A stretch of DNA of 55,802 nt, taken from IMG/VR virus record IMGVR_UViG_3300011252_000208, positions 1-55,802 of that record; one strand, given 5' to 3'. The notes beneath the pieces are model-generated. The model was not told the origin of the DNA. It did no database searches and saw nothing but the letters and a program-made list of their open reading frames with translations. The stretch comes from a virus. Positions 1 to 55,802 of the stretch are shown one piece after another. Position 1 is the stretch's first letter. The number at the start of each line of letters is the position of its first letter. Position numbers and translations under genes: made by a program.

Positions 1-530
1 TCAGTACCGCCATCAATATCCAGATCAGCAATGTTTATACTGCCATCAGGAAACGTAGGAGTACCCGCAAACGTCACACCCGTTGTACCTGTTGGTATCG
101 ACATGACGGTAGCGTCTGCATCGTTTTTAATAGTTACGTCTGATGTAGAACCCTGACCCGTAAGCACCAAACCATCAGCCGCAGCATAGCCCATAGCAGC
201 GGCATCACCCGCAGACGTATCGCCCGTGGGCAAGAATGTTCCGCCGCTTGCAGTAACGTCACCCGTAAATGTCCGTGATGATATTTCAAATGTGCTATAA
301 GAAATAATCTCTAACGTGTCGTTAGCAACCGCAGCAACCGCCAGCACAACGTCTGAGCTATTGGTCGCGGTAAAATCGGCAGGTGCAAGTTTCACACCGT
401 TCATATAAACATCTACAAATCCGGGTGTATATCCACTTGTGGGGAAGCTGGTTTGCCCAGCCGTTGCCGTAAATGAATCACGCTTTTGTGTAGCCTGCGG
501 GACTGCGCCCGTGCCGATATATCCAGCCAT
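1..530 (-). CDS. Tail fibre protein, N-terminal part (cut by window edge)
   Basis: The start is ATG at 530, overlapping the stop of the upstream gene as TAATG; the frame stays open to base 1. The N-terminus begins MAGYIGTGAVPQATQ and continues with a FTATAGQTSF segment and VDVYMNGVKL, a pattern I know from marine phage tail fibres that attach the fibre and precede variable receptor-binding parts. Around residues 130-150 is a module DGLVLTGQGSTSDVTIKN that also occurs in the 53266-54132 protein. Across the circle junction the frame continues exactly into the gene ending at 54350, giving about 660 residues in total. Likely role: receptor-binding or fibre protein of the virion. Family assignment is by pattern memory; no enzymatic domain is visible in this part. 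Confidence 0.75.
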   Translation of the reverse strand, partial: MAGYIGTGAVPQATQKRDSFTATAGQTSFPTSGYTPGFVDVYMNGVKLAPADFTATNSSDVVLAVAAVANDTLEIISYSTFEISSRTFTGDVTASGGTFLPTGDTSAGDAAAMGYAAADGLVLTGQGSTSDVTIKNDADATVMSIPTGTTGVTFAGTPTFPDGSINIADLDIDGGT

Positions 531-850
531 TAGGTGATCTCCAAGACCGATAATACAGTATCTACGCTGCTTGCCGTGTCTGATATTACTTTAACAACAT
601 CAGCAGCTTCTAAGATAATTTTCCCATCCAGCACAGACAGCGCCCCTTGCGCGGGTATCGGTGCGTTTTTAACAATGTAATAATCTGTGCCGCTTCTGGT
701 GATGTAGGCACTGACCTTAATTTGGCTTGTGAGAATGTTAGCGAGGTTAATACCCACCGCAACCGTCTGTGTGCTTGACGGCACTGTGCGTACAGTAGCC
801 GCAGAGGTTCCCGTTGCACTCGCCAAATAACTCTTGAATGTATTAGCCAT
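530..850 (-). CDS. Small virion structural protein
   Basis: This 106-residue protein starts MANTFKSYLASATG and is rich in Ser, Thr, Val and Ala with alternating hydrophobic residues, as expected for an all-beta protein. I recognise the layout (TVRTVPSSTQTVAVGINLAN) as a small virion protein common beside tail genes of marine phages, but no function is established that I know of. It sits between the tail-fibre gene, with which it shares a TAATG stop/start, and another small structural gene 3 bases away. It is therefore almost certainly translated with them. It could be a head or tail decoration protein; the role is inferred from context. Confidence 0.65.
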   Translation of the reverse strand: MANTFKSYLASATGTSAATVRTVPSSTQTVAVGINLANILTSQIKVSAYITRSGTDYYIVKNAPIPAQGALSVLDGKIILEAADVVKVISDTASSVDTVLSVLEIT

Positions 851-853
851 CGT

Positions 854-1375
854 TTATCCTAACGCTATGCTTAATGCCAAAACGTCACCAATTGAAGGCG
901 CTGCGGCCCCCGCTACAAACAAACTTGGGACGCTCAAGTCTGTAAAGGCGTCAGTCATGGCTGCGCCAGAACCCGCTCCATCAGAAAAAACAGCCTTAAC
1001 TTGACTGTTTGGTATTGTGATTGTGTTGCCAGTGCCTTGCTTAATGATAATGTTGTACGGGCCTGAAGAACCACTATCGGTAGTCGCGTTTTCTATAAAC
1101 CACATTTTATTGACAGTGTTTGGGCCAATAGTAATTGTGCAATCTGAATCCAAAGCGCCTGTGTATTTTAGATACAAAGATCGTCCGGGGTCTGTTGCTC
1201 CGTCTGCAATAGTAGTTGCATGAGTGTTTGCATTTGTTGTTATGGCTTCAGTGCCGTAACTAAATGCTTCAGCGATTAATTCTAAGTTAGTGTTGGTTGT
1301 CGCACCCCAAGAGCCTGATTGTTCACCAGTTCCTATCTCTTCTAATCTTAGATCGTTTGTGTAAACACTAGCCAT
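854..1375 (-). CDS. Tail-fibre-associated structural protein
   Basis: This is a 173-residue protein starting MASVYTNDLRLEEIGTGEQS, with SGSWGATTNTNLELIAEA soon after. This N-terminal motif recurs in marine phage tail and fibre proteins, where it is thought to lie in a virion attachment domain. The rest is Thr/Gly/Asn-rich and probably beta-structured, with a DPGRSLYLKYTGAL segment. It sits 3 bases upstream of the 106-residue structural gene and 50 bases downstream of the repeat protein. Part of the tail or fibre assembly by context and N-terminal pattern; the exact location in the virion is unknown. Confidence 0.65.
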   Translation of the reverse strand: MASVYTNDLRLEEIGTGEQSGSWGATTNTNLELIAEAFSYGTEAITTNANTHATTIADGATDPGRSLYLKYTGALDSDCTITIGPNTVNKMWFIENATTDSGSSGPYNIIIKQGTGNTITIPNSQVKAVFSDGAGSGAAMTDAFTDLSVPSLFVAGAAAPSIGDVLALSIALG

Positions 1376-1424
1376 GTAAGTTTCCTAAACACTGTAAGCT
1401 GACATATTTATATCGCGCATATCA

Positions 1425-3056
1425 TTAAGACGCAATCTTTTTCCAATTTGGTGAAGAACCCGGAGATATTTGCGTCCAATCTCCCGGTGGGGCTGGGGTT
1501 ATTGGGGTCCAGTTTGCATTATGTATAGGCGTTATATTATTCCAAACAAACGCTGTTCCCAACTCCATAGTAGCAGAAACACCTTCTGGATATACATATT
1601 GGCCTATTCCTATTGACACAGGGAACGGATCACGCCCTGATGCTGATACGCCTGTAACCGCATAACCAAACGCTATTGTAACGGACCCAACGCTTCCTGT
1701 AGCTGACACGCCTGTAACGGATACGTCGATAGGTATGTTGACAGTTACGTCCCCAACTGCGCCTGTTCCTGCAACGCCTGTAGCAGATATATTCGCATCT
1801 ACTTTGGTTGTTACGCTTCCAACACCAGACGAACCACTAACGCCTGTTGTCGCAACGGATGCACCGAATTTTATTGTTACAGCCCCTGAAGAGCCTGTAG
1901 CTGATACACCTGTCGCGGAAGCCTGACCATCAGCTTCAACGCTGACAGAACCCACACTGCCCGTTCCCAACACACCTGTTACAGATTGATTTGTGTTGGC
2001 GTCTACTGTTGTAGAACCTACGCTACCAACGGCTCCTATACCTGACGCGGGAATGTTCGCTGATAATGTTAAACCTACAGAGCCAACACCGCCTGTTGCT
2101 GACAGACCCGTTACAGGCTGCGTTACTCCACTAGTTGTGGTCGCACTACCAACAGATGCAGTTCCGAATACGCCTGTAACATTTTGGACAACAGAACTTG
2201 TTGTTTGCGGTATGTTGCCAACTTCACCTGTTCCAACAACACCAGAAGCAGAAATGTTATTGTCAAACTCTAGGCTTACAGTGCCTACACCGCCTGTCGC
2301 AGAGACACCTGTTACAGAAACATTCTTTCCAATTCTAGCGTCTACCGTCCCTATAGCAGACGTACCAGAAACACCAGAAACGGAAACGTTTACATCGCTA
2401 GAAACGGTGGCAGAACCAACAGACCCTATAGAGTTTATGCCTACTGGGTGGGCATTTGCATCTGCGTCTATAGCGACAGAATCTAAAGCAGTTGTTCCCA
2501 CAACTCCTGTAACGGGTATGTTTGCTGAAAGACCTGTAAAGGTAGTTCCAACAGCGCCTGTGCCAGAAACCCCTGTTACAGTAAAGTTTGCATCGCCAGA
2601 AACAGTAGAAGAACCAACAGCGCCTGTAGATGATACTCCCGTAACAGGAACATTTGCATCTCCTGATACAGTATGCGCGGTGCCAACTGACCCTGTAGCT
2701 ATTACTGCGCTGGCTGAAATGTTACCAACACCAGTAACAGTTACGCTTCCAACACTGCCTGTAGCCGCTAAACCTGTCGCTGTTGTATTTGCGGCACCTG
2801 TCGTTGTTACAGAGCCAACACTTGCTGTTGCTGAAACCCCTGTAACAGAAATATTTGCTGCGCTAGTGGTAGTTACGCTACCAACCGAACCCGTAGCGGC
2901 TATCCCCGTTACGGGCTGTGTTACGCCGCTAGTAGTTGTTACACTGCCAACAGAAGCAGTACCCGCTACACCTGTAACGGATACGCCTACAGATAGGCTA
3001 TTCCAAGAGCCAGAACCCCAACCACCTCGGCCCCAGCCAGAATAAGGAAGTGGCAT
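1425..3056 (-). CDS. Gly/Thr/Val repeat virion protein (about 21 copies of a 22-residue unit)
   Basis: A 543-residue protein. After a Gly/Trp-rich start (GWGRGGWGSGSWN) it consists of about 21 tandem copies of a roughly 22-residue unit with consensus VTGVSATGSVGSVTV plus about seven variable residues, often ending in NxS. The C-terminal 40 residues differ, with Trp-centred repeats (NWTPI, DWTQI, NWKKI). Such regular Gly/Val/Thr repeats suggest a beta-solenoid or fibrous rod. The same unit appears about three times in the 4436-5311 protein and once at the C-terminus of the 50555-50848 protein. Codons differ between copies, so selection acts on the protein repeat. Likely an appendage or fibre protein; function unknown. 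Confidence 0.8.
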   Translation of the reverse strand: MPLPYSGWGRGGWGSGSWNSLSVGVSVTGVAGTASVGSVTTTSGVTQPVTGIAATGSVGSVTTTSAANISVTGVSATASVGSVTTTGAANTTATGLAATGSVGSVTVTGVGNISASAVIATGSVGTAHTVSGDANVPVTGVSSTGAVGSSTVSGDANFTVTGVSGTGAVGTTFTGLSANIPVTGVVGTTALDSVAIDADANAHPVGINSIGSVGSATVSSDVNVSVSGVSGTSAIGTVDARIGKNVSVTGVSATGGVGTVSLEFDNNISASGVVGTGEVGNIPQTTSSVVQNVTGVFGTASVGSATTTSGVTQPVTGLSATGGVGSVGLTLSANIPASGIGAVGSVGSTTVDANTNQSVTGVLGTGSVGSVSVEADGQASATGVSATGSSGAVTIKFGASVATTGVSGSSGVGSVTTKVDANISATGVAGTGAVGDVTVNIPIDVSVTGVSATGSVGSVTIAFGYAVTGVSASGRDPFPVSIGIGQYVYPEGVSATMELGTAFVWNNITPIHNANWTPITPAPPGDWTQISPGSSPNWKKIAS

Positions 3057-3070
3057 GGGTTATCCCCCAA

Positions 3071-3505
3071 TTAGGCGATACGGATAATAGCGTTACTCGC
3101 GTCTGCAGTTGGCATCACTACTGTAAAGTCACCTGCACTTGCAGCTTTATCTCCACCAAAATCAAGAACACAAACCGTAGGATCACCCGAAGCTGCTTCG
3201 TTAAAGATCAATGCACCACGAACTCCTGTAAGTGTTACATTCGTAAAAACTACATTGTCCATATCTACAAAAGCTGTAGTGCTACTAGATGTAGGCGTTA
3301 CTGTGGTTATCGCATTACCTTTAGCGGTATAATTTGTGCCACTGACTTCGTTGCTAGAAGTATAAGCTGTGGTAGCCGCATTAAAACTTGCACTGTTTGT
3401 ATACATTGCCAACTTAAATACGTTAGATGCCGCCGTAAAATTATGCACACCTTTCAAAAGCTCTGTTTTGAAAGAGGTACACATGAAGTTTCCTGAGAAT
3501 GCCAT
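3071..3505 (-). CDS. Conserved virion structural protein
   Basis: A 144-residue protein starting MAFSGNFMCTSFKTELLKG. I recognise the signature SGTNYTAKGNA followed by a Val/Thr/Ser-rich stretch, a DMDNVVFTNVTLTGVRGALI segment, and a C-terminal VVMPTADASNAIIRIA. This family is frequent among marine podovirus and siphovirus structural genes. It is predicted mostly beta and has no catalytic motif. It lies between the repeat protein and the small 95-residue gene, all closely spaced on the minus strand. Likely a tail or head surface component; identity beyond a virion protein is not supported. Confidence 0.7.
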   Translation of the reverse strand: MAFSGNFMCTSFKTELLKGVHNFTAASNVFKLAMYTNSASFNAATTAYTSSNEVSGTNYTAKGNAITTVTPTSSSTTAFVDMDNVVFTNVTLTGVRGALIFNEAASGDPTVCVLDFGGDKAASAGDFTVVMPTADASNAIIRIA

Positions 3506-3793
3506 TTACATTTTCCTTATATATTCAGCTAGTTTTTTATGACCAGCATCACTGATTGCATTATATACAGTAGTTCTATCGCTTTGGATAGCCTGTTTCA
3601 TGTAGACTGCGATTACAGCCGCCATCTGTTGTTTGTACGCCAAGGCTTGATCTCTTATTGCTGGTGGGGCGTCATCAGCCACAGACATAAGACGATCAGC
3701 GCAAAGTTCTGCTACTTCCTCTGGCGTAAAACCACGATTGTTGGTGGTTCTAACTTCAACGCTTCCCACTGTCATTTCAAACGGCATGTTCAT
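3506..3793 (-). CDS. Conserved small protein of the neck/tail module
   Basis: A 95-residue, mostly helical protein. The C-terminal SDRTTVYNAISDAGHKKLAE resembles a small conserved phage protein seen beside neck and tail genes in marine phages. An N-terminal beta segment (MTVGSVEVRTTNNRGFTPEE) is followed by an ELCADRLMSVAD helix. The gene ends one base before the downstream structural gene and its start overlaps the end of the adaptor gene by 4 bases. Function unknown; a role as chaperone or small neck protein is only a guess. Confidence 0.6.
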   Translation of the reverse strand: MNMPFEMTVGSVEVRTTNNRGFTPEEVAELCADRLMSVADDAPPAIRDQALAYKQQMAAVIAVYMKQAIQSDRTTVYNAISDAGHKKLAEYIRKM

Positions 3794-4425
3794 CTTCTGT
3801 AACTATCTCCCTTGTTCGCTGCATCAATAATAGAAAGCTCACGCAACGCTGTTTCATATCTTTCTTTATATTGTTGCATAATATCAGCTTCGCCTTTCAT
3901 GAAATTGTATGCTTCAACTAATGAACCATACAATAAAACAGATTCGGCATTTTCACCAAGCCATGATGTGTTTGTGGTTACTATAGACTTAGGTAAAAAA
4001 TAGTAATGCAGTTCAACAGTATATGTCGCGTTAGGTGTTGGGCCTACAATAAAATGACCAAATGTATTTGCGGCAATAGCATCACCGTCAAACTGTCCAT
4101 AATACTTTGGAACGCCTTGTGTAGCAGCTACAGGAAACGCCTCACGCATAAAATTAACATCTTTTTCAAGCAAGTAGGTGTAAGCTGCAGTTGTAGGGTC
4201 GATAATTGCCAAAGAAAAAACAGCTAAAAAATCATCTGGTCTTTGCAAATATTGATTGCCTTGCGTAAGTGTGCCTGTGCTGTTTGACCTTACTTCAGGA
4301 ATAGTTACGGTTCTAAATATTCGCTGCTCTGCCTGTTGAATAAACGTAGGTATTAAAGAAACAAATGTTGTTTCTTCATTTTCTGTATATTCTTTTATAG
4401 CAGACGTTAATTCTGTATAATTCAT
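3790..4425 (-). CDS. Head-tail adaptor-like neck protein
   Basis: This 211-residue protein begins MNYTELTSAIKEYTENEE, followed by FIQQAEQRIFRTVTIPEVR, a short loop and YLQRPDDFLAVFSLAI. That order (helical N-terminus, AEQRI helix, beta core, C-terminal helix with YKERYETAL) matches the adaptor family of short-tailed phages that binds below the portal and links it to the tail hub. It sits with a second candidate neck protein (5304-5972), separated by the cupredoxin-like gene. It has no enzymatic motif. The adaptor call rests on fold-level resemblance and position after the capsid genes. Confidence 0.6.
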   Translation of the reverse strand: MNYTELTSAIKEYTENEETTFVSLIPTFIQQAEQRIFRTVTIPEVRSNSTGTLTQGNQYLQRPDDFLAVFSLAIIDPTTAAYTYLLEKDVNFMREAFPVAATQGVPKYYGQFDGDAIAANTFGHFIVGPTPNATYTVELHYYFLPKSIVTTNTSWLGENAESVLLYGSLVEAYNFMKGEADIMQQYKERYETALRELSIIDAANKGDSYRR

Positions 4426-4435
4426 TGGCTTACCC

Positions 4436-5311
4436 TCATGGTGTGTTCGCCGTCCCGCCCATACCGCTATGGTTGCTGCAGTAATAATAGAGAGTTGGTG
4501 CAGAATTTGCGACAGTTATCTGAACATATGCACCAGCCTGTCCCGCAGTTCCTGATGTTGTTACGCCTGTCGTGTATTCGCTCCCCCCTGCATGCGTACC
4601 ATTAGCTGTAGTGCTAAACCTCAATGGGTGGCTACTATTAGAACTTGCAGATTGATCGAATCGAAAGGTAGAACCCTCTGCAATACTAATTGTCGGGCTT
4701 ACCGCGCCGTCTAAATAAAACTTATTACCTGTACCATATGGATTCGTTCCGCTGGCTACTGTCACCGCAAATATGTTTGTAGTAACTGTTGTAGCGCCGG
4801 GATAACCCGTACCCAAAACACCAGAAGGCGAAGCAAAATTAGTATTTACAGTTACAGATACAGAACCTGCTTGCCCTGTGCCATTAATACCTGCAGGAGA
4901 TACTGTTACACTTCCGTTTGTAGCGGTCCCAACCGCGCCAGAAGCTGAAGTTCCTACAGCAGAAACAGAAGTGTCAATACCTTGAGTAACAGAAGTTGTG
5001 ACAACTCCAACATAAGCATTGGCAACTAAATTGTTTCCTGTGAAACCATATTTATCACCTGTATAACCTACAGGATTCCAGCCCCACTGAATATTGTTCA
5101 TAGAACTTATATCGTGTTCTGGTCGTGGGTCTTTTAAGGCTTGCGGGTCTGGCCTCGCCCGTAGTGGCTCAAGTTGTGGTTGCTTTGCTTCCCACTCATC
5201 CTTGCCTACTAAAAGACCGTTCCATTCTTTGCGCATATCACGCAATCTATATCTGAAGCCAGAACGATCAGATATTCCATACGCCCATTTTCCTGTAGCG
5301 TATTTAGACAT
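4436..5311 (-). CDS. Virion protein with C-terminal cupredoxin-like domain
   Basis: A 291-residue protein in three parts. The first 100 residues are a conserved marine-phage segment (MSKYATGKWAYGISDRSGF, then MRKEWNGLLVGKDEWE and ARPDPQALKDPRPEHDI). Residues 105-180 hold about three copies of the Gly/Thr/Val repeat shared with 1425-3056. Residues 185-291 resemble a cupredoxin: H228 in SSHPLRF and C278-x2-H281-x2-M284 in YYYCSNHSGMGG reproduce the type I copper ligand set with amicyanin-like spacing. The start at 5311 overlaps the upstream neck gene by 8 bases. Copper binding is inferred from the ligands, not known; the module may also be purely structural. Confidence 0.75.
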   Translation of the reverse strand: MSKYATGKWAYGISDRSGFRYRLRDMRKEWNGLLVGKDEWEAKQPQLEPLRARPDPQALKDPRPEHDISSMNNIQWGWNPVGYTGDKYGFTGNNLVANAYVGVVTTSVTQGIDTSVSAVGTSASGAVGTATNGSVTVSPAGINGTGQAGSVSVTVNTNFASPSGVLGTGYPGATTVTTNIFAVTVASGTNPYGTGNKFYLDGAVSPTISIAEGSTFRFDQSASSNSSHPLRFSTTANGTHAGGSEYTTGVTTSGTAGQAGAYVQITVANSAPTLYYYCSNHSGMGGTANTP

Positions 5312-5972
5312 ATCGGTAATTTCTCAAGTCTGGCGATACTTTGAATGAGGCTCTATCTCTGTCCTCATCCATCGCACGGTTTAACTCTTCGTCATAAATA
5401 GGCTTTAGAAGAGAAATGCGGTCAGGGGCTTTTTTTATAGCAATGTAATAAGCTAATCCTGCAGCTAGTGCTGGGTAAAACCTAAATGGTATTTGCGCAG
5501 TGTTTACATATGTATCTGCATCATCCATGCGAATAAGGGCATCATACAAAATAACATCTGTGCTGTTATCTGGCAAAGGCCACACTTTTAGGTTCGGATT
5601 TATTTGCCTATCTACAAAATACTGCGTAGCCCTGCCTTTTGTAGATTTTGTTGGAATATTTAAGTATGTGTCGCGGCTAATTCTGTTTAGCGCATAATCT
5701 GTACCGCTTCTGCGAACAACTAGGGACAATATATCTATAACGTCCGCACCAAGGCTAGTCTCACCATCACCCTCTGCAACTGTAAAACTCCTTTGCGCAA
5801 TAGTCCATTGATTTAAACCTCGATTTGCCCAATCAGCGAACAAGAGATTTAAAGAACGTTTTGCTGTCCGCAGATCATAACCTGTTTGGGCCTCAAGACC
5901 ACAACGCTCGAAAGCCTCTTCGATGTAATCAGCTACGTCTAATTCAAAGTCTTTCGAACCTGATACAGTCAT
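5304..5972 (-). CDS. Neck / tail adaptor protein
   Basis: This 222-residue protein has an N-terminal helical region ELDVADYIEEAFERCGLE, then TGYDLRTAKRSLNLLFADWA and RGLNQWTI. I recognise this pattern from a neck protein of marine short-tailed phages, analogous in position to tail tube A or gp4-like adaptors. The C-terminal region is helical (FYPALAAGLAYYIAIKK) and ends with a basic, aromatic RNYRYV. It overlaps the cupredoxin-like gene by 8 bases and the basic small gene by 4 bases. It probably forms part of the ring connecting portal and tail; confident as a neck protein, less so on the exact ring. Confidence 0.65.
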   Translation of the reverse strand: MTVSGSKDFELDVADYIEEAFERCGLEAQTGYDLRTAKRSLNLLFADWANRGLNQWTIAQRSFTVAEGDGETSLGADVIDILSLVVRRSGTDYALNRISRDTYLNIPTKSTKGRATQYFVDRQINPNLKVWPLPDNSTDVILYDALIRMDDADTYVNTAQIPFRFYPALAAGLAYYIAIKKAPDRISLLKPIYDEELNRAMDEDRDRASFKVSPDLRNYRYV

Positions 5973-6247
5973 TTCTTATTCCTTTTCAGGGATTTAACCC
6001 TACGTGGCTTCCCGGCAGGTTGTCCAATGCGTTTCTTTTGAGAAATTCTACTTCTTTTTTCCGCTGCTGTCATTTCTGACGCTGTTTTTGGCGTTTTCGA
6101 ACTAACTTTTTTGCTAGGTCGGCAGTATGGTGTGCCACGCTTTTCACCTTTTTTGCGCCCACAAGCCTTACCTGTCCTAACGTCTTTCCAATCCTCTTTA
6201 AACCAACGTTTTAAGGCAGCACCTTTTTTTGTTTTGCGAACAGCCAT
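5969..6247 (-). CDS. Very basic small protein (DUF5872-like)
   Basis: A 92-residue Lys/Arg-rich protein: MAVRKTKKGAALKRWFKED, then DVRTGKACGRKKGEKRGTPYCRPSKK and a lysine-rich tail. The CGRKKGEKRGTPYCRPSK core matches my memory of DUF5872, a domain found in phages and some large eukaryotic viruses. Two cysteines in a basic context suggest nucleic-acid binding or a metal/disulfide site. Start and stop junctions (TAATG with the upstream gene, 4-base overlap downstream) show coupled translation. It is the first of three consecutive tiny basic genes. A DNA-binding or packaged role is an inference. Confidence 0.7.
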   Translation of the reverse strand: MAVRKTKKGAALKRWFKEDWKDVRTGKACGRKKGEKRGTPYCRPSKKVSSKTPKTASEMTAAEKRSRISQKKRIGQPAGKPRRVKSLKRNKK

Positions 6248-6525
6248 TAGGTCATCCTTGTTACCTTACGGCGATTGCCCATGACTTTGCCGCACCCATT
6301 GGCTATAGCCTCGCCACCCTTCATCATTCTGCGTACAGGTCTTTTTCTAAAATTATTATTCGGCTCAACTGCGCCACCCATCGCCTTTTTAACAGGCTTT
6401 TTTTTACTATTACCCCAGTTTTTAGCGCCTACCTTTCGGCATTTTGCAATAGCACCACTGGCATATGCGCTAGGAAAAACTTTGTACCTAGCCTTTACTT
6501 TTTTATAACAAGCGTCTTTAGGCAT
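6247..6525 (-). CDS. Basic small protein with Cys pair and GGxV motif
   Basis: This 92-residue protein starts MPKDACYKKVKARYKVFPSA, followed by YASGAIAKCRKVGAKNWGN, a segment conserved in small marine phage proteins. The C-terminal half is Lys/Arg-rich with MGGAVEPNNNF and MMKGGEAI; GG-x-V tags of this kind recur in several morphogenesis proteins of this genome. Its stop overlaps the start of the downstream basic protein (TAATG). With its neighbours it forms a trio of small basic proteins between neck genes and capsid-side genes. Likely virion or DNA-associated; function unknown. Confidence 0.65.
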   Translation of the reverse strand: MPKDACYKKVKARYKVFPSAYASGAIAKCRKVGAKNWGNSKKKPVKKAMGGAVEPNNNFRKRPVRRMMKGGEAIANGCGKVMGNRRKVTRMT

Positions 6526-6526
6526 A

Positions 6527-6820
6527 TTAACACTTCCATCTTTTACGTGCTTGACGCAAACGACTGTTAGGGTCTTTTGCAGCCTTGGGGAATTTCTTCA
6601 TTTGCCCTGCAGAACGTGCGCAGTATGACTTTCTGCGATTGGCGGCTTTACTTCCCGCTTTTACTTTTCCTGTAACGGCTGTTTTTAATTTAGAGCCGGG
6701 ATTTTTGCGTTTGTACGCGGCAACACCCTTTTTAGTCATGCCAGCGCCTGATTTTGTTTTGCGGTAATTACCGCCTTTACCAGTAGTTTTCCGTATTGGA
6801 TTTTCTTTTTTACGCGGCAT
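6527..6820 (-). CDS. Basic small protein, third of the trio
   Basis: A 97-residue protein, highly basic: MPRKKENPIRKTTGKGGNYR, GAGMTKKGVAAYKRKNPGSK, then RRKSYCARSAGQMKKFPKAA and a C-terminal RLRQARKRWKC. The RKSYCARSAGQ core and final WKC are conserved in small proteins of marine phages and large DNA viruses as I remember them. Like the two downstream genes it has a few cysteines embedded in a basic chain. A perfect 7-bp hairpin (6840-6856) lies just upstream, so the trio may start its own transcript segment. Nucleic-acid binding is plausible but unproven. Confidence 0.65.
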   Translation of the reverse strand: MPRKKENPIRKTTGKGGNYRKTKSGAGMTKKGVAAYKRKNPGSKLKTAVTGKVKAGSKAANRRKSYCARSAGQMKKFPKAAKDPNSRLRQARKRWKC

Positions 6821-6839
6821 TTCTCACCTGCTGTATAAT

Positions 6840-6856
6840 AGGGGGCATCGCCCCCT
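6840..6856 (-). terminator. Hairpin between 6864 gene and basic trio
   Basis: A perfect 7-bp stem (AGGGGGC/GCCCCCT) with a 3-base loop. On the minus strand the following bases are ATTATAC, so the T-tract is weak. It may be a partial terminator or an mRNA-stabilising hairpin 20 bases before the 6820 start codon. Confidence 0.5.
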
Positions 6857-6863
6857 ACTACAT

Positions 6864-7142
6864 TTAAGATAAAAAGATTGTTAGCTCATTGTTTGAACCT
6901 GTAAACGCCGAAACAAACACACCATCAGTGAATATCATTCCATCATCAGGTATATAAAGTTCATTCATGCCTACTGGAAATTTTTGCACTATCATAGTAG
7001 CGCCACCATTTCCATTAGTCAGAGTAAATGAACCTGCTGCTTCAGCATAGATATTAACAGTTCTAAGCCTAGACCTAGAAGGCCCAATAAGGGCCGCAGC
7101 ATCACCTTGAGCTACATTGTATCCTGTTACTGGGCCAGCCAT
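6864..7142 (-). CDS. Small head-associated structural protein
   Basis: A 92-residue protein: MAGPVTGYNVAQGDAAALIG followed by a beta-rich chain with RTVNIYAEAAGSFTLTNGNG and a hydrophobic FLS end. It has the size and composition of small capsid-surface or head-completion proteins found near the major capsid gene in marine phages. It lies 11 bases downstream of the 159-residue structural gene and just before a stable hairpin. No motif assigns a function. A decoration or minor head role is inferred only from position and composition. Confidence 0.55.
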   Translation of the reverse strand: MAGPVTGYNVAQGDAAALIGPSRSRLRTVNIYAEAAGSFTLTNGNGGATMIVQKFPVGMNELYIPDDGMIFTDGVFVSAFTGSNNELTIFLS

Positions 7143-7153
7143 TTACTTACTCC

Positions 7154-7633
7154 TTATGCTACAAGATTGCTGGCTTGCTGATACAGAACAGTCGCTCTGA
7201 TTTCACCTGCGTTAGTAGCACCTGTGGTAGTCCAAGTAAGGCGAACATCTGTTGTGTTAGATGTTTCAGCCCAAGACAATGCACCACCAGCTTCAGTGGT
7301 AGGGTACTTGCGTCCTGCGCCAGAAGCTACGGTAATCGAAAACCCGTTGATAAATGTGCCGTTTCCACCAGCAGTATCGCCAACGCTGAAAACCGCAGTA
7401 GCATTACCCATAGCTGTTGGGCAATCTAGCACAATATCAATAATTTGAGACTTTGCAGGAATAACTACGTCAGTGACGTTTGCAGCAGAAGCACCGCCTG
7501 CAAGAGAGCCAGTAGTAAAGGACTGTGCCATGACAACTTGGCCTGTGTTTTTAATATCAGAGCCTACGGTTGTTCCAGTAGTATCTTTGATTGTTCCTGC
7601 CAGAATTGGCCCGGAAAAAGTAGTTGTACCCAT
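7154..7633 (-). CDS. Structural protein, likely capsid decoration
   Basis: A 159-residue protein starting MGTTTFSGPILAGTIKDTTG. It is rich in Thr, Gly, Ala and Val, has no charged catalytic motifs, and ends TVLYQQASNLVA. I recognise the MGTTTFSGP start as typical of structural proteins encoded next to major capsid genes in marine phages. It is separated from the capsid gene by a 132-base gap containing a strong terminator, so it may be expressed by read-through or from its own promoter. Likely a capsid-surface or trimeric decoration protein; assignment is contextual. Confidence 0.6.
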   Translation of the reverse strand: MGTTTFSGPILAGTIKDTTGTTVGSDIKNTGQVVMAQSFTTGSLAGGASAANVTDVVIPAKSQIIDIVLDCPTAMGNATAVFSVGDTAGGNGTFINGFSITVASGAGRKYPTTEAGGALSWAETSNTTDVRLTWTTTGATNAGEIRATVLYQQASNLVA

Positions 7634-7708
7634 GTCTATCTCCTGTCGTGGGTTAAGTCAGACGCTATTTGCGCCTGTCAGGGATAAGCAAATAATACAC
7701 AACAATCC

Positions 7709-7740
7709 AAAAAAAGAAAGGGGGCAGATGAACTGCCCCC
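7709..7740 (-). terminator. Rho-independent terminator after the major capsid gene
   Basis: An 8-bp perfect stem (GGGGGCAG/CTGCCCCC) with a 5-base loop at 7720-7740. On the minus strand it is followed by CTTTCTTTTTTTGG. It lies 25 bases after the capsid stop codon. It would make a discrete, abundant capsid mRNA with partial read-through to downstream genes. Confidence 0.85.
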
Positions 7741-7765
7741 AATCAAAACCAAACATTTGTTCGGG

Positions 7766-8674
7766 TTACGCTCCGGGTGAACCAAATACGCAACGTGGGT
7801 CCGAGAAACCAAATGAATAACGCTCACGCGCTTTAAAGCGCATGTTGCCTGTATCAAAATCTGCTTCCATGTTTGTACGCATGGGAGAACGCTCAAAGTG
7901 CTTGAAGCCATTTGGCGCGTCAGTTTTGATAAAGAACGCATCAGTATCGGTGAGGAAGTGGTTAATTGTATAACCCTCTGGCACCATACCCATGTTTTTT
8001 GTCGCGTTAATATCATTGTCAGCAGTGCCGGGACGCAAGGTCGATTCCAGCAGACGATCTGCAATGAACTGAAGCTGTGGTGGAATAATCAGCTTAGTGC
8101 CACGAAGGGCAATAATCATATTCCGCTCATCAACAAAGCCTGAAATGTCAATCAGAGCATTTTCAAGCGAAGTTTCATTGAGGTCAGCCGCAGTAGCTGG
8201 TTCGTTACGGAATGTGCCGCCTTGAGCCAGTGGGTGTACTGCAGAACAAAGCTCAACACCGTCACCGCCTGTGAATGCCGCGTTGAAAGCGTTGTTAAGA
8301 ACTGCAGCAGCCTTAACTTGCTTAGAATGCGCCATAGAACGGGCAAGTGCCTTGGTGTAACGAGCGCCAAGACGATCATACAGATTGTCTTCAATCGCCT
8401 CTTCAGTCAAAGCGAATGCAAGAGCTACAGTTTCATGTGTGTAACGAGCGGTGTACGCTTCGTTAGCATCATCAAACGACACCCCTGATCCTTCACTTTT
8501 AGTAGGAGCATTGCCAAAACCTGAAAGCATAACTTCTTCTTCGAACGCACGATCTGACGATTCTGTGTCGAAAATTTCTGCATGCTCATTGTCGTAGCGG
8601 TTGTACTCCATGCCGAACAAAGCATTTAGGCCCGGCTCAAGCTCTTTGACAAGTTGTGAACGAGAAATAGCCAT
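7766..8674 (-). CDS. Major capsid protein
   Basis: This 302-residue protein has features of the Mu-gpT-like/HK97-fold capsid group. These are an N-terminal helix (MAISRSQLVKELEPGLNALF), EEEVMLSGFGNAPTKSEG, a SYDDA-like FDDANEAYTARYTHETVALAF strand, a long spine helix with DRLGARYTKALARSMAHSKQ, the ELCSAVHPLAQGGTF loop and a C-terminal RFKARERYSFGFSDPRCVFG. It forms the icosahedral shell. Position fits: scaffold, small linker gene, candidate decoration protein, capsid, then a strong terminator. The start has a good ribosome binding site (GGAGATAAG region). The stop codon overlaps a CCCGAACAA element shared with other gene ends. Very likely correct. Confidence 0.9.
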   Translation of the reverse strand: MAISRSQLVKELEPGLNALFGMEYNRYDNEHAEIFDTESSDRAFEEEVMLSGFGNAPTKSEGSGVSFDDANEAYTARYTHETVALAFALTEEAIEDNLYDRLGARYTKALARSMAHSKQVKAAAVLNNAFNAAFTGGDGVELCSAVHPLAQGGTFRNEPATAADLNETSLENALIDISGFVDERNMIIALRGTKLIIPPQLQFIADRLLESTLRPGTADNDINATKNMGMVPEGYTINHFLTDTDAFFIKTDAPNGFKHFERSPMRTNMEADFDTGNMRFKARERYSFGFSDPRCVFGSPGA

Positions 8675-8689
8675 AACTTATCTCCTTTC

Positions 8690-9265
8690 TTATGCCAGAC
8701 CTGCAGTGCCAGCACTGAACAGGTGGTTGTTGATTTTGACTATTACATTTGTATTAGCCGACGATACATCGTCATTCTCAGGGTCTTGAGAAATGTCGAT
8801 AGCTTTCAGAGCCAAGGCTGCTGTGGTTGCACCTGTTGATACTGCAAGTTCCATGCTGGAAACACCGCTTGCGGTTCGTCCAACAGGGTTATTGTCTACA
8901 ATATCAAAATTGCCAAACAAGTCGGCTACAGGCATTGCTGCATTCGCTTGAATTTCAAAGGTCGCACTTGGATCATCAATGACATTCGCAAAAATGTTTG
9001 TTCCAGTTGCGCTTGCAGGCCAATGGTTTGAGAATTTCACATCACCATTCGCATCCACATATTCACAGCCATTAAACACGCCCAAACACAAAGCATTGTC
9101 TCCTGCTGCAACGCGAGTAATTGTTCCATTTGTGTTGACTGTAACTAAGTCACCTTGGAAAATGTTCGTGTTGTAGCCAGAGGCAATACGATAACGGTTT
9201 TGTCTTTGTGAAGACAAACTCGTTTTTACTGGACGAAGGCCGAAAGGGGCGTCTTGATTCGCCAT
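8690..9265 (-). CDS. Head decoration / structural protein upstream of capsid
   Basis: A 191-residue protein beginning MANQDAPFGLRPVKTSLSSQ, a start I associate with a family encoded immediately beside major capsid genes in marine phages. The chain is beta-rich, with IFQGDLVTVNTNGTITRV and CLGVFNGCEYVDANGDVKFS, consistent with a small barrel that sits on the capsid surface. It is 15 bases upstream of the capsid gene and 5 bases downstream of the 153-residue gene. No catalytic motif is visible. Decoration protein is the most likely role; a head-completion protein cannot be excluded. Confidence 0.7.
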   Translation of the reverse strand: MANQDAPFGLRPVKTSLSSQRQNRYRIASGYNTNIFQGDLVTVNTNGTITRVAAGDNALCLGVFNGCEYVDANGDVKFSNHWPASATGTNIFANVIDDPSATFEIQANAAMPVADLFGNFDIVDNNPVGRTASGVSSMELAVSTGATTAALALKAIDISQDPENDDVSSANTNVIVKINNHLFSAGTAGLA

Positions 9266-9270
9266 CTTAC

Positions 9271-9732
9271 TTATCCTTCAGATTTATTCCGTGAGCCGAA
9301 GCTAACAGAAGATTTACGTTGTGGTGCCAGTTTTGGCATAAGGGCGTTGTTTTCCCGCATCCAATCGCGGTCAACAGCGTCCATTTGATTACTAGCCACT
9401 TGTGCAAAGTGTTGATTCCGCTGGTTTACCAATTCGGTAGGGATTCGGGCCAAAACCAATCCACCGACACCAATGGTGCCTGCGTTTCTTCCTTCGTCAA
9501 TGACGGGGCCAACATAATCAGGGTACTCTTCAGCGCGAACAAGTTCCCATCCCTCTTGCCGTTTCTTATGAACGTTAGTCTTATCATCATATTCCATGAC
9601 AGATTCACGAATCCATCTATGCTTATATCCTAGAGGTGGCTCTGGGGCGTCTAAAGCAGAACCCGGACGCCATTGTTGAATGCGCTCTGCGCTTTCCCGT
9701 GAATTTGAATCACGCGCTGACCTAGTTCCCAT
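9271..9732 (-). CDS. Conserved protein between scaffold and capsid genes
   Basis: A 153-residue protein with an N-terminal segment RIQQWRPGSALDAPEPPLGY, then HRWIRESVMEYDDKTNVHKK and GWELVRAEEYPDY. I have seen this arrangement in a conserved protein located between scaffold and capsid genes of related phages. It is charged, with several Trp and Pro, and probably partly disordered. Its start is adjacent to the scaffold stop (the genes touch). It probably acts in capsid assembly or as a minor head component; no characterised homologue is known to me. Confidence 0.6.
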   Translation of the reverse strand: MGTRSARDSNSRESAERIQQWRPGSALDAPEPPLGYKHRWIRESVMEYDDKTNVHKKRQEGWELVRAEEYPDYVGPVIDEGRNAGTIGVGGLVLARIPTELVNQRNQHFAQVASNQMDAVDRDWMRENNALMPKLAPQRKSSVSFGSRNKSEG

Positions 9733-10668
9733 TTAATCGCTCCTACTTTCTAGTTTCACAACCTCTTTCGCATAAACTTCAAGAGGTATCCGCATTTTAT
9801 TAGCAAATGCGACTTGCCCCGGTGTTAGCTCCACCGATCTTTTCCGCCCAGATTTTAATGACCGTCCGTTACCAGACGCAGGCGTAACAACTTGGGCGTT
9901 CTGTTGTTTGGCCTGAAACTTGTGAGGCATTTCCTTGCGGATACGCTTGTCTATTTCAGAATAATATTCATCAGTAGTAGGGTCGAACCCTTCCTCACCA
10001 ACAATCTGATTGTGTATAGCAGTAGCCGCAGCCTTCATAACGTTGTCTTTTTCAAACCAATCGTTTTTAGACAACCACTTTTCCAACTTAGGGTCAGCCG
10101 CTTGTCTTTGCTGCTGTTGTGGTTGTTGCTGTCGTTGCTGCTGTTGCTCTGCCTCATACTGTCGTTGCTGTTCTTCACGCTTGGCCTTGGCAGTTTGCAG
10201 TCGAATGCGTTCCTTTTCGATAGCAACTTGTGACAATGCGGATTGCGCTTCAGCAACCTTTTCATAATCACCAGCTTCATGCGCTTCTGTCAAAGCGCGT
10301 TTGGCTTGCTGTTCCTGAGATACAACACGGCCCTCATACTCAGACCTATACCCTTGGTCTAACTGCTGAAGCCTAGCTTTCATTTGCTGGTTTTCTTGGT
10401 GAACTTGCTGTGCGTATTGAACTGCAGCTTCAGCCTCTTCTGTTGCAGCTTTACGCCGTGCAGTTAGCTGGTTAATGCGCTTCTTTACGCCTTCACTATA
10501 GCTTTCAAGTTCGTCATCGCCATCTGATGATTTACGAACTTTTGTTCGGGTTTCATCAGAATTACTGTCTGAATCAGCGGCTTCAACAGCAGATGATTCC
10601 TGATTGTCCTCTTCAAGTTCAATAGTAGTGCCGTTGAACTCTTCGTTTTCCATGCTTTCTTCAGCCAT
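9733..10668 (-). CDS. Capsid scaffold protein
   Basis: About 311 residues. The N-terminus is acidic and disordered (EEDNQESSAVEAADSDSNSD). A long, highly charged coiled coil follows, with a Gln-rich stretch (EEQQRQYEAEQQQQRQQQ) near residue 175. The C-terminal third is basic and carries a conserved SVELTPGQVAFANKMRIPLE segment, which resembles the capsid-binding end of scaffolds (LTPGQVAMAKKLGIP type). It directs procapsid assembly and is then released. An alternative ATG two codons upstream (10674) exists. The 10668 ATG is better spaced from the AAGGA ribosome binding site. Adjacent to the capsid genes as expected. Confidence 0.85.
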   Translation of the reverse strand: MAEESMENEEFNGTTIELEEDNQESSAVEAADSDSNSDETRTKVRKSSDGDDELESYSEGVKKRINQLTARRKAATEEAEAAVQYAQQVHQENQQMKARLQQLDQGYRSEYEGRVVSQEQQAKRALTEAHEAGDYEKVAEAQSALSQVAIEKERIRLQTAKAKREEQQRQYEAEQQQQRQQQPQQQQRQAADPKLEKWLSKNDWFEKDNVMKAAATAIHNQIVGEEGFDPTTDEYYSEIDKRIRKEMPHKFQAKQQNAQVVTPASGNGRSLKSGRKRSVELTPGQVAFANKMRIPLEVYAKEVVKLESRSD

Positions 10669-10694
10669 AGACATTTCCTTAGCTCCCTAACTTT

Positions 10695-11177
10695 CTATAC
10701 ATACGAAACATCTGTTGGGTCAAGTATTGTGGCTATAATATTGTCGTCATTTATGATTCTGACCTCAAGACCGTCCACTTTAAACCTATTCCCAGCATAT
10801 CTTCCTATAAGAACCCAGTTTTTCTCCTGACAATAGGAGCCACTTGGGAACTTTTGTTCGTCTTTGTAGGCATCCGGGCCTAACTTAACTACATAAGCTG
10901 ACACAGTAGCAAATGACTCCCGCTCTCTAGTTTGGTCAGGGATATACAAGCCACCTTTTGTTTTGGCGCTAGGGTAATACGGAATAATTAATATTCTATA
11001 CCCAGTGGGCTGCGGTAAACGCTCAAGTACGGAAGGCTCAATGTTAGATGGATCATCAACATTTTTATTATCCTCTTCAGTCCCTTGCGTTTTAAAAGCG
11101 TTTTCTATCGGTTTGGATAGTTTTGTTTTCCTAGCTGCTTTCGCAACATGGTCAGGAACATACAATTTTTTAGTCAT
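10695..11177 (-). CDS. GroES-like co-chaperonin
   Basis: A 160-residue protein. Residues about 55-158 match the Cpn10/GroES fold: PQPTGYRILIIPYYPSAKTK, then GGLYIPDQTRERESFATV in the mobile-loop region, VSAYVVKLGPDAYKD, a WVLIGRYAGNRFKVDGLEVR strand pair and a final NDDNIIATILD. Cellular GroES is about 97 residues; this one has a charged N-terminal extension of about 50 residues. It would cap host GroEL and assist folding of the capsid protein, as T4 gp31 does. It is transcribed directly ahead of the scaffold and capsid genes and overlaps the upstream small gene by 8 bases. GGLYIP in place of the usual GGI-V-L may change GroEL affinity. Confidence 0.85.
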   Translation of the reverse strand: MTKKLYVPDHVAKAARKTKLSKPIENAFKTQGTEEDNKNVDDPSNIEPSVLERLPQPTGYRILIIPYYPSAKTKGGLYIPDQTRERESFATVSAYVVKLGPDAYKDEQKFPSGSYCQEKNWVLIGRYAGNRFKVDGLEVRIINDDNIIATILDPTDVSYV

Positions 11178-11367
11178 CTTCTAACTCTATGCCTTTCATC
11201 GCGGTTTTAATTAAATCTTCGCAGTAGGTCATTCCGCGTATTTCGCCTACAAGATAACGGTACTCATCCCAAGATGAGGCCGAACCGTCCGCAACTCGGT
11301 CTTTCAACCTAGAATCACGCTCACGTATTTCTTTCAACAGATATTGTGCTAGATGTGCAGCGTCCAT
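11170..11367 (-). CDS. Small conserved helical protein
   Basis: About 65 residues starting MDAAHLAQYLLKEIRERDSR. It is helical and charged with RYLVGEIRGMTYCEDLIKTA in the second half; I recall similar small proteins next to phage head genes, without known function. The ATG at 11367 is preceded by GGGAG six bases away. An in-frame ATG at 11385 would overlap a likely promoter -10 box, so the shorter start is preferred. It is the first gene of a transcription unit running through the GroES-like, scaffold and capsid genes. Confidence 0.65.
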   Translation of the reverse strand: MDAAHLAQYLLKEIRERDSRLKDRVADGSASSWDEYRYLVGEIRGMTYCEDLIKTAMKGIELEDD

Positions 11368-11395
11368 ACTTGTCTCCCTGCACACATAGTATGCA

Positions 11396-11423
11396 ATTAT
11401 ACGGGATACGCAAGTATTGTTAG
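11396..11423 (-). promoter_or_regulatory. Putative sigma70-type promoter for the chaperonin-capsid operon
   Basis: On the minus strand a perfect TATAAT (-10, 11401-11396) is preceded 16 bases upstream by CTAACA (11423-11418, 4 of 6 matches to the -35 consensus). Transcription would begin about 20 bases before the 11367 start codon. A weak terminator hairpin lies just upstream. Confidence 0.55.
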
Positions 11424-11434
11424 TAAAAAGCTAT

Positions 11435-11458
11435 AAAACCCCTATAAATCTTTGGGGT
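11435..11458 (-). terminator. Weak terminator after the 62-residue gene
   Basis: A 5-bp stem (ACCCC/GGGGT) with an 11-base AT-rich loop, followed on the minus strand by TTTATAG. It lies 12 bases beyond the stop of the 11471-11659 gene, between it and the promoter at 11396-11423. Confidence 0.45.
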
Positions 11459-11470
11459 CTTGCTATTCTA

Positions 11471-11659
11471 CTAAACTTTTTTAAATATCTTGGCTTTGTT
11501 CTTGGTGGTTTTTTTAACTGCTGGCTTGGAACTTTCTTTGATTTTAGGTGTTTCCGCAACAGTCTGTTTGGCTTCATTTTTAACCTCTGATGTAATTGCA
11601 GGTGAATGCTTTGCAGCCTTTATAACCTCTGCCATCTTTTGCCTTACTGAAGAACTCAT
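11471..11659 (-). CDS. Small Lys/Thr-rich protein
   Basis: A 62-residue protein, MSSSVRQKMAEVIKAAKHSP, then low-complexity Lys, Thr, Glu and Pro with a basic end (KKTTKNKAKIFKKV). No family is recognised. It looks intrinsically disordered and positively charged, as some small virion or nucleic-acid-associated proteins are. It starts one base after the stop of the 44-residue gene 11661-11795 and ends just before a weak hairpin terminator. Real by spacing and context, function unknown. Confidence 0.5.
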   Translation of the reverse strand: MSSSVRQKMAEVIKAAKHSPAITSEVKNEAKQTVAETPKIKESSKPAVKKTTKNKAKIFKKV

Positions 11660-11660
11660 A

Positions 11661-11795
11661 TCATTTCCTATCTTCTATTTGCTTACGTTGTTGTGCAATC
11701 AAAATCTTTTGGCGTTCTAACTCTAAGAACTGCCTGTCTATTTCAGTCATTTCAGGAAAATCTACGATATTATCCTGTATTGGCTTTTGTTGCAT
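11661..11795 (-). CDS. Small coiled-coil ORF at the portal 3' end
   Basis: A 44-residue frame starting MQQKPIQDNIVDFPEMTEID and continuing with a charged heptad-like helix (RQFLELERQKILIAQQRKQI). It overlaps the last 26 bases of the portal gene and ends one base before the next start codon, so it exactly fills the gap. No family is known. An inner ATG at 11750 would give 29 residues. The evidence is gap-filling and composition only; no strong ribosome binding site is seen for the first ATG. Confidence 0.4.
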   Translation of the reverse strand: MQQKPIQDNIVDFPEMTEIDRQFLELERQKILIAQQRKQIEDRK

Positions 11796-14223
11796 TCATC
11801 ACCGCAATTTCACGCTGCGTCCGTATCCTATCTTCTGCAATTCTGGTCTTATCCTCTAAGGCTGCTTCAGAAACATCAATGCGCTGTTGATTTACCAGAA
11901 TGTCATTCTTTTCTTTCTCACGTTCTAACTCCTGCTTGGCTTCAAACTCTGAAGACTTGCGCTGCATATCAGCCGCTTTTAGCTGCAACTCTTGATTGCG
12001 TATGTCCACCAGTGGATCAGACTGCTGTGGCGGCTCTACAGCTTGCGCCATGCTTTCAACCATGTCTGCAATCATAACCGCAGCTATCTGGTCGATCTGA
12101 GGCTTAATTTGCTGCATCATCATTTGCATTTGTTCTGGGTTTTGTTGCACTTCAGGCGGTATTCTCTCCATAACCTGTGCCTGTGCCTGCTTTTCAGCCA
12201 TAAGCCCTATATGCTCCTGTATGTGGCCCTGTAAGGCCACAATAGACGCAGGGTTAAGCTGCATGGCAGGCGTAGACATTACCGCCATATGAGCCTCTAT
12301 GTGGGCCTGATGATCTTGCTCTGGAAATGCCTGCAGTGGAACGCCCATAAGCGCATTCTGGTTCTCTTTAGCAGCATTAGCAGGCGGGGGCGGTGGCGGT
12401 GGTGGTGGCAAAATAGCGTCAATGTTCGTAACGCCCAAAGCCTCGTACATCTTGCGATACGCCTGATACAGTCCCATAGGACCGCCGTGTATCTCAGGAT
12501 TAGACTGCACCAACTGCAATTCGCTTTGCGCCAAAGCAATGCGCTGCGACATGGAAAAGATGTTCGGGTCTGAAACAGGCAAAACATCAATGCGTTCATC
12601 AAAGTCTTGCGCTTTTACTTCAGGCCCAACTTCTTTGGACACCATATATGGATACGGCTGTAAGTCTTGCGAAAATATCTTCGACAAAAGTTTAAATTCT
12701 ATCTTTTGCGAATAATGCAATCGCTTATGAATAGCGGACATAACCTTAGTGCCACGTTCCATAATCGCCATAGTGGTGCCAACGGGCGTTTCACCGCTCA
12801 TCTCACCAACCTTCATGTCAGCCATAGATGCAAACCTGCGACCAGCATCAACCAGCGTACCCAAAAGGTTATACAACGTGCCAGAAGGCTCTTTGAACGG
12901 TAATGGCATCAAAGACGCCTGCAGCGTTTGTCCCACTACATCAATGTCACGAAACTCTCCGGGCTGTAGTGGGCTGTCTTCATCACGAATACGCGCACCA
13001 CGGGCTTTAAACCCCGCTGGAAGGTTAGCCAACGTGCCAGCATCAATAAGCTGACGCAGGATCGACGTTGAAGCCATAGCCAAGCCGCCAATCATATGCG
13101 TTAGGCCCAAGCCGTAAAAACCCAAACCGGGCAAAAACTTGTAATGCACAAAGTATTTTTGCGCACGTTTCATAGGGTCATCTTCTGGATAGTTGCGACG
13201 AATAGAAAGAATTTCATTTGTATCTTCTAAAATGGTCACAATGTACGGTAGCTTTAACCCCGTAGGCTCACCGTCCATTCCAATGTCCTCAAAGCCCTCA
13301 AGGTCCAAATCAGTGTGGACCTCATAAAGAGTTAAATCTGTAGAAGAATTAGAAGGGTGTACGCCCTGTATATCGTTAATTGACTCCGTAACCTCACTCA
13401 TCTGGTCATCAGATGTACCATCAGTCGGAATATCTATGTCGCTGTAAAAACCCGCAAGCTGCAGCTTTCTAACCTCGTTAGAATCCATCGTAATACGGTG
13501 CGTAATGCGGGGCGAAGTTGCCAAGTCAGTAGCGCCATATGGCACAATTAAATCTTCTGCATGAATAAAGTTGCTAACAGCGCGTTGCTTTAGTGGATCA
13601 CGGTAAACCTTCTTAAAGGTCGATCCAATCACAGGTAAATAAAACAACATTTGATCCAATTCAGGATCGTATTCTTCCATTTCATACGTGATCTGGTAAT
13701 TCATATAATCTTTGACACGCTCTGCCTGCTTAACAAGCATTTCGCTCTGCGCACCAATAACCTGCGTTCTAACAGGACCATTTGCAGGCAAAAGCTCACG
13801 ATACGCCTGCGCTTGAAACTGCGTAACACTTTCTGCCAACAATGGATGAACAACGCCTGACGAACCCTCAAAAGGCTCTGTGCGCTCTTCAGTCTTCATG
13901 CCTAGAAATTCTAGCCCCTGCTTGTACGTGTCTTCCCAATCTTCGCGGGACGCCAAGTCATCATCAATAAGGCCAACCAAGTCAGAAACAATGCGCCCAA
14001 GAATGGCAGGATCAACAACATCAGCCAAATTACCATCAAAAGGGACTTCTGGTGCAATACCCATTCCATCGTCATAATCACCAACTACAGCACTGCCGTC
14101 ATCAAACTCAAATACACCGGGTTCTGGCGGCAATTCAGGAATGTCTGCCAAAACGTTTTCTTCGGGCAAAATAGGCATTTCAGGAACACCACCCGGACCA
14201 GAATCACGATCTATAAAAGCCAT
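11770..14223 (-). CDS. Portal protein
   Basis: This 817-residue protein is the dodecameric portal through which DNA enters the capsid. Recognisable segments: an acidic Pro-rich N-terminus, EDWEDTYKQGLEFLGMKTEE, GSSGVVHPLLAESVTQFQAQ, then MLFYLPVIGSTFKKVYRDPL and AQKYFVHYKFLPGLGFYGLG. The GETPVGTTMAIMERGTKVMS clip/wing part follows. These are typical of large P22/SU10-type portals. The C-terminal 250 residues contain a nine-proline run and a Gln/Glu-rich coiled coil (the barrel region). It lies just after the terminase and two small genes. The ribosome binding site is AGGAAAG, seven bases before ATG. Confidence 0.9.
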   Translation of the reverse strand: MAFIDRDSGPGGVPEMPILPEENVLADIPELPPEPGVFEFDDGSAVVGDYDDGMGIAPEVPFDGNLADVVDPAILGRIVSDLVGLIDDDLASREDWEDTYKQGLEFLGMKTEERTEPFEGSSGVVHPLLAESVTQFQAQAYRELLPANGPVRTQVIGAQSEMLVKQAERVKDYMNYQITYEMEEYDPELDQMLFYLPVIGSTFKKVYRDPLKQRAVSNFIHAEDLIVPYGATDLATSPRITHRITMDSNEVRKLQLAGFYSDIDIPTDGTSDDQMSEVTESINDIQGVHPSNSSTDLTLYEVHTDLDLEGFEDIGMDGEPTGLKLPYIVTILEDTNEILSIRRNYPEDDPMKRAQKYFVHYKFLPGLGFYGLGLTHMIGGLAMASTSILRQLIDAGTLANLPAGFKARGARIRDEDSPLQPGEFRDIDVVGQTLQASLMPLPFKEPSGTLYNLLGTLVDAGRRFASMADMKVGEMSGETPVGTTMAIMERGTKVMSAIHKRLHYSQKIEFKLLSKIFSQDLQPYPYMVSKEVGPEVKAQDFDERIDVLPVSDPNIFSMSQRIALAQSELQLVQSNPEIHGGPMGLYQAYRKMYEALGVTNIDAILPPPPPPPPPANAAKENQNALMGVPLQAFPEQDHQAHIEAHMAVMSTPAMQLNPASIVALQGHIQEHIGLMAEKQAQAQVMERIPPEVQQNPEQMQMMMQQIKPQIDQIAAVMIADMVESMAQAVEPPQQSDPLVDIRNQELQLKAADMQRKSSEFEAKQELEREKEKNDILVNQQRIDVSEAALEDKTRIAEDRIRTQREIAVMNATKANTG

Positions 14224-14242
14224 ATTACTTTCCTATTGTAGC

Positions 14243-14342
14243 GTTGAGGCAGAAAAGCTCTACCAGTGAAAGGACAGAAACTGGGAGCCGCTGACGTAAC
14301 CCGTTGGGAGGTGCGCGGAACGCCAACCTAATCTGCCTCAAC
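14243..14342 (-). ncRNA. Candidate structured RNA / leader upstream of portal
   Basis: Perfect 11-bp arms GTTGAGGCAGA (14243-14253) and TCTGCCTCAAC (14332-14342) enclose two further helices. One is GCTC-TA-CCAGT paired with ACTGG-GAGC (14257-14288). The other is GTTGG paired with CCAAC (14303-14327). Together they form a three-way junction of about 100 bases, ending about 20 bases before the portal start codon. The 5' arm on the minus strand overlaps the last codons of the 14328-14495 gene. No tRNA signature (no T-loop). It may be a regulatory leader or a small phage RNA; only the folding is seen. Confidence 0.4.
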
Positions 14343-14495
14343 CTCTTCAGCCATTACCGCGCCACAAGTCGGGCAGGTAATCGCAACTTCTTTTACAACG
14401 TCTTCGCCTTCTACATCTTCAATCACAACTGATTCGTCTGGCTGAAGAAAATAGTCCTTGTAAGGAATATCAACGTCGATTGTTATCTTGGGCAT
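14328..14495 (-). CDS. Small acidic protein with a CPTC zinc-ribbon half
   Basis: A 55-residue protein starting MPKITIDVDIPYKDYFLQPD. It is acidic, with a CPTCGAV knuckle near the C-terminus, so it may bind one metal as a dimer or pair with another knuckle. The ATG overlaps the stop of the upstream gene as TAATG, a junction type repeated at many gene borders here, which strongly supports it as real. It sits between the small basic gene and the portal. Function unknown. Confidence 0.6.
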   Translation of the reverse strand: MPKITIDVDIPYKDYFLQPDESVVIEDVEGEDVVKEVAITCPTCGAVMAEEVEAD

Positions 14496-14764
14496 TATTT
14501 TACACCACGAAATTTTGTGCCACGAAGTGCCGCGCCACCGCCACGGGAAAAACCTGAGTTCTCATCAGCCATAGAAGCGTCCATAGGCTGTGCATAATGC
14601 TCTTGCATAACGCCATCAACTTCAACGCTACCGCCGTGCATCATTTTCTTAACACTTCCACCGTATTTCATCTTTAACGGTTTACCAGACGCTTTGGCTG
14701 CATTCTTAGCCATAGCAATTCCTTTGGCATCATAGCTGTAATGCTTATCACCTACTTTGGGCAT
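14495..14764 (-). CDS. Small basic GG-x-V motif protein
   Basis: An 89-residue protein starting MPKVGDKHYSYDAKGIAMAK. The ATG at 14764 is chosen because AGGAG lies eight bases upstream. A longer frame from 14821 would run into the terminase gene and is rejected. It contains AAKASGKPLKMKYGGSVKKM and MHGGSVEVDGV, with two GG-S-V tags, and ends GGGAALRGTKFRGVK. I recognise MPKVG...GKPLK...GGSVKKM as a small marine phage protein found near terminase and portal genes. Possibly virion-associated; function unknown. Confidence 0.65.
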   Translation of the reverse strand: MPKVGDKHYSYDAKGIAMAKNAAKASGKPLKMKYGGSVKKMMHGGSVEVDGVMQEHYAQPMDASMADENSGFSRGGGAALRGTKFRGVK

Positions 14765-14774
14765 TCTATGTCTC

Positions 14775-16253
14775 CTAATAATATTCTCTGCGTTTGCTGT
14801 ATCTGTATTCGTCTTCATCATTATAGTCAGTTTTGGTCACGATAAAACCACCCTGTCTAAATCGCAGTATAGCCTGTGTCATCGAATCCGCCAAGTCATC
14901 ATGTTCACCATTCGGAAAAGCAGCGCATTCTTCCATAACTTCGTCAGCAAAATTAGTGTCAGGACACCACACAATGCCGCTCTCAAACACAGGTGCGCAA
15001 GAATGCATGCGCGTAAACTTATCAGCGCCCCTGCTAGGTGTAAATGGCGTCACAGGTATGCCCATACGCCGTAATTCCTGCGTTAAAGGCATGCCAGAAC
15101 CCTTTTGCTCTATTAAAACCATGTCAGGGTCATACTCATGGTACATATCATTGGCCTGTTCCTTTAATTCAGGAAACTCCCAACGCCCCTTGACTGCATC
15201 CAACAAAATAATGTGTTCTTCATCGCTGTTTTCTTCAAGAAATATACCCCAAGTCGTAATTGCGCTGTAGTCAGCACGATCACCCTTACTAAAGGCCGTA
15301 TCGTAACTTTGAATGATGTATGAACAAACGGGTGGGTCTTCTTTTTCCCAAATATTCCACCATTCACGCTTAATAATCGCACCCTCTTCAGCAGTAGGGT
15401 TCTGCATGTACTGCGCATTCCATTTTGCTACAGGAATAGACGCCTTTACGCCCTCAAGTTCATCCAAACTCCAATATTCAGGCCAAAGTGACTCGCCAGA
15501 AGGCATAATTGCAGGAAATTCAACAATTTCCCACTTATCAGCGCCCTTTTCGCTCTGTTTTGCCAGAACTTTCGCAGTTAAATCACGAATAGACCACCGC
15601 GTCATAACAATAATTATTGCGCCACCGGGCTGTAAACGCTGTCTAGGGCCAGAAGTGTACCACTCATACACATTATCTAGCGCAGTTGTACTAAGCGCAT
15701 CCTGTTCTGAAACTGGATCGTCAATAATTGCCAAATCAGCGCCACGACCAGCCAAAGCGCCGCCCACACCAACCGCATAATATTCACCACCGCCGCTGGT
15801 ACTCCAACGTCCACTAGCCTTTGCATCAGATGCCAAGCTGACTTTAGGAAATACGTCCCTAAATTCATCTGAATCAATCAGGTTTTTAATTTTACGACCA
15901 AAACCAACCGCCAACTCCGCCGTGTGCGTGGCCTGAATAATCTTCAGGTCAGGTCTGCGCCCCATAAGCCACGTTGGAAACAAATAACTGGCAAATTCAG
16001 ACTTCGTATGTCTAGGCGGCATGTTAATAATTAAACGTTTTAACTTACCGTCAGCCACAGCCTGTAGTTTTTCCGCATAAATCTTGTGGTGCCTGCCCTC
16101 AATAAACTGAGGCCAAACGTGCTTAACAAACGACATATAATTGCTGCTACGATCATCTCGGTCTTCTAACGTCGAAAGCCGCTCCAACATGGGAGCGACT
16201 GTCGCTAACTCTTCCTCAGTTAGATATTGCGCAAAGTTAGTCAGGTCGTTCAT
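14775..16253 (-). CDS. Terminase large subunit (packaging ATPase/nuclease)
   Basis: This 492-residue packaging motor has an N-terminal ATPase with Walker A PPRHTKS (79-85) and Walker B LAIIDDP (D178-D179). The C-terminal RNase H-like nuclease has acidic residues D318 (QSYDTAFSKGD), E382 (MVLIEQKGSG) and D452-D453 (GEHDDLADS). It translocates DNA into the procapsid and cuts it, docking on the portal. Start at 16253 overlaps the giant gene stop as ATGA. Its usual partner, the small terminase, is about 12 kb away (28041-28547), which is unusual. Sequence alone does not settle headful versus site-specific packaging; an arbitrary junction fits headful. Confidence 0.95.
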   Translation of the reverse strand: MNDLTNFAQYLTEEELATVAPMLERLSTLEDRDDRSSNYMSFVKHVWPQFIEGRHHKIYAEKLQAVADGKLKRLIINMPPRHTKSEFASYLFPTWLMGRRPDLKIIQATHTAELAVGFGRKIKNLIDSDEFRDVFPKVSLASDAKASGRWSTSGGGEYYAVGVGGALAGRGADLAIIDDPVSEQDALSTTALDNVYEWYTSGPRQRLQPGGAIIIVMTRWSIRDLTAKVLAKQSEKGADKWEIVEFPAIMPSGESLWPEYWSLDELEGVKASIPVAKWNAQYMQNPTAEEGAIIKREWWNIWEKEDPPVCSYIIQSYDTAFSKGDRADYSAITTWGIFLEENSDEEHIILLDAVKGRWEFPELKEQANDMYHEYDPDMVLIEQKGSGMPLTQELRRMGIPVTPFTPSRGADKFTRMHSCAPVFESGIVWCPDTNFADEVMEECAAFPNGEHDDLADSMTQAILRFRQGGFIVTKTDYNDEDEYRYSKRREYY

Positions 16254-19200
16254 AGGCTACCTAACCCCATACCAACTTGTCCGCCTCGGTTGTACCTGCC
16301 TACAGGAACGGGAGTTACAGGGTCAGAAAAGAAAATTTTGTTAGTTACACCAGCACGGTCTGTATGCTGACCGTGCGTTATCCCACCTTTATAATACAAT
16401 TCGGCTTCCGCCACAGTTTTTGGTGCTAACATTCTTTCATCTAAAGTCACTTTTTGCCCTCTAGCCCCTAAAGGAAGACTGTATTGTTGTGTTTTTGGAT
16501 TGTACTGTAATTTCTTGGCGTCTGGTCCTGTTCCAAACAACTTGGCATTCATCGCGTCAACGCCCAAAGCGTTTGTTGCTTGTGTTAAAATTTGGTTATC
16601 TGCGGGATTACCATATTCAAAGGAACTGCCCAGCTTACCCTCTTGTATTTGCGTTTTATACAAAACACCGGGAAGATCGCCAGTAACCGCAGTTTTAAAG
16701 TCTGTTAAATTCTTCTTAGCCTTTTCTGCATCCTGCGCTATTCTGTATGTTTGTGTAAGATCAATGTATTTTTTGCTTACATCGCCAGTATATTGCTTGC
16801 TTAAATCTCTTAGCTCCGCTCTTCTTTCTGCAATTTGTTTATTGGTTAAATTGGTTAAATTAGGAAAATCTCTGTTTATTTCTTCCATCCTTTTTCTATA
16901 ACCCGGATTGCCATAATCCATGTTTCCTCGGTTAGAAATCATGTCACGTATGGCGTACAATTCTTCATCTATTTGATCGTTAGCGCCGAAAACAACGCTC
17001 CTGTAAAATCCCTGCGGATCAATTTCACGCCTTGGATCACCCCTAAACCTACTGGTATCAAATATACTACTGTCTAAAATTCGTTCCGCAGCGGTTCTAT
17101 TTGCGTCCGCATACACATCTTCAGCCGATTTCACTCCTAAACTCGCATCTTTTACAGCATTATCAACATCATCTATTTTCTCTGAAAAGAACGTTTTAAA
17201 GTTGTCTGGTCTTCCACCCGCATCAGCAAAATCAACTCTTTCTTGTGCCGCCTTCATAGCAGCGGCAGAAAGATCGCGGTCTAAACCACTTCGCATAAAA
17301 CGATAACCTGTAGCCGTACTAGGAGACATTGATTGATAAGCGCCAGCCCCATAAGCCTTTCCTGAAGGAACCCCCGCTTCACCCAAAGCCTCTGGACTTC
17401 CCATTGGTCGATTGCCCTCACCTGTGCCGCTATAATCTGACCTATCACGACCTAAAGGAAATCCGGGTTCTGGATCATAAGCCACAGGGGAACCCTTGTA
17501 GAAAGTAAGCGTTTCATTGCTGGGTTTAATGTCAGTGGAAATCGTATTGTTTTTAGGTGTTAACTTACCTAGCCTTCCTAACGGCGTTACCGCAGTAGCC
17601 GCTGCAAGTGGACCCCCTATAATATTACCAACTCTATCACGCGCATTTGTTTCAGTGCCTAATCTACCAAACGCATCAAATACGCTATCAACAGCCCCGT
17701 AAACAGCTTTCGGCGGATCATACAAAGTATCAAATACACTTCGCCCAAGATCAACAGCCGCGCCGCCTAAGTATTCTAAAGGCTTTCCCTCTGGCCCTAT
17801 CACATCGTCATAAAAAGAAGTAGCCAATTCACCGCCCATTTCACCAGCGGCACCAAATACAGATTGATCGTAATTTGGCCCCAACATAAATGCAGAATTA
17901 ACACTTGCAGGCAAATAATTACTTATACCTTGCATGAAAGTTTCCTGCTTTGGCAAAGCCGCAGCGTTCTGCATCGTAGGCCCAACAGAACCATCGTTGT
18001 AGTTGTCTTGAACGCTGCTAATCGCATTGTTTACATATGGATCAAACGAAGCAGGACGTAGCTGTGGACGCAAAGAACGCTGTACTATGTTATCGGGTTC
18101 TGGCTCTGGATTAAAAAACCCACTTGACATTATATCAGGATAAACAGGAGCGGCTGCGGCGTCAGCGTAGAAGTTGTATGCGGGAGCAACGGGATCGTTA
18201 TCTACACCCCTGCCGCCTCTGCCGTAAACATCATCAGGAAAAGGATCATACGAAAAGTTTCTTTCGTCCTTTTCACTATCGCTCATGGACGGTGTACTTA
18301 CGCGAGTTCTTACAGGATTGCCAAATCCATCCTTAACAGTTGAACCACTTTCCGTCTGCATATCAACATAACCACCACGGGCCATGCCAACAGGCGCTAC
18401 ATTAGATTTTTTTTTTACGCTGCCACCCATAGCAGAAATAAAGCTATCAATCGCAGAACCCATGCCGTCACTAACAGCGCCGCCACCCGCAAAGTAATTA
18501 GGACGCCGAATGGTCAAACCACCAACGTCAGATGTTTCCTCTTCATCATCATCGTCAACAACATCACGAACGACAGGGCGTAACGTGCTAGGCAACGTAG
18601 CTGAAGCGATAGCATCCTCAATCGCTGTAGCAGGATTAGCAGCAACGCGCTGTATAGGCATGCACACACCGTTAACCCTACGAAAACCGGATGGGCAACC
18701 ATCATCGTCGCCGCCCGTATCATCTTGCTCTTTCGGAACCAAACGAACTAAACCGCCCTCTTTATCCTCAAAGCCAACAGGCTTGCCTTCCTCATAAACA
18801 ATCTTGCCAGTGTCATAATAAGCCTGCAAAGCCTTATTGCGGTTTTCTTGCGACATGGCCTTAAAGTCCATAGGTCCGGGCAAAAGAAAACTCAACGCCG
18901 TTTCAAAGCCGCTAAGAACCTTGTCAGCAAAACGATCCTCTACAACCAAATCGCCTTTCTTATAACCGGGGCCATCCTCAGTGTGACGCGCACCAGCCAT
19001 AGCGTTGCGAATTAAATTAGTCTCGCCCTTGTTAGGCGCTTTCATACTTCTGGTTAAAGCCGCATATGAATCAAAAATATCTGTACCACCGCCATCTGGA
19101 TCAGCGGTAGCAGGCTGGGCTAAGGCGTTAGCTCTGTTCGCAGCAGCCGCAGGGGAATCATAACCAGAAGCCCCAGCCAAAGATACAACGTTACCCGCAG

Positions 19201-21706
19201 AATCAATACCAGACACATTCATGGCTGCTTCTTCAGAAGTCATTGGCGCTCTGCCCGTTGCTTGACGCAAAGTCTTAGGCGGGTTTTGAATGTCTTCTCC
19301 AATAACCCGCCTCATATCATCAGCAATTCTTGAAACGTCAGTCGTAACTCCATTCAAAGGATCGCTAAGACCTGAAAACTGAAAAGAGCCGTCAGTGGAA
19401 GGTGTGCTGAAAATATCGCCCGGAGATTGCGGAAAAGTCTCATCTACAATGTTGCCCTTCGGATAAGCCGCTTCCTCTAAGGCCATAGTGTCAAAACCCG
19501 TAGGTGGATTAGCGTCAAGCCGCGCTTGTGCGTTTATAGCAGCAGAATCATCTTGCGTTAAAACCGTGCCGTCTGGTCTTGTGAATACAGGGCCGCTGGG
19601 AGTATCGTTGTAAACAATAGGATCATCGCTGCCCATTCCCGGCCTAGTAGAAGCGCCAGCAAGACCACCGCCTATTTGTTCGGGTTCAGCTTCTGGAAAA
19701 ACTGTATCCGCAGGCAAGGCTAGGGAATCCACCCTGCCATCGCCCGGAAAGGAACTCTCTGGGCCTATGGGACCAAACGGGCCTCGACGTAGGTTCGGCT
19801 GATAGCCACCATCAATAGCTGCATCAGCGCCGCCAAGTGAACCTTCACGCGCAAGCGCAGCGTCATCAGCCCTAGCCTCTGCCATAGCACGGCGATTAGA
19901 CGCCATAACTTCAGCAGGCGTAGGCTCAACAAACTCAGGCTCAAAAACACCAGTATAAGCGTCAGAACCTAAAGCGTTGATAGCCGCAGCTTCCGAAGCA
20001 TCAACACCCTGCGCCGCAGCCATAGCATTAGCTAAACCAGCGTCCTCAATCCTAGTCTTAGAGGAACCGCCCGGTAAGGCAATGTTCAACATATCAGGAC
20101 GCCTAGTGTCCCTGTTGAAAAACGCCTCAGTCTGATTCTCGTTAAGTAATTCAGGTTGAGCAAAATCAGGCGACGAAACAGCTTTGTTAACTCTCGGCGG
20201 AACATAAGAGCCGCCAATATCAATAGACCCACTCGGAACAATGCCACCACCCGGCGTCAGTCTTTCATTCACAGATATAGGAGAAGGCGCAAGGGGAGAT
20301 AACAAACTAATCGGGTTTTGGCCCAAAATATTAGGAACATCGGCAAATATCTCTGGACCCGCATCACCAGAACCAACAACAGGCGCTGCACCAACAGCAT
20401 CAATAGAACCAGTGTTGCCAAGCTGCGCGTTTAAATCACTGACCAAAGAAGAAATGTTTTCTAAATTCTCAACACTACCGCTCGTCCCAACAACAGGTTT
20501 TAAATCACTCTCGCTAAGAACCGTGCCGTCAGATAACTGTATGTCATTATTCGCACCAGCAACCTGTTTAGCTGCTTCAGCTAAAATCATATTCTTTATA
20601 TCATCACCACCAGACTCTGGCTCTGGCTCTGGAACAACTACAGGCGGGGCAGGAGCAGGGGGCGGAGTATAAACATAATTATCATCTAAGTAATTATAAT
20701 AATCATCGTCATCGCCACCACTATCATCGCCGCCACCACCAAAGTCTTTGTTCGGATTAAAATCAGGAATGCCTAAACTATCCAACAAATCATCAGTGCC
20801 AAATGGATCATCGTCGCTGTAATCCCTAGTCGTAGGATTACCAATAAATCCGCCAAGCGCCATCTTAACAGGATCAGATGAAACAGAACCGCCGTTAGCC
20901 ATAGGACGCGCAACCTGATAATTAGCCAAGTCCTGATAATCGCCAGCTTGAGAACCAAAAATGCCGCTCAAATATTCGCTGTCCCCAAGATTCCTCTGAG
21001 GACCGGGACGCTCAGTTATAGCTGGTTGAGGCGTGTTAAAACCGCCCATGCCGCCAAATGTCTGCTGCTCCTGCTGCGCAATGCCCTGTAAGAAATTATC
21101 GCGCTTCTGTTCAAACTGTGGATCACCGTACTGATTATCCAAATAATCACCATACTGATTTAAAGCATTAGCAGAACCCTGCTGCGGCATGCCGAAATTC
21201 TGATACGGCTGATACTGTTCTGCAATTTTAGGACCATATGGCATGCCTAATGGACCTAAACGCTGCGCTTGCGTAGAAGCAGCCTCTTGCGCCGCCTCTA
21301 TGCCAGAACCAACCATGCCGCCATACGACATGCGCTGAATAGGCTGCGGCATGTCGCTGTTCAACATCATTGAACCATCTGGCATCTGATGCATGCCGCC
21401 ATTCATAGAAGACTGCGGCATAGGACGAGGCTTCGGCGGAGAAGTCATGCGCTGCATGCGCTCACTAAATCCAGCACGACCAGCACTGCTACCACCAAAT
21501 CCACCTAAACCCTCAGTAATCGGAGCAATCGGCGGAGCCATAGGCGGCGGTGCCATCATAGGAGGGGGCGGCATGCCACCCATCATAGGAGGTGGCGGAC
21601 CCATAGGCGCAGAACCAACCATCGGAGCCGGTCCCAAAGGCTGTGAAGGCTGACCAGAAATCGGCGCTATGCCCATGTTGCTAGACGGTACATTAGGATT
21701 ATACAT
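16250..21706 (-). CDS. Giant multidomain protein with C-terminal ADP-ribosyltransferase-like domain
   Basis: An 1818-residue protein. The first 60 residues are Pro/Met/Gly-rich (MGPPPPMMGGMPPPPMM). A long low-complexity, acidic and Gly/Pro-rich middle follows, with repeated GG-x-V tags (YGGMV, NGGSV, GGGAV, MGGSV, RGGYV, RGGQV). From about residue 1400 the sequence resembles the ADP-ribosyltransferase-like domain of large polyvalent proteins: LTFYKGSPVAYDPE, TGEG, GKAYGAGAYQSMSPSTATGY, then LPGVLYKTQIQEG near 1675 and NKIFFSDPVTPVPV near the end. Such proteins are thought to be carried in the virion or injected. It stands directly upstream of the terminase with an ATGA overlap. The enzyme call is fold-level; catalytic residues cannot be assigned with certainty. 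Confidence 0.7.
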   Translation of the reverse strand: MYNPNVPSSNMGIAPISGQPSQPLGPAPMVGSAPMGPPPPMMGGMPPPPMMAPPPMAPPIAPITEGLGGFGGSSAGRAGFSERMQRMTSPPKPRPMPQSSMNGGMHQMPDGSMMLNSDMPQPIQRMSYGGMVGSGIEAAQEAASTQAQRLGPLGMPYGPKIAEQYQPYQNFGMPQQGSANALNQYGDYLDNQYGDPQFEQKRDNFLQGIAQQEQQTFGGMGGFNTPQPAITERPGPQRNLGDSEYLSGIFGSQAGDYQDLANYQVARPMANGGSVSSDPVKMALGGFIGNPTTRDYSDDDPFGTDDLLDSLGIPDFNPNKDFGGGGDDSGGDDDDYYNYLDDNYVYTPPPAPAPPVVVPEPEPESGGDDIKNMILAEAAKQVAGANNDIQLSDGTVLSESDLKPVVGTSGSVENLENISSLVSDLNAQLGNTGSIDAVGAAPVVGSGDAGPEIFADVPNILGQNPISLLSPLAPSPISVNERLTPGGGIVPSGSIDIGGSYVPPRVNKAVSSPDFAQPELLNENQTEAFFNRDTRRPDMLNIALPGGSSKTRIEDAGLANAMAAAQGVDASEAAAINALGSDAYTGVFEPEFVEPTPAEVMASNRRAMAEARADDAALAREGSLGGADAAIDGGYQPNLRRGPFGPIGPESSFPGDGRVDSLALPADTVFPEAEPEQIGGGLAGASTRPGMGSDDPIVYNDTPSGPVFTRPDGTVLTQDDSAAINAQARLDANPPTGFDTMALEEAAYPKGNIVDETFPQSPGDIFSTPSTDGSFQFSGLSDPLNGVTTDVSRIADDMRRVIGEDIQNPPKTLRQATGRAPMTSEEAAMNVSGIDSAGNVVSLAGASGYDSPAAAANRANALAQPATADPDGGGTDIFDSYAALTRSMKAPNKGETNLIRNAMAGARHTEDGPGYKKGDLVVEDRFADKVLSGFETALSFLLPGPMDFKAMSQENRNKALQAYYDTGKIVYEEGKPVGFEDKEGGLVRLVPKEQDDTGGDDDGCPSGFRRVNGVCMPIQRVAANPATAIEDAIASATLPSTLRPVVRDVVDDDDEEETSDVGGLTIRRPNYFAGGGAVSDGMGSAIDSFISAMGGSVKKKSNVAPVGMARGGYVDMQTESGSTVKDGFGNPVRTRVSTPSMSDSEKDERNFSYDPFPDDVYGRGGRGVDNDPVAPAYNFYADAAAAPVYPDIMSSGFFNPEPEPDNIVQRSLRPQLRPASFDPYVNNAISSVQDNYNDGSVGPTMQNAAALPKQETFMQGISNYLPASVNSAFMLGPNYDQSVFGAAGEMGGELATSFYDDVIGPEGKPLEYLGGAAVDLGRSVFDTLYDPPKAVYGAVDSVFDAFGRLGTETNARDRVGNIIGGPLAAATAVTPLGRLGKLTPKNNTISTDIKPSNETLTFYKGSPVAYDPEPGFPLGRDRSDYSGTGEGNRPMGSPEALGEAGVPSGKAYGAGAYQSMSPSTATGYRFMRSGLDRDLSAAAMKAAQERVDFADAGGRPDNFKTFFSEKIDDVDNAVKDASLGVKSAEDVYADANRTAAERILDSSIFDTSRFRGDPRREIDPQGFYRSVVFGANDQIDEELYAIRDMISNRGNMDYGNPGYRKRMEEINRDFPNLTNLTNKQIAERRAELRDLSKQYTGDVSKKYIDLTQTYRIAQDAEKAKKNLTDFKTAVTGDLPGVLYKTQIQEGKLGSSFEYGNPADNQILTQATNALGVDAMNAKLFGTGPDAKKLQYNPKTQQYSLPLGARGQKVTLDERMLAPKTVAEAELYYKGGITHGQHTDRAGVTNKIFFSDPVTPVPVGRYNRGGQVGMGLGSL

Positions 21707-21768
21707 GCAACAATAGTCCCCATAAGCAATAAAACTTGCGCCAAGACTAAATCATCACAACAAATTAA

Positions 21769-22023
21769 TCAATCCATATACGAAACACGCTCCAACATGC
21801 CGTTCCTAACCATGCTGTCAGCAAAACTAGACCTACTGTCATAATAATAAGTCCCCTTGTTCCACTCACACATCTCAATCGCCGTCCGCCGCATATATCC
21901 ACCCTCGTCAGGACAAGGAAAATCATTCGCCCACTTGCGACGATACATTACAGGTACAACCTCTGACAAAGACTGACCCTCAAACTCATAATCACCGCCG
22001 TACCTAATTCTAAACGTTGCCAT
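21769..22023 (-). CDS. Small conserved hypothetical protein
   Basis: An 84-residue protein: MATFRIRYGGDYEFEGQSLS, then VMYRRKWANDFPCPDEGGYM and aromatic-rich NKGTYYYDSRSSFADSMV. No family recognised with certainty. It is compact, with mixed charge and several Tyr/Trp. It overlaps the start of the upstream HhH-like gene by 14 bases, so it is translated with it. It is the last gene before a 62-base gap preceding the giant gene. It looks like an accessory regulator or host-interaction protein, but that is only context. Confidence 0.5.
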   Translation of the reverse strand: MATFRIRYGGDYEFEGQSLSEVVPVMYRRKWANDFPCPDEGGYMRRTAIEMCEWNKGTYYYDSRSSFADSMVRNGMLERVSYMD

Positions 22024-22639
22024 TACTCAACTCCATCCTTTTACCAATTAAACTTTTCAACGAAGCCACAATTAAATCCATCGTCTTCCTACCGCAATTC
22101 GGAGTTCTAAGCCAATGATGCTCCCGGTATTCAAAAATAGATAAATTAGGGTCCGTTGGATACCGCAACTCATCACTAACAACCCTAATGGCGCGGCTAA
22201 CAACATGCTTGCTGTACGCATCACCAACATCATAAATAGCCGAAATAACGGAATGAGGGTGAAAATTATACTGATCTTCCAATATCTCATCAATGCAAGC
22301 TTCCGAAGCACGGTAAGCATAAGTAAGGCTCCACAACAACTTACCGCCATGAACCTTTTCACTGCATAAATTCTGAGCCAAAATCTCATAATCCTCTTCC
22401 GCACGACGAAAAAATGCAGTCTTATGACGCTCAAAAAATTGCTTACTTAACGGTATGCCAGCAGCGTCATAAGCCGCAACAAACGCAGGAAGAATATGCC
22501 GCATATCTACCCAACCCTTCTCAGATAAGTGCATGAACCAATCTTTCTCAGTTAACCTGTCAAAGCTAATAGGATACTGACCGTCCAAAACCAAAAAACT
22601 CGCATCTGCATCATCGTTCTTATCAATTTCCCACTTCAT
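22010..22639 (-). CDS. Protein with C-terminal helix-hairpin-helix like RNA polymerase alpha CTD
   Basis: A 209-residue protein. The body is helical with no known domain that I recognise (LTEKDWFMHLSEKGWVDMRH, EACIDEILEDQYNFHPHS). The last 30 residues, HHWLRTPNCGRKTMDLIVAS then KSLIGKRMEL, closely resemble the helix-hairpin-helix of bacterial RNA polymerase alpha C-terminal domains (LLRTPNFGRKS type), which binds DNA and activators. It could act as a DNA-binding regulator or alpha-CTD mimic. Start ATG overlaps the upstream stop as ATGA. The alpha-CTD resemblance is seen in sequence; its function is inferred. Confidence 0.5.
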   Translation of the reverse strand: MKWEIDKNDDADASFLVLDGQYPISFDRLTEKDWFMHLSEKGWVDMRHILPAFVAAYDAAGIPLSKQFFERHKTAFFRRAEEDYEILAQNLCSEKVHGGKLLWSLTYAYRASEACIDEILEDQYNFHPHSVISAIYDVGDAYSKHVVSRAIRVVSDELRYPTDPNLSIFEYREHHWLRTPNCGRKTMDLIVASLKSLIGKRMELSNGNV

Positions 22640-22758
22640 TCGTACATCCCCGCTGTCTTACGTTGAAACTTTTCCACAAACTCACGCAATTCCTTATTCT
22701 CAGCCTTCAATCGCTCAATCTCTTCCAACAAACGCTGATATTCATCACGGTTAATCAT
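22636..22758 (-). CDS. Small leucine-zipper-like coiled-coil protein
   Basis: A 40-residue frame: MINRDEYQRLLEEIERLKAE, then NKELREFVEKFQRKTAGMYE. The L/I/L/L heptad pattern is a clear short coiled coil. Its stop overlaps the start of the 22010-22639 gene as ATGA, and its start is two bases beyond the stop of the zinc-ribbon gene. The three are translationally linked. It was too short for a standard ORF cut-off but has strong context support. It may dimerise or act as a partner for the HhH-like protein; function unknown. Confidence 0.55.
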   Translation of the reverse strand: MINRDEYQRLLEEIERLKAENKELREFVEKFQRKTAGMYE

Positions 22759-22759
22759 A

Positions 22760-22927
22760 TCAAACCCCCACTTCGCCATCACTCTCCCTAGCCATGTAAA
22801 CATAAACCAAACTACGACACGCAGGGCAACTTAAATTCGTTACCATGCAATGATCATCATCCTCATCATCATCTAAATCATGATCCCCGCCCCAAATTAA
22901 CTCAGCCTTGCAATGCCAACAATTCAT
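22760..22927 (-). CDS. Small zinc-ribbon protein
   Basis: A 55-residue protein starting MNCWHCKAELIWGGDHDLDD. Two knuckles, CWHC (residues 3-6) and CPAC near residue 34, with an acidic DDDEDDD stretch between them, indicate a four-cysteine zinc ribbon. I know this small family (MNCWHC...GGDHD) from marine phages. Start at 22927 has a G-rich ribosome binding site seven bases upstream; a TTG frame five codons earlier is less likely. It precedes the coiled-coil gene in one operon. It may bind nucleic acid or protein; function unproven. Confidence 0.65.
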   Translation of the reverse strand: MNCWHCKAELIWGGDHDLDDDEDDDHCMVTNLSCPACRSLVYVYMARESDGEVGV

Positions 22928-22949
22928 ACCAAAACCCCCCAATTCAACA

Positions 22950-24047
22950 TTACCTGCTCATCTCACGCTCAAAAATAGGAACACTATCCTCAAACGTCAC
23001 AAAATCATCAGCAACCTCATCATCAAAACGCATCGAACCAGTAAACTCAAAAATAGAATTTCTATGCAATCCAGCTAAACCAACCTTAACAAAATAATCA
23101 TTCCAACGAAACTCACGTAAACCACGAAAATGAGACTTCACAAACCTCTTACTACCACCAGAACCCTTCCGATAATGACCCCTAACTATATGAAAAATCT
23201 TCTTCGTATGACCATTCTCATTAACAACCTTGTCACGGTCAGAAAAAAAATAAGGCGTCCGTAACATATCAATCGCAAAAGATACCGAATGCTTGCCGCG
23301 ACTAACACGTACCGTTACACCACTCTCCTGCATCATAGCGCCAGAACACGCAGCCCAAAATAAAGAAGCTATCTGCTCATGAACACTGCAACCACGCTCC
23401 CGCGCAGTCTCAACTAAAAAATCAGGCCAAGACCACTCCATACGAACATATCCACGACCATTGCGCAAATTATAATTCTTAGGCTGACAAATCTTCAATG
23501 GAATAACCTCGCCAGAATCAGATATACTCAAATAAACACTGCACATGCCAGAACGATTAGAACCAGAAGAAACACTAGAACGATAAATTAAACCAAGCTG
23601 ATATACAGTTAAATTACTGCCCTGAACATTATATGGACGCTTCTGCTTGGAAAAATATAAAAAAGTTAAACGAGAAAGATTGTCTTGTTCACAATCAGAA
23701 ACCAAACTGCCGTCAGTCATAATAGATAAATTGCCGTTTAAATGAAGGCAACCAAAACTAGGAAAATCCTCGAAATTCGCCGTGCGGTCCAAACTAAATA
23801 AAGCGTCCTTAGACATAATGCTGCAACCAACACGACTAAACATCTTGTAATGAATAGGATCGTTTCGCTTGAAAACACCTAAACAATTAAACGCACTGTC
23901 CAAACTATCCAATAAATCACCCAAATAATAATGAGCGCCAAAATGCTCCGCAGAATGACGCTTCGTCTTGCGCCTCTTCCTGTCATTAAAATGCTTTACC
24001 TCAGTCCGCTGAAAAAAAGACCTTATCCAAGCAATCAACCTGTTCAT
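22950..24047 (-). CDS. Hypothetical protein, conserved C-terminal basic segment
   Basis: A 365-residue protein with a basic N-terminus (MNRLIAWIRSFFQRTEV, RKRRKTKRH) and no recognised catalytic domain. The C-terminal part contains FHIVRGHYRKGSGGSKRFVK and SHFRGLREFRWNDYFVKVG, a motif order (HIV-R-GHYR, FVK-HFRGL, W) that recurs in uncharacterised proteins of marine phages as I remember them. The plus strand here is extremely A/C-rich, opposite to the region right of 24.1 kb. It leads the operon of small genes down to 21769. A candidate promoter lies at 24081-24109. Function unknown. Confidence 0.55.
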   Translation of the reverse strand: MNRLIAWIRSFFQRTEVKHFNDRKRRKTKRHSAEHFGAHYYLGDLLDSLDSAFNCLGVFKRNDPIHYKMFSRVGCSIMSKDALFSLDRTANFEDFPSFGCLHLNGNLSIMTDGSLVSDCEQDNLSRLTFLYFSKQKRPYNVQGSNLTVYQLGLIYRSSVSSGSNRSGMCSVYLSISDSGEVIPLKICQPKNYNLRNGRGYVRMEWSWPDFLVETARERGCSVHEQIASLFWAACSGAMMQESGVTVRVSRGKHSVSFAIDMLRTPYFFSDRDKVVNENGHTKKIFHIVRGHYRKGSGGSKRFVKSHFRGLREFRWNDYFVKVGLAGLHRNSIFEFTGSMRFDDEVADDFVTFEDSVPIFEREMSR

Positions 24048-24080
24048 AACAAAAATACTCCCATATCTCCTACATAATCA

Positions 24081-24109
24081 GCCTATGCCGCTTTGTGGGA
24101 TTATGTCAA
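24081..24109 (-). promoter_or_regulatory. Putative promoter/operator for the 24047 operon
   Basis: On the minus strand a perfect TTGACA (24109-24104) overlaps a TGTGGGATTATG-like box also found upstream of 27515 and 28547. The -10 is weak (CATAGG or ATAGGC at 16-17 bases). The RBS for the 24047 ATG is TAGGAGATATGGGAG. Confidence 0.4.
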
Positions 24110-24309
24110 GCGTTTAGCATATTATTATTTTTTTTTATAAAAAATTTTTTTGGGGAACCGTGCGCGGGGAACTTGGTGTAGTGTTGTGTCTGACCGCGAG
24201 TCCGAAAAGGGGGTGGGCCGTCTTTATATGATCCCGATCCCGATAAACCGTTTAAAATCAACAGGGTACCTGCAAACGCTAACATTTGTTCGTGTTTGGC
24301 ATCGCGCAT

Positions 24310-24334
24310 GAAAAAACCCGCGACATGCGCGGGT
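24310..24334 (-). terminator. Rho-independent terminator after 24362-24538 gene
   Basis: A 7-bp stem ACCCGCG/CGCGGGT (24316-24334) with loop ACATG; on the minus strand it is followed by TTTTTTC. It would end transcripts coming from the amidoligase direction before the 24047 operon. Confidence 0.75.
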
Positions 24335-24361
24335 GTTTCCGATTGGCGTATGTCGCGCGGT

Positions 24362-24538
24362 TTATGTGATGCCAGAAAATCGCGTTGCGCGACTAGGCGC
24401 GGCAATCTGTGGCGCTGGGTGTGAGACTGTTTTAACATGTCTGGTATTTTTCTTGACCAGCTTATTGCCGCGATAATTGGCTGGGCGTTTTGATTGCGCG
24501 GCGCGGCGCTGTGCGCGATTTGGTTTGGTATTCTGCAT
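24362..24538 (-). CDS. Small basic NRAQRRA protein
   Basis: A 58-residue basic protein starting MQNTKPNRAQRRAAQSKRPA. Chosen over a longer minus-strand frame (24106-24609) because it has a GAAGGG ribosome binding site seven bases upstream and ends shortly before a strong terminator. It also carries the NRAQRRA motif that I have seen at the start of small phage proteins. No further domain is visible. It follows the amidoligase gene by 74 bases, with a hairpin between. Function unknown; possibly nucleic-acid or ribosome-associated because of its charge. Confidence 0.55.
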   Translation of the reverse strand: MQNTKPNRAQRRAAQSKRPANYRGNKLVKKNTRHVKTVSHPAPQIAAPSRATRFSGIT

Positions 24539-24576
24539 TGTGTTTCCCTTCGCTGTGGTGGCGGTATTGCCAGTGA

Positions 24577-24599
24577 TAGAGCCGCGCGTTGCGGCTCTA
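24577..24599 (-). terminator. Hairpin after the amidoligase gene
   Basis: A perfect 9-bp stem TAGAGCCGC/GCGGCTCTA with a 5-base loop, 13 bases beyond the amidoligase stop. No T-tract follows on either strand, so it may be an attenuator or stabilising hairpin rather than a strong terminator. Confidence 0.5.
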
Positions 24600-24612
24600 C
24601 TGCGAGCAATAC

Positions 24613-25806
24613 TTAGCGGCGCGCTATGGTGTCGATACGGTCAAACCAGTAATCGTAATCATCATCCGTGGTGCGCGCCCATATGCTAGGATTAGACAAA
24701 TCTTGCACTACATCTGTGCGCGCTGTCACTTCGTCCCATGTCTCTAAGATTTGATAGCGTGTGTAGTCAGTACCATCACCATAGCTGTGCCCTTGTGCTT
24801 GCTGTGTGTGGGTCACAAGCGCGCTATCGCCTATACGGTTGCGGATTTCGGAAACCATGCGGCGCACGCTTGTTTCTGCTACCCCTGTGGCAAGTATGAT
24901 TTCGTGCGTTGTCGCGCCGCGATCTGTGCGCAACATGTCATACACGTTGCGTATGCGGCGCGCCTGTGCAGCAAACGCGCTTGCGCCTGTGCGCGGTGTT
25001 GTGTGCGTTACTGTGGTCATCTGTGGGCGTGGGTGCCGTGTCTCAATGCTGTGCTGTGCGATGTTCAAAAGCAATTGCACCCATTTTTGAATTTTGATCG
25101 TTTCCGTGGTGCCGCCTGCCTGCCGAAATTCAATGGTCTGCTTGCCTTGTTCAAAATTCTGCAAATTGATGTTGGTGAATTTGCCGTGCAATTCGGTCAT
25201 GGCGCGCACAATTTCGCTTGTATCGGTTGCGCGCTTTACGTTGCGGATCATGCCTGCGGTGATTTGATGCCCCATAAATTGACTAAAATGTGGGTGTCCC
25301 TCTGTGCGTGATTTTTGATGTAGCGAATTGATAATATCTTGCTGGTCATACATGCGGACAATAATATCACGCAGTTGCTCTGTGGTAATTGGGTCTTCAG
25401 TTCTATTTTCAAGACTAATCATGCGCCCAGTGCGTTGTGTGTAAGCGATACTCTCGCGGCAAAACATTTCACGCTCACGCTCTGTTTTGACGTTAAGCAA
25501 GCGGCGTGTGGACATGTGAACATGACAACCGCAACCGCCGCGTGATGATGACCGCTCTGGAATAGTCGCGCCGCCACGTACTGAGCTATTGAACATTTCT
25601 TCAACCGCTGCCCACGCAAAAGCGCAATCGACTAAAATGGGCGTATTGGTTTCACTGTTTACAACGCCGCAATCGCTGCACGTTGTGAAGCCTTCAACGC
25701 CGTCTCTGCGATACTGATCGGCTTGTGTGTGCTGTGTGATATTGCCTGAAAACTCAGGCTCGAAACCAAATGGCAGGGCGTTCTCTGTGTGGGTTTGTAC
25801 TGGCAT
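24613..25806 (-). CDS. Putative amidoligase (COOH-NH2 ligase fold) with C-terminal winged helix
   Basis: A 397-residue protein. Residues 13-255 match the amidoligase-2 pattern: FGFEPEFSG (E16, E18), CGCHVHMS (H95, H97) and QTIEFRQAGGTTETIKIQKW (E226, R228). These are the expected metal- and ATP-binding positions of glutamine-synthetase-like ligases that join a carboxylate to an amine. A Cys pair CSDC (43-46) adds a knuckle. Residues 282-352 form a winged helix (GATTHEIILATGVAETSVRR). The start has an AGGAGAG ribosome binding site. The gene is unusually rich in GCGC compared with neighbours, a sign of separate origin. A gamma-glutamylcyclotransferase-like gene lies 1 kb upstream. The substrate is unknown. 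Confidence 0.75.
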   Translation of the reverse strand: MPVQTHTENALPFGFEPEFSGNITQHTQADQYRRDGVEGFTTCSDCGVVNSETNTPILVDCAFAWAAVEEMFNSSVRGGATIPERSSSRGGCGCHVHMSTRRLLNVKTEREREMFCRESIAYTQRTGRMISLENRTEDPITTEQLRDIIVRMYDQQDIINSLHQKSRTEGHPHFSQFMGHQITAGMIRNVKRATDTSEIVRAMTELHGKFTNINLQNFEQGKQTIEFRQAGGTTETIKIQKWVQLLLNIAQHSIETRHPRPQMTTVTHTTPRTGASAFAAQARRIRNVYDMLRTDRGATTHEIILATGVAETSVRRMVSEIRNRIGDSALVTHTQQAQGHSYGDGTDYTRYQILETWDEVTARTDVVQDLSNPSIWARTTDDDYDYWFDRIDTIARR

Positions 25807-25850
25807 TTTTTACTCTCCTATAAGGCGAACGGGTTATTCCGTGTCGCTCT

Positions 25851-25886
25851 TTATATATATAGCCCTATTTTCAACCTACTTGTCAA
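25851..25886 (-). promoter_or_regulatory. Putative promoter of the amidoligase gene
   Basis: On the minus strand a perfect TTGACA (25886-25881) is followed 17-19 bases later by an AT stretch CTATATATATAA containing TATATA. The transcript would have a 5' leader of about 40-50 bases before ATG 25806. Confidence 0.55.
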
Positions 25887-25935
25887 CACCATTATCACGA
25901 AATGTTTCAACTTGTAACATCAAGTGATAAGACTT

Positions 25936-25993
25936 ACCATTGGTCAACTTTTAAACCATTAGTCAATTTTCAAAACATTCAGTCAACTTCCAA
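25936..25993. repeat. Three iteron-like direct repeats (TTGAC boxes)
   Basis: Units ACCATTGGTCAACTTTTAA (25936-25954), ACCATTAGTCAATTTTCAA (25955-25973) and AACATTCAGTCAACTTCCAA (25974-25993) lie head to tail. Each carries GTCAA (TTGAC on the minus strand), spaced 19-20 bases, about two helical turns. Possible operator or replication-initiator sites. Confidence 0.6.
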
Positions 25994-26005
25994 ACCGTTG
26001 GAAAG

Positions 26006-26021
26006 CCGAACAATTGTTCGG
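26006..26021. promoter_or_regulatory. Palindromic element, copy 1
   Basis: A perfect 16-bp palindrome CCGAACAATTGTTCGG, followed by GTTTG. It is in non-coding DNA between the amidoligase promoter and the 26146 gene. Other copies: 26735-26748, 27707-27720 and 27817-27834. Confidence 0.7.
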
Positions 26022-26068
26022 GTTTGTATGTGCGTGGTGCGGTGTGGATATGATAAAGGGCCGAGGTA

Positions 26069-26133
26069 TATAATACCCCGACCCCGACCCCGATTGATCC
26101 CGACCCGATCCCGAAGGCCCGACCCCGAAGAGT
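26069..26133 (-). repeat. G-rich TCGGG tract, potential G-quadruplex
   Basis: The plus strand reads as repeated ACCCCG/ATCCCG units; the minus strand, which is the sense of flanking genes, has eight or more runs of three or four G separated by two to seven bases. This fits the usual G3+N1-7 rule for quadruplex formation. It lies 3' of the 26146 gene. Confidence 0.6.
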
Positions 26134-26145
26134 CAGGCCCGATTG

Positions 26146-26349
26146 TTAAGAAGAAACGTCCGCTTCTGTTTCTTCTAATACTTCCATTGCGTGCTCAAGT
26201 GCTTCCTGATCGCTATCAATACCGTAGCAAGTAAAGCAATGGTAATCGACCCACTGCCCCCCGATAGGTGCCTGAAGATTAAAAGTTGCGGCTTCATTCC
26301 ACTGAAGCCGAAAATGCTCACCGTTGTGTTCTACTTCCCAATGTTTCAT
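26146..26349 (-). CDS. Small acidic hypothetical protein
   Basis: A 67-residue protein starting MKHWEVEHNGEHFRLQWNEA, then IGGQWVDYHCFTCYGIDSDQ and an acidic C-terminus (HAMEVLEETEADVSS). The start ATG at 26349 shares the TAATG junction with the upstream stop; a 14-codon longer frame is rejected. It contains CFTC and several aromatic residues. I do not recognise the family. It is co-transcribed with 26349-26606 from a strong promoter and sits between the amidoligase and cyclotransferase genes, so it may belong to that system. Confidence 0.55.
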   Translation of the reverse strand: MKHWEVEHNGEHFRLQWNEAATFNLQAPIGGQWVDYHCFTCYGIDSDQEALEHAMEVLEETEADVSS

Positions 26350-26606
26350 TATTCTGTCTCCCGCTTGTAAAAGAAATCGCCTGTTGTCCATACATGAAAA
26401 TTGTCATGCTTTCGCAACCTGATTTGTGCGTAATACTCAGCACAACCGTTCGGCACATTGTCTGTATATTCTAATTCAAGTTCGCCGCAATATAGCTTGT
26501 CAATCTCTTTTGAAACTAACGCTTCAATGTCTAACTTTTCATTTGGCCCTAGACGGCGATTGCAAAGTAACTCGCCGGTATGATTGTTTTCGATTGTTAA
26601 AAACAT
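26349..26606 (-). CDS. Small hypothetical protein of the amidoligase island
   Basis: An 85-residue protein starting MFLTIENNHTGELLCNRRLG and ending HVWTTGDFFYKRETE. The ATG at 26606 has AGGAG seven bases upstream and a well-formed promoter at 26631-26659. The longer frame to 26858 crosses the promoter, a palindrome and a terminator, so it is rejected. The chain is mixed alpha/beta with EALVSKEIDKLYCGELELEY. I know no family. Its stop is coupled (TAATG) to the next gene. Possible partner of the amidoligase system by location only. Confidence 0.55.
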   Translation of the reverse strand: MFLTIENNHTGELLCNRRLGPNEKLDIEALVSKEIDKLYCGELELEYTDNVPNGCAEYYAQIRLRKHDNFHVWTTGDFFYKRETE

Positions 26607-26630
26607 AGCGTTCTCCTTTTTGCTAACACC

Positions 26631-26659
26631 TATATAACGTGAGTCAACCACCAGGTCAA
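26631..26659 (-). promoter_or_regulatory. Sigma70-type promoter for 26606 operon
   Basis: On the minus strand TTGACC (26659-26654), a 17-base spacer and TATATA (26636-26631). The spacer itself contains a second TTGAC, giving a direct repeat like the TTGAC iterons at 25936-25993. Start codon follows about 25 bases after -10. Confidence 0.6.
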
Positions 26660-26734
26660 CAAGTATTTTAAATAAGTTTACCCGGTGCAATTTAACCGGT
26701 CCGGGCGACTCCGGGCGCTCCGGGTAAATAAACA

Positions 26735-26748
26735 CGAACAATTGTTCG
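26735..26748. promoter_or_regulatory. Palindromic element, copy 2
   Basis: A perfect 14-bp palindrome CGAACAATTGTTCG followed by GGTTC, between the 26606 promoter and the terminator of the cyclotransferase operon. Confidence 0.7.
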
Positions 26749-26763
26749 GGTTCTATTCCGGGC

Positions 26764-26794
26764 AAAAAAATACCCGGTGAATTAACACCGGGTA
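26764..26794 (-). terminator. Rho-independent terminator after the cyclotransferase gene
   Basis: A 9-bp stem TACCCGGTG/CACCGGGTA (26771-26794) with a 6-base loop; on the minus strand it is followed by TTTTTTTGCC. It lies 5 bases beyond the 26800 stop codon. Confidence 0.85.
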
Positions 26795-26799
26795 AAAGT

Positions 26800-27207
26800 T
26801 TATGCGACTTCTGTTTTCCCCGCTTCGTTTGCCGCAACCCGAAGGCAATAATCATCAAGCCCGAAGTCCCGATACCCTTCTTCGATCATGTCGAAGTAGT
26901 GCTGACTTGGAGGCCCGACATAGTTTTTATTATTCATTTCATACACTAACCATCCGCCGTTAATCTTCCGACGATTGTAAAGCGTTGGATACCCTTCCAA
27001 TATATCCAGTGCTTCTAGGCAACTAGGCGTGATGGCCCATAGCGCAACGGGGCATATGCTGTCCCGATCCCGAACAATGTCAGCAACGCCCCGAAAAACT
27101 AGCCGAGTGTCGGGCAGGTAGAACCCGCCCATCGGTTTAGCTAACGGGCAACGTGCTTCCATTGCCCGACGATTAGTATTCATGCCATAGGCCATATAAA
27201 GCATCAT
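26800..27207 (-). CDS. Gamma-glutamylcyclotransferase-like (GGCT/AIG2 fold) protein
   Basis: This 135-residue protein matches the GGCT-like fold. The N-terminal strand and loop are MMLYMAYGMNTN (YG-x-N glycine loop, residues 7-10). The core is LVFRGVADIV, then CPVALWAITPSCLEALDILE and GYPTLYNRR, where E71 is the expected catalytic acid. The C-terminal GYRDFGLDDYCLRVA helix is typical. GGCT enzymes cleave gamma-glutamyl amide bonds, releasing 5-oxoproline. Start 27207 is two bases after the upstream stop. Together with the amidoligase it suggests opposite or sequential reactions on a glutamyl amide. Substrate unknown. Confidence 0.85.
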   Translation of the reverse strand: MMLYMAYGMNTNRRAMEARCPLAKPMGGFYLPDTRLVFRGVADIVRDRDSICPVALWAITPSCLEALDILEGYPTLYNRRKINGGWLVYEMNNKNYVGPPSQHYFDMIEEGYRDFGLDDYCLRVAANEAGKTEVA

Positions 27208-27209
27208 GT

Positions 27210-27515
27210 TTACACCGACACCCATTCACTGTCGCCAAGCTCCCGAACAGTCTCACCGTCCTTGACAAGATACTGCCGCAGGTTACGCTGACATACGCGA
27301 TAATCAGAACCGCTGAGTTCTAACAGGCCGTTGATACGATCCCGCGTTGTGACGGTGGGCCAATCTGCGAGAGTAAACCACAGTTTACTTTTGCCTCGCT
27401 CTGCGATCAAGTTTCCGTGCAGCCATACACTATAGCCGTCCGTATTAGTCCGCTGTGCCGAAGCCTTCTCACCTTTTAAGAAAGCGGACATGATTTTCTT
27501 TGTTTCTTTTCTCAT
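27210..27515 (-). CDS. Conserved phage hypothetical (HGN.IA..LW..W.T.TTRDRLNGL type)
   Basis: A 101-residue protein: MRKETKKIMSAFLKGEKASA, then TNTDGYSVWLHGNLIAERGK, SKLWFTLADWPTVTTRDRIN and GLLEL. This succession of LHGN-IA, LW-x(4)-W-x-T-x-TTRDRINGL is a small family I know from many unrelated tailed phages; no activity has been assigned to my knowledge. It is the first gene of the cyclotransferase operon and lies below a promoter with paired ATCCCACA boxes. The RBS is AAAGGA. It is probably an early, host-interaction or regulatory protein. Confidence 0.65.
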   Translation of the reverse strand: MRKETKKIMSAFLKGEKASAQRTNTDGYSVWLHGNLIAERGKSKLWFTLADWPTVTTRDRINGLLELSGSDYRVCQRNLRQYLVKDGETVRELGDSEWVSV

Positions 27516-27548
27516 GTGTCTGTCCTTTCATTTACTAGACAAACAACA

Positions 27549-27577
27549 TGTATCCCACATTATCCCACATGTCAACA
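27549..27577 (-). promoter_or_regulatory. Promoter with doubled TGTGGGAT operator-like boxes
   Basis: On the minus strand TTGACA (27577-27572) is followed by TGTGGGATAATGTGGGATA, a direct repeat of TGTGGGATA. The -10 at 17 bases is weak (TACATG), so an activator may be needed. The 14-mer CACATTATCCCACA (27558-27571) recurs exactly at 28584-28597. Confidence 0.5.
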
Positions 27578-27599
27578 ATTAAAATAATAAAGTTGAAAT

Positions 27600-27644
27600 A
27601 AAAAAACCCCCGCTGTTGCAGTGCGAAACCTAGCCGAGCGGGGG
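27600..27644 (-). terminator. Rho-independent terminator after the small terminase unit
   Basis: An 8-bp stem CCCCCGCT/AGCGGGGG (27607-27614 and 27637-27644) with a 22-base loop; on the minus strand it is followed by seven or more T. It separates the small terminase transcript from the 27515 promoter. Confidence 0.75.
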
Positions 27645-27706
27645 TAGTTGAGTAAAGAGGAGTAATGCAGCGCCAAGATGCCTGACCCCGGCCTGTTTGT
27701 CAAACG

Positions 27707-27720
27707 CGAACAATTGTTCG
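27707..27720. promoter_or_regulatory. Palindromic element, copy 3
   Basis: A perfect 14-bp palindrome CGAACAATTGTTCG followed by GGTTG, in non-coding DNA. Confidence 0.7.
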
Positions 27721-27731
27721 GGTTGTGATTG

Positions 27732-27766
27732 CCGGGGGTCAAGGTCTGTCAACGGTTGACCCCCGG
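27732..27766. repeat. Inverted repeat, 11-bp arms
   Basis: Arms CCGGGGGTCAA (27732-27742) and TTGACCCCCGG (27756-27766) with a 13-base loop. A very stable hairpin in RNA, or a cruciform/operator in DNA; no T-tract follows. Confidence 0.6.
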
Positions 27767-27816
27767 TTCTGCCCGGCGACCCAAAGTGTACCCGGCAGGT
27801 TCCCCGGAACCCCGAT

Positions 27817-27834
27817 CCCGAACAATTGTGCGGG
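27817..27834. promoter_or_regulatory. Palindromic element, copy 4 (one mismatch)
   Basis: CCCGAACAATTGTGCGGG: the 18-bp form of the palindrome with one mismatched pair, followed by TTC. A related inverted repeat GTACCCGAA/TTCGGGTAC lies at 27924-27947. Confidence 0.6.
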
Positions 27835-28040
27835 TTCCCCGACCCGGCCCGATCCCGGCCCGATTGCAGGCAACCGGGGGTAAAAGACTTAACATAATAC
27901 TTGTTTGTGATAGGGGGGCTACAGTACCCGAACAAGTCTTCGGGTACCCCGACCCCCGAAAGACCCGACTTGGCCCCCTGCGGGCCTTCAGATCGCCCCG
28001 ACGATGGCCCTGCGGCCCTACCCGCCAAGCCCAGCCCCGA

Positions 28041-28547
28041 TCAGTGCGGCTTTTCGCTAATTTCTGTTAAGTGTTCTGGTTCTGTTGCTTCAGGTGTTAC
28101 ATCGATCATTCGGCTTTTAGCCCGATCCATGATGACTTGCAGCTTTTTAGTTATTTCGTCTTTATCCATGCTGTCTATTTTTTCGTGCGTTACATGGCTG
28201 CGGTTGACCATGAGGCCGGCCACTTTGAGGCGCAGTTCTTCTGCTTTAATTGCTGCGCTATAGTTTCCTGCGGCCCACGCTTCATCGCGGAGCATCTGCA
28301 TATCCCGAACAGATTTGGTTATGTTGACTCCATACTTTGATTCTAGTTCGACGCGCATTTCTTCTAGTCGTTCCCGAACGTGTGGCGTGTTGAGTAGTTG
28401 CACGGCTTGTACGTTTGGGTGTTTGTATCCTGCGGCTCTAGCTGCTGCTGTTTGTGTCATGTCTTTATGCAGGAAGTTATTTAGGAATGTTTGCTGCTGT
28501 GGTTTGAGTGAAGGCCCGTTTGGATTTTTTTCCCCGACTTTTGGCAT
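28041..28547 (-). CDS. Terminase small subunit-like protein
   Basis: A 168-residue protein starting MPKVGEKNPNGPSLKPQQQT. Residues about 18-60 (QQTFLNNFLHKDMTQTAAAR, AAGYKHPNVQAVQLLNTPHV) match the N-terminal helix-turn-helix of phage small terminases, which recognise the packaging site. A helical oligomerisation region with RLKVAGLM and an acidic tail follow. Start 28547 has AGGGA eight bases upstream; a longer frame from 28598 is rejected. It lies about 12 kb upstream of the large terminase and next to the divergent control region, an unusual place. A pac site may lie nearby. Confidence 0.7.
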   Translation of the reverse strand: MPKVGEKNPNGPSLKPQQQTFLNNFLHKDMTQTAAARAAGYKHPNVQAVQLLNTPHVRERLEEMRVELESKYGVNITKSVRDMQMLRDEAWAAGNYSAAIKAEELRLKVAGLMVNRSHVTHEKIDSMDKDEITKKLQVIMDRAKSRMIDVTPEATEPEHLTEISEKPH

Positions 28548-28645
28548 GCTGCGAATCCCTGCTGTGGTGCCCCCGATCAATAGCACATTATCCCACAAGT
28601 GCGCAAGTCCTTATCACGGTATTGGCGGCATTAGATTAACATCAA

Positions 28646-28680
28646 GGGGGGGTAGTATATATACCCCCCTGTAAAGGGGG
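28646..28680. promoter_or_regulatory. Mutually exclusive G/C hairpins
   Basis: GGGGGGTA (28647-28654) can pair with TACCCCCC (28662-28669), and the same C-run can instead pair with the GGGGG at 28676-28680. No T-run follows, so this looks more like a switch or cruciform than a terminator. Confidence 0.4.
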
Positions 28681-28841
28681 TACCGTGCTTACCGTAAAAT
28701 AACGCATTGATTTTATTCAACAATTTACGGTAAAACGGGTTTTTACCGTGCTTACCGTAAATCCTTAACCCATTGATATTGTTTAACATTCTACGTTACG
28801 TTAAGCGCGGTAAAATTTAACGTGAATTTTTTTACCGTAAA
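28681..28841. repeat. 63-bp imperfect tandem duplication with TTTACCGTAAA boxes
   Basis: The 18-mer TACCGTGCTTACCGTAAA occurs exactly at 28681-28698 and 28744-28761, 63 bases apart, and each is followed by a related CATTGAT segment. The palindrome TTTAC-C/G-GTAAA occurs at 28688-28698 (one end mismatch), 28724-28734, 28751-28761 (one end mismatch) and 28831-28841. Half-boxes are scattered between. Confidence 0.75.
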
Positions 28842-28906
28842 TTATCCAATGAAATCAATGGGGCGGTTTTTAGTGAAAATGGCTATTATTTTATTTACAT
28901 TTGCTA

Positions 28907-28935
28907 TTGACACTAGGACTTTCTGGGATTAGGTA
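28907..28935 (+). promoter_or_regulatory. Early promoter for the plus-strand operon
   Basis: A perfect TTGACA (28907-28912) with a 17-base spacer to TAGGTA (28930-28935). The leader continues TATAGCAAAAGGAAAATGACAA to ATG 28971, with AAAGGA as the ribosome binding site. Confidence 0.6.
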
Positions 28936-28970
28936 TGGTGTTATCTTTTATAGCAAAAGGAAAATGACAA

Positions 28971-29393
28971 ATGAAACCACAAGAGATATTTGACGCAGCT
29001 TCGGTTCATTTGATGGGCATGGACGGCCCGTCATTGGACGAGAACAATGACGCTTGCGTGTACCGTGGGTATGACGATGATTGTGAGTACAACGGTCAGA
29101 AGTGTGCCGTTGGCTTGTTCATTGCTGACGAGTATTACAGCCCCGACTTAGAGGGTCAGGGTATAAGCGGTGGACAGGCTGTTGCTGACGCTGTTGCGGC
29201 GTCATGGGGTCAAGATGATTTAACTGTCGATCAGATAAGTTTGTTGGCTGATTTACAGAACGCGCATGATGAAACGTCTAGGGGCAGTTCGTTAATACCT
29301 GACCATACTTGGTCTAAGAACATTGTTGCCGCTTTAGACGGTGTAGCCACCAAGTTTCACCTACGCTTTGATCCGAAGGGGGCCAGCGCATGA
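28971..29393 (+). CDS. Conserved early hypothetical protein
   Basis: A 140-residue acidic protein, first gene of the plus-strand operon. MKPQEIFDAASVHLMGMDGP is followed by CVYRGYDDDCEYNGQKCAVG and LFIADEYYSPDLEGQGI. The cysteine-bearing CAVGLFI-DEYY segment recurs in uncharacterised phage early proteins that I have seen. Acidic composition is common for early host-takeover proteins. Its stop overlaps the next start (ATGA), so translation is coupled. No catalytic residues can be assigned. Confidence 0.6.
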   Translation: MKPQEIFDAASVHLMGMDGPSLDENNDACVYRGYDDDCEYNGQKCAVGLFIADEYYSPDLEGQGISGGQAVADAVAASWGQDDLTVDQISLLADLQNAHDETSRGSSLIPDHTWSKNIVAALDGVATKFHLRFDPKGASA

Positions 29394-29671
29394 TACGTTT
29401 AACAGACATTGCGGGACGCAAGACGCTTGCGGTTACGTTGGGAGAGCGCACGGGTGAGGACATTCATTACAGCGAAGTTTGTGCTGATGATAAGTATGTT
29501 TATCGCCACAACTCTGAGTATCCTGACGAAGTTGAGCTTTATGAGATTCCGCTTTCCATGTGCGCAGAGGTTTATGACGATGTTGCATATGACAAGTCGC
29601 CGTTTGTAGACCCGAACAATTTCAGTCGTGATTCACAGCGCGGCGTTCGTGGGTTTTCCCGTGAAGTATGA
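29390..29671 (+). CDS. Small early hypothetical protein
   Basis: A 93-residue protein with MIRLTDIAGRKTLAVTLGER followed by an acidic, Tyr-rich middle (HYSEVCADDKYVYRHNSEYP) and a basic C-terminus. Start codon shares an ATGA overlap with the upstream gene. I know no family. The beta-strand-like first third could be a small barrel. It belongs to the early operon that includes several proteins of 50-140 residues, a typical arrangement for host-modulating phage proteins; function unknown. Confidence 0.55.
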   Translation: MIRLTDIAGRKTLAVTLGERTGEDIHYSEVCADDKYVYRHNSEYPDEVELYEIPLSMCAEVYDDVAYDKSPFVDPNNFSRDSQRGVRGFSREV

Positions 29672-29747
29672 TTTGAAGGACATGGCGTGGTCGGTAGTTG
29701 TACTGCTGACCATTGCTGCAATCACGTTCGTCATTTTGGCGATGTAA
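29661..29747 (+). CDS. Single-span membrane peptide
   Basis: A 28-residue frame from a GTG start: MKYDLKDMAWSVVVLLTIAA then ITFVILAM. After a short charged N-terminus nearly all residues are hydrophobic, a clear single transmembrane helix. It overlaps the end of the upstream gene and ends 21 bases before the next. No strong ribosome binding site is seen for GTG; an inner ATG at 29682 would give 21 residues. Support is from the clean helix and operon position; it may be a small early membrane protein. Confidence 0.4.
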   Translation: MKYDLKDMAWSVVVLLTIAAITFVILAM

Positions 29748-29768
29748 CTAGCAGAGAGGATGCTAACG

Positions 29769-30014
29769 ATGGATTACAAGATTAATTCTGGGGTTCCGAT
29801 CCCCGACGTTGTTTCGGGTAAGAAGAGGGGCAGGGGCAAGTGGCAAGTTTTGCTTTCGTCCATGTCTGAGGGCGATTGCGTTGATATACCTAGCGGGTCG
29901 TATAACAGCATTTACGTTGCTGCGTCCCGATTGGGCATTACTTTAATGAGCAGACGCGAGGCTGATGGTTTGGCTGATGGATTTGTTCGCATTTGGCGTG
30001 TGTCAGATGGATGA
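29769..30014 (+). CDS. Small protein of the VPIP family
   Basis: An 81-residue protein starting MDYKINSGVPIPDVVSGKKR. It has a KI-x(3)-VPIP start, a GDCVDIPSGSY segment and a final FVRIWRVS. The same plan (KIDKNVPIP, GDSVLFVG, VCYRVWRI) is seen in the 34777-35058 protein, so this genome has two paralogues. The family is common in marine phages and has no known function. Start 29769 is chosen over 29760 because GAGAGG is correctly spaced. It precedes an overlapping gene. Confidence 0.6.
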   Translation: MDYKINSGVPIPDVVSGKKRGRGKWQVLLSSMSEGDCVDIPSGSYNSIYVAASRLGITLMSRREADGLADGFVRIWRVSDG

Positions 30015-30237
30015 TACTGTTCACATTCCTTACATTGTTGATCGTTTGGACGAGATTATTGATCTTTATGAAACTGAGGATGATTCGTTAAGCGCGGTTG
30101 AGGAATTGCGCCGTGAGTTGATTTTCAACATGGGGGTTAATTCGTTGGCCCGACATAAAGATCAGGACAAGAAGATATTGGATGGGTCGTATTTCCCGCC
30201 TGTGATTAAGCTGCGGGGTGTTCCAGATGATGATTGA
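30007..30237 (+). CDS. Small acidic early protein
   Basis: A 76-residue protein starting MDDTVHIPYIVDRLDEIIDL, strongly acidic and helical (EDDSLSAVEELRRELIFNMG) with a C-terminal SYFPPVIKLRGVPDDD. Start 30007 overlaps the previous gene by 8 bases; the longer frame from 29965 is embedded in that gene and is rejected. I do not recognise the family. Likely an early regulatory or host-interaction protein, judged only by size, charge and operon. Confidence 0.5.
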   Translation: MDDTVHIPYIVDRLDEIIDLYETEDDSLSAVEELRRELIFNMGVNSLARHKDQDKKILDGSYFPPVIKLRGVPDDD

Positions 30238-30382
30238 TTGCCCTGAGTGTTCACATTCTGACCGTAAGGGTGAGGTAGAACACGAACAATTTAAGATGAC
30301 TTCATACGGTGTTTATGAGCCGTTTGGGGTTTGGAAGACTTGTGAGAACTGTTCTGGTTCTGGCGAGATTGAAGCCGATTAA
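30227..30382 (+). CDS. Small zinc-finger protein (DnaJ-like CxxCxGxG)
   Basis: A 51-residue frame starting MMIDCPECSHSDRKGEVEHE and ending VWKTCENCSGSGEIEAD. The two knuckles CPEC and CENCSGSGEI form a four-cysteine zinc site; CxxCxGxG is the DnaJ-type motif. It overlaps the previous gene by 11 bases and ends 13 bases before the next start. It is too short for the usual ORF cut-off. A zinc-dependent protein- or nucleic-acid-binding role is plausible. Confidence 0.6.
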   Translation: MMIDCPECSHSDRKGEVEHEQFKMTSYGVYEPFGVWKTCENCSGSGEIEAD

Positions 30383-30395
30383 AAGGATGAATGTA

Positions 30396-30824
30396 ATGGC
30401 TGATAAGAATAAAAGAAAACTTACGCCTACGAAACGCGCTATGAAGCCGTGGACGGGTAAAGAGATTGACCAGTTGCTTGAGTACAAGGCAACGGGTTTT
30501 AAGCACAGCGAGATTGGTGAGCTTATGGGTCGATCCACTAAGTCGATCAATGTTAAGATTTCCAAGATACGTCTTGGTGTTGAGGCGGCGAGTAATCCTG
30601 TTGAGGATTTAACGCCATTCCAGAAAAATCTGGACTCGACGTTATTTGGGGAAGTTTCCCCCGATGACAAGCCTAAGAAGCCCCGTAAGCCCCGCGCAAC
30701 GAAGCTATCACTGACTCCGCAACCGAAGGCTGCTGATGCGTTTAACGTGCCTAAGAAGCCCGTTTATGTGGCTGTTGTGTTGGTTTTGGTGATTGTTGCT
30801 TGGTACTTAGGTAGCATGTCGTAA
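30396..30824 (+). CDS. Myb/HTH-like DNA-binding protein with C-terminal membrane anchor
   Basis: A 142-residue protein. Residues about 15-55 (KPWTGKEIDQLLEYKATGFK, HSEIGELMGRSTKSINVKIS) look like a Myb/SANT or GcrA-like helix-turn-helix: W, then a stepped HSEIGELMGRS and KI-x(3)-IR. A Lys/Pro-rich linker follows, and the final 22 residues (VYVAVVLVLVIVAWYLGSMS) form a transmembrane helix. Start 30396 has AAGG about nine bases upstream. A DNA-binding protein tethered to the membrane could localise phage DNA. A terminator hairpin follows. Confidence 0.6.
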   Translation: MADKNKRKLTPTKRAMKPWTGKEIDQLLEYKATGFKHSEIGELMGRSTKSINVKISKIRLGVEAASNPVEDLTPFQKNLDSTLFGEVSPDDKPKKPRKPRATKLSLTPQPKAADAFNVPKKPVYVAVVLVLVIVAWYLGSMS

Positions 30825-30833
30825 GTGCAAAGT

Positions 30834-30894
30834 TGGGGGCGGCAATGACATGATTTGATCCAGCGAGGTTAAATCAAACCGCCCCCACATTTTG
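30834..30894 (+). terminator. Hairpin with T-tract before the 30927 gene
   Basis: Stem TGGGGGCGG/CCGCCCCCA (30834-30842 and 30879-30887) encloses a second hairpin TGATTT/AAATCA; CATTTTGTTT follows. It ends the upstream unit or attenuates into 30927. The same CCCCACATTTTGT ending appears before the primase gene. Confidence 0.7.
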
Positions 30895-30926
30895 TTTATC
30901 ATTCATAGCGAAAAGGAACAACTAAA

Positions 30927-31202
30927 ATGCCGAAGTTTAATAACATAGAAGAAAAGCAGAAGTTTTTCCGCAATGCCATGCGGAAACTTGATACAGGTTT
31001 GCCAAAGGAAGCCAGCCCAGATTTGATAAAGTTTTTTGTGCTTCATGTGATAACGGCTTATGACCATGATGATTGTTGGGATGATGTTAAAGGGTTTGTT
31101 GACTTTGCTTTAAAAGAGAAGAGTCAATTTGATTCAGCTAGACAGGCGGTAGAAGATGCTGATAACATGTTGGATGCAATAACAAACAGCAAAGACAGAT
31201 GA
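30927..31202 (+). CDS. Small helical early protein
   Basis: A 91-residue protein starting MPKFNNIEEKQKFFRNAMRK. It is nearly all helical with alternating charge (DLIKFFVLHVITAYDHDDCW). No family recognised. It follows the hairpin leader with an AGCGAAAAGGAACAACTAAA ribosome binding region that resembles the leader of the minus-strand helicase gene. Stop overlaps the next start (ATGA). Probably an early accessory protein. Confidence 0.5.
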   Translation: MPKFNNIEEKQKFFRNAMRKLDTGLPKEASPDLIKFFVLHVITAYDHDDCWDDVKGFVDFALKEKSQFDSARQAVEDADNMLDAITNSKDR

Positions 31203-31435
31203 TGCAACCAGAAGATTTAGAAAGAATTGCGGCGGGGCTTCTTAACGAAGTACCCGCTAATTTTTCGACTGCTGACTTACGCGATTTAATAGTCGAACTT
31301 TTGTTCGGGTTAGGCGTGAGTCCATCAGATTTGCCGATGTTTTGTTTACTGCTGATTGATAAATACGTGGCGGATAATAAGATAGAAGAGTCCCGACAAA
31401 GAAAAACCCCGCCCGATTATGGGCAGGGTTTGTGA
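31199..31435 (+). CDS. Small early protein at end of plus-strand operon
   Basis: A 78-residue protein: MMQPEDLERIAAGLLNEVPA, then DLIVELLFGLGVSPSDLPMF and a basic end. Helical with a hydrophobic centre; no family recognised. It contains a TTGTTCGGGT half-site of the palindrome in its coding sequence. The last codons overlap the bidirectional terminator at 31402-31430. The convergent minus-strand gene ends 22 bases further on. Confidence 0.5.
   Translation: MMQPEDLERIAAGLLNEVPANFSTADLRDLIVELLFGLGVSPSDLPMFCLLLIDKYVADNKIEESRQRKTPPDYGQGL
31402..31430. terminator. Bidirectional terminator between convergent operons
   Basis: Stem ACCCCGCCC/GGGCAGGGT with one mismatch and a 6-base loop (31406-31429), flanked by A5 on the left and TTTG on the right. 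It would stop the plus-strand operon and the minus-strand replication transcript from the other side. Confidence 0.7.
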
Positions 31436-31456
31436 CTTTCAGCATGTTGCGTGGGA

Positions 31457-31798
31457 TTATCTATAGCGACTGCCCATTCGCGGCAATGGTTTAGACGGGT
31501 TTCTATCGGGCCATTCGTACACGGCTTCGCCATGCAGCGGCCTTGATTCTAGGTGTCCTTCTTTTACGAGGTTTCGCAGTAGTTCTTGCGCTACATCGTC
31601 TTTGACACGCATTTTTCTGGCGAGGTCTTTGATTGTCCAAGCGTCTCTAGTTTTGATTGTGTCGAAGGCTATAGCCATGAGGTCTACTTTGGCCCCATAG
31701 TTACGCCCGACGATAGCTTGAGTTGGTTGTGCTATTAGCTGATGACGTAGGTTTTCGATTCTCGCTAGTTCTATATATGTTGGATTTAATCCACTCAT
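31457..31798 (-). CDS. Winged-helix-like small protein
   Basis: A 113-residue protein starting MSGLNPTYIELARIENLRHQ. Its centre (DTIKTRDAWTIKDLARKMRV, KDDVAQELLRNLVKEGHLES) has the order helix-turn-helix-strand of a winged helix with a wing ending VYEWPDR. The start overlaps the upstream stop as ATGA. It lies at the 3' end of a small operon with a DUF3846-like gene. A DNA-binding regulator is likely; target unknown. Confidence 0.55.
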   Translation of the reverse strand: MSGLNPTYIELARIENLRHQLIAQPTQAIVGRNYGAKVDLMAIAFDTIKTRDAWTIKDLARKMRVKDDVAQELLRNLVKEGHLESRPLHGEAVYEWPDRNPSKPLPRMGSRYR

Positions 31799-31986
31799 AT
31801 TTTTTTCCCCCATGATCTTAGATCACTAACATATCGTTCTAGTTCTGTACGCGCTACCCACAGATCGTTTTGTGCGTTGGGTAGTGGGCTTTTTTTGAAT
31901 GTTTCGTCTTGCAGTCTATCGACTCTGCCGCGCAGGAACTTTAGTTCTGATTCTTGCGCGGGTGTTAGGCCCGTTTCTAGTCCCAC
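31795..31986 (-). CDS. Small helical protein (GTG start)
   Basis: A 63-residue charged coiled-coil protein: MGLETGLTPAQESELKFLRG, then DRLQDETFKKSPLPNAQNDL. The GTG start has GGGG seven bases upstream and overlaps the DUF3846-like gene by 10 bases; the stop overlaps the winged-helix gene (ATGA). Such overlaps make it likely real. No family recognised; it may bind the winged-helix neighbour. Confidence 0.5.
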   Translation of the reverse strand: MGLETGLTPAQESELKFLRGRVDRLQDETFKKSPLPNAQNDLWVARTELERYVSDLRSWGKKI

Positions 31987-32216
31987 ATTGCGTCCCCTTC
32001 TAGGACGATTGCAGGCCCGACTAGCCTGCGCCCAGCGATCATGCTGGCTTGAATATTAACGGGAAGATCGTGCATTAGACCCTCTTCGTTAATTATGAGT
32101 TGCATTTTTTCTGGGTTCATTAGTGGAACCATTTCCACCAGCCCCCCGACAATCGCTTGCGCTTCTTCTAGCGTAGGCTGTTTGTCTTTAAAGAAGTGTA
32201 ACATTTTTTCTGCCAT
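31977..32216 (-). CDS. DUF3846-like protein
   Basis: A 79-residue protein: MAEKMLHFFKDKQPTLEEAQ, then AIVGGLVEMVPLMNPEKMQL and IINEEGLMHDLPVNIQASMI with a final GRRLVGPAIVLEG. This matches the DUF3846 plan known from phages and plasmids (EEAQ-VGG-ie, NEEG--LP-N, GP-ivlegd). No activity is known. The leader carries two copies of a 20-bp repeat (32232-32279), and TAGCAAAGGATACAAA precedes the start codon. Confidence 0.7.
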   Translation of the reverse strand: MAEKMLHFFKDKQPTLEEAQAIVGGLVEMVPLMNPEKMQLIINEEGLMHDLPVNIQASMIAGRRLVGPAIVLEGDAMWD

Positions 32217-32231
32217 TTTGTATCCTTTGCT

Positions 32232-32279
32232 ATTACGGCGTTATTTCCCAATTTGGGTAATTACGGCGTTATTTCCCAA
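32232..32279. repeat. Two 20-bp direct repeats
   Basis: ATTACGGCGTTATTTCCCAA occurs at 32232-32251 and 32260-32279, starts 28 bases apart. They lie just upstream of the 32216 start codon, and are candidate operator sites. Confidence 0.75.
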
Positions 32280-32343
32280 AACGGATTAAAATACGCATTT
32301 AAATCCGCTCCCAAGGATTAGCACATCATGGCATGCGTGTAAA

Positions 32344-32377
32344 TAAAAAAAACCCTCACCGCGGCAACGGTAAGGGT
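32344..32377 (-). terminator. Rho-independent terminator after the primase-helicase gene
   Basis: A 10-bp stem ACCCTCACCG/CGGTAAGGGT (one G-T pair) with a 6-base loop (32352-32377), followed on the minus strand by eight T. Confidence 0.85.
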
Positions 32378-32508
32378 TTATAACTTAACGAAAGGATCGT
32401 TATGTTTATTTGAACTTTGTAGCTGTAACTACCTAGCAAAATGTAAGAGCGACCTAACCCTTAATTCCCAATTCCTAGCATAAGGTTTTATGTTATGCAA
32501 GCCTTTAT

Positions 32509-34698
32509 TTATAAATTTTCTCGCGCTGTTCTGGCTTCATATTCGCCACGGCTTAACGGCCCACCTGCAACGCCCAGCCACTTATTTACACCTGACTGTG
32601 TTAGCCTGTAGGTATCAACGCGCCCTGCCTCTTGCAGTGCTGTTATGGTGTTTTTAACTGTGCTTTCTCCAATGTGTTTCAGTGCGATTACGCATGGTTC
32701 ACCTGACGAACTTGTTCGTATTGCTTCATGCGCTCCGTCATTAGCGCCGCCTTTTGTGACTGCATTTCCGTCAGCTTCCATCATGGCTAAGAAGTCGAAC
32801 ATGTGTTGGAGTCTGTTTCTGACCGCGTCTGACAGCGCCAAGTTGCGTATATCTTCTGACCTATCTTCTAACAAACCTGTGTTCGGGTTTCGGATAAAGT
32901 GTCTTATGTCCCGATTAGCTGGCCCGTTGGCTTTGACCACAGCGCCATCGAACACGGTGTTACGTGCATAATCCACGTTGAGGTCTTTACATCGCTGTCT
33001 GCCTAGCCGTTCTTCTACGTTCCACACGGTAAATGCGCAGCGGACGCCATCAACGATAGCTGACGTACCCCGAATGAGATTACGCGCTTGTTCTGGTGTT
33101 GTGACGGGATCGTTGTCTTTGATTTTAGCCATGTGGTGATTGACCATGACTGTAGCGCCTGTTTCAGTTGATATTTGCGCAAGCATACCCATAAATGCGG
33201 CTCCTGCGGCTGGATCAGCGTTTACATCTGCGTGTACGAATGACGCCATTGGGTCGATAACCAGCAGTGCGAGATTTTGCATTTCTAAGATTTGATCGTA
33301 GATGCGTCCAAACTCTTCGCCCATGACGTAGCTGTTGTCGATCTTTTGCATGATTGGAAACACACCGCCGAGGTTAGGTAACGGCAGGATTTTTAAATTG
33401 TTCGGGTATTCGCGGCGCTTGCCCATAGGGTCCATGCGTTCTATTCGCCTGTGCATTTCGTCTTTATCATCTTCTGCGGATAGAATTATTGCATCCCCGA
33501 ATGTGGATACCATACCCCCGAAAGCTGATTGCATGGGTTCGCCCGATGCGACTTTCATTGCTAGGTCTAGGGTCATCATGCCTTTACCGCTATCGCCAGC
33601 GGCGGCGAATATGGTTGGAACGCCTAGCGGTATTGTGCCGTTGATTAGGTACTCTTGTTCGGGTGCGCGACCTACAAAGTAAGTCCCGATGTTTAGGCTA
33701 TCGTCCAGCAGGTGTATTGGCTTTTTGATTTTGCTTTGGCTACTGCGGATAAACCTGTGAACGTCAAATTGTTCGTCTAGTGCGTCTGCGGCATCCCACT
33801 TTTCTGGTTTTCCGAATGGCGCACGTAGCATGAGAGTTGATTTTGCCCCTGCATCTTTGGCGAGGCGTTCTACGAGTGCAGCCAAGTCCCGACCTGCTTT
33901 ATCGTTGTCGGGCCAAAGGATTACGTCTTTGCCCTCAAGTGGTGAGAAATCAAACTTATGGGCGACACGTTCCGATAGCATGCCTGCGCCCCCGATAGTA
34001 CAGGTAGCTGCAAAGCCCATGCTGGTTAGTGCATCAGCGCATTTCTCGCCTTCCGCCCATATAACTGTTTCTGCATCCAAAATGTTCGGGATGTTATATA
34101 GGGGTCTTGGCTCTGGCAGACCCATACGCCCGTTCATAAACTGGCGAAATTGTTTTTTAACTTCGCCGTCTTCGCTTTCTTCCACGTATTTACGGACTGT
34201 GACAAGCACAACGCCGTCAGCGTCAGTGTATGTATATTCCGCATCGTATGGTGTATCTAAATTGTAGACCTTTTTTGCGCCTACTTGTTCGGGTTGTTGC
34301 AGCGGAATTGGTTCCGGGCTTGGTACGTTGGCAAGTTCGGGTTTGATTGGGTTTTCTGGCGCTGGCTCTTGTGGCGTTCCGAGGAAAGATTGATAGTGCG
34401 CGGCGACTTCTCTGCTAGTCCAGCCCCGACCTTCCATGAGGATTTTGGTTATACCCCCGATGCCATCACCTGTGGCCCAATCCTGACCGCGCATGAAGTT
34501 GGGGCCATGAATATCTATGTTGATTTGTAACGAACTACCCGCTTCGCCTTGAAACGACCCGATCATAAATGTAGTGCCGTGACGCACACCATTTGGGTAT
34601 GTATCGAACAAATCTTGAAGCTGTGTTGTGCGTGGCACAAGGTTGGAAATTTTATCTGTAAGCTGGCTAGTTGTGTTGCCAAAGCGCAATATTGTCAT
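32509..34698 (-). CDS. TOPRIM primase fused to RecA-like helicase
   Basis: A 729-residue replication protein. Residues about 211-278 are a TOPRIM domain (VIWAEGEKCADAL, E216; ILWPDNDKAG, D264-D266). Residues about 360-560 are a RecA-like helicase core with Walker A GDSGKGM (368-374), Walker B LALLVIDP (D482) and NHHMAK. The C-terminus looks like a winged helix. It would synthesise primers and unwind DNA at the fork. The ATG at 34698 is chosen because AAGGA lies seven bases upstream; the frame also opens at 34719. No phage DNA polymerase accompanies it, so the host polymerase is presumably recruited. An early hairpin leader precedes it. Confidence 0.85.
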   Translation of the reverse strand: MTILRFGNTTSQLTDKISNLVPRTTQLQDLFDTYPNGVRHGTTFMIGSFQGEAGSSLQINIDIHGPNFMRGQDWATGDGIGGITKILMEGRGWTSREVAAHYQSFLGTPQEPAPENPIKPELANVPSPEPIPLQQPEQVGAKKVYNLDTPYDAEYTYTDADGVVLVTVRKYVEESEDGEVKKQFRQFMNGRMGLPEPRPLYNIPNILDAETVIWAEGEKCADALTSMGFAATCTIGGAGMLSERVAHKFDFSPLEGKDVILWPDNDKAGRDLAALVERLAKDAGAKSTLMLRAPFGKPEKWDAADALDEQFDVHRFIRSSQSKIKKPIHLLDDSLNIGTYFVGRAPEQEYLINGTIPLGVPTIFAAAGDSGKGMMTLDLAMKVASGEPMQSAFGGMVSTFGDAIILSAEDDKDEMHRRIERMDPMGKRREYPNNLKILPLPNLGGVFPIMQKIDNSYVMGEEFGRIYDQILEMQNLALLVIDPMASFVHADVNADPAAGAAFMGMLAQISTETGATVMVNHHMAKIKDNDPVTTPEQARNLIRGTSAIVDGVRCAFTVWNVEERLGRQRCKDLNVDYARNTVFDGAVVKANGPANRDIRHFIRNPNTGLLEDRSEDIRNLALSDAVRNRLQHMFDFLAMMEADGNAVTKGGANDGAHEAIRTSSSGEPCVIALKHIGESTVKNTITALQEAGRVDTYRLTQSGVNKWLGVAGGPLSRGEYEARTARENL

Positions 34699-34731
34699 TA
34701 TGTTGTCCTTATCACTCATCCTGATACAAAA

Positions 34732-34769
34732 TGTGGGGTGTTCCGATCAGCCTTGGAATGCCCCACTAT
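34732..34769 (-). promoter_or_regulatory. Leader hairpin before the primase gene
   Basis: GTGGGGTGTTCC and GGAATGCCCCAC pair over 12 positions with two mismatches; on the minus strand ATTTTGTATC follows, then the primase ribosome binding site. It may attenuate transcription or end the 34777 transcript. Confidence 0.5.
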
Positions 34770-34776
34770 TGCTGTT

Positions 34777-35058
34777 TTATTCAATTCGCCAAACCCTGTA
34801 GCAAACCCAACTAGAGTCAATGATTCTGGCTGTTTCTGGAACATGTTCGGGTTCTGCCTCATAGTCTCTTCTTTTTATAGTTTTAAACCCATGTTTTTTA
34901 GCACACGTTTTAAAATACTCTGCACGGGAATTTGCGTGTGGGAACTCGCCATCTCCCACGAATAAAACACTGTCACCAATTTCCAAACGCGCAGCAATGT
35001 TAAGGGTTTTGCTATCGGCAGAAGGAATTGGTACATTTTTATCAATTTTTAGTGTCAT
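34777..35058 (-). CDS. VPIP-family small protein, second copy
   Basis: A 93-residue protein starting MTLKIDKNVPIPSADSKTLN. It shares K-I-x(3)-VPIP, GDSVLFVGDGE and a final VCYRVWRIE with the 29769-30014 protein. ATG 35058 overlaps the upstream nuclease stop as ATGA; a longer frame to 35079 is rejected. The middle has HANSRAEYFKTCAKKHGFKT. Family function unknown. Its place beside the Cas4-like nuclease and primase suggests a link to replication or nucleic-acid handling. Confidence 0.6.
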   Translation of the reverse strand: MTLKIDKNVPIPSADSKTLNIAARLEIGDSVLFVGDGEFPHANSRAEYFKTCAKKHGFKTIKRRDYEAEPEHVPETARIIDSSWVCYRVWRIE

Positions 35059-35852
35059 TGTGTTTGCTCCCCCCAGCACGAATCCTGATACTCACAGAAC
35101 TTGCAAAGAAAGAAATCTTTGCTTTGTGCGATGCGTGGTAGAATGTCATTTGCTTTTGCAGCCGTCAAGATATTTACTGCCCTATCGCTGGCTTCCTGCG
35201 CAAGCCCTTGATTGAAAGGGATTATTTCATAGTATATCTCGCTGGTGTTTTTATTCACTACGGTGAACAAACAAGGTGTTTCTGTTAACTCCATGTAGGC
35301 TTGGTACAGTGCCACTTGGGTAGCATACACTGGATTTGCCTTAGCAACGCCGTGCTTTTCAAACGCCCTAAACTTATTGTCATTGGCTGATTTGCATTCC
35401 CACAGCATAGGATACGGCGCTTTTACGGGGCCATCACAGACTACGCCGTCTATGTGACCGCGTATTTCACCATCAGCGATTGAGAACCCGAACTGTTCAC
35501 CCATTTTGTCTTCTGTGCGTAGGTCAAACCCTGCGTCCTGTATCCACTTGGCGGCATAGTCTTCGATGTTGTGACCGAACTGGAATATCCGCAGTGTTCG
35601 TGCGGTAAATTCCTTGCCACTATCAATGGGTCTGTTGAGGTAGCGATATTGTATTTTGCGTGAGCATTCATCACCAATGCTGGACGCACCGATATACTTA
35701 CGCCGCTCACGTTTCTTTTCGCCTTTGACGATCCCCTGATCCACAGCCTCTTTGATTTGTTCGGCTATTGGGTCTGGTTCCCTAGAATGGGATTGAAGTA
35801 GAAGGCCAACTGCCTGTTGACTTATAGTAGGATTCTTCAAGGTTTCCGACAT
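35055..35852 (-). CDS. Cas4-like RecB-family Fe-S nuclease
   Basis: A 265-residue PD-(D/E)XK nuclease. Motifs: GEIRGHIDGVV (H133, D135), LWECKSAN (E152, K154) and ATQVALYQAY (QxxxY at 179-183). Four cysteines, C63 (GDECSRKIQYRY) and C250-x2-C253-x5-C259 (FFLCKFCEYQDSCW), match the 4Fe-4S staple of Cas4 and AddB. It would degrade or process DNA ends in recombination. ATG 35852 has GGAG seven bases upstream and overlaps the upstream gene by 71 bases. No CRISPR or Cas1/Cas2 is present, so it is a recombination enzyme, not part of an array. Confidence 0.8.
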   Translation of the reverse strand: MSETLKNPTISQQAVGLLLQSHSREPDPIAEQIKEAVDQGIVKGEKKRERRKYIGASSIGDECSRKIQYRYLNRPIDSGKEFTARTLRIFQFGHNIEDYAAKWIQDAGFDLRTEDKMGEQFGFSIADGEIRGHIDGVVCDGPVKAPYPMLWECKSANDNKFRAFEKHGVAKANPVYATQVALYQAYMELTETPCLFTVVNKNTSEIYYEIIPFNQGLAQEASDRAVNILTAAKANDILPRIAQSKDFFLCKFCEYQDSCWGEQTQ

Positions 35853-36006
35853 TTACCGTCTCCGTAATTTTTTTTGATTCTTGCAGTGCGAATATCAACA
35901 CTTGGACTTGTTCTTCTGTCAGGTCGCAGAACCGCGTACCCCAGCCGAAGTATCCAAGTATGAATGACAACTCTTCGATTGGGTCTTTTGCTGATTCGTA
36001 ATTCAA
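35782..36006 (-). CDS. Small hypothetical protein
   Basis: A 74-residue protein: MNYESAKDPIEELSFILGYF, then GWGTRFCDLTEEQVQVLIFA. It is acidic and helical, no family known. Its start overlaps the upstream stop by 4 bases (36003-36006). It overlaps the nuclease start by 71 bases in another frame, more than usual, so the true 3' end may be poorly conserved. Judged real from the frame quality and start overlap. Confidence 0.5.
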   Translation of the reverse strand: MNYESAKDPIEELSFILGYFGWGTRFCDLTEEQVQVLIFALQESKKITETVNVGNLEESYYKSTGSWPSTSIPF

Positions 36007-36311
36007 TGGACTGTTCCCTCTTCTAACCCGAACAACTCTGCGGCTTTGTCGAATAGCCCCTCATCTGCTTCCGGGTTTTGAAATATAGCATCCGCTACTT
36101 TTTCTTTATCCACGAATATTTTTGCGCAGCCCCCGATACATAATTTTTTTGAATGTTCCATGTGGTCTTGCACTGCTTTTCCTGCGGCTTGGGTAACTTT
36201 TTCGCCATCGTTCCAATCTGACACAAACGCAACGATTTTGTATTCTTCACAGGCAAACTCGCTGTTGTCGTAAACTATGGCTGTTAGTTCAAGTTCTATC
36301 CGTGCCATCAT
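36003..36311 (-). CDS. Small hypothetical protein in the replication operon
   Basis: A 102-residue protein starting MMARIELELTAIVYDNSEFA. It is acidic, with CEEYKIVAFVSDWNDGEKVT and a Cys-containing LCIGGCAKIFVDKEK segment. ATG 36311 (or the next ATG) is preceded by AAGGA; the longer frame to 36359 lies inside the DUF6378-like gene and is rejected. No family recognised. It may modulate the neighbouring nuclease or helicase; only the context supports this. Confidence 0.5.
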   Translation of the reverse strand: MMARIELELTAIVYDNSEFACEEYKIVAFVSDWNDGEKVTQAAGKAVQDHMEHSKKLCIGGCAKIFVDKEKVADAIFQNPEADEGLFDKAAELFGLEEGTVH

Positions 36312-36588
36312 CTCTTCCTTTTTTGATAGCCAACTCGCCACCACAGGCCATGTAACCACATGCGTCTACCCAGTTGTCAGGATTGCTTTTGTTAGATTTT
36401 AGCCGTGCTATTTTTAACAGCGTCATCATCACTGCAACGTCAGTAGATGTGAAATCCCATTCGTTGTTAAAGTAAATTTGCCACAACTCTGCTATGGAAT
36501 CAAAGTTGTCTTCCATATCACCGTGCGTGGCGTCACGATCTTTGGTGACGTACTGCTTTGCCGTATCTAATATTTCTGCCCGTTTCAT
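36289..36588 (-). CDS. DUF6378-like protein
   Basis: A 99-residue protein starting MKRAEILDTAKQYVTKDRDA, then THGDMEDNFDSIAELWQIYF, DVAVMMTLLKIARLKSNKSN and PDNWVDACGYMACGGELAIK. This is the DUF6378 pattern that I know from many phages (RAATHGDMEDNF, NPDNWVD-GY-ACGGE-A). It has conserved acidic and His residues and may be an all-alpha enzyme-like fold, but activity is unknown. It overlaps the helicase stop by 4 bases (36585-36588). Confidence 0.75.
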   Translation of the reverse strand: MKRAEILDTAKQYVTKDRDATHGDMEDNFDSIAELWQIYFNNEWDFTSTDVAVMMTLLKIARLKSNKSNPDNWVDACGYMACGGELAIKKGRDDGTDRT

Positions 36589-38252
36589 TCAGCTATCCTT
36601 TCCACTGCTGCGTCTATTTGTTCTTTGTTCCACAGATAGTTTAGCCAACACGCGGCTTTGTATTTTGTCCATGAGAAGTCCATTGCGCTTACTTGAACCC
36701 CACCCCTGCGCAAAGCATCACGTTGCTTGTCTGTGGCCCTCTCATTGAGCCAGCGTTTAGATTTGTTAGCTGCGTTACTGTCTTCTATTTCACGCATGAA
36801 GTCATCTGCGGCTGACATGGCTTGCACCTTACCACCAATTGCGACTGAGCGCACCTTGCGCCCGTTCTGAGCCTTGACTAGCCCAATAGATGTGTCGCCC
36901 ACTGTGCCGACTACGCCAAAGCCGTTGAAGCCCATTGCCATGAGGCACGAACCGTTGCCGAATATGTCCATCCATAGGAACGGTGATAGTTCCATGAGGT
37001 CGTATTCTGTCAGCGTGAAGTCCACCAATTCTTCTGTGTCTTGGCTTTGGAACTCATAGCCACACTCAACGCACATTCTGACGTTAAGAGGGTTAATGAA
37101 TCCGCACTCTGGACATTGCTTTTCTGGCGCTTCCCCGTTGGGGTCTTTAAGCTTGCCATCTAGGTTAGCTGCTTCATCCAACGCACCATGCGTTAGAATG
37201 CTGCTACCGAAGTCTAGCACAATACAGTCTTTCTTGATTTGGTCAGGATAAATCTCTGGATCAAGAATGCGCAAACCGCGCCCAATCATCTGCACCATTG
37301 TTGATTTAAATGAGCAGGGTCTGGTTAGAACCACACAAGATACAGGCGGTGCATCAAAGCCTTCGGTCAGCACTGCTACGTTCACCACAACTTGTACGTC
37401 ACCAAACTCAAGGTCATGCAGGATTTGTTCGCGTTCTGGCTTTGGCGTATCACCAATAACCATTTCAGCGTTTATGTCATGTTCGATAAACATATCCAGC
37501 AAGTCTTGTGCGTGGTTGATTGTGGAGCAGAATACAACGGTCTTTCGATCCCCTGCGCGGTCTTGCCATTCATTGACCACACGTTCGTTAATGACGCGCT
37601 TATTCATTATTCGCGCAACCTCATCCATGTCGAAGTCATTGCCGCGCCGTGTGACCCCTTCCAGAGCCTCTGTGACGCCAACATCGACAACGTAAGCCTT
37701 GGGTGGCACTAGGAAGCCTTCGCGTATCAGCGTGGCTAATTCTATTTGGTGTGAGCAATTGGTGAACACGCTGCGCAGACCTTTGCCATCTCCGCGATTA
37801 GGCGTGGCTGTAAAGCCAACTATCTCAGCGTGTTCGTTGTCTTCTTTGACCGCTTCGATAATTCTCATATAGGTGTCAGCGGCTGCATGGTGGCTTTCAT
37901 CTACAACAACCATATCGAACTTTGGCCTGTGGCGCAGATTGTTTTCGCGTGACAGGGTTTGCACCATTGAGAATATGGTGTCACCGTCCCACTTTTTAAT
38001 CGTGCCATTGACGATACTGGTGGATATGTTTGGGTTTACCTTTAGAAACTTTTCGCGGTTTTGCGCTACAAGTTCGTCGCGGTGCTGCAACACAAGAATG
38101 CGTTTACCTTCTTGGTGTCTTTTACCAATGAGCGCAGACAACATAATAGTTTTGCCTGCGCCTGTGGGAGCAACTACGATTGTATTTTTGTGGGTGTCCA
38201 GCGCATTTAATGCGTCTGAAATCGCCACCTCTTGATAGGGGCGTAATATCAT
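36585..38252 (-). CDS. DEAD/DEAH-box superfamily 2 helicase
   Basis: A 555-residue ATP-dependent helicase: motif I APTGAGKT (28-35), II DESHH (118-122), III GFTATP (146-151), VI QMIGRGLR (321-328). A zinc ribbon CPECG/CVECGYEF (C380, C383, C394, C397) follows, then a C-terminal domain of about 150 residues ending in a helical KAACWLNYLW region. This matches SSL2/UvsW-like helicases of phages, which remodel recombination and replication intermediates. It follows a stable leader hairpin (38281-38308), with GAGGACAATCAA before ATG. Confidence 0.9.
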   Translation of the reverse strand: MILRPYQEVAISDALNALDTHKNTIVVAPTGAGKTIMLSALIGKRHQEGKRILVLQHRDELVAQNREKFLKVNPNISTSIVNGTIKKWDGDTIFSMVQTLSRENNLRHRPKFDMVVVDESHHAAADTYMRIIEAVKEDNEHAEIVGFTATPNRGDGKGLRSVFTNCSHQIELATLIREGFLVPPKAYVVDVGVTEALEGVTRRGNDFDMDEVARIMNKRVINERVVNEWQDRAGDRKTVVFCSTINHAQDLLDMFIEHDINAEMVIGDTPKPEREQILHDLEFGDVQVVVNVAVLTEGFDAPPVSCVVLTRPCSFKSTMVQMIGRGLRILDPEIYPDQIKKDCIVLDFGSSILTHGALDEAANLDGKLKDPNGEAPEKQCPECGFINPLNVRMCVECGYEFQSQDTEELVDFTLTEYDLMELSPFLWMDIFGNGSCLMAMGFNGFGVVGTVGDTSIGLVKAQNGRKVRSVAIGGKVQAMSAADDFMREIEDSNAANKSKRWLNERATDKQRDALRRGGVQVSAMDFSWTKYKAACWLNYLWNKEQIDAAVERIAE

Positions 38253-38280
38253 TTGATTGTCCTCTTCGCTAAAAGAAAAT

Positions 38281-38308
38281 TGGGGGGTTCACGGCCCACG
38301 GCCCCCCA
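38281..38308 (-). promoter_or_regulatory. Leader hairpin before the helicase gene
   Basis: TGGGGGG (38281-38287) pairs with CCCCCCA (38302-38308), with CACGGC/GCCCACGG internal pairing. On the minus strand AATTTTCTTTTAGCGAAGAGGA follows, so it resembles a terminator or attenuator directly before a ribosome binding site. Confidence 0.6.
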
Positions 38309-38343
38309 TCCGTGGTAGCAGGCGCGGAATGGCCTTGCCGCTA

Positions 38344-38964
38344 CTACCTCTGCGCCCAGCTTGGCACGGGACTTCCAGCTTGCGGTGCTGGTGCCTGTGG
38401 TTGCTGGTATCCTGCTTGCGCTGCTGGCGTTGATTGCATTGGCGCTGACGCGGTAGCAATGAACCCCTTTTGATCTGGCGTTAACGCAGCCATCAATTGA
38501 TTTTGATCGCTATACCCGTTGGTGCCTTTCTTGATGCCAATCTTGGCACAAATCTCCATAGCGTTCAAGTCAAACACGCCAGAGATATTTCTGCGCTGTT
38601 GGGCTTCGTCCGACATATCGCTGGCCTTTAGATTGTTTGCACTTTCCACAATCTGACGCAGTGTTCGCAGACCAATTTCTTTAGCCAACGGCATACCGCT
38701 CTTGCCCATTTTGTTGCCATCAACAAAAATTTTAGACCAGAACTTACGTCTGTCGAACTCACCGCCGATGCAGGTAAATTCTAGTTCCATCCACTTTGCA
38801 GCGGAACTTTGTGATTGCTTGAACCACTGGCCCTGACCAAACTCAGGCAGTTCAATATCGCCGCTTTTAACAACGATAACTGCACGGCTGATTGCGCCGT
38901 TTGGAATGAGCGAAAACTCACGGTTGCCGCCATCATCTGCTGGTGTTTCATTAAGATTAAACAT
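38344..38964 (-). CDS. Single-stranded-DNA-binding-like recombination protein
   Basis: A 206-residue protein. The N-terminal 130 residues look like a beta-barrel: FSLIPNGAISRAVIVVKSGD, then AAKWMELEFTCIGGEFDRRK and FWSKIFVDG. The C-terminal 50 residues are Pro/Gln/Ala-rich and flexible (GYQQPQAPAPQAGSPVPSWA), like phage SSBs with a protein-interaction tail. It resembles the DUF669-type replication protein of phages. Adjacent to the Sak4-like ATPase, with an 8-base overlap, it probably coats ssDNA for annealing. The SSB call is by pattern and context. Confidence 0.6.
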   Translation of the reverse strand: MFNLNETPADDGGNREFSLIPNGAISRAVIVVKSGDIELPEFGQGQWFKQSQSSAAKWMELEFTCIGGEFDRRKFWSKIFVDGNKMGKSGMPLAKEIGLRTLRQIVESANNLKASDMSDEAQQRRNISGVFDLNAMEICAKIGIKKGTNGYSDQNQLMAALTPDQKGFIATASAPMQSTPAAQAGYQQPQAPAPQAGSPVPSWAQR

Positions 38965-39820
38965 TTTTATTTCCTTCGCTTTGCTGCGTTTCTGGTTTTA
39001 CAAAATCCAACGGTTTCCCATTTGCTGAAAGTTGTGAACTCATTTTGTCGATCAGTTTACCTAAGTGTGGTTCTTCAAGTGTAGCCAATCGACCAGACCT
39101 ATCCTTGGCAGGATAGCCCCATTCATTCAATGGCTGACAGATAAATGCGCGGTACGGCCCATTTTCACCTGTTAGAATAGCCATTGTAATTACTTCATCA
39201 ACAATTCCGGGCAATTCGCGCCCTGTCTTGCTGCCTTCGATCTGCAAGTTATATTGCTTGCGGCTGTAGTCATCTGTGGTTTCATCCAAGATGCCAACAA
39301 AGATTACATTCTTTTCGCGGATATGCTGCAAGTGGGTTAGCCACTGCATCATTTCACGACCATGCAAGCCGTATGCTGCGCGTGTGTCCAGTTTACCTGT
39401 GCGGTCAGACCGCGACTCTGGTTGTTGCTGGCACCATGAAAAGCACAAGCGCCCTGCTACTGTAATTGAGTCCACAAACAGCGTATCATACTTTGCTACT
39501 AGCGCAGTTGGATCACCCTCTTCTGCACACAGAAAATCATAGTGTGCTTGGCTGTATGGCTGATCTTCTGCCAGTGATGGGTTTGGCCCACCAAGATAGC
39601 ATGCAAGATCACGACACTCAGGCCATGACTGCGGACGCATCACATCAATGGGATGCCCTTCGATAGCTGAGTCGCCAGCTTCTAGGTCAACGAACAATGT
39701 GCGTTCGCCTAGAGTTCTAGCGAGTGTGGTTTTACCCACACCGCTTTGACCACAGATCACAATTTTGTGACCTTTCTTTTCAGATAACCGTTGATCGGCT
39801 GTGATAATTTGAAAACCCAT
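38957..39820 (-). CDS. Sak4-like RecA-type ATPase (AAA_24)
   Basis: A 287-residue protein. Walker A GQSGVGKTT (24-32), a FVDLEAGDSAI segment, and YDTLFVDSITVAG as Walker B. It matches the short RecA-like phage recombinases of the Sak4 group (AAA_24), which anneal or exchange strands with an SSB partner. It is followed by the SSB-like gene, and the nuclease and helicase lie downstream, making a complete recombination module. Start ATG overlaps the upstream stop as TAATG. Confidence 0.8.
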   Translation of the reverse strand: MGFQIITADQRLSEKKGHKIVICGQSGVGKTTLARTLGERTLFVDLEAGDSAIEGHPIDVMRPQSWPECRDLACYLGGPNPSLAEDQPYSQAHYDFLCAEEGDPTALVAKYDTLFVDSITVAGRLCFSWCQQQPESRSDRTGKLDTRAAYGLHGREMMQWLTHLQHIREKNVIFVGILDETTDDYSRKQYNLQIEGSKTGRELPGIVDEVITMAILTGENGPYRAFICQPLNEWGYPAKDRSGRLATLEEPHLGKLIDKMSSQLSANGKPLDFVKPETQQSEGNKNV

Positions 39821-40221
39821 TACTTGTCCTCGACTTCTACTGTAAAGCGTCCGACTTCTGTAGTACGGGCGGCTTCTAGTGTTGCTTTGATTGCGGGTGG
39901 AGCGGTTGTGTACTTGCGCTCTTCCACAGCGTAGGTCAGCTTTGCGTAGTGCTGTGCATTCTCAGGCGTCATGCTGTTGAATGTGTCACGCAGTACGTCT
40001 TGATCCCAAGTGACCTTTTTACCAACGTTGACTTTCATAGCCACATTGCCTTCGACAATATGCGCAGTACCAAAGTCTTTACCGTCTGCCCGTAGTGCAT
40101 CACGCGCCAATGGCAGAAATAAATCTGATAGTTGATCGTCTACGTTTTTGAGTTCGGCACGAAGCTCAGTGATTACTGACTTGAGTTCGTCGCGCCGCTC
40201 AAACAGTTCCATACTGTTCAT
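39820..40221 (-). CDS. Conserved hypothetical preceding recombinase
   Basis: A 133-residue protein. The N-terminus is a coiled coil (MELFERRDELKSVITELRAE). The C-terminal half (FNSMTPENAQHYAKLTYAVE, ERKYTTAPPAIKATLEAART) is conserved in marine phages as I recall, without a known activity. It is the first gene of the recombination block. The ribosome binding site AAGGA is eight bases before ATG, in a TAGCAAAGAAGGA leader shared with other early genes. Confidence 0.6.
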   Translation of the reverse strand: MNSMELFERRDELKSVITELRAELKNVDDQLSDLFLPLARDALRADGKDFGTAHIVEGNVAMKVNVGKKVTWDQDVLRDTFNSMTPENAQHYAKLTYAVEERKYTTAPPAIKATLEAARTTEVGRFTVEVEDK

Positions 40222-40278
40222 GCGTATATTCCTTCTTTGCTACAAGTTCCCAATACCTAGCAAGTGCTGGCATACGTG

Positions 40279-40653
40279 TCAACTATTTTTTTTGGTTAAA
40301 TATATTTCAATGCCTAAACAAGCCTTCATCAGCTTCTTTTTTAGTTTAAATTCAGGGGTTTCCACGCCTTTTGCGTCTTCAACAATTTGTTCCCACACGC
40401 CATCTTTGTTCTCGCGCTCGTATCTAAAGTCGGCAACATAGGCGCATATCTTCTGGTCATTAACGATCAGATTGAACCTGACTTGCAGTTCCAAGTTTCT
40501 GACGGTGCCAGCCCGTTCTAGCGCGTGTAGATATAAATAGCGTTCTGATTCCCACTTTGAATCGAACTTGATGTTGTGAACCACAACCTTCTTATTACCG
40601 TACTTGGGCCTTGACCCAAATCTTCTGGGATTATATGGTCTTTGTGACGCCAT
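40279..40653 (-). CDS. DUF1064 nuclease-like protein
   Basis: A 124-residue protein starting MASQRPYNPRRFGSRPKYGN. It matches the DUF1064 phage family: KYGNKKV, IKFDSKWESERYLYLHALER, VRNLELQVRFNLIVNDQK, CAYVADFRYE and IVEDAKGVETPEFKLKKKLM. The D/E residues and final VED-KG are PD-(D/E)XK-like, suggesting a Holliday-junction-type nuclease. Start 40653 avoids overlap with the divergent plus-strand regulator. Family assignment is confident; activity is inferred. Confidence 0.75.
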   Translation of the reverse strand: MASQRPYNPRRFGSRPKYGNKKVVVHNIKFDSKWESERYLYLHALERAGTVRNLELQVRFNLIVNDQKICAYVADFRYERENKDGVWEQIVEDAKGVETPEFKLKKKLMKACLGIEIYLTKKNS

Positions 40654-40672
40654 GTTTGGGAAAGGAACCTTT

Positions 40673-40891
40673 ATGCCAAATCCAAAAGAATACAAGTCTG
40701 TTGGCCTTACAACAGAGGCATACGATAAGTTGAAATACGTTGCAGCGCAAGAGGACAGACCATTGGGGCGTCAGCTTTCAAGGCTGATTGACGTTGCTTA
40801 CTTGCAGATACAGAACGCCAAGCGTGGTTATAGACCTGCCAGCACAGGCGGCATTGGTTCTGCATCTACTGTCATGGAACTTGAAGACTAA
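40673..40891 (+). CDS. Ribbon-helix-helix regulator (lone plus-strand gene)
   Basis: A 72-residue protein starting MPNPKEYKSVGLTTEAYDKL. The pattern KSVGLTTEAYDKLKYVAAQE then RQLSRLIDVAYLQIQ matches Arc/CopG/MetJ ribbon-helix-helix repressors. AAAGGA is seven bases before ATG. It diverges from the DUF1064-like gene with only 19 bases between starts, and its TAA stop overlaps the stop of the convergent internal virion gene (CTAA). It is the only plus-strand gene outside 28.97-31.44 kb. Likely a regulator of flanking promoters. Confidence 0.6.
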   Translation: MPNPKEYKSVGLTTEAYDKLKYVAAQEDRPLGRQLSRLIDVAYLQIQNAKRGYRPASTGGIGSASTVMELED

Positions 40892-43800
40892 AGCAGCCCT
40901 GCGCTTCCCAAACCGCCAAGTAAAGTAGCCGCCGCCGCAGGGTTTTGGGCGGCTCTTTCTCGTAGTGTCATCTGTTGTGCGTTACGTCTTATTTGTTCAA
41001 TGGGAGACAATGGTGCAGCAGGACCAGTTTTTCTAGGCGCGGGAGGTTCAAAATTTATTGCCGGGGGCGTTACAACTGGAACACTTGTTCGGCTTTCCGG
41101 GCCTTGAGAACCTAAACCTAAAGCTCTAGGCGTTACTTGTTTGGCTACTCTGCTGGCTCCACCTAAAGCTCGTCCTGTTCCTTGAACTACTTTACCTATT
41201 TTACTCGCAGTTGCGCCAGCATCCACACCCTGTTCACGCGCAGCATCGTCCAAGAATCCTAGAATTGCACGACCATTTTCTTTAGCTGTACCGCCACCCT
41301 CACGTAACTCTAAAAACTTTTTTGCAACTTCATGTCTGCCAAGTGCTTTAGCACCTAATCTCATTTGTGAAACACGCGCAATCGCAGTTAATGGATGTTT
41401 AAACACTTGCGCCCAAATGCTACCCGCAGCAATTGCACCCTCTTTTGTTACATCACCTAAAAACGAAAGTTCTTCCGCGAACTCATACAATGCTTTTGTT
41501 GTGTTCGGGTTTGCAGCATCATCAAGAATTGTTGATAGAACTTTTCTATCATACATACCTAAAGTTTCTTGTAACTTTCCTGCACTTTTTGCGCTGTCAA
41601 AAAGTCCACTATCTACGGATTCCATAATGTCTTGCAACACAACTTGGCGCATGTTGCTTTTCATTTGTGGATTATCCCCAAAAAACTCCATAATTCTGCT
41701 GGCTTCAGATTGAGATAGGTTAGGTGTTGTTAAAGCCTGAACAACTTCATCATAAGATCGTGGGCCTAGCTTACCTGTTTCCAAATCTTTTAACACACGG
41801 GCTTTTAACAAATCATCATAATCGCTGGTTACTTTAGCTATGTCATTAAGAGCATCCAACACGCTTGTTGGCGCTCCTGCTTCACTAGCCAATCTAATTT
41901 GTTCGGCTTTTACGCCGCCTCGCATATCTGACTTGCCTATAGCGTTGGCTAAATTTTGTATTTCGTCCCACTTGTCACCAAACAATTCTTTGCCCGTTCC
42001 TTTGAGGGACATGATTTTATTTCTAAAAGTTTTGCCGTTGAATTGCGTTGGGTCAAGTGGATCACGCCCTGCATCAGTTAAAGCGTCATCTATGAAGCTA
42101 CGACCTAACATATCCCGAACTTCATCAGGATTATCTACAGTTTTTAAAATGTTACGCAGTCTTTCTGGTTCATCTGGCTTGACCACTTTAGAAAATAATT
42201 TGTCAGATGTAGCCCGTGGTACATTACCGTTTAATGACTGCAAATCTCTTAAAGACCTAATGATACTCAAATCAACAAGTTTTTCAAAGGGTTCTATTCC
42301 ATCACGATAATGCTTTATCGCTATTTCTCTTTGTTTTGCTGCTTGTATTAATGACGTTTTATCAATCATAGACAGTGCATCTTCAGGAATATGATCCCCA
42401 ATGTTTTTACTCATTAAAACATTGTCTATGTTTCCTTTTATATCTTCTAATAATAACGCGGCTTTAGTTGATATTTTGCCGTTAAAATACAAGTTGTCGT
42501 TAATCGCTTTGCGCAAAACAGCCATTTCAGAAAAACTTGCTTTTCCCTGAGTGCTTCGCAAAAATATATCAATGTCTGTAGCCAATGGATCAGCAAGATT
42601 TCGCATTTCTGCGTTGTATTCCATTATTTTTGATTCCAAGGGCCTTACATTAAATAACTTGAATTTATTCCCTCTACCACCCGCAATCGGTGCCAGTATT
42701 TCATCAATAGCAGAAAAATTATCTGCCGCATCAGCCCCAAATTTAGAAAATGTATTTGTGATACGACCTAAAATTTCAGGATTCAAATCCACATTGTTTT
42801 TCATGGATTTTGATAAAACATCAACAGAACCATCTATAGCTCTTAGGTATGCTTGGTTGGCACTTTCTTGCAGCTTTTGAAATTTTACAAACTGGCTATC
42901 GCTGAGGAACATAACATCATCAGCTAACTGGCCTTTTGCGTCAGCGCGAACACCTTCAAGGAATTTATTTTTTTCAGCAAGCGCAAGCCCAAGGTTTCGT
43001 TCTCTACGATCTACAACTTTACCAGCGTTTTCCAAAAACTTTTGACCGTAGCCTAGTCGTTCTGCACCAAGGCTTTGCAGACTTGGTGTAAAATCTTTGT
43101 CTATTAACCTTCTAGCAACAGCTAAGTTTTCTTTGTTTACTTCCTCAAGAGCGCCTACACCTGACAACCTGCCAGCTACAGACTTGCCACCACCAATAAC
43201 CTTGCGGCCTGCCCCGATCACCGCAGCGCCTATAAGCTCACCACCAGCGCCTATAGCGCCCTCTATGGCTACGTCTTTAGCTATATCGCCTAACCCTTGC
43301 GTCTGCACGCCTAACAAGCCCTCTATGGACTCTTCTAATGCTTGACCCAAAGCACCACCAGCGCCTGCGCCAACCACAGCGCCAAGGCCAAAAGAAGGAC
43401 CACCACCAATGATAGCGCCTGCCACAGAACCTACAGTTTCTGGAACTATGCCTGCCAAGTCGGAAAAATCACGCATACTGAAGCCTTCATCTTCAATAAC
43501 AAGATTTTTACCAATTGGCTCCATGCCGCGTTTTTCTTGGCCCTTCTGGGTTAATGAATATCTACCAGCTTTATCTTTAACAAATCCATCAGACCCGACT
43601 AGGCTTTCTAATATGGCTTCACGATCACCGTCAGTTTCCGCAAAAGACAACAAAGACCGTAGCCTACCATCTGCACCAGTAGTGTAATCAAAGTTTTCAC
43701 GGTCACGGCCCTGTCGAATATCGACTAATTCTTTCAGGGTTTTTCCACTACCTAAGTTAGAAAAAGATAAAGACGCTGCTAAATCAGCGACCTCTTCATT

Positions 43801-43905
43801 GGGAGCGTTGGATTCTATAGCGCGATATGCTTTTAATTTCTGAGCGTCAGTAAATGACCCTGATTCTATACCGCGATATAAATTTAACTTTATCCGATCA
43901 TCCAA
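40888..43905 (-). CDS. Internal virion / ejection protein
   Basis: A 1005-residue protein. The first 140 residues are charged (MDDRIKLNLYRGIESGSFTD). A Gly/Ala-rich hydrophobic segment at about 150-240 (AGAIIGGGPSFGLGAVVGAG) could insert in a membrane; a long helical body follows. The C-terminus IEQIRRNAQQMTLRERAAQN then AAATLLGGLGSAGLL is a signature I recognise from large virion proteins of marine phages. By size and position beside three similar genes it is probably ejected with DNA. No lytic transglycosylase motif is seen. Confidence 0.7.
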   Translation of the reverse strand: MDDRIKLNLYRGIESGSFTDAQKLKAYRAIESNAPNEEVADLAASLSFSNLGSGKTLKELVDIRQGRDRENFDYTTGADGRLRSLLSFAETDGDREAILESLVGSDGFVKDKAGRYSLTQKGQEKRGMEPIGKNLVIEDEGFSMRDFSDLAGIVPETVGSVAGAIIGGGPSFGLGAVVGAGAGGALGQALEESIEGLLGVQTQGLGDIAKDVAIEGAIGAGGELIGAAVIGAGRKVIGGGKSVAGRLSGVGALEEVNKENLAVARRLIDKDFTPSLQSLGAERLGYGQKFLENAGKVVDRRERNLGLALAEKNKFLEGVRADAKGQLADDVMFLSDSQFVKFQKLQESANQAYLRAIDGSVDVLSKSMKNNVDLNPEILGRITNTFSKFGADAADNFSAIDEILAPIAGGRGNKFKLFNVRPLESKIMEYNAEMRNLADPLATDIDIFLRSTQGKASFSEMAVLRKAINDNLYFNGKISTKAALLLEDIKGNIDNVLMSKNIGDHIPEDALSMIDKTSLIQAAKQREIAIKHYRDGIEPFEKLVDLSIIRSLRDLQSLNGNVPRATSDKLFSKVVKPDEPERLRNILKTVDNPDEVRDMLGRSFIDDALTDAGRDPLDPTQFNGKTFRNKIMSLKGTGKELFGDKWDEIQNLANAIGKSDMRGGVKAEQIRLASEAGAPTSVLDALNDIAKVTSDYDDLLKARVLKDLETGKLGPRSYDEVVQALTTPNLSQSEASRIMEFFGDNPQMKSNMRQVVLQDIMESVDSGLFDSAKSAGKLQETLGMYDRKVLSTILDDAANPNTTKALYEFAEELSFLGDVTKEGAIAAGSIWAQVFKHPLTAIARVSQMRLGAKALGRHEVAKKFLELREGGGTAKENGRAILGFLDDAAREQGVDAGATASKIGKVVQGTGRALGGASRVAKQVTPRALGLGSQGPESRTSVPVVTPPAINFEPPAPRKTGPAAPLSPIEQIRRNAQQMTLRERAAQNPAAAATLLGGLGSAGLL

Positions 43906-43917
43906 ATCCTACACTCC

Positions 43918-45795
43918 CTAAGTTCCAGCAAGACGCTGTTTTTCGCGCTTGGCTAGTTCCGCTACATCCTCTTCAGACATTGGGCCATCATCAGGGGCTA
44001 CAGACCTACCTGTGTAACGATCCAATGTGTTTAAGGCGTCCAGAATATCACGTTCTTTCTTTATAATGATTGAGTTAAACAGGTCATTTAACTTAAATGT
44101 TATTTCGTCTGCTGTCCTTCCTGCGTCTAAATCACCCACAATTTGTGCAACTCTTGCACGGTCAGCATCCGAAATAGTTTTACCAGCTTCACCCAAAATT
44201 TCAGGAGCATTTTGTGCTTGCAATTTATCTAAGATAAATTTTAATTTTTGTGTTTCGGTAACATCTTCACGAAGGTTTACACCAAGAACTTCAGCTAAAT
44301 TATCTAGTTTATCAACACTAAATCTAAATATATTGACGCCTTCTGCTAACTCCATACCAGTTATAAATTTTTCTTTTGCTATATTTATATCTCTAGCAGC
44401 GTTTTGCAGAGCTTTGTATGTTTCATCTCCTGTACCTACTAATTTGTTTTCCACGCCAGAATTAGGCAAAGCTCTCCAAGTTTCTATGGTGAACAAATCC
44501 CCAGCACCCTCGCCAAATAGCTCCATTTTTCTAGGGGTTTTTGTGTCATATAGCGATTTTGCTTCGGGTGTTTTCATAGCTTCTGCAACAATGCTTGTGT
44601 AGCTAGACCCCGGAAGTATATCAAACTTTTCTGCAAACTCTGGGTTCTGCATAAGTTGTTGCAGTTCGCCTTTGCTAAGTGTTTCAAGACTGCCTTTGTT
44701 TTGCAATATAGATGAAACGGTGCCAGCAACACCATCACCCTTTGGTACTACAAAGTATTGGCTTAAAGCCGACATTTCTTTTTTGGCTGCTTCACGCTTA
44801 GTTTTATCTGATGACTCTGCCTCTAGCGCATATTTACCCGCAGCAATAACATTGTTACGCGCCTCTGCTTTAGCCGCAGTCAGTGCAGGCAGGGCTTTCT
44901 CACCAGCTTCGCCCACAGAACTTAACATTCTGCCAACGTTGAAGCCTTTACCAGCGCGGTTCTGCATCATGGACAGGCCCATAGCCATTAACGCTTGGCT
45001 AGTGTCGGGCTTGCCACTTATGTCAACGCCAGTGGCTTCCGCAAACTTTTTCTTGTAGGCTTCAATGTCACCCACTTTTGGAAGCTGACCTTCTGCGCCT
45101 TCTCTAGCCTGTGATATGTAATCTGTCATTGCTTGAGCGAACAGTTGTTCGGCTGGGTCATCACTCATAGATGGCATATCCAAGCTGGCTTCGCGGTTTG
45201 CGTCAGCTAACTCCTGTTCTTTTCTTTTTGCAATAATCATATCTTGCGCTCTGGCTTCATCAGACGCGCCATCCCTAGCGGGTGTGCCTTTGTTTCTGCC
45301 AGAAGTTCCGGGCGTTGTTTTGGTTTTGCCTTTTTCAAACTTCGGGTCTGTTTCTAAAAATCTATTCTTAAAGTCATCACGGGATTCACCGGGTTTGCGC
45401 TCAAACATAATGTCAGGAATATCCGTAGCTTCAAATATACTATTATCAGTAATACCTTCAGCAGCTATAGCTTCAGCAGCAGCAGACGGGCTTGTTAAGT
45501 ATTTTGTAGCAGATAAAGCAGCGTCTAACATAGGCGCTGGCAACCTACCACCTTCGCCGCTAAACATTCCCAAACCCTTTGTTATACCCTCTGTTAAGTC
45601 TTTAAATCCTATCTCTGGAAACCCGAACACATTGTTGAGAGAGTTTTTTTGCAAATCTTCAAGAGTTGTACCTTGAACCTTTTGAGGGACCATACCCAGA
45701 CCCTGCGCCAAAGCCCCACCTTTTGTCTGAGGGACACCCGCACCTTCTATACGCCTGCGGATTATCTCGTTATACGGTGCGGAAATGTCAGCCAT
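43918..45795 (-). CDS. Internal virion / ejection protein
   Basis: A 625-residue protein: MADISAPYNEIIRRRIEGAG, a basic Thr/Gly/Pro linker near residue 160, then a helical C-terminal half with Ala/Lys/Glu-rich segments (ALMAMGLSMMQNRAGKGFNV). No enzyme motif is evident. It follows the 368-residue protein and precedes the 1005-residue protein with short gaps, an arrangement typical of ejection-protein operons. I assign it to the same set by context and helical composition. Confidence 0.65.
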   Translation of the reverse strand: MADISAPYNEIIRRRIEGAGVPQTKGGALAQGLGMVPQKVQGTTLEDLQKNSLNNVFGFPEIGFKDLTEGITKGLGMFSGEGGRLPAPMLDAALSATKYLTSPSAAAEAIAAEGITDNSIFEATDIPDIMFERKPGESRDDFKNRFLETDPKFEKGKTKTTPGTSGRNKGTPARDGASDEARAQDMIIAKRKEQELADANREASLDMPSMSDDPAEQLFAQAMTDYISQAREGAEGQLPKVGDIEAYKKKFAEATGVDISGKPDTSQALMAMGLSMMQNRAGKGFNVGRMLSSVGEAGEKALPALTAAKAEARNNVIAAGKYALEAESSDKTKREAAKKEMSALSQYFVVPKGDGVAGTVSSILQNKGSLETLSKGELQQLMQNPEFAEKFDILPGSSYTSIVAEAMKTPEAKSLYDTKTPRKMELFGEGAGDLFTIETWRALPNSGVENKLVGTGDETYKALQNAARDINIAKEKFITGMELAEGVNIFRFSVDKLDNLAEVLGVNLREDVTETQKLKFILDKLQAQNAPEILGEAGKTISDADRARVAQIVGDLDAGRTADEITFKLNDLFNSIIIKKERDILDALNTLDRYTGRSVAPDDGPMSEEDVAELAKREKQRLAGT

Positions 45796-45805
45796 ATTAA
45801 AGCCC

Positions 45806-46912
45806 TCAAGTACGTTGTTGGTTAATACCCGAAAGGGCTGTGTACGCGCCTATGCCAGCGATAAACGGGTTGGTTCCCGGCTGGGCAGGGGCTGTCGTGT
45901 ATTGACTTGCAACACCCGCAGATGGAGTTCCTGATAGCGCACCGTAAGCGTAGTTGATTGGATACAACGCTTGCTCAGTGCCACGCATAGATTCTCTGCG
46001 CTGATTGTCCAAAACCCTCTGATCGTAGTCGCGCTGTGTTTGACCTAGCCCATACATAAAGCCCATGTCTGCGGGGGTCATGGCGCTATAAACCCGACCA
46101 ACATCTGCGCTAGTTCCGCCCAATGTGCCGTAGGACGATCCAGCGTCTACCAGCTTAGAACCAAGACCACCGACTGTTTGACCTAATCCGCCTGTAAGTC
46201 TGCCGCCTTCTAAGTTGCGCTTTTGTTCGGCTTCAAACCCAGACATAGCTGCGCCTAAAGACTTGTCGTATCCTTGAGACATCATATTCGCTATGGTTCT
46301 GGCCCTAGCATCCTGAATATTGCCTTGCGTTGCAGCCGCCTGCACACCCGCTCTTGATCCGCCAAATGCACCAGCCCCCACTGCCTGTGCATTTAATTTC
46401 TGCATGGCTTGTGCGCCTTGCTTGTCGATCTGCTTCATTGCCTCGTCAATAACATCTTGCTTGTACGGGTTCATATAATCCGTAACAGCAGTTTTTGGAT
46501 CAAAGGCTTCTGTACCGCTTTCAATGTACGTTGAGGCTTGCGGGAAGTAATCGTCATCTTCTGTGCCTAAAGCACCTTCAATCTCGCTGATGCCAGTATC
46601 CATAGTTTTAGATGCAGTAGGAAAATATTTGGCTGCTCCTGTAGCGTCTGTAAAATACGGTTGATACCTATCCATAAATGCCTGACGTTCTATGTCAGTG
46701 TCAAACGTATTGTAGATAGATTTTTCTAAATCTGTTTCAGGTGCGATTTTATACTGTGGTATTTTAAACAGGTCTGGATACGCTTCCGCGTCCACAAGAC
46801 CGCCAGTGAAAACACCGCCCGACTCTGTGCCGAAGATTTTATCTAGTAAGGCTTGTTCACGCTGCTCAATATATTCTGGACGGCGCTGAATGGTTTCATA
46901 GGTTTCACTCAT
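45806..46912 (-). CDS. Structural / ejection protein
   Basis: A 368-residue protein: MSETYETIQRRPEYIEQREQ, LLDKIFGTESGGVFTGGLVD, then YMNPYKQDVIDEAMKQIDKQ and GAGAFGGSRAGVQAAATQGN. The YMNPY and GAFGGSR segments are conserved in marine phage proteins near ejection genes as I remember. The C-terminal third is Gly/Tyr-rich. It overlaps the start of the upstream gene by 4 bases. A role in genome delivery or as a virion internal protein is likely by context. Confidence 0.65.
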   Translation of the reverse strand: MSETYETIQRRPEYIEQREQALLDKIFGTESGGVFTGGLVDAEAYPDLFKIPQYKIAPETDLEKSIYNTFDTDIERQAFMDRYQPYFTDATGAAKYFPTASKTMDTGISEIEGALGTEDDDYFPQASTYIESGTEAFDPKTAVTDYMNPYKQDVIDEAMKQIDKQGAQAMQKLNAQAVGAGAFGGSRAGVQAAATQGNIQDARARTIANMMSQGYDKSLGAAMSGFEAEQKRNLEGGRLTGGLGQTVGGLGSKLVDAGSSYGTLGGTSADVGRVYSAMTPADMGFMYGLGQTQRDYDQRVLDNQRRESMRGTEQALYPINYAYGALSGTPSAGVASQYTTAPAQPGTNPFIAGIGAYTALSGINQQRT

Positions 46913-47997
46913 GTTCTAGCCTTTTTCTCTAGCGCATTTTGCATATCGTATGCTTTAGCAATACCTTGACGTTGGTTGCCATTGCCAAGACCTTTTATCG
47001 CGTCTTTCGTTAGTACGAACTCACCAGCCATTAGCATAGCGGGTACATCGTCTTTTGTGCCAGAGCCTTCGCTTGGCATAATCCCGCCGTTTCTACGTGG
47101 GAAATAGTCAGGCGTTGCTTCACCGCCGTCAGCTAATGTCCTCATGGTATTGATAGATGTTGGACTGCCAAATCCAAATGGACGATTGGCTCTTGCGATT
47201 ATTTCAGCGCGTCCATCGTCTTCATCATCGTCACCTTGTATTTTTGCTAGTAGCTCTGCACCTAGACCAAACGCCAGTGCTTCACCTGCTTTGGTATTTA
47301 ACAGCTTACCAAGGATGTTGCCTTCGTCCTTTAGGCTTGGGAATACAGATGATCCCAACTCGCCAATGCCCATTAGGTCTTCTTTAAACACACGTTGCGG
47401 CACGGGGGGCTTCACTGCGTCTATTGTTCTATCAACAGCATATTTACTAGCTTCAGCGCCAAATCCAGCAGAACCCGGACCATCAGCGCGTCCAACACTC
47501 TTTGTCACTCTCTTAGCCATATCAGCCATGTTTGCTTTATCTAGTGCTGCTTCAGACGCCATAGACGGTCCACCACTCGCCCCACCAAAGAGGTTAGCTA
47601 TAGATGTACCCTTACCCATATAGCCGCCTATGCCTTCGCCTAGAATGCCACCGATCAAAGCCTCGCGCAGTCCAGCCTTCTTACCTTGCAGCTTACGCAC
47701 TGCCAAAGAAGTCAACGCGCCTTTGACAGCGTTACTGCCAAGAGCCGTTGCAGCAAGAGAAGCTAACTGCGGCAAGAAAAACTCTGGCTGACCTGTGTTC
47801 GGGTTTATACTATTCTGCGGTGTACCAACCATATAGCGTCTAGGGTCAACGCCTTCTGACCTAATTGCAGATGCAATGCCTTGCGCCATCTGAGGGTTGT
47901 TCTGCATAACCTGACGCGGCACAACCATCTCGCCGGGTGCCACATGCGCCATGCGTGTATCGCCGTATCTGCCCATGTTCTGCATGCTGTTCATCAT
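46909..47997 (-). CDS. Structural protein with HVTPGE-like and GG motifs
   Basis: A 362-residue protein. The N-terminus MMNSMQNMGRYGDTRMAHVA, PGEMVVPRQVM and RRYMVGTPQNSINPNTGQPE is a family pattern (GDT-LAHV-PGE-V-P) that I know from marine phages. The middle is Gly/Ala-rich (ALIGGILGEGIGGYMGKG). The C-terminal AMLMAGEFVLTKDAIKGLGN also recurs in tape-measure-like ends. GG motifs (DGGEA, NGGIM) link it to other virion genes here. Probably an ejection or structural protein. Confidence 0.65.
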   Translation of the reverse strand: MMNSMQNMGRYGDTRMAHVAPGEMVVPRQVMQNNPQMAQGIASAIRSEGVDPRRYMVGTPQNSINPNTGQPEFFLPQLASLAATALGSNAVKGALTSLAVRKLQGKKAGLREALIGGILGEGIGGYMGKGTSIANLFGGASGGPSMASEAALDKANMADMAKRVTKSVGRADGPGSAGFGAEASKYAVDRTIDAVKPPVPQRVFKEDLMGIGELGSSVFPSLKDEGNILGKLLNTKAGEALAFGLGAELLAKIQGDDDEDDGRAEIIARANRPFGFGSPTSINTMRTLADGGEATPDYFPRRNGGIMPSEGSGTKDDVPAMLMAGEFVLTKDAIKGLGNGNQRQGIAKAYDMQNALEKKART

Positions 47998-48032
47998 GTC
48001 GTAACCTCAGTTGTTTGCTTTTCTAGCATACA

Positions 48033-48089
48033 AACCCGAACATTTGTAGGGGTTATTGTTTTTTTTAAAAAAACTAAATTGTTCGGGTT
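48033..48089. repeat. Inverted repeat of the CCCGAACA element around an A/T tract
   Basis: AACCCGAACA (48033-48042) and TGTTCGGGTT (48080-48089) are perfect 10-bp inverted arms separated by 37 bases with a GTTTTTTTTAAAAAAAC core. The right arm overlaps the stop of the 48088 gene; the same stop-adjacent element occurs at the capsid gene end. Confidence 0.6.
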
Positions 48090-48300
48090 AGTAAACATTT
48101 TCAGGAACCTGATTTAGATATTTTGGCACACAGTAAGCAACAACCCTGTCTTCTACTTCTATTCCGTGCGTACTGTACCTTTTAACGACTTCACTTGCCA
48201 CCTTGTTACAGAAGTCAACACGGTGGAAATACATATCCTCACTCAGCAAGGTTCGGTCATCCCCATAGCCCAGATAGACCATAAGAACGAATACGTGCAT
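48088..48300 (-). CDS. Small conserved protein
   Basis: A 70-residue protein: MHVFVLMVYLGYGDDRTLLS, then EDMYFHRVDFCNKVASEVVK and CVPKYLNQVPENVY. The VVYLGYG start with later YCVPKYL resembles a small family of marine phage proteins of unknown function found next to lysis or tail genes. Its start lies one base past the endolysin stop. An in-frame ATG at 48282 is a possible alternative start. Function unknown. Confidence 0.6.
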   Translation of the reverse strand: MHVFVLMVYLGYGDDRTLLSEDMYFHRVDFCNKVASEVVKRYSTHGIEVEDRVVAYCVPKYLNQVPENVY

Positions 48301-48301
48301 A

Positions 48302-48754
48302 TCACAGCATTAACTCAAAGTGCGGCGCGTCAATGAACGGTCTGCGCCCCTGTGAGCGCCTTATGTCTATGTAGCTGTTCATAGCATTCTCTGCGCTACC
48401 TTCCCACGCTCCAAGGTCATCTATCGTCCACGCAGCGCCCCAGCGCAGCTTTGCGCCCACAGCCTCTGCGCCTTCTTTCATAGCGTCTGCAATTTCATCA
48501 TATAGGTTGAGTTCCCATCTACCACCATCGCAGTAAGCCATAAGATCAACAGCGTTACCGTCAATGTGTTTTGACTTCATGGTTTGCGAAGCCCCTTTTG
48601 CAACTAAAGCACGTTGTTCGTCTATTGTTCTCAACCCACAGATTACACTGAAGTCTTGTTTCGTAACGCCGATAGCGTATTTAACAATGCCGATCAGTCT
48701 TTCATCTACGCCTTCTAGCCTAGACAGGCTTCGTTTGCTTAACTTATATCCCAT
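48302..48754 (-). CDS. Endolysin, peptidase M15 family
   Basis: This 150-residue protein matches the M15 VanY-type metallopeptidase: MKSKHIDGNAVDLMAY (SxHxxGxAxD; H63, D70) and DAPHFEL (H145) bind zinc, with E82-like acid near ELNLYDEIAD. These enzymes cut L-Ala-D-Glu or D-Ala bonds in peptidoglycan peptides and act as phage endolysins. The gene sits with holin-like genes just upstream. No signal peptide is seen, so release needs a holin. High confidence. Confidence 0.9.
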   Translation of the reverse strand: MGYKLSKRSLSRLEGVDERLIGIVKYAIGVTKQDFSVICGLRTIDEQRALVAKGASQTMKSKHIDGNAVDLMAYCDGGRWELNLYDEIADAMKEGAEAVGAKLRWGAAWTIDDLGAWEGSAENAMNSYIDIRRSQGRRPFIDAPHFELML

Positions 48755-48756
48755 GA

Positions 48757-49212
48757 TTATTTCCCCGCATACTTAGATATAGCGCGATTGCCAAACCAGA
48801 AAGCTAACACTGCACTCATCAATCCAGCCGTTTCGGTATCCCACATAAGTTCAACAGCCTGCATCCAATCACCGCCAGCTTGTGTGACCTTCACCATAAT
48901 CACGACTTTTGTGGCAATGAATAAAGCAAAAAACATATAAGTGATAACGGGCCGAACGGACCCACGCAAGGCGTTGATAAAACTTCCAGCGTCGATAGAA
49001 CTGTCATGTAAATACAACCCTTTCGTTTCCTCAATGTCAGCTTGTTTATCCAACTCAACCAGCTTCATCTCAGAACGTTTTTGCGCTAGTTCTGTTTCAA
49101 TATGCATCATTTCTATACGATGCTTTTGCGCTTGGTTCGCCTTGAAGTAATTTAAAACCTCTGGCAGAAATGAACTGCCAAACCCTAGTAAGCTACCTAA
49201 TAGTGTTATCAT
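48757..49212 (-). CDS. Membrane protein of lysis cassette
   Basis: A 151-residue protein starting MITLLGSLLGFGSSFLPEVL. An N-terminal hydrophobic segment is followed by a charged helical region (HIETELAQKRSEMKLVELDK) and two transmembrane stretches (VITYMFFALFIATKVVIMV; LMSAVLAFWFGNRAI). The start at 49212 is set by an ATGA overlap with the upstream gene. I recognise this topology in phage lysis cassettes as a candidate holin or spanin-type protein. Exact role unknown. Confidence 0.6.
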   Translation of the reverse strand: MITLLGSLLGFGSSFLPEVLNYFKANQAQKHRIEMMHIETELAQKRSEMKLVELDKQADIEETKGLYLHDSSIDAGSFINALRGSVRPVITYMFFALFIATKVVIMVKVTQAGGDWMQAVELMWDTETAGLMSAVLAFWFGNRAISKYAGK

Positions 49213-49409
49213 TTCTCTGACCCCAACCATACTGCAAACGCGCCTGTCATAGCGCCGGTTACAACAGAAATTAGACTTGCCTGCTGTGTAGACAAATCGG
49301 GTTGTGTAAGCGCCCACTCAATGCACCGAACATAAACTACTGTCATGGTGAACATCATAAAACGTGGCAAAAGTTTGTATTCTAGTATTTTTTCAAAAGC
49401 GTTTGTCAT
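49209..49409 (-). CDS. Holin-like protein
   Basis: A 66-residue protein with MTNAFEKILEYKLLPRFMMF, a first hydrophobic segment (FTMTVVYVRCIEWAL) and a second (SLISVVTGAMTGAFAVWLG), ending in a short charged SEK. Two transmembrane helices and small size are typical for a holin. The KLLPRFMM then QQASLISVVTGAMTGAF layout is conserved in marine phage holins as I remember. ATGA overlaps on both sides link it with the lysis genes. Confidence 0.7.
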   Translation of the reverse strand: MTNAFEKILEYKLLPRFMMFTMTVVYVRCIEWALTQPDLSTQQASLISVVTGAMTGAFAVWLGSEK

Positions 49410-49663
49410 TCAAAGCCCCCTTGCAAGCCTTCCATTATTTCCTTAACAGTCGGACGCCGCTTAGTATCGGGTGAGTATCGGCATTGGAACTGTCTTGGAC
49501 ACTCCTTAAAACTAAAACTCGGATAGTGATAACCTATCGTATTATTTGGCCCTTTGTAAATACAAACCATTTCATTCTGTATTTTAGTGCGTTTAGCCAA
49601 CTGACAAGTTACAAAATCAGGACTAACCAAACCAGCTACAATTGCAGATGCAATTAACATCAT
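49406..49663 (-). CDS. Small protein with signal-like N-terminus
   Basis: An 85-residue protein: MMLIASAIVAGLVSPDFVTC looks like a signal or lipoprotein-like N-terminus. The rest has four cysteines (CQLAKR, CIYKG, CPRQFQC), suggesting disulfides in the periplasm. The stop overlaps the next start (ATGA) and its own start overlaps the upstream stop. In this position it could be a spanin subunit or superinfection-exclusion protein, but no motif proves either. Confidence 0.5.
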   Translation of the reverse strand: MMLIASAIVAGLVSPDFVTCQLAKRTKIQNEMVCIYKGPNNTIGYHYPSFSFKECPRQFQCRYSPDTKRRPTVKEIMEGLQGGFE

Positions 49664-49866
49664 GTATCTACCCCAACTTTACGACAAGTGAATTGCCCTG
49701 AAGCGGGTATCCCTGACATTATCATTATGTTTTCTACAACAGAACTGCCTTTTTGCATACCTTCAATTAAACATTCGCCTTTTGTTTCAAAGCGTTGATT
49801 GTTTTCCAACATAAATGAATCGCCGTTTATAAAAACAATAAGAAAATATAGAACCCAGCTATCCAT
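49660..49866 (-). CDS. Small membrane/exported protein
   Basis: A 68-residue protein: MDSWVLYFLIVFINGDSFML has an N-terminal hydrophobic segment, followed by two cysteines (GECLIEGMQKG, FTCRKV). It may be exported or membrane-anchored. It shares a TAATG junction with the upstream gene and an ATGA overlap with the downstream one, so it belongs to the lysis cassette. Function unknown; a companion of the 85-residue protein (both small, both with Cys) is possible. Confidence 0.5.
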   Translation of the reverse strand: MDSWVLYFLIVFINGDSFMLENNQRFETKGECLIEGMQKGSSVVENIMIMSGIPASGQFTCRKVGVDT

Positions 49867-50345
49867 TACTGGGTGGCTAGGACAATTAAATACATGCCAC
49901 CACCAAGAACACTAATTATGCCTAGAGACAGTCCAGCTATGGCTGCATTATTTGCCAGTTGGCGTTTAGCTTCCATAGCTGCATATATGGTTTCTTCCCG
50001 TTCTTTTCGTATTTGCCTACGCATACCTAGCATTTCGTCGTAAGTGCCTAATCCAAAACGATAATCTAGCATGAATTTAATTTCTTTTTCTTTTTCAATT
50101 AATGTTTTTTTGCGGACAATAATGTCCATTGCTTCCTTTTCTATGTTTTCAGTGCCATGTGTTTTTTTGTCTAGCCAAGTGGGGTTTTTACGTTGGGACT
50201 CAGCGCGTGTAATATCTGCGACTGCGCCATACCACGTTCCTAACTGCTTGCTAACATCTTGAATCTCACGACCCGCGCCAACCAACATTTTGACACCCTT
50301 AAAGGCGGCGTTAGCTGTGGCAAATGCTGTGATTGGGTCTATCAT
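49866..50345 (-). CDS. Conserved lysis-cassette protein with C-terminal membrane helix
   Basis: A 159-residue protein: MIDPITAFATANAAFKGVKM, GREIQDVSKQLGTWYGAVAD, a charged helical middle (RQIRKEREETIYAAMEAKRQ) and a C-terminal transmembrane helix (AIAGLSLGIISVLGGGMYLI). I recognise the MIDP-TAFA...GREI-DV--QLG-WYGA pattern from many marine phages, where it accompanies tail or lysis genes. It may be a spanin-like or virion-membrane protein; unproven. Confidence 0.6.
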   Translation of the reverse strand: MIDPITAFATANAAFKGVKMLVGAGREIQDVSKQLGTWYGAVADITRAESQRKNPTWLDKKTHGTENIEKEAMDIIVRKKTLIEKEKEIKFMLDYRFGLGTYDEMLGMRRQIRKEREETIYAAMEAKRQLANNAAIAGLSLGIISVLGGGMYLIVLATQ

Positions 50346-50360
50346 CGCGAAACAAAGCTC

Positions 50361-50558
50361 CTAACCCATTTTTATAAGTATGGTCACAAGCATTAACATG
50401 ATAGCGCCTGAAGCTGCCATTAGCGTTGTTTCAAGTCGCTTAACCCGAACAAATAATTCTTTAAACTGGATTCTGACTTCTGTTTGCAGCGCAACCATAT
50501 CTTTTTCCAACTTGTCTATTCTGCTATGTGCAGATTGTAATGTTCGTTCATCTGTCAT
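50361..50558 (-). CDS. XhlA-like coiled-coil membrane protein
   Basis: A 65-residue protein: MTDERTLQSAHSRIDKLEKD, a coiled coil (MVALQTEVRIQFKELFVRVK) and a C-terminal transmembrane helix (MAASGAIMLMLVTILIKMG). This is the XhlA (haemolysin-like) layout: N-terminal coiled coil and C-terminal membrane span, associated with holin and endolysin genes. The start overlaps the upstream structural gene by 4 bases. It likely helps hole formation. Confidence 0.65.
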   Translation of the reverse strand: MTDERTLQSAHSRIDKLEKDMVALQTEVRIQFKELFVRVKRLETTLMAASGAIMLMLVTILIKMG

Positions 50559-50848
50559 GCTGTCACCGTTACCGTACCAACTTGCCCCGTTCCCAATACA
50601 CCAGCAGCATAAGGCTGATGAGCAACAGGAACCCTTAAAACACCATCTACAACAAAAACAGTGCCATCTTCTAAACCCGAATCATTGTTCGGCAAGTTCG
50701 TAAAAACTTGTGTGGTATTTCTACCAGCGCCGGGGTTTTGCATTTGCTGAATATACAGAGCAAATGAACGTACCAAGCTATCCATATAAGCTATAGAATA
50801 CTCAGTTGGCGGCTTTCCAAAGAAAGGTTTGGCTAAATTTCTTGACAT
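50555..50848 (-). CDS. Structural protein ending in one Gly/Thr/Val repeat unit
   Basis: A 97-residue protein: MSRNLAKPFFGKPPTEYSIA, a helical YMDSLVRSFALYIQQMQ, and NLPNNDSGLEDGTVFVVDGV; the end AAGVLGTGQVGTVTVTA is one unit of the repeat found in the 1425-3056 and 4436-5311 proteins. It adjoins the 712-residue tail-hub protein at 50849. Probably a small tail-associated protein that docks through the shared repeat module; no family function known to me. Confidence 0.6.
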   Translation of the reverse strand: MSRNLAKPFFGKPPTEYSIAYMDSLVRSFALYIQQMQNPGAGRNTTQVFTNLPNNDSGLEDGTVFVVDGVLRVPVAHQPYAAGVLGTGQVGTVTVTA

Positions 50849-52987
50849 TTATCTTCTGCCATCTGGTCTTATTTCAACACGCGGCGTTCCTAGTCTCCAT
50901 GTTTCACCTAAATTTGACGATTGTATTTTAAACGCAAAACTTCGTCCACGTATTCTAACGTAAAGCTGATCTGTGAACTCTTCCACAGTGGTAGAAACTT
51001 CTTTAGTTACGTTTTTACTGTTAGACTGTAGATACGGACCACCGGGAAAGTTTCTAGCTTGTACTGTCATAACGGCTGTTGGCGTAGCTTCACTAGAATT
51101 TCTAAACGTTAAGTCTGGTATTATCTTGCTGATAAAGACAAACTTGTCGCCCTCACCTATAGTCATTTGGCTGCTTTCAATGCGTGAAATAATTGGACTA
51201 ACAGGATTAGTGCTACCATCATCAAACCCGAACTCATGTGTATAAAGGTAGTTATCACCACCAGCGGCTGTTGGGTTAGAATCAATACCTCTATCCTGCC
51301 AAAATGTTCGGCTTAGATTTCCAAAATACCAAATGTTTTGACCATAATTATATACAACATATCTGTCGTTATCTGAACTTGTTGATGAAGGATAAAACCA
51401 CCAAACTTCTGTAAAGGCAGTATTTGATCCTGCACAAACCTTTTCACGTTGAGAATCATTAAAATCATTAAACACGTAATCTTTTACAGAACATGGTATT
51501 ACTTTAACCCCACCATCATAAACATAAAACTCTGATAGCCCCATCCAAAACACTGAATCTTCAATGCTAACAGTCGAGAAAGAACCAGCAACAGTAATAT
51601 TGTTTGAAACCATATTTACGCCATAAGTAAGTGGCGGTCCTAAAAATTGCAGAGAATAAACAGACGTATCTGTTAAAACAATAATTTGTTGTTTTGTTTC
51701 AACAGCAGTTACTATTTCAGAGCCAGAACCTAGCACTAAATCTCCCGCAGAATTTGTTTCTTCTGTTTTCCAGACAGTTAAACTTTCAGCCCTGCTATTC
51801 ACAACAGAACTAAATCTAATCAACATTGGGTCTTGAGTTCCAATGCTGGTTTCTGGATCACAGCCAAATACTATTGTGTGCGCGGCTTGATCTGAAACCA
51901 TAACTTGCTTTGCTACAGTTGGCGCGAAGCCATCTGTGCCTGCCAAACTAGATAAAGGGACCGCTCTTGATGTAAGGCCAGAATCATAATCCCAATAATA
52001 AATATTTCCATTATGTGCGTTTATAAGAAGACTTTGACCAAAGTTGTCTTGTGTCCAGCTTCCCAACGCCTGCCCCGCAGCACTAATACTAGCAGATGAG
52101 TCCCAAGTTCCGCGACTCCAACTACCCGCCCCCCAGCCAGTGCCAAATACAGAAGTGTCCAGACCAGAAGTTAAAAGATATGTTGCGGTTACAGTTCCAC
52201 CGCCGTTTGTATCCGAGGACGTAGAATAAACGTTTGTAGGGTTTAAGCCGCCAGAAACAGTAATAGATTGTATTGTAGATACTGTTCTGGCCTCAACTTG
52301 GTAGTTGCTGCCATCTATAACCGCCGTTATTTCATATTCTTGATTTAAAACATTGGCTACAATATTGCCGCCTAAAGAAGTTGCGTTGGAAAATATTACA
52401 AAATCTCCGGGTGAAGCCAAGTGATCTGCATCTGTGACTTTAAACGTACAGCTAGAAACAGATGCGTTACCCGCATGCGTTGCTGCTGTGGTTCCATCTT
52501 GCCCCCTAGAGCAGCCTGTAAGAGTGTCAGCGGACGTTCCTGTATAGGTTATAACTTCGGAACCTATTTTAATTCTGCCAGAAGGCGCAAATGCTGTTGC
52601 TGCTGAGTTATTTGTAAGACGAATAACTGTATCAGTTGGTAAAACTTGTGTGTTATGAAGCGTTGTGCTTCTAGCAGTAAACGGGTTTGTAAGCGTATCT
52701 GTTCTGTCTATAGGTGTAATGTCATAGAATGTTTCACCGTTATTTATGTAAAACTTTCTGTTGGTTCCTATGCCTAATAATTTAGTGCCATCAAGTGCGA
52801 CCCAAGAATGCAAAGACCTACACGTTCCTATAAACGCTTCGTTTGACCTTTTTACCCAACCACCAATTTTTTCTGGAAAACCAGCGCGAAAACGCACTTT
52901 ATCACCATCGAACCAACCACCTTCATTGCTGTAAGATGTAGTTTCTTTATTGACTCCTGACCTAAATTTTAGCTTGCTTAACGCCAT
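50849..52987 (-). CDS. Tail hub / DNA-stabilisation-type propeller protein
   Basis: A 712-residue protein. The start MALSKLKFRSGVNKETTSYS, GGWFDGDKVRFRAGFPEKIG matches the phage stabilisation/tail-nozzle family, which sits below the neck (P22 gp10-like; T7 gp12-like role). Mid and C-terminal parts are beta-rich with propeller-like segments (WVALDGTKLLGIGTNRKFYI). The C-terminus is FAFKIQSSNLGETWRLGTP. It leads the lysis genes and follows a tail chaperone. A GWGAGSWSRGTW stretch resembles the Gly/Trp motif of the 1425 repeat protein. High confidence as a tail hub component. Confidence 0.8.
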   Translation of the reverse strand: MALSKLKFRSGVNKETTSYSNEGGWFDGDKVRFRAGFPEKIGGWVKRSNEAFIGTCRSLHSWVALDGTKLLGIGTNRKFYINNGETFYDITPIDRTDTLTNPFTARSTTLHNTQVLPTDTVIRLTNNSAATAFAPSGRIKIGSEVITYTGTSADTLTGCSRGQDGTTAATHAGNASVSSCTFKVTDADHLASPGDFVIFSNATSLGGNIVANVLNQEYEITAVIDGSNYQVEARTVSTIQSITVSGGLNPTNVYSTSSDTNGGGTVTATYLLTSGLDTSVFGTGWGAGSWSRGTWDSSASISAAGQALGSWTQDNFGQSLLINAHNGNIYYWDYDSGLTSRAVPLSSLAGTDGFAPTVAKQVMVSDQAAHTIVFGCDPETSIGTQDPMLIRFSSVVNSRAESLTVWKTEETNSAGDLVLGSGSEIVTAVETKQQIIVLTDTSVYSLQFLGPPLTYGVNMVSNNITVAGSFSTVSIEDSVFWMGLSEFYVYDGGVKVIPCSVKDYVFNDFNDSQREKVCAGSNTAFTEVWWFYPSSTSSDNDRYVVYNYGQNIWYFGNLSRTFWQDRGIDSNPTAAGGDNYLYTHEFGFDDGSTNPVSPIISRIESSQMTIGEGDKFVFISKIIPDLTFRNSSEATPTAVMTVQARNFPGGPYLQSNSKNVTKEVSTTVEEFTDQLYVRIRGRSFAFKIQSSNLGETWRLGTPRVEIRPDGRR

Positions 52988-53060
52988 AGAACACCTTCGA
53001 TTTAGCCAGTTCTTTCAGGCACTTTACAATATTTAATACCATCTGGCTACACGGTATCTA

Positions 53061-53261
53061 TCAGCTAGGCTCAACGGGCCATGTAAACGTAAACGGCCAA
53101 CCTTCAGCCAATGGAATGTCTCTGAGTGCCTGTCTATATGCTAGTTGTTCTGCCGTCGCAGGATAGTCAGCCAATCCCCAAGTGTCTGTTTCGGCTAATT
53201 TTTCATCTCTAACAGTTCGCCAATACATATTTAATCCTACAGCTTCGTCTTCAATACTCAT
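53061..53261 (-). CDS. Tail fibre assembly chaperone, copy 1
   Basis: A 66-residue protein starting MSIEDEAVGLNMYWRTVRDE, then LADYPATAEQLAYRQALRDI and FTFTWPVEPS. WRTVRDEKLAETD then YRQALRDIP then WP is the phage tail-assembly chaperone (APC) pattern. The start at 53261 has GGAG eight bases upstream, inside the end of the fibre gene. A longer frame to 53366 is rejected. It sits directly downstream of the fibre protein it probably helps fold, and has a paralogue at 54135-54350. Confidence 0.75.
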   Translation of the reverse strand: MSIEDEAVGLNMYWRTVRDEKLAETDTWGLADYPATAEQLAYRQALRDIPLAEGWPFTFTWPVEPS

Positions 53262-53265
53262 TTTA

Positions 53266-54132
53266 TTAACTCCAACTTTGAATTGTAACAGCGTTTGCAC
53301 TAAGGGTCGCATTGCCTTGCTTGTTATATGAGTCATATATACCCCAAAGCACCCAAAAAACTTCATTCGGTTGCATGAGTATTGGGAAAGAATAACCCGC
53401 CGAACCAGACGTATTCTTCCCCACCCCAGCAGATGAATTTCTTGCCATATTATTCCAAGCAGTTAAGCTGCTAGAACCAAACTTAAGTTCCATACCCTCA
53501 TTCAGTATTTTTGTTTGAGTGTTTGTCCCACTTGGAACGCCTTTGTAAAAATGCAAACCTTTATAGATATAGCCTGTGCCGCTTAAACTGTTAGCAGTAA
53601 TTCCTGTACCTATACTTACCCGAACCCAGAGTATCTTTGGGTCAGTTGTAGTAATAACAGAACTTTGTGCAGCGATATTCCCAAATGTGCTTATAGTATT
53701 GTAGGCGATTTCATTGAAAGCGGTTCCGTTAGATGGTCCAAAACCATCTGCTATTGTTTGATCTGACGATGGGCCAGAAACTGATTCATATGTCAGTCCA
53801 CCAGCAGCAGCTTCAGCCCAAGATAGGTCGTTAGCACCTGCGGTTAAAACATAGCCTGACGTACCTTTAGCCAACGCTGCAGCCACACCTGATGAGTTGC
53901 CTACTTGTATAGCACCCCTAGCCAACGCGCCCACAGACGCGCCTGTAGCTGTTATAGAACCCGCAGCAGCAATATTTACTGTACCATCTGCGACTGATGC
54001 CACCGTAGCGTCAGCGCCGTTTTTAATTACAACGTCTGTGCTGCTACCATCGCCCTTTAGGATAAGGCCGTCAGCCGTGGTGTTGGTAATCGAACCCGTC
54101 GAGAACCCTGCTAAATCTCTGGCTTTGGTCAT
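53266..54132 (-). CDS. Tail fibre protein
   Basis: A 288-residue protein: MTKARDLAGFSTGSITNTTA (a virion-attachment start known in fibre proteins), then DGLILKGDGSSTDVVIKNGA (module A) and AKGTSGYVLTAGANDLSWAE (module B). Both modules also occur, in the same order, in the larger fibre split by the window ends. The C-terminal 150 residues are a unique beta-rich domain ending in VTIQSWS, presumably the receptor-binding tip. Chaperone gene follows directly. Confidence 0.75.
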   Translation of the reverse strand: MTKARDLAGFSTGSITNTTADGLILKGDGSSTDVVIKNGADATVASVADGTVNIAAAGSITATGASVGALARGAIQVGNSSGVAAALAKGTSGYVLTAGANDLSWAEAAAGGLTYESVSGPSSDQTIADGFGPSNGTAFNEIAYNTISTFGNIAAQSSVITTTDPKILWVRVSIGTGITANSLSGTGYIYKGLHFYKGVPSGTNTQTKILNEGMELKFGSSSLTAWNNMARNSSAGVGKNTSGSAGYSFPILMQPNEVFWVLWGIYDSYNKQGNATLSANAVTIQSWS

Positions 54133-54134
54133 AG

Positions 54135-54350
54135 TTATTCTCCGTTGATTTTATTTTTATCTATAAAGTCAGGATCAACGGGCCAAGTAACATTTGCGGG
54201 AAATCCAGACTGAGCGGGTATGTCCCGCAGTGCTTGTCGATAAGTACGCCACTCGTCTGTGATGCGGTCAGCTAATGCCATTGTGTCCGATAGTTCAAGG
54301 AGTAAATTTCTATTCTCTCTAACTATATCAGATGCGGTTTTGACAGACAT
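54135..54350 (-). CDS. Tail fibre assembly chaperone, copy 2
   Basis: A 71-residue protein: MSVKTASDIVRENRNLLLEL, MALADRITDEWRTYRQALRD and QSGFPANVTWPVDPDFID. WRTYRQALRDIPAQ then VTWP is the tail assembly chaperone pattern shared with 53061-53261. Its start shares TAATG with the end of the large fibre gene. It precedes the second fibre gene by 2 bases. It probably assists folding of the large fibre; each fibre has its own chaperone. Confidence 0.7.
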   Translation of the reverse strand: MSVKTASDIVRENRNLLLELSDTMALADRITDEWRTYRQALRDIPAQSGFPANVTWPVDPDFIDKNKINGE

Positions 54351-55802
54351 TATAATTTCCCTACGTTAAGATAAATTGAAGATGAAGACAAAGCAATGCC
54401 CAAGGCTCCAACTCCATCTACTCCAGCAACACTAAGTGACGATGAACCAGAAGTTAATGCGTACGTCTGACCAGTTGTTAGCCCACTTACTGACGTATTA
54501 ATTCCACCAGCAACCGTAACCTTTCCTGTTGCCCCATTTGATATGTTTTCCGCTGCAATACCTACAAACGCTGGGGAGGTTGCATTAAGAATGCGAACAT
54601 TAGTTCCATCAGCATTTACCAGACTACCCGTATCAGGGTCATAAACGGCGGCGGGGTAGTAGTCACTTTTTCCTATACCCCATTGAACCTTTTGCGATAT
54701 TGGTGCAAAGGTAATCTCTGCAGCACCTACGGACACTTCTAAAAGAGTATTAGCAGTCCCTGCAGTTTCATGATACTGTAAGTATTGTTTATCACCAGCA
54801 ACGATTAAATAGGTATTGCCGTCCCCCATCGATAAAGGAGTGCCAGTATCAAGCCGAACTCCACCAGTATCCGCAAGCGTAATATTTGTGCCACTAACTG
54901 TTAAAATGTAATAGTAAAAATAAGAGCCAGCATAGCTGCTGATAAGAACTGTTTTGTTAAGAGAGGGTATATACGTTAGCTGGGGATGTGGACCGCTACC
55001 AGTAAGTCCAGTGCCATCAACTTCCGACCCACCACTAACGCTTGTTCCGCTGATCGTTAAAGTTTTCATAGTAATCTTGAGTTCACCCGATATTTTATAA
55101 GCCATGATAAATTTATTTGCGGTAGAATCAAAACACAATGCAGTACAATCTGCTGAAGAATTACCTACAGATACTTGTGCTTGTGTCCCAAGGGAAACAG
55201 TTGTGCCGCTGACAGTTCCAACGCGGCCATAAATTACGCCCCCATCATAAACGAAAAGAACTTTTTGTGCATTACTATCGTAATCAACTTTAACATTATT
55301 TGTTCCAGATGACCTTAGTGTTACAGGAGTACCAAACGAAAGGCTTGTACCACTAACTGTTACAACCACCGCCATTGCGTAATTATTGCCGGAATTTTGA
55401 TTATAGGTAACTACAGTCTTTCCAGAATTAACATCATAAGCGGCGTCCATATCTATCGCTGTGGCGCTAGTAGTAGCGGCAGTTCCAAATGAAATTTGCC
55501 CGTTAGCAATAGTTCCAACTCTGCCATAAAGATAGTTGCTAGTACCTCTAAAAAACAATAACACTTTGTCATTAGCAGTATCATAAACTAACGCAGCACT
55601 ATCTGACGCCCCACTCCCCTGTGCCACAGCAGCTTGCAACTCTGCTTCCGCTACAGAAACTGTCCCACTAGAGGTCAATCCTACTAAATTACCCGCTGAA
55701 ATAGCACCTGTAGCAGTAAACGTCTGTTCACCACCACCGCTTGCCGCCACAAACGATAAATCGGTGCCATCAGATGTTAGAACTGTTCCCGCAGCACCTT
55801 TT
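54350..55802 (-). CDS. Tail fibre protein, C-terminal part (cut by window edge)
   Basis: The frame is open from base 55802, without a start; it begins KGAAGTVLTSDGTDLSFVAA, module B of the 53266 fibre. Then come about seven beta-propeller-like blades of about 50 residues with a TVSGTSLSFGT-type strand (e.g. TVSGTTVSLGTQAQVSVG, LYGRVGTIANGQISFG). A C-terminal GATGKVTVAGGINTSVSGLT and SSSIYLNVGKL end follow. The codon split at 55802 and 2-1 completes in frame (GAA), so it is the C-terminal two thirds of the gene at 1-530. Likely a receptor-binding fibre. Confidence 0.75.
   Translation of the reverse strand, partial: KGAAGTVLTSDGTDLSFVAASGGGEQTFTATGAISAGNLVGLTSSGTVSVAEAELQAAVAQGSGASDSAALVYDTANDKVLLFFRGTSNYLYGRVGTIANGQISFGTAATTSATAIDMDAAYDVNSGKTVVTYNQNSGNNYAMAVVVTVSGTSLSFGTPVTLRSSGTNNVKVDYDSNAQKVLFVYDGGVIYGRVGTVSGTTVSLGTQAQVSVGNSSADCTALCFDSTANKFIMAYKISGELKITMKTLTISGTSVSGGSEVDGTGLTGSGPHPQLTYIPSLNKTVLISSYAGSYFYYYILTVSGTNITLADTGGVRLDTGTPLSMGDGNTYLIVAGDKQYLQYHETAGTANTLLEVSVGAAEITFAPISQKVQWGIGKSDYYPAAVYDPDTGSLVNADGTNVRILNATSPAFVGIAAENISNGATGKVTVAGGINTSVSGLTTGQTYALTSGSSSLSVAGVDGVGALGIALSSSSIYLNVGKL

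What the first reader, a model, noticed from the sequence alone, without database searches (positions are those of the whole stretch)
24613..27515. Amidoligase plus gamma-glutamylcyclotransferase pair in a phage accessory island
Seen: a 397-residue protein with the amidoligase-2 motif set (E16/E18, H95/H97, E226/R228) and, 1 kb upstream, a GGCT-like protein (YGMN loop, E71), with three small unknown genes between and beside them. Family knowledge: amidoligases join a carboxylate to an amine, and GGCT enzymes release 5-oxoproline from gamma-glutamyl amides; I recall such genes being linked in predicted peptide-modification systems. Inference: the pair may make and remove a glutamyl amide on a host or phage molecule (cell-wall peptide, protein or small metabolite), perhaps with the 26146-26349 and 26349-26606 proteins as partners. 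Separate promoters and terminators suggest independent timing.
Basis: partly seen in the sequence, partly recalled or inferred. Interest (0 to 1): 0.82.

Follow-up and report, generated by a model that had tools for sequence, protein, structure and literature searches.

The report
Phage amide-making and amide-breaking enzyme pair
This marine phage carries a real pair of enzymes, one predicted to glue an amine onto an acid and one predicted to cut such a bond, a pairing already seen in other phages; here the gluing enzyme also has a DNA-binding tail, always sits with an unknown 80-residue protein, and comes with a repeated DNA word that relatives lacking the genes do not have.

Summary
24613-25806(-) encodes an Amidoligase_2 (PF12224) enzyme whose ligase residues are invariant in homologues down to 18% identity. 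26800-27225(-) encodes a gamma-glutamyl cyclotransferase with its catalytic Glu. They co-occur in 21 of 21 amidoligase-seeded contigs long enough to show it, in same-strand and opposite-strand arrangements, and are missing together in the near-full-length relative G014. The pair itself is known from several unrelated phage groups. Unusual here: (i) the amidoligase carries a C-terminal winged-helix domain, better conserved than its catalytic part and not aligned by any amidoligase of an isolated phage found here; (ii) an unmatched ~80-residue protein follows every such amidoligase (34 of 34); (iii) a word, AACCCGAACA, and its palindrome, CGAACAATTGTTCG, are strongly over-represented in island-bearing genomes, fall almost only between the island genes there, and are at background in island-less relatives. 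Best reading: a glutamyl-amide making and breaking module that regulates itself, the ligase doubling as a DNA-binding regulator (compare BirA). The substrate, and binding of the word by the winged helix, are inferred. A cell-wall role stays possible but untested. New variant of a known kind.

The parts
24613..25806 (-). Amidoligase_2 (glutamine-synthetase-like ligase), catalytic domain about residues 10-262, C-terminal winged helix about residues 280-336
24760..24970 (-). Part of the amidoligase gene coding for the winged-helix domain and its wing (about residues 280-350; DUF3489-like in 16 of 30 homologues, HTH_23 in 10 of 30)
26800..27225 (-). Gamma-glutamyl cyclotransferase (GGACT/AIG2-like); likely start at the ATG of residue 7
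21769..22023 (-). 84-aa protein of an unmatched family, downstream on the same strand in every winged-helix amidoligase locus that reaches it (34 of 34 in an amidoligase-seeded set; 71 of 71 over all loci)
26146..26349 (-). 67-aa protein, frequent but not obligatory (34 of 134 amidoligase loci, always same strand, 0.3-1.4 kb upstream of the amidoligase)
26349..26606 (-). 85-aa protein, conserved only in close relatives (family of 16 hits)
27210..27515 (-). 101-aa protein of phrog_554 / Pfam Kyano_Gp96, overlapping the start of the GGCT gene
26007..26024 (+). Perfect palindrome CGAACAATTGTTCG plus GGTT, about 200 bp upstream of the amidoligase
26735..26752 (+). Same element, about 130 bp upstream of the 26349-26606 gene
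27707..27724 (+). Same element, about 190 bp upstream of the 27210-27515/GGCT unit
27819..27836 (+). Imperfect copy, one mismatch to the 18-base consensus
26771..26794 (-). Intrinsic-terminator-like hairpin with T run just after GGCT
24316..24334 (-). Intrinsic-terminator-like hairpin with T run after the amidoligase

Best explanation
The island is a module that makes and breaks an amide bond and regulates its own genes. The amidoligase uses ATP to join a carboxylate, probably the gamma-carboxyl of a glutamate, to an amine; the cyclotransferase releases such a glutamyl group as 5-oxoproline, so the modification can be removed or its by-products cleared. The ligase ends in a winged-helix DNA-binding domain, which I infer binds the palindrome CGAACAATTGTTCG in front of each transcription unit of the island (and weaker copies elsewhere in the phage genome), so that expression is tied to the ligase, in the way the BirA biotin ligase is also a repressor. 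The ~80-residue protein is an obligatory partner of this form of the enzyme, perhaps an adaptor or substrate. Shown by computation: enzyme families, intact active sites, the linkage of the three genes, the presence of a winged helix, and the link between word and island. Inferred: the reaction, the reversal, the binding of the word by the winged helix, and the role of the small protein.
For: Enzyme families and active sites. Linkage: 21/21 GGCT and 34/34 84-aa protein in amidoligase-seeded loci; of 251 ORF families tested, the amidoligase, GGCT and the 84-aa family are the only ones in all 9 word-bearing genomes and in neither word-less relative. Winged helix: 79/80 amidoligases; domain hits; PDB matches over it are ArsR/MarR-type and TFE winged helices; it is the best conserved part (median pairwise identity 54% against 34% for the N-terminal catalytic part); it also occurs as about 25 free-standing ORFs. 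Word: AACCCGAACA 17 times against 0.13 expected in the window; 61 of 61 loci have CCCGAACA upstream of the amidoligase; 166 of 170 palindromes lie outside conserved island genes, which cover 48% of that span; island-less G014 and G024, with TerL 86-87% identical to the window, are at background (1 and 0 copies against about 0.5 expected), while more distant island-bearing relatives (TerL 74-76%) have 11-20.
Against: No binding of the word by the winged helix can be shown here. Copies of the word also lie inside coding regions far from the island, more than simple autoregulation needs. Only two island-less members of the same phage group were available, one of them a 30-kb fragment, and G014 lacks other accessory genes too. 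The glutamyl nature of the bond rests on the GGCT partner alone. The 67-aa and 84-aa proteins match nothing known.
Confidence: 0.45

Rival explanations
1. Cell-wall modification: the ligase adds an amine or amino acid to peptidoglycan peptides (gamma-glutamyl or similar bond) to block superinfection, and GGCT recycles the products. This is the reading usual in the phage literature since Iyer et al. 2009 (phiEco32, RIO-1-like phages).
For: The same two families lie in the seven-gene cassette of RIO-1-like podoviruses, for which superinfection exclusion is proposed (PMC5498523). The catalytic part diverges fast (34-39% identity between phages whose TerL is 84-87% identical), as expected for an arms race at the surface.
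Against: The ATP-grasp, second amidoligase and glutamine amidotransferase of those cassettes were not seen among the window ORFs scanned. A DNA-binding tail has no obvious place in this reading except regulation. I know of no direct test of the function in any phage.
Confidence: 0.3
2. Small-metabolite chemistry: the ligase makes gamma-glutamyl amines (for example of polyamines or amino acids) and GGCT breaks them, serving nitrogen or redox metabolism during infection.
For: Gamma-glutamylamine cyclotransferases of this fold exist, and human GGACT and GGCT structures match the model. Phage-ZRK32 carries amidoligase, glutathione synthase and GGCT, and its authors proposed a nitrogen-metabolism role (PMC10945688).
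Against: A futile pair needs separation in time. Rapid divergence of the catalytic part and an obligatory orphan partner are not expected of a housekeeping reaction.
Confidence: 0.15
3. Protein tagging in the manner of Pup: the ligase attaches a small phage protein (the 84-aa or 67-aa protein) to targets and GGCT helps remove it.
For: Top structural matches include the Pup ligase PafA and depupylase Dop. A small protein is always encoded next to the ligase.
Against: The C-terminus of the 84-aa family is not fixed: 57 of 82 end in Asp, the rest differ, for example VDAKQG. The 67-aa protein is missing in most loci.
Confidence: 0.08
4. The word and palindrome are not read by the ligase but by a host regulator (a LexA/SOS-box-like site, CGAAC-N4-GTTCG), or are a sequence habit of a particular host. 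This concerns the regulation only and can hold together with any of the chemical readings.
For: The core resembles the LexA box of Gram-positive bacteria (from memory, not tested). Copies occur in all reading frames of coding regions.
Against: The centre is AATT in 116 of 140 sites, less variable than expected for a LexA box. Word-bearing phages range from 37 to 56% GC, suggesting different hosts. A scan of 84,980 bacterial and archaeal species found only 14 matches to the 18-base form, spread over unrelated taxa; about 7 are expected by my rough estimate. The word tracks the island and not phage kinship.
Confidence: 0.3

Closest known systems
Amidoligase_2 + GGCT (AIG2) pairs in phages: Bacillus phage 035JT001 gp41/gp45, Geobacillus phage GR1, Arthrobacter phage Salgado gp97/gp98 (with glutamine amidotransferase gp99), Heliusvirales
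   Same: Same two enzyme families encoded adjacent or within about 1.1 kb of each other
   Different: Matches to amidoligases of isolated phages cover only residues 15-249 of a relative of the window protein: no winged helix. The 84-aa partner is absent from those that could be checked, and CCCGAACA is not clearly above the reversed-word control
Peptidoglycan modification cassette of RIO-1-like podoviruses (PSA-HP1, phiEco32 and others; Iyer 2009, Hardies 2013, as cited in PMC5498523)
   Same: Amidoligase and gamma-glutamyl cyclotransferase together in a podovirus-like genome
   Different: That cassette has seven genes including an ATP-grasp enzyme, a second amidoligase and a glutamine amidotransferase; here two enzymes and one orphan protein
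Amidoligase + glutamine amidotransferase in marine OM43 phages (PMC10580990)
   Same: PF12224 in marine phages
   Different: Partner is a glutamine amidotransferase; the paper's main text does not mention a cyclotransferase
Group II biotin protein ligases (BirA)
   Same: Works like: a ligase fused to a winged-helix DNA-binding domain (PMC4016012)
   Different: Not related by sequence as far as tested here; domain order reversed; regulation here is inferred only
Mycobacteriophage stoperators (PMC9283540, PMC6550527)
   Same: Many copies of one recognition-like site spread over a phage genome
HTVC023P-type pelagiphages (HTVC023P, HTVC027P, 023Pt_psg01)
   Same: Closest named phages by terminase (TerL 54-62% identical)
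   Different: They lack the amidoligase, gave no GGCT match, and the word is at background

Membership tests
Amidoligase_2 (PF12224) | Profile match above the curated cut-off | tested here: met
   32 bits against 22; all 30 homologues match
Amidoligase_2 (PF12224) | Glutamine-synthetase-superfamily active-site residues (E-x-E, H-x-H, E-x-R) | tested here: met
   Invariant in 29-30 sequences; fold match to GS, YbdK, PafA/Dop
Amidoligase_2 (PF12224) | ATP-dependent amide formation | not testable with these tools
   Needs enzyme assay
Gamma-glutamyl cyclotransferase (PF06094 / phrog_2520) | Profile match | tested here: met
   22.9 bits against 22.8 for the window protein, all 25 homologues match; phrog_2520 E=4.5e-22
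Gamma-glutamyl cyclotransferase (PF06094 / phrog_2520) | Substrate loop YGxN and catalytic Glu | tested here: met
   Invariant Y13-G14-M15-N16 and E77 in 25 sequences; E77 aligns with E98 of human GGCT
RIO-1-like peptidoglycan modification cassette | ATP-grasp, second amidoligase and glutamine amidotransferase present | tested here: not met
   Only one Amidoligase_2 in the whole record; none of the others among the ORFs scanned; about 15 shorter or unscanned ORFs remain
RIO-1-like peptidoglycan modification cassette | Acts on peptidoglycan | not testable with these tools
   No chemistry available
BirA-like ligase/regulator (works-like comparison) | DNA-binding winged helix fused to the ligase | tested here: met
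   Winged-helix domain present by profile and model; DNA binding itself not tested
BirA-like ligase/regulator (works-like comparison) | Binds an operator in front of its own genes | tested here: inconclusive
   A candidate operator exists and tracks the island; binding not shown
Anti-phage defence system (PADLOC) | Match to a known defence protein | tested here: not met
   Only a weak hit to a methyltransferase model, E=0.012

The most novel reading that the evidence does not exclude
The amidoligase is a DNA-binding ligase: its winged helix reads the phage-specific word AACCCGAACA / CGAACAATTGTTCG, so that one protein both makes a glutamyl amide and controls, or is delivered to, about 20 sites on the phage genome, together with an obligatory small protein of a new family.
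Probability: 0.4. Interest if true: 0.82.

Novelty: new variant of a known kind. Interest (0 to 1): 0.6.

Why it matters
Amidoligase plus cyclotransferase pairs recur in many unrelated phages, yet I found no report of a tested function. This group gives handles that earlier examples lack: a DNA-binding domain on the ligase, a candidate operator whose presence tracks the genes, an obligatory small partner, and relatives that lack everything together. That makes the regulation, and through it the substrate, directly testable. It would also be, to my knowledge, the first ligase of the glutamine-synthetase superfamily that doubles as a DNA-binding regulator.

Tried and rejected
Amidoligase search of annotated phages with the window protein itself: no match; a closer-to-consensus relative found 31. 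PDB by sequence: nothing useful for the amidoligase, weak human GGCT for the cyclotransferase. LexA box as the explanation of the palindrome: weakened by the fixed AATT centre, the background level in island-less relatives and the 37-56% GC range. Host signature: the genome scan for the 18-base form gave 14 scattered hits, none with these genes. Pup-like tail on the 84-aa protein: not a fixed C-terminus. The 67-aa protein as universal partner: 34 of 134 loci only. Co-variation of winged-helix sequence with loss of the word: the loci without the word were short fragments, so no conclusion. Splitting palindromes into coding and intergenic by ORF length: spoiled by spurious ORFs, redone against conserved gene families. 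tRNA: none. Defence library: nothing. Iyer et al. 2009 is not held; it is cited through later papers.
Full report
Check of the observation. The 397-aa product of 24613-25806(-) is an Amidoligase_2 protein by Pfam (E=1.4e-7, above cut-off) and PHROGs. In 29-30 diverged homologues E16, E18, D45, E52, G93, H95, H97, R151, R167, T224, E226 and R228 are invariant, so this is an active-looking enzyme. A model with pLDDT 84 finds glutamine synthetase, the carboxylate-amine ligase YbdK and the Pup enzymes PafA and Dop first among solved structures; TM-scores are low, probably because the protein has two domains. The 26800-27225(-) product is a gamma-glutamyl cyclotransferase by Pfam, PHROGs and fold, with the substrate loop and the catalytic glutamate conserved. 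Terminator-like hairpins follow both genes; promoter-like sites are not above chance.

Linkage. Contigs gathered by GGCT carry an amidoligase wherever the contig is long enough, in three arrangements: same strand with about 1 kb between, same strand nearly adjacent, or opposite strands with 2-4 kb between. Contigs gathered by the amidoligase carry GGCT in 21 of 21 cases with at least 5.5 kb upstream. Contigs gathered by terminase alone carry the amidoligase in 14 of 17 cases that reach the slot. Relative G014, a 55-kb contig whose TerL is 87% identical to the window's, lacks both genes; so does the 30-kb contig G024. The pair is therefore very likely a functional unit, gained or lost together as far as these few cases show. 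It is not new as such: it occurs in Heliusvirales, a Bacillus phage, Geobacillus phage GR1 and Arthrobacter phage Salgado, in Clostridium prophages (PMC11318856), in RIO-1-like podoviruses (PMC5498523), in Arthrobacter cluster AL phages (PMC5513430) and in Phage-ZRK32 (PMC10945688).

What is different here. First, the amidoligase ends in a winged-helix domain. Pfam sees DUF3489 or HTH_23 there in many members, the model shows the helices and wing, and solved-structure matches over that part are ArsR, MarR and TFE winged helices. It is present in 79 of 80 amidoligase ORFs of this group. In the 31 phage records found with a relative of the window protein, the match covers only the catalytic part. 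The winged helix is the best conserved part of the protein, median pairwise identity 54% against 34-37% for the first two thirds of the catalytic domain, and it also occurs as about 25 free-standing small ORFs, for example just upstream of the amidoligase in relative G002. Second, an 84-aa protein (21769-22023 in the window) lies downstream on the same strand of every winged-helix amidoligase that can be checked, 34 of 34 in the amidoligase-seeded set and 71 of 71 over all loci. It matches no family or structure, and is missing next to the five amidoligases without a winged helix that had enough flank. Third, the amidoligase diverges much faster than most of the genome: 35-39% identity between phages with TerL 84-87%, capsid protein 89-91% and GGCT 67-73% identical.

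The repeated word. The window holds three perfect copies of the palindrome CGAACAATTGTTCG, each followed by GGTT, one in front of each transcription unit of the island. The word inside it, AACCCGAACA, occurs 17 times in the window against 0.13 expected, on both strands and in all reading frames. With palindromes masked, the other loci held at that stage have 653 copies against 4.5 expected. A scan of viral contigs for the 18-base form alone, with no protein query, returned 67 new loci of which 53 carry the amidoligase, GGCT or both. Inside the island 166 of 170 distinct palindromes fall outside the conserved genes, which cover 48% of the span. All 9 island-bearing genomes compared have 11-27 copies of CCCGAACA against at most about 1.3 expected, over a GC range of 37-56%, whereas G014, G024 and the isolates HTVC027P, HTVC023P, 023Pt_psg01 and DSL-LC04 have 0 or 1. 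G014 and G024 are closer to the window by terminase than some of the word-bearing phages, so the word follows the island and not kinship. Among 251 ORF families tested, the amidoligase, GGCT and the 84-aa family are the only ones in all 9 word-bearing genomes and in neither word-less one; several of the genomes are fragments, so absences count less than presences.

Mechanism. Shown: two enzymes with intact active sites, an obligatory small partner, a winged-helix domain on the ligase, and a candidate operator that tracks the genes. Inferred from family knowledge: the ligase spends ATP to make an amide, and GGCT removes a gamma-glutamyl group as 5-oxoproline. Inferred from the pattern: the winged helix binds the palindrome and regulates the island, as the DNA-binding domain of BirA does for the biotin genes (PMC4016012). 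The substrate remains open: the cell-wall reading of Iyer et al. is possible and fits the fast divergence of the catalytic part, but the extra enzymes of the RIO-1 cassette were not found in the ORFs scanned here. Small-metabolite and Pup-like readings are less likely.

Limits. The relatives are environmental contigs, mostly fragments, fetched by similarity; their hosts are unknown. Only two island-less members of the same group were found. No structure jobs remained for the 84-aa protein or the complex. Enrichment was judged against a Markov background with trinucleotide counts, which does not model codon use, although the two strands, three frames and island-less controls argue against a coding cause.

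Noticed in passing
window 7746-50691, about 17 places listed: Degenerate copies of CGAACAATTGTTCGGGTT are spread over the whole phage genome, including coding regions: 28 matches with up to 4 mismatches on either strand (overlapping palindrome halves counted separately), against 0.1 in simulations.
   Followed up: partly
window 7631-7683 (-): Rfam match to Mu-gpT-DE RNA (64.6 bits, gathering score 49), directly downstream of the predicted major head protein gene 7766-8674.
   Followed up: no
window 24613-25806 compared with relatives G001-G004: The amidoligase is only 35-39% identical between phages whose head protein is about 90% identical: one of the fastest-diverging conserved genes of the genome, with the winged helix diverging least.
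   Followed up: partly
L207:11628-11864 and about 24 other loci: Free-standing small proteins homologous to the winged helix of the amidoligase, in the example just upstream of it.
   Followed up: partly
L295:4637-11174 (relative G014): In the island-less relative the slot beside the terminase genes holds three larger unmatched ORFs on the opposite strand (429, 231 and 169 aa) and a GP88-family protein (PF17338).
   Followed up: no
window 26080-26140 and 27690-28010: Intergenic stretches are dense in short GC-rich repeats of the type CCCGATCCCGACCCCGA around the palindromes.
   Followed up: no
window 1425-3056: 543-aa ORF of unknown family with repeats spaced by multiples of about 66 bases (12 copies).
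   Followed up: no
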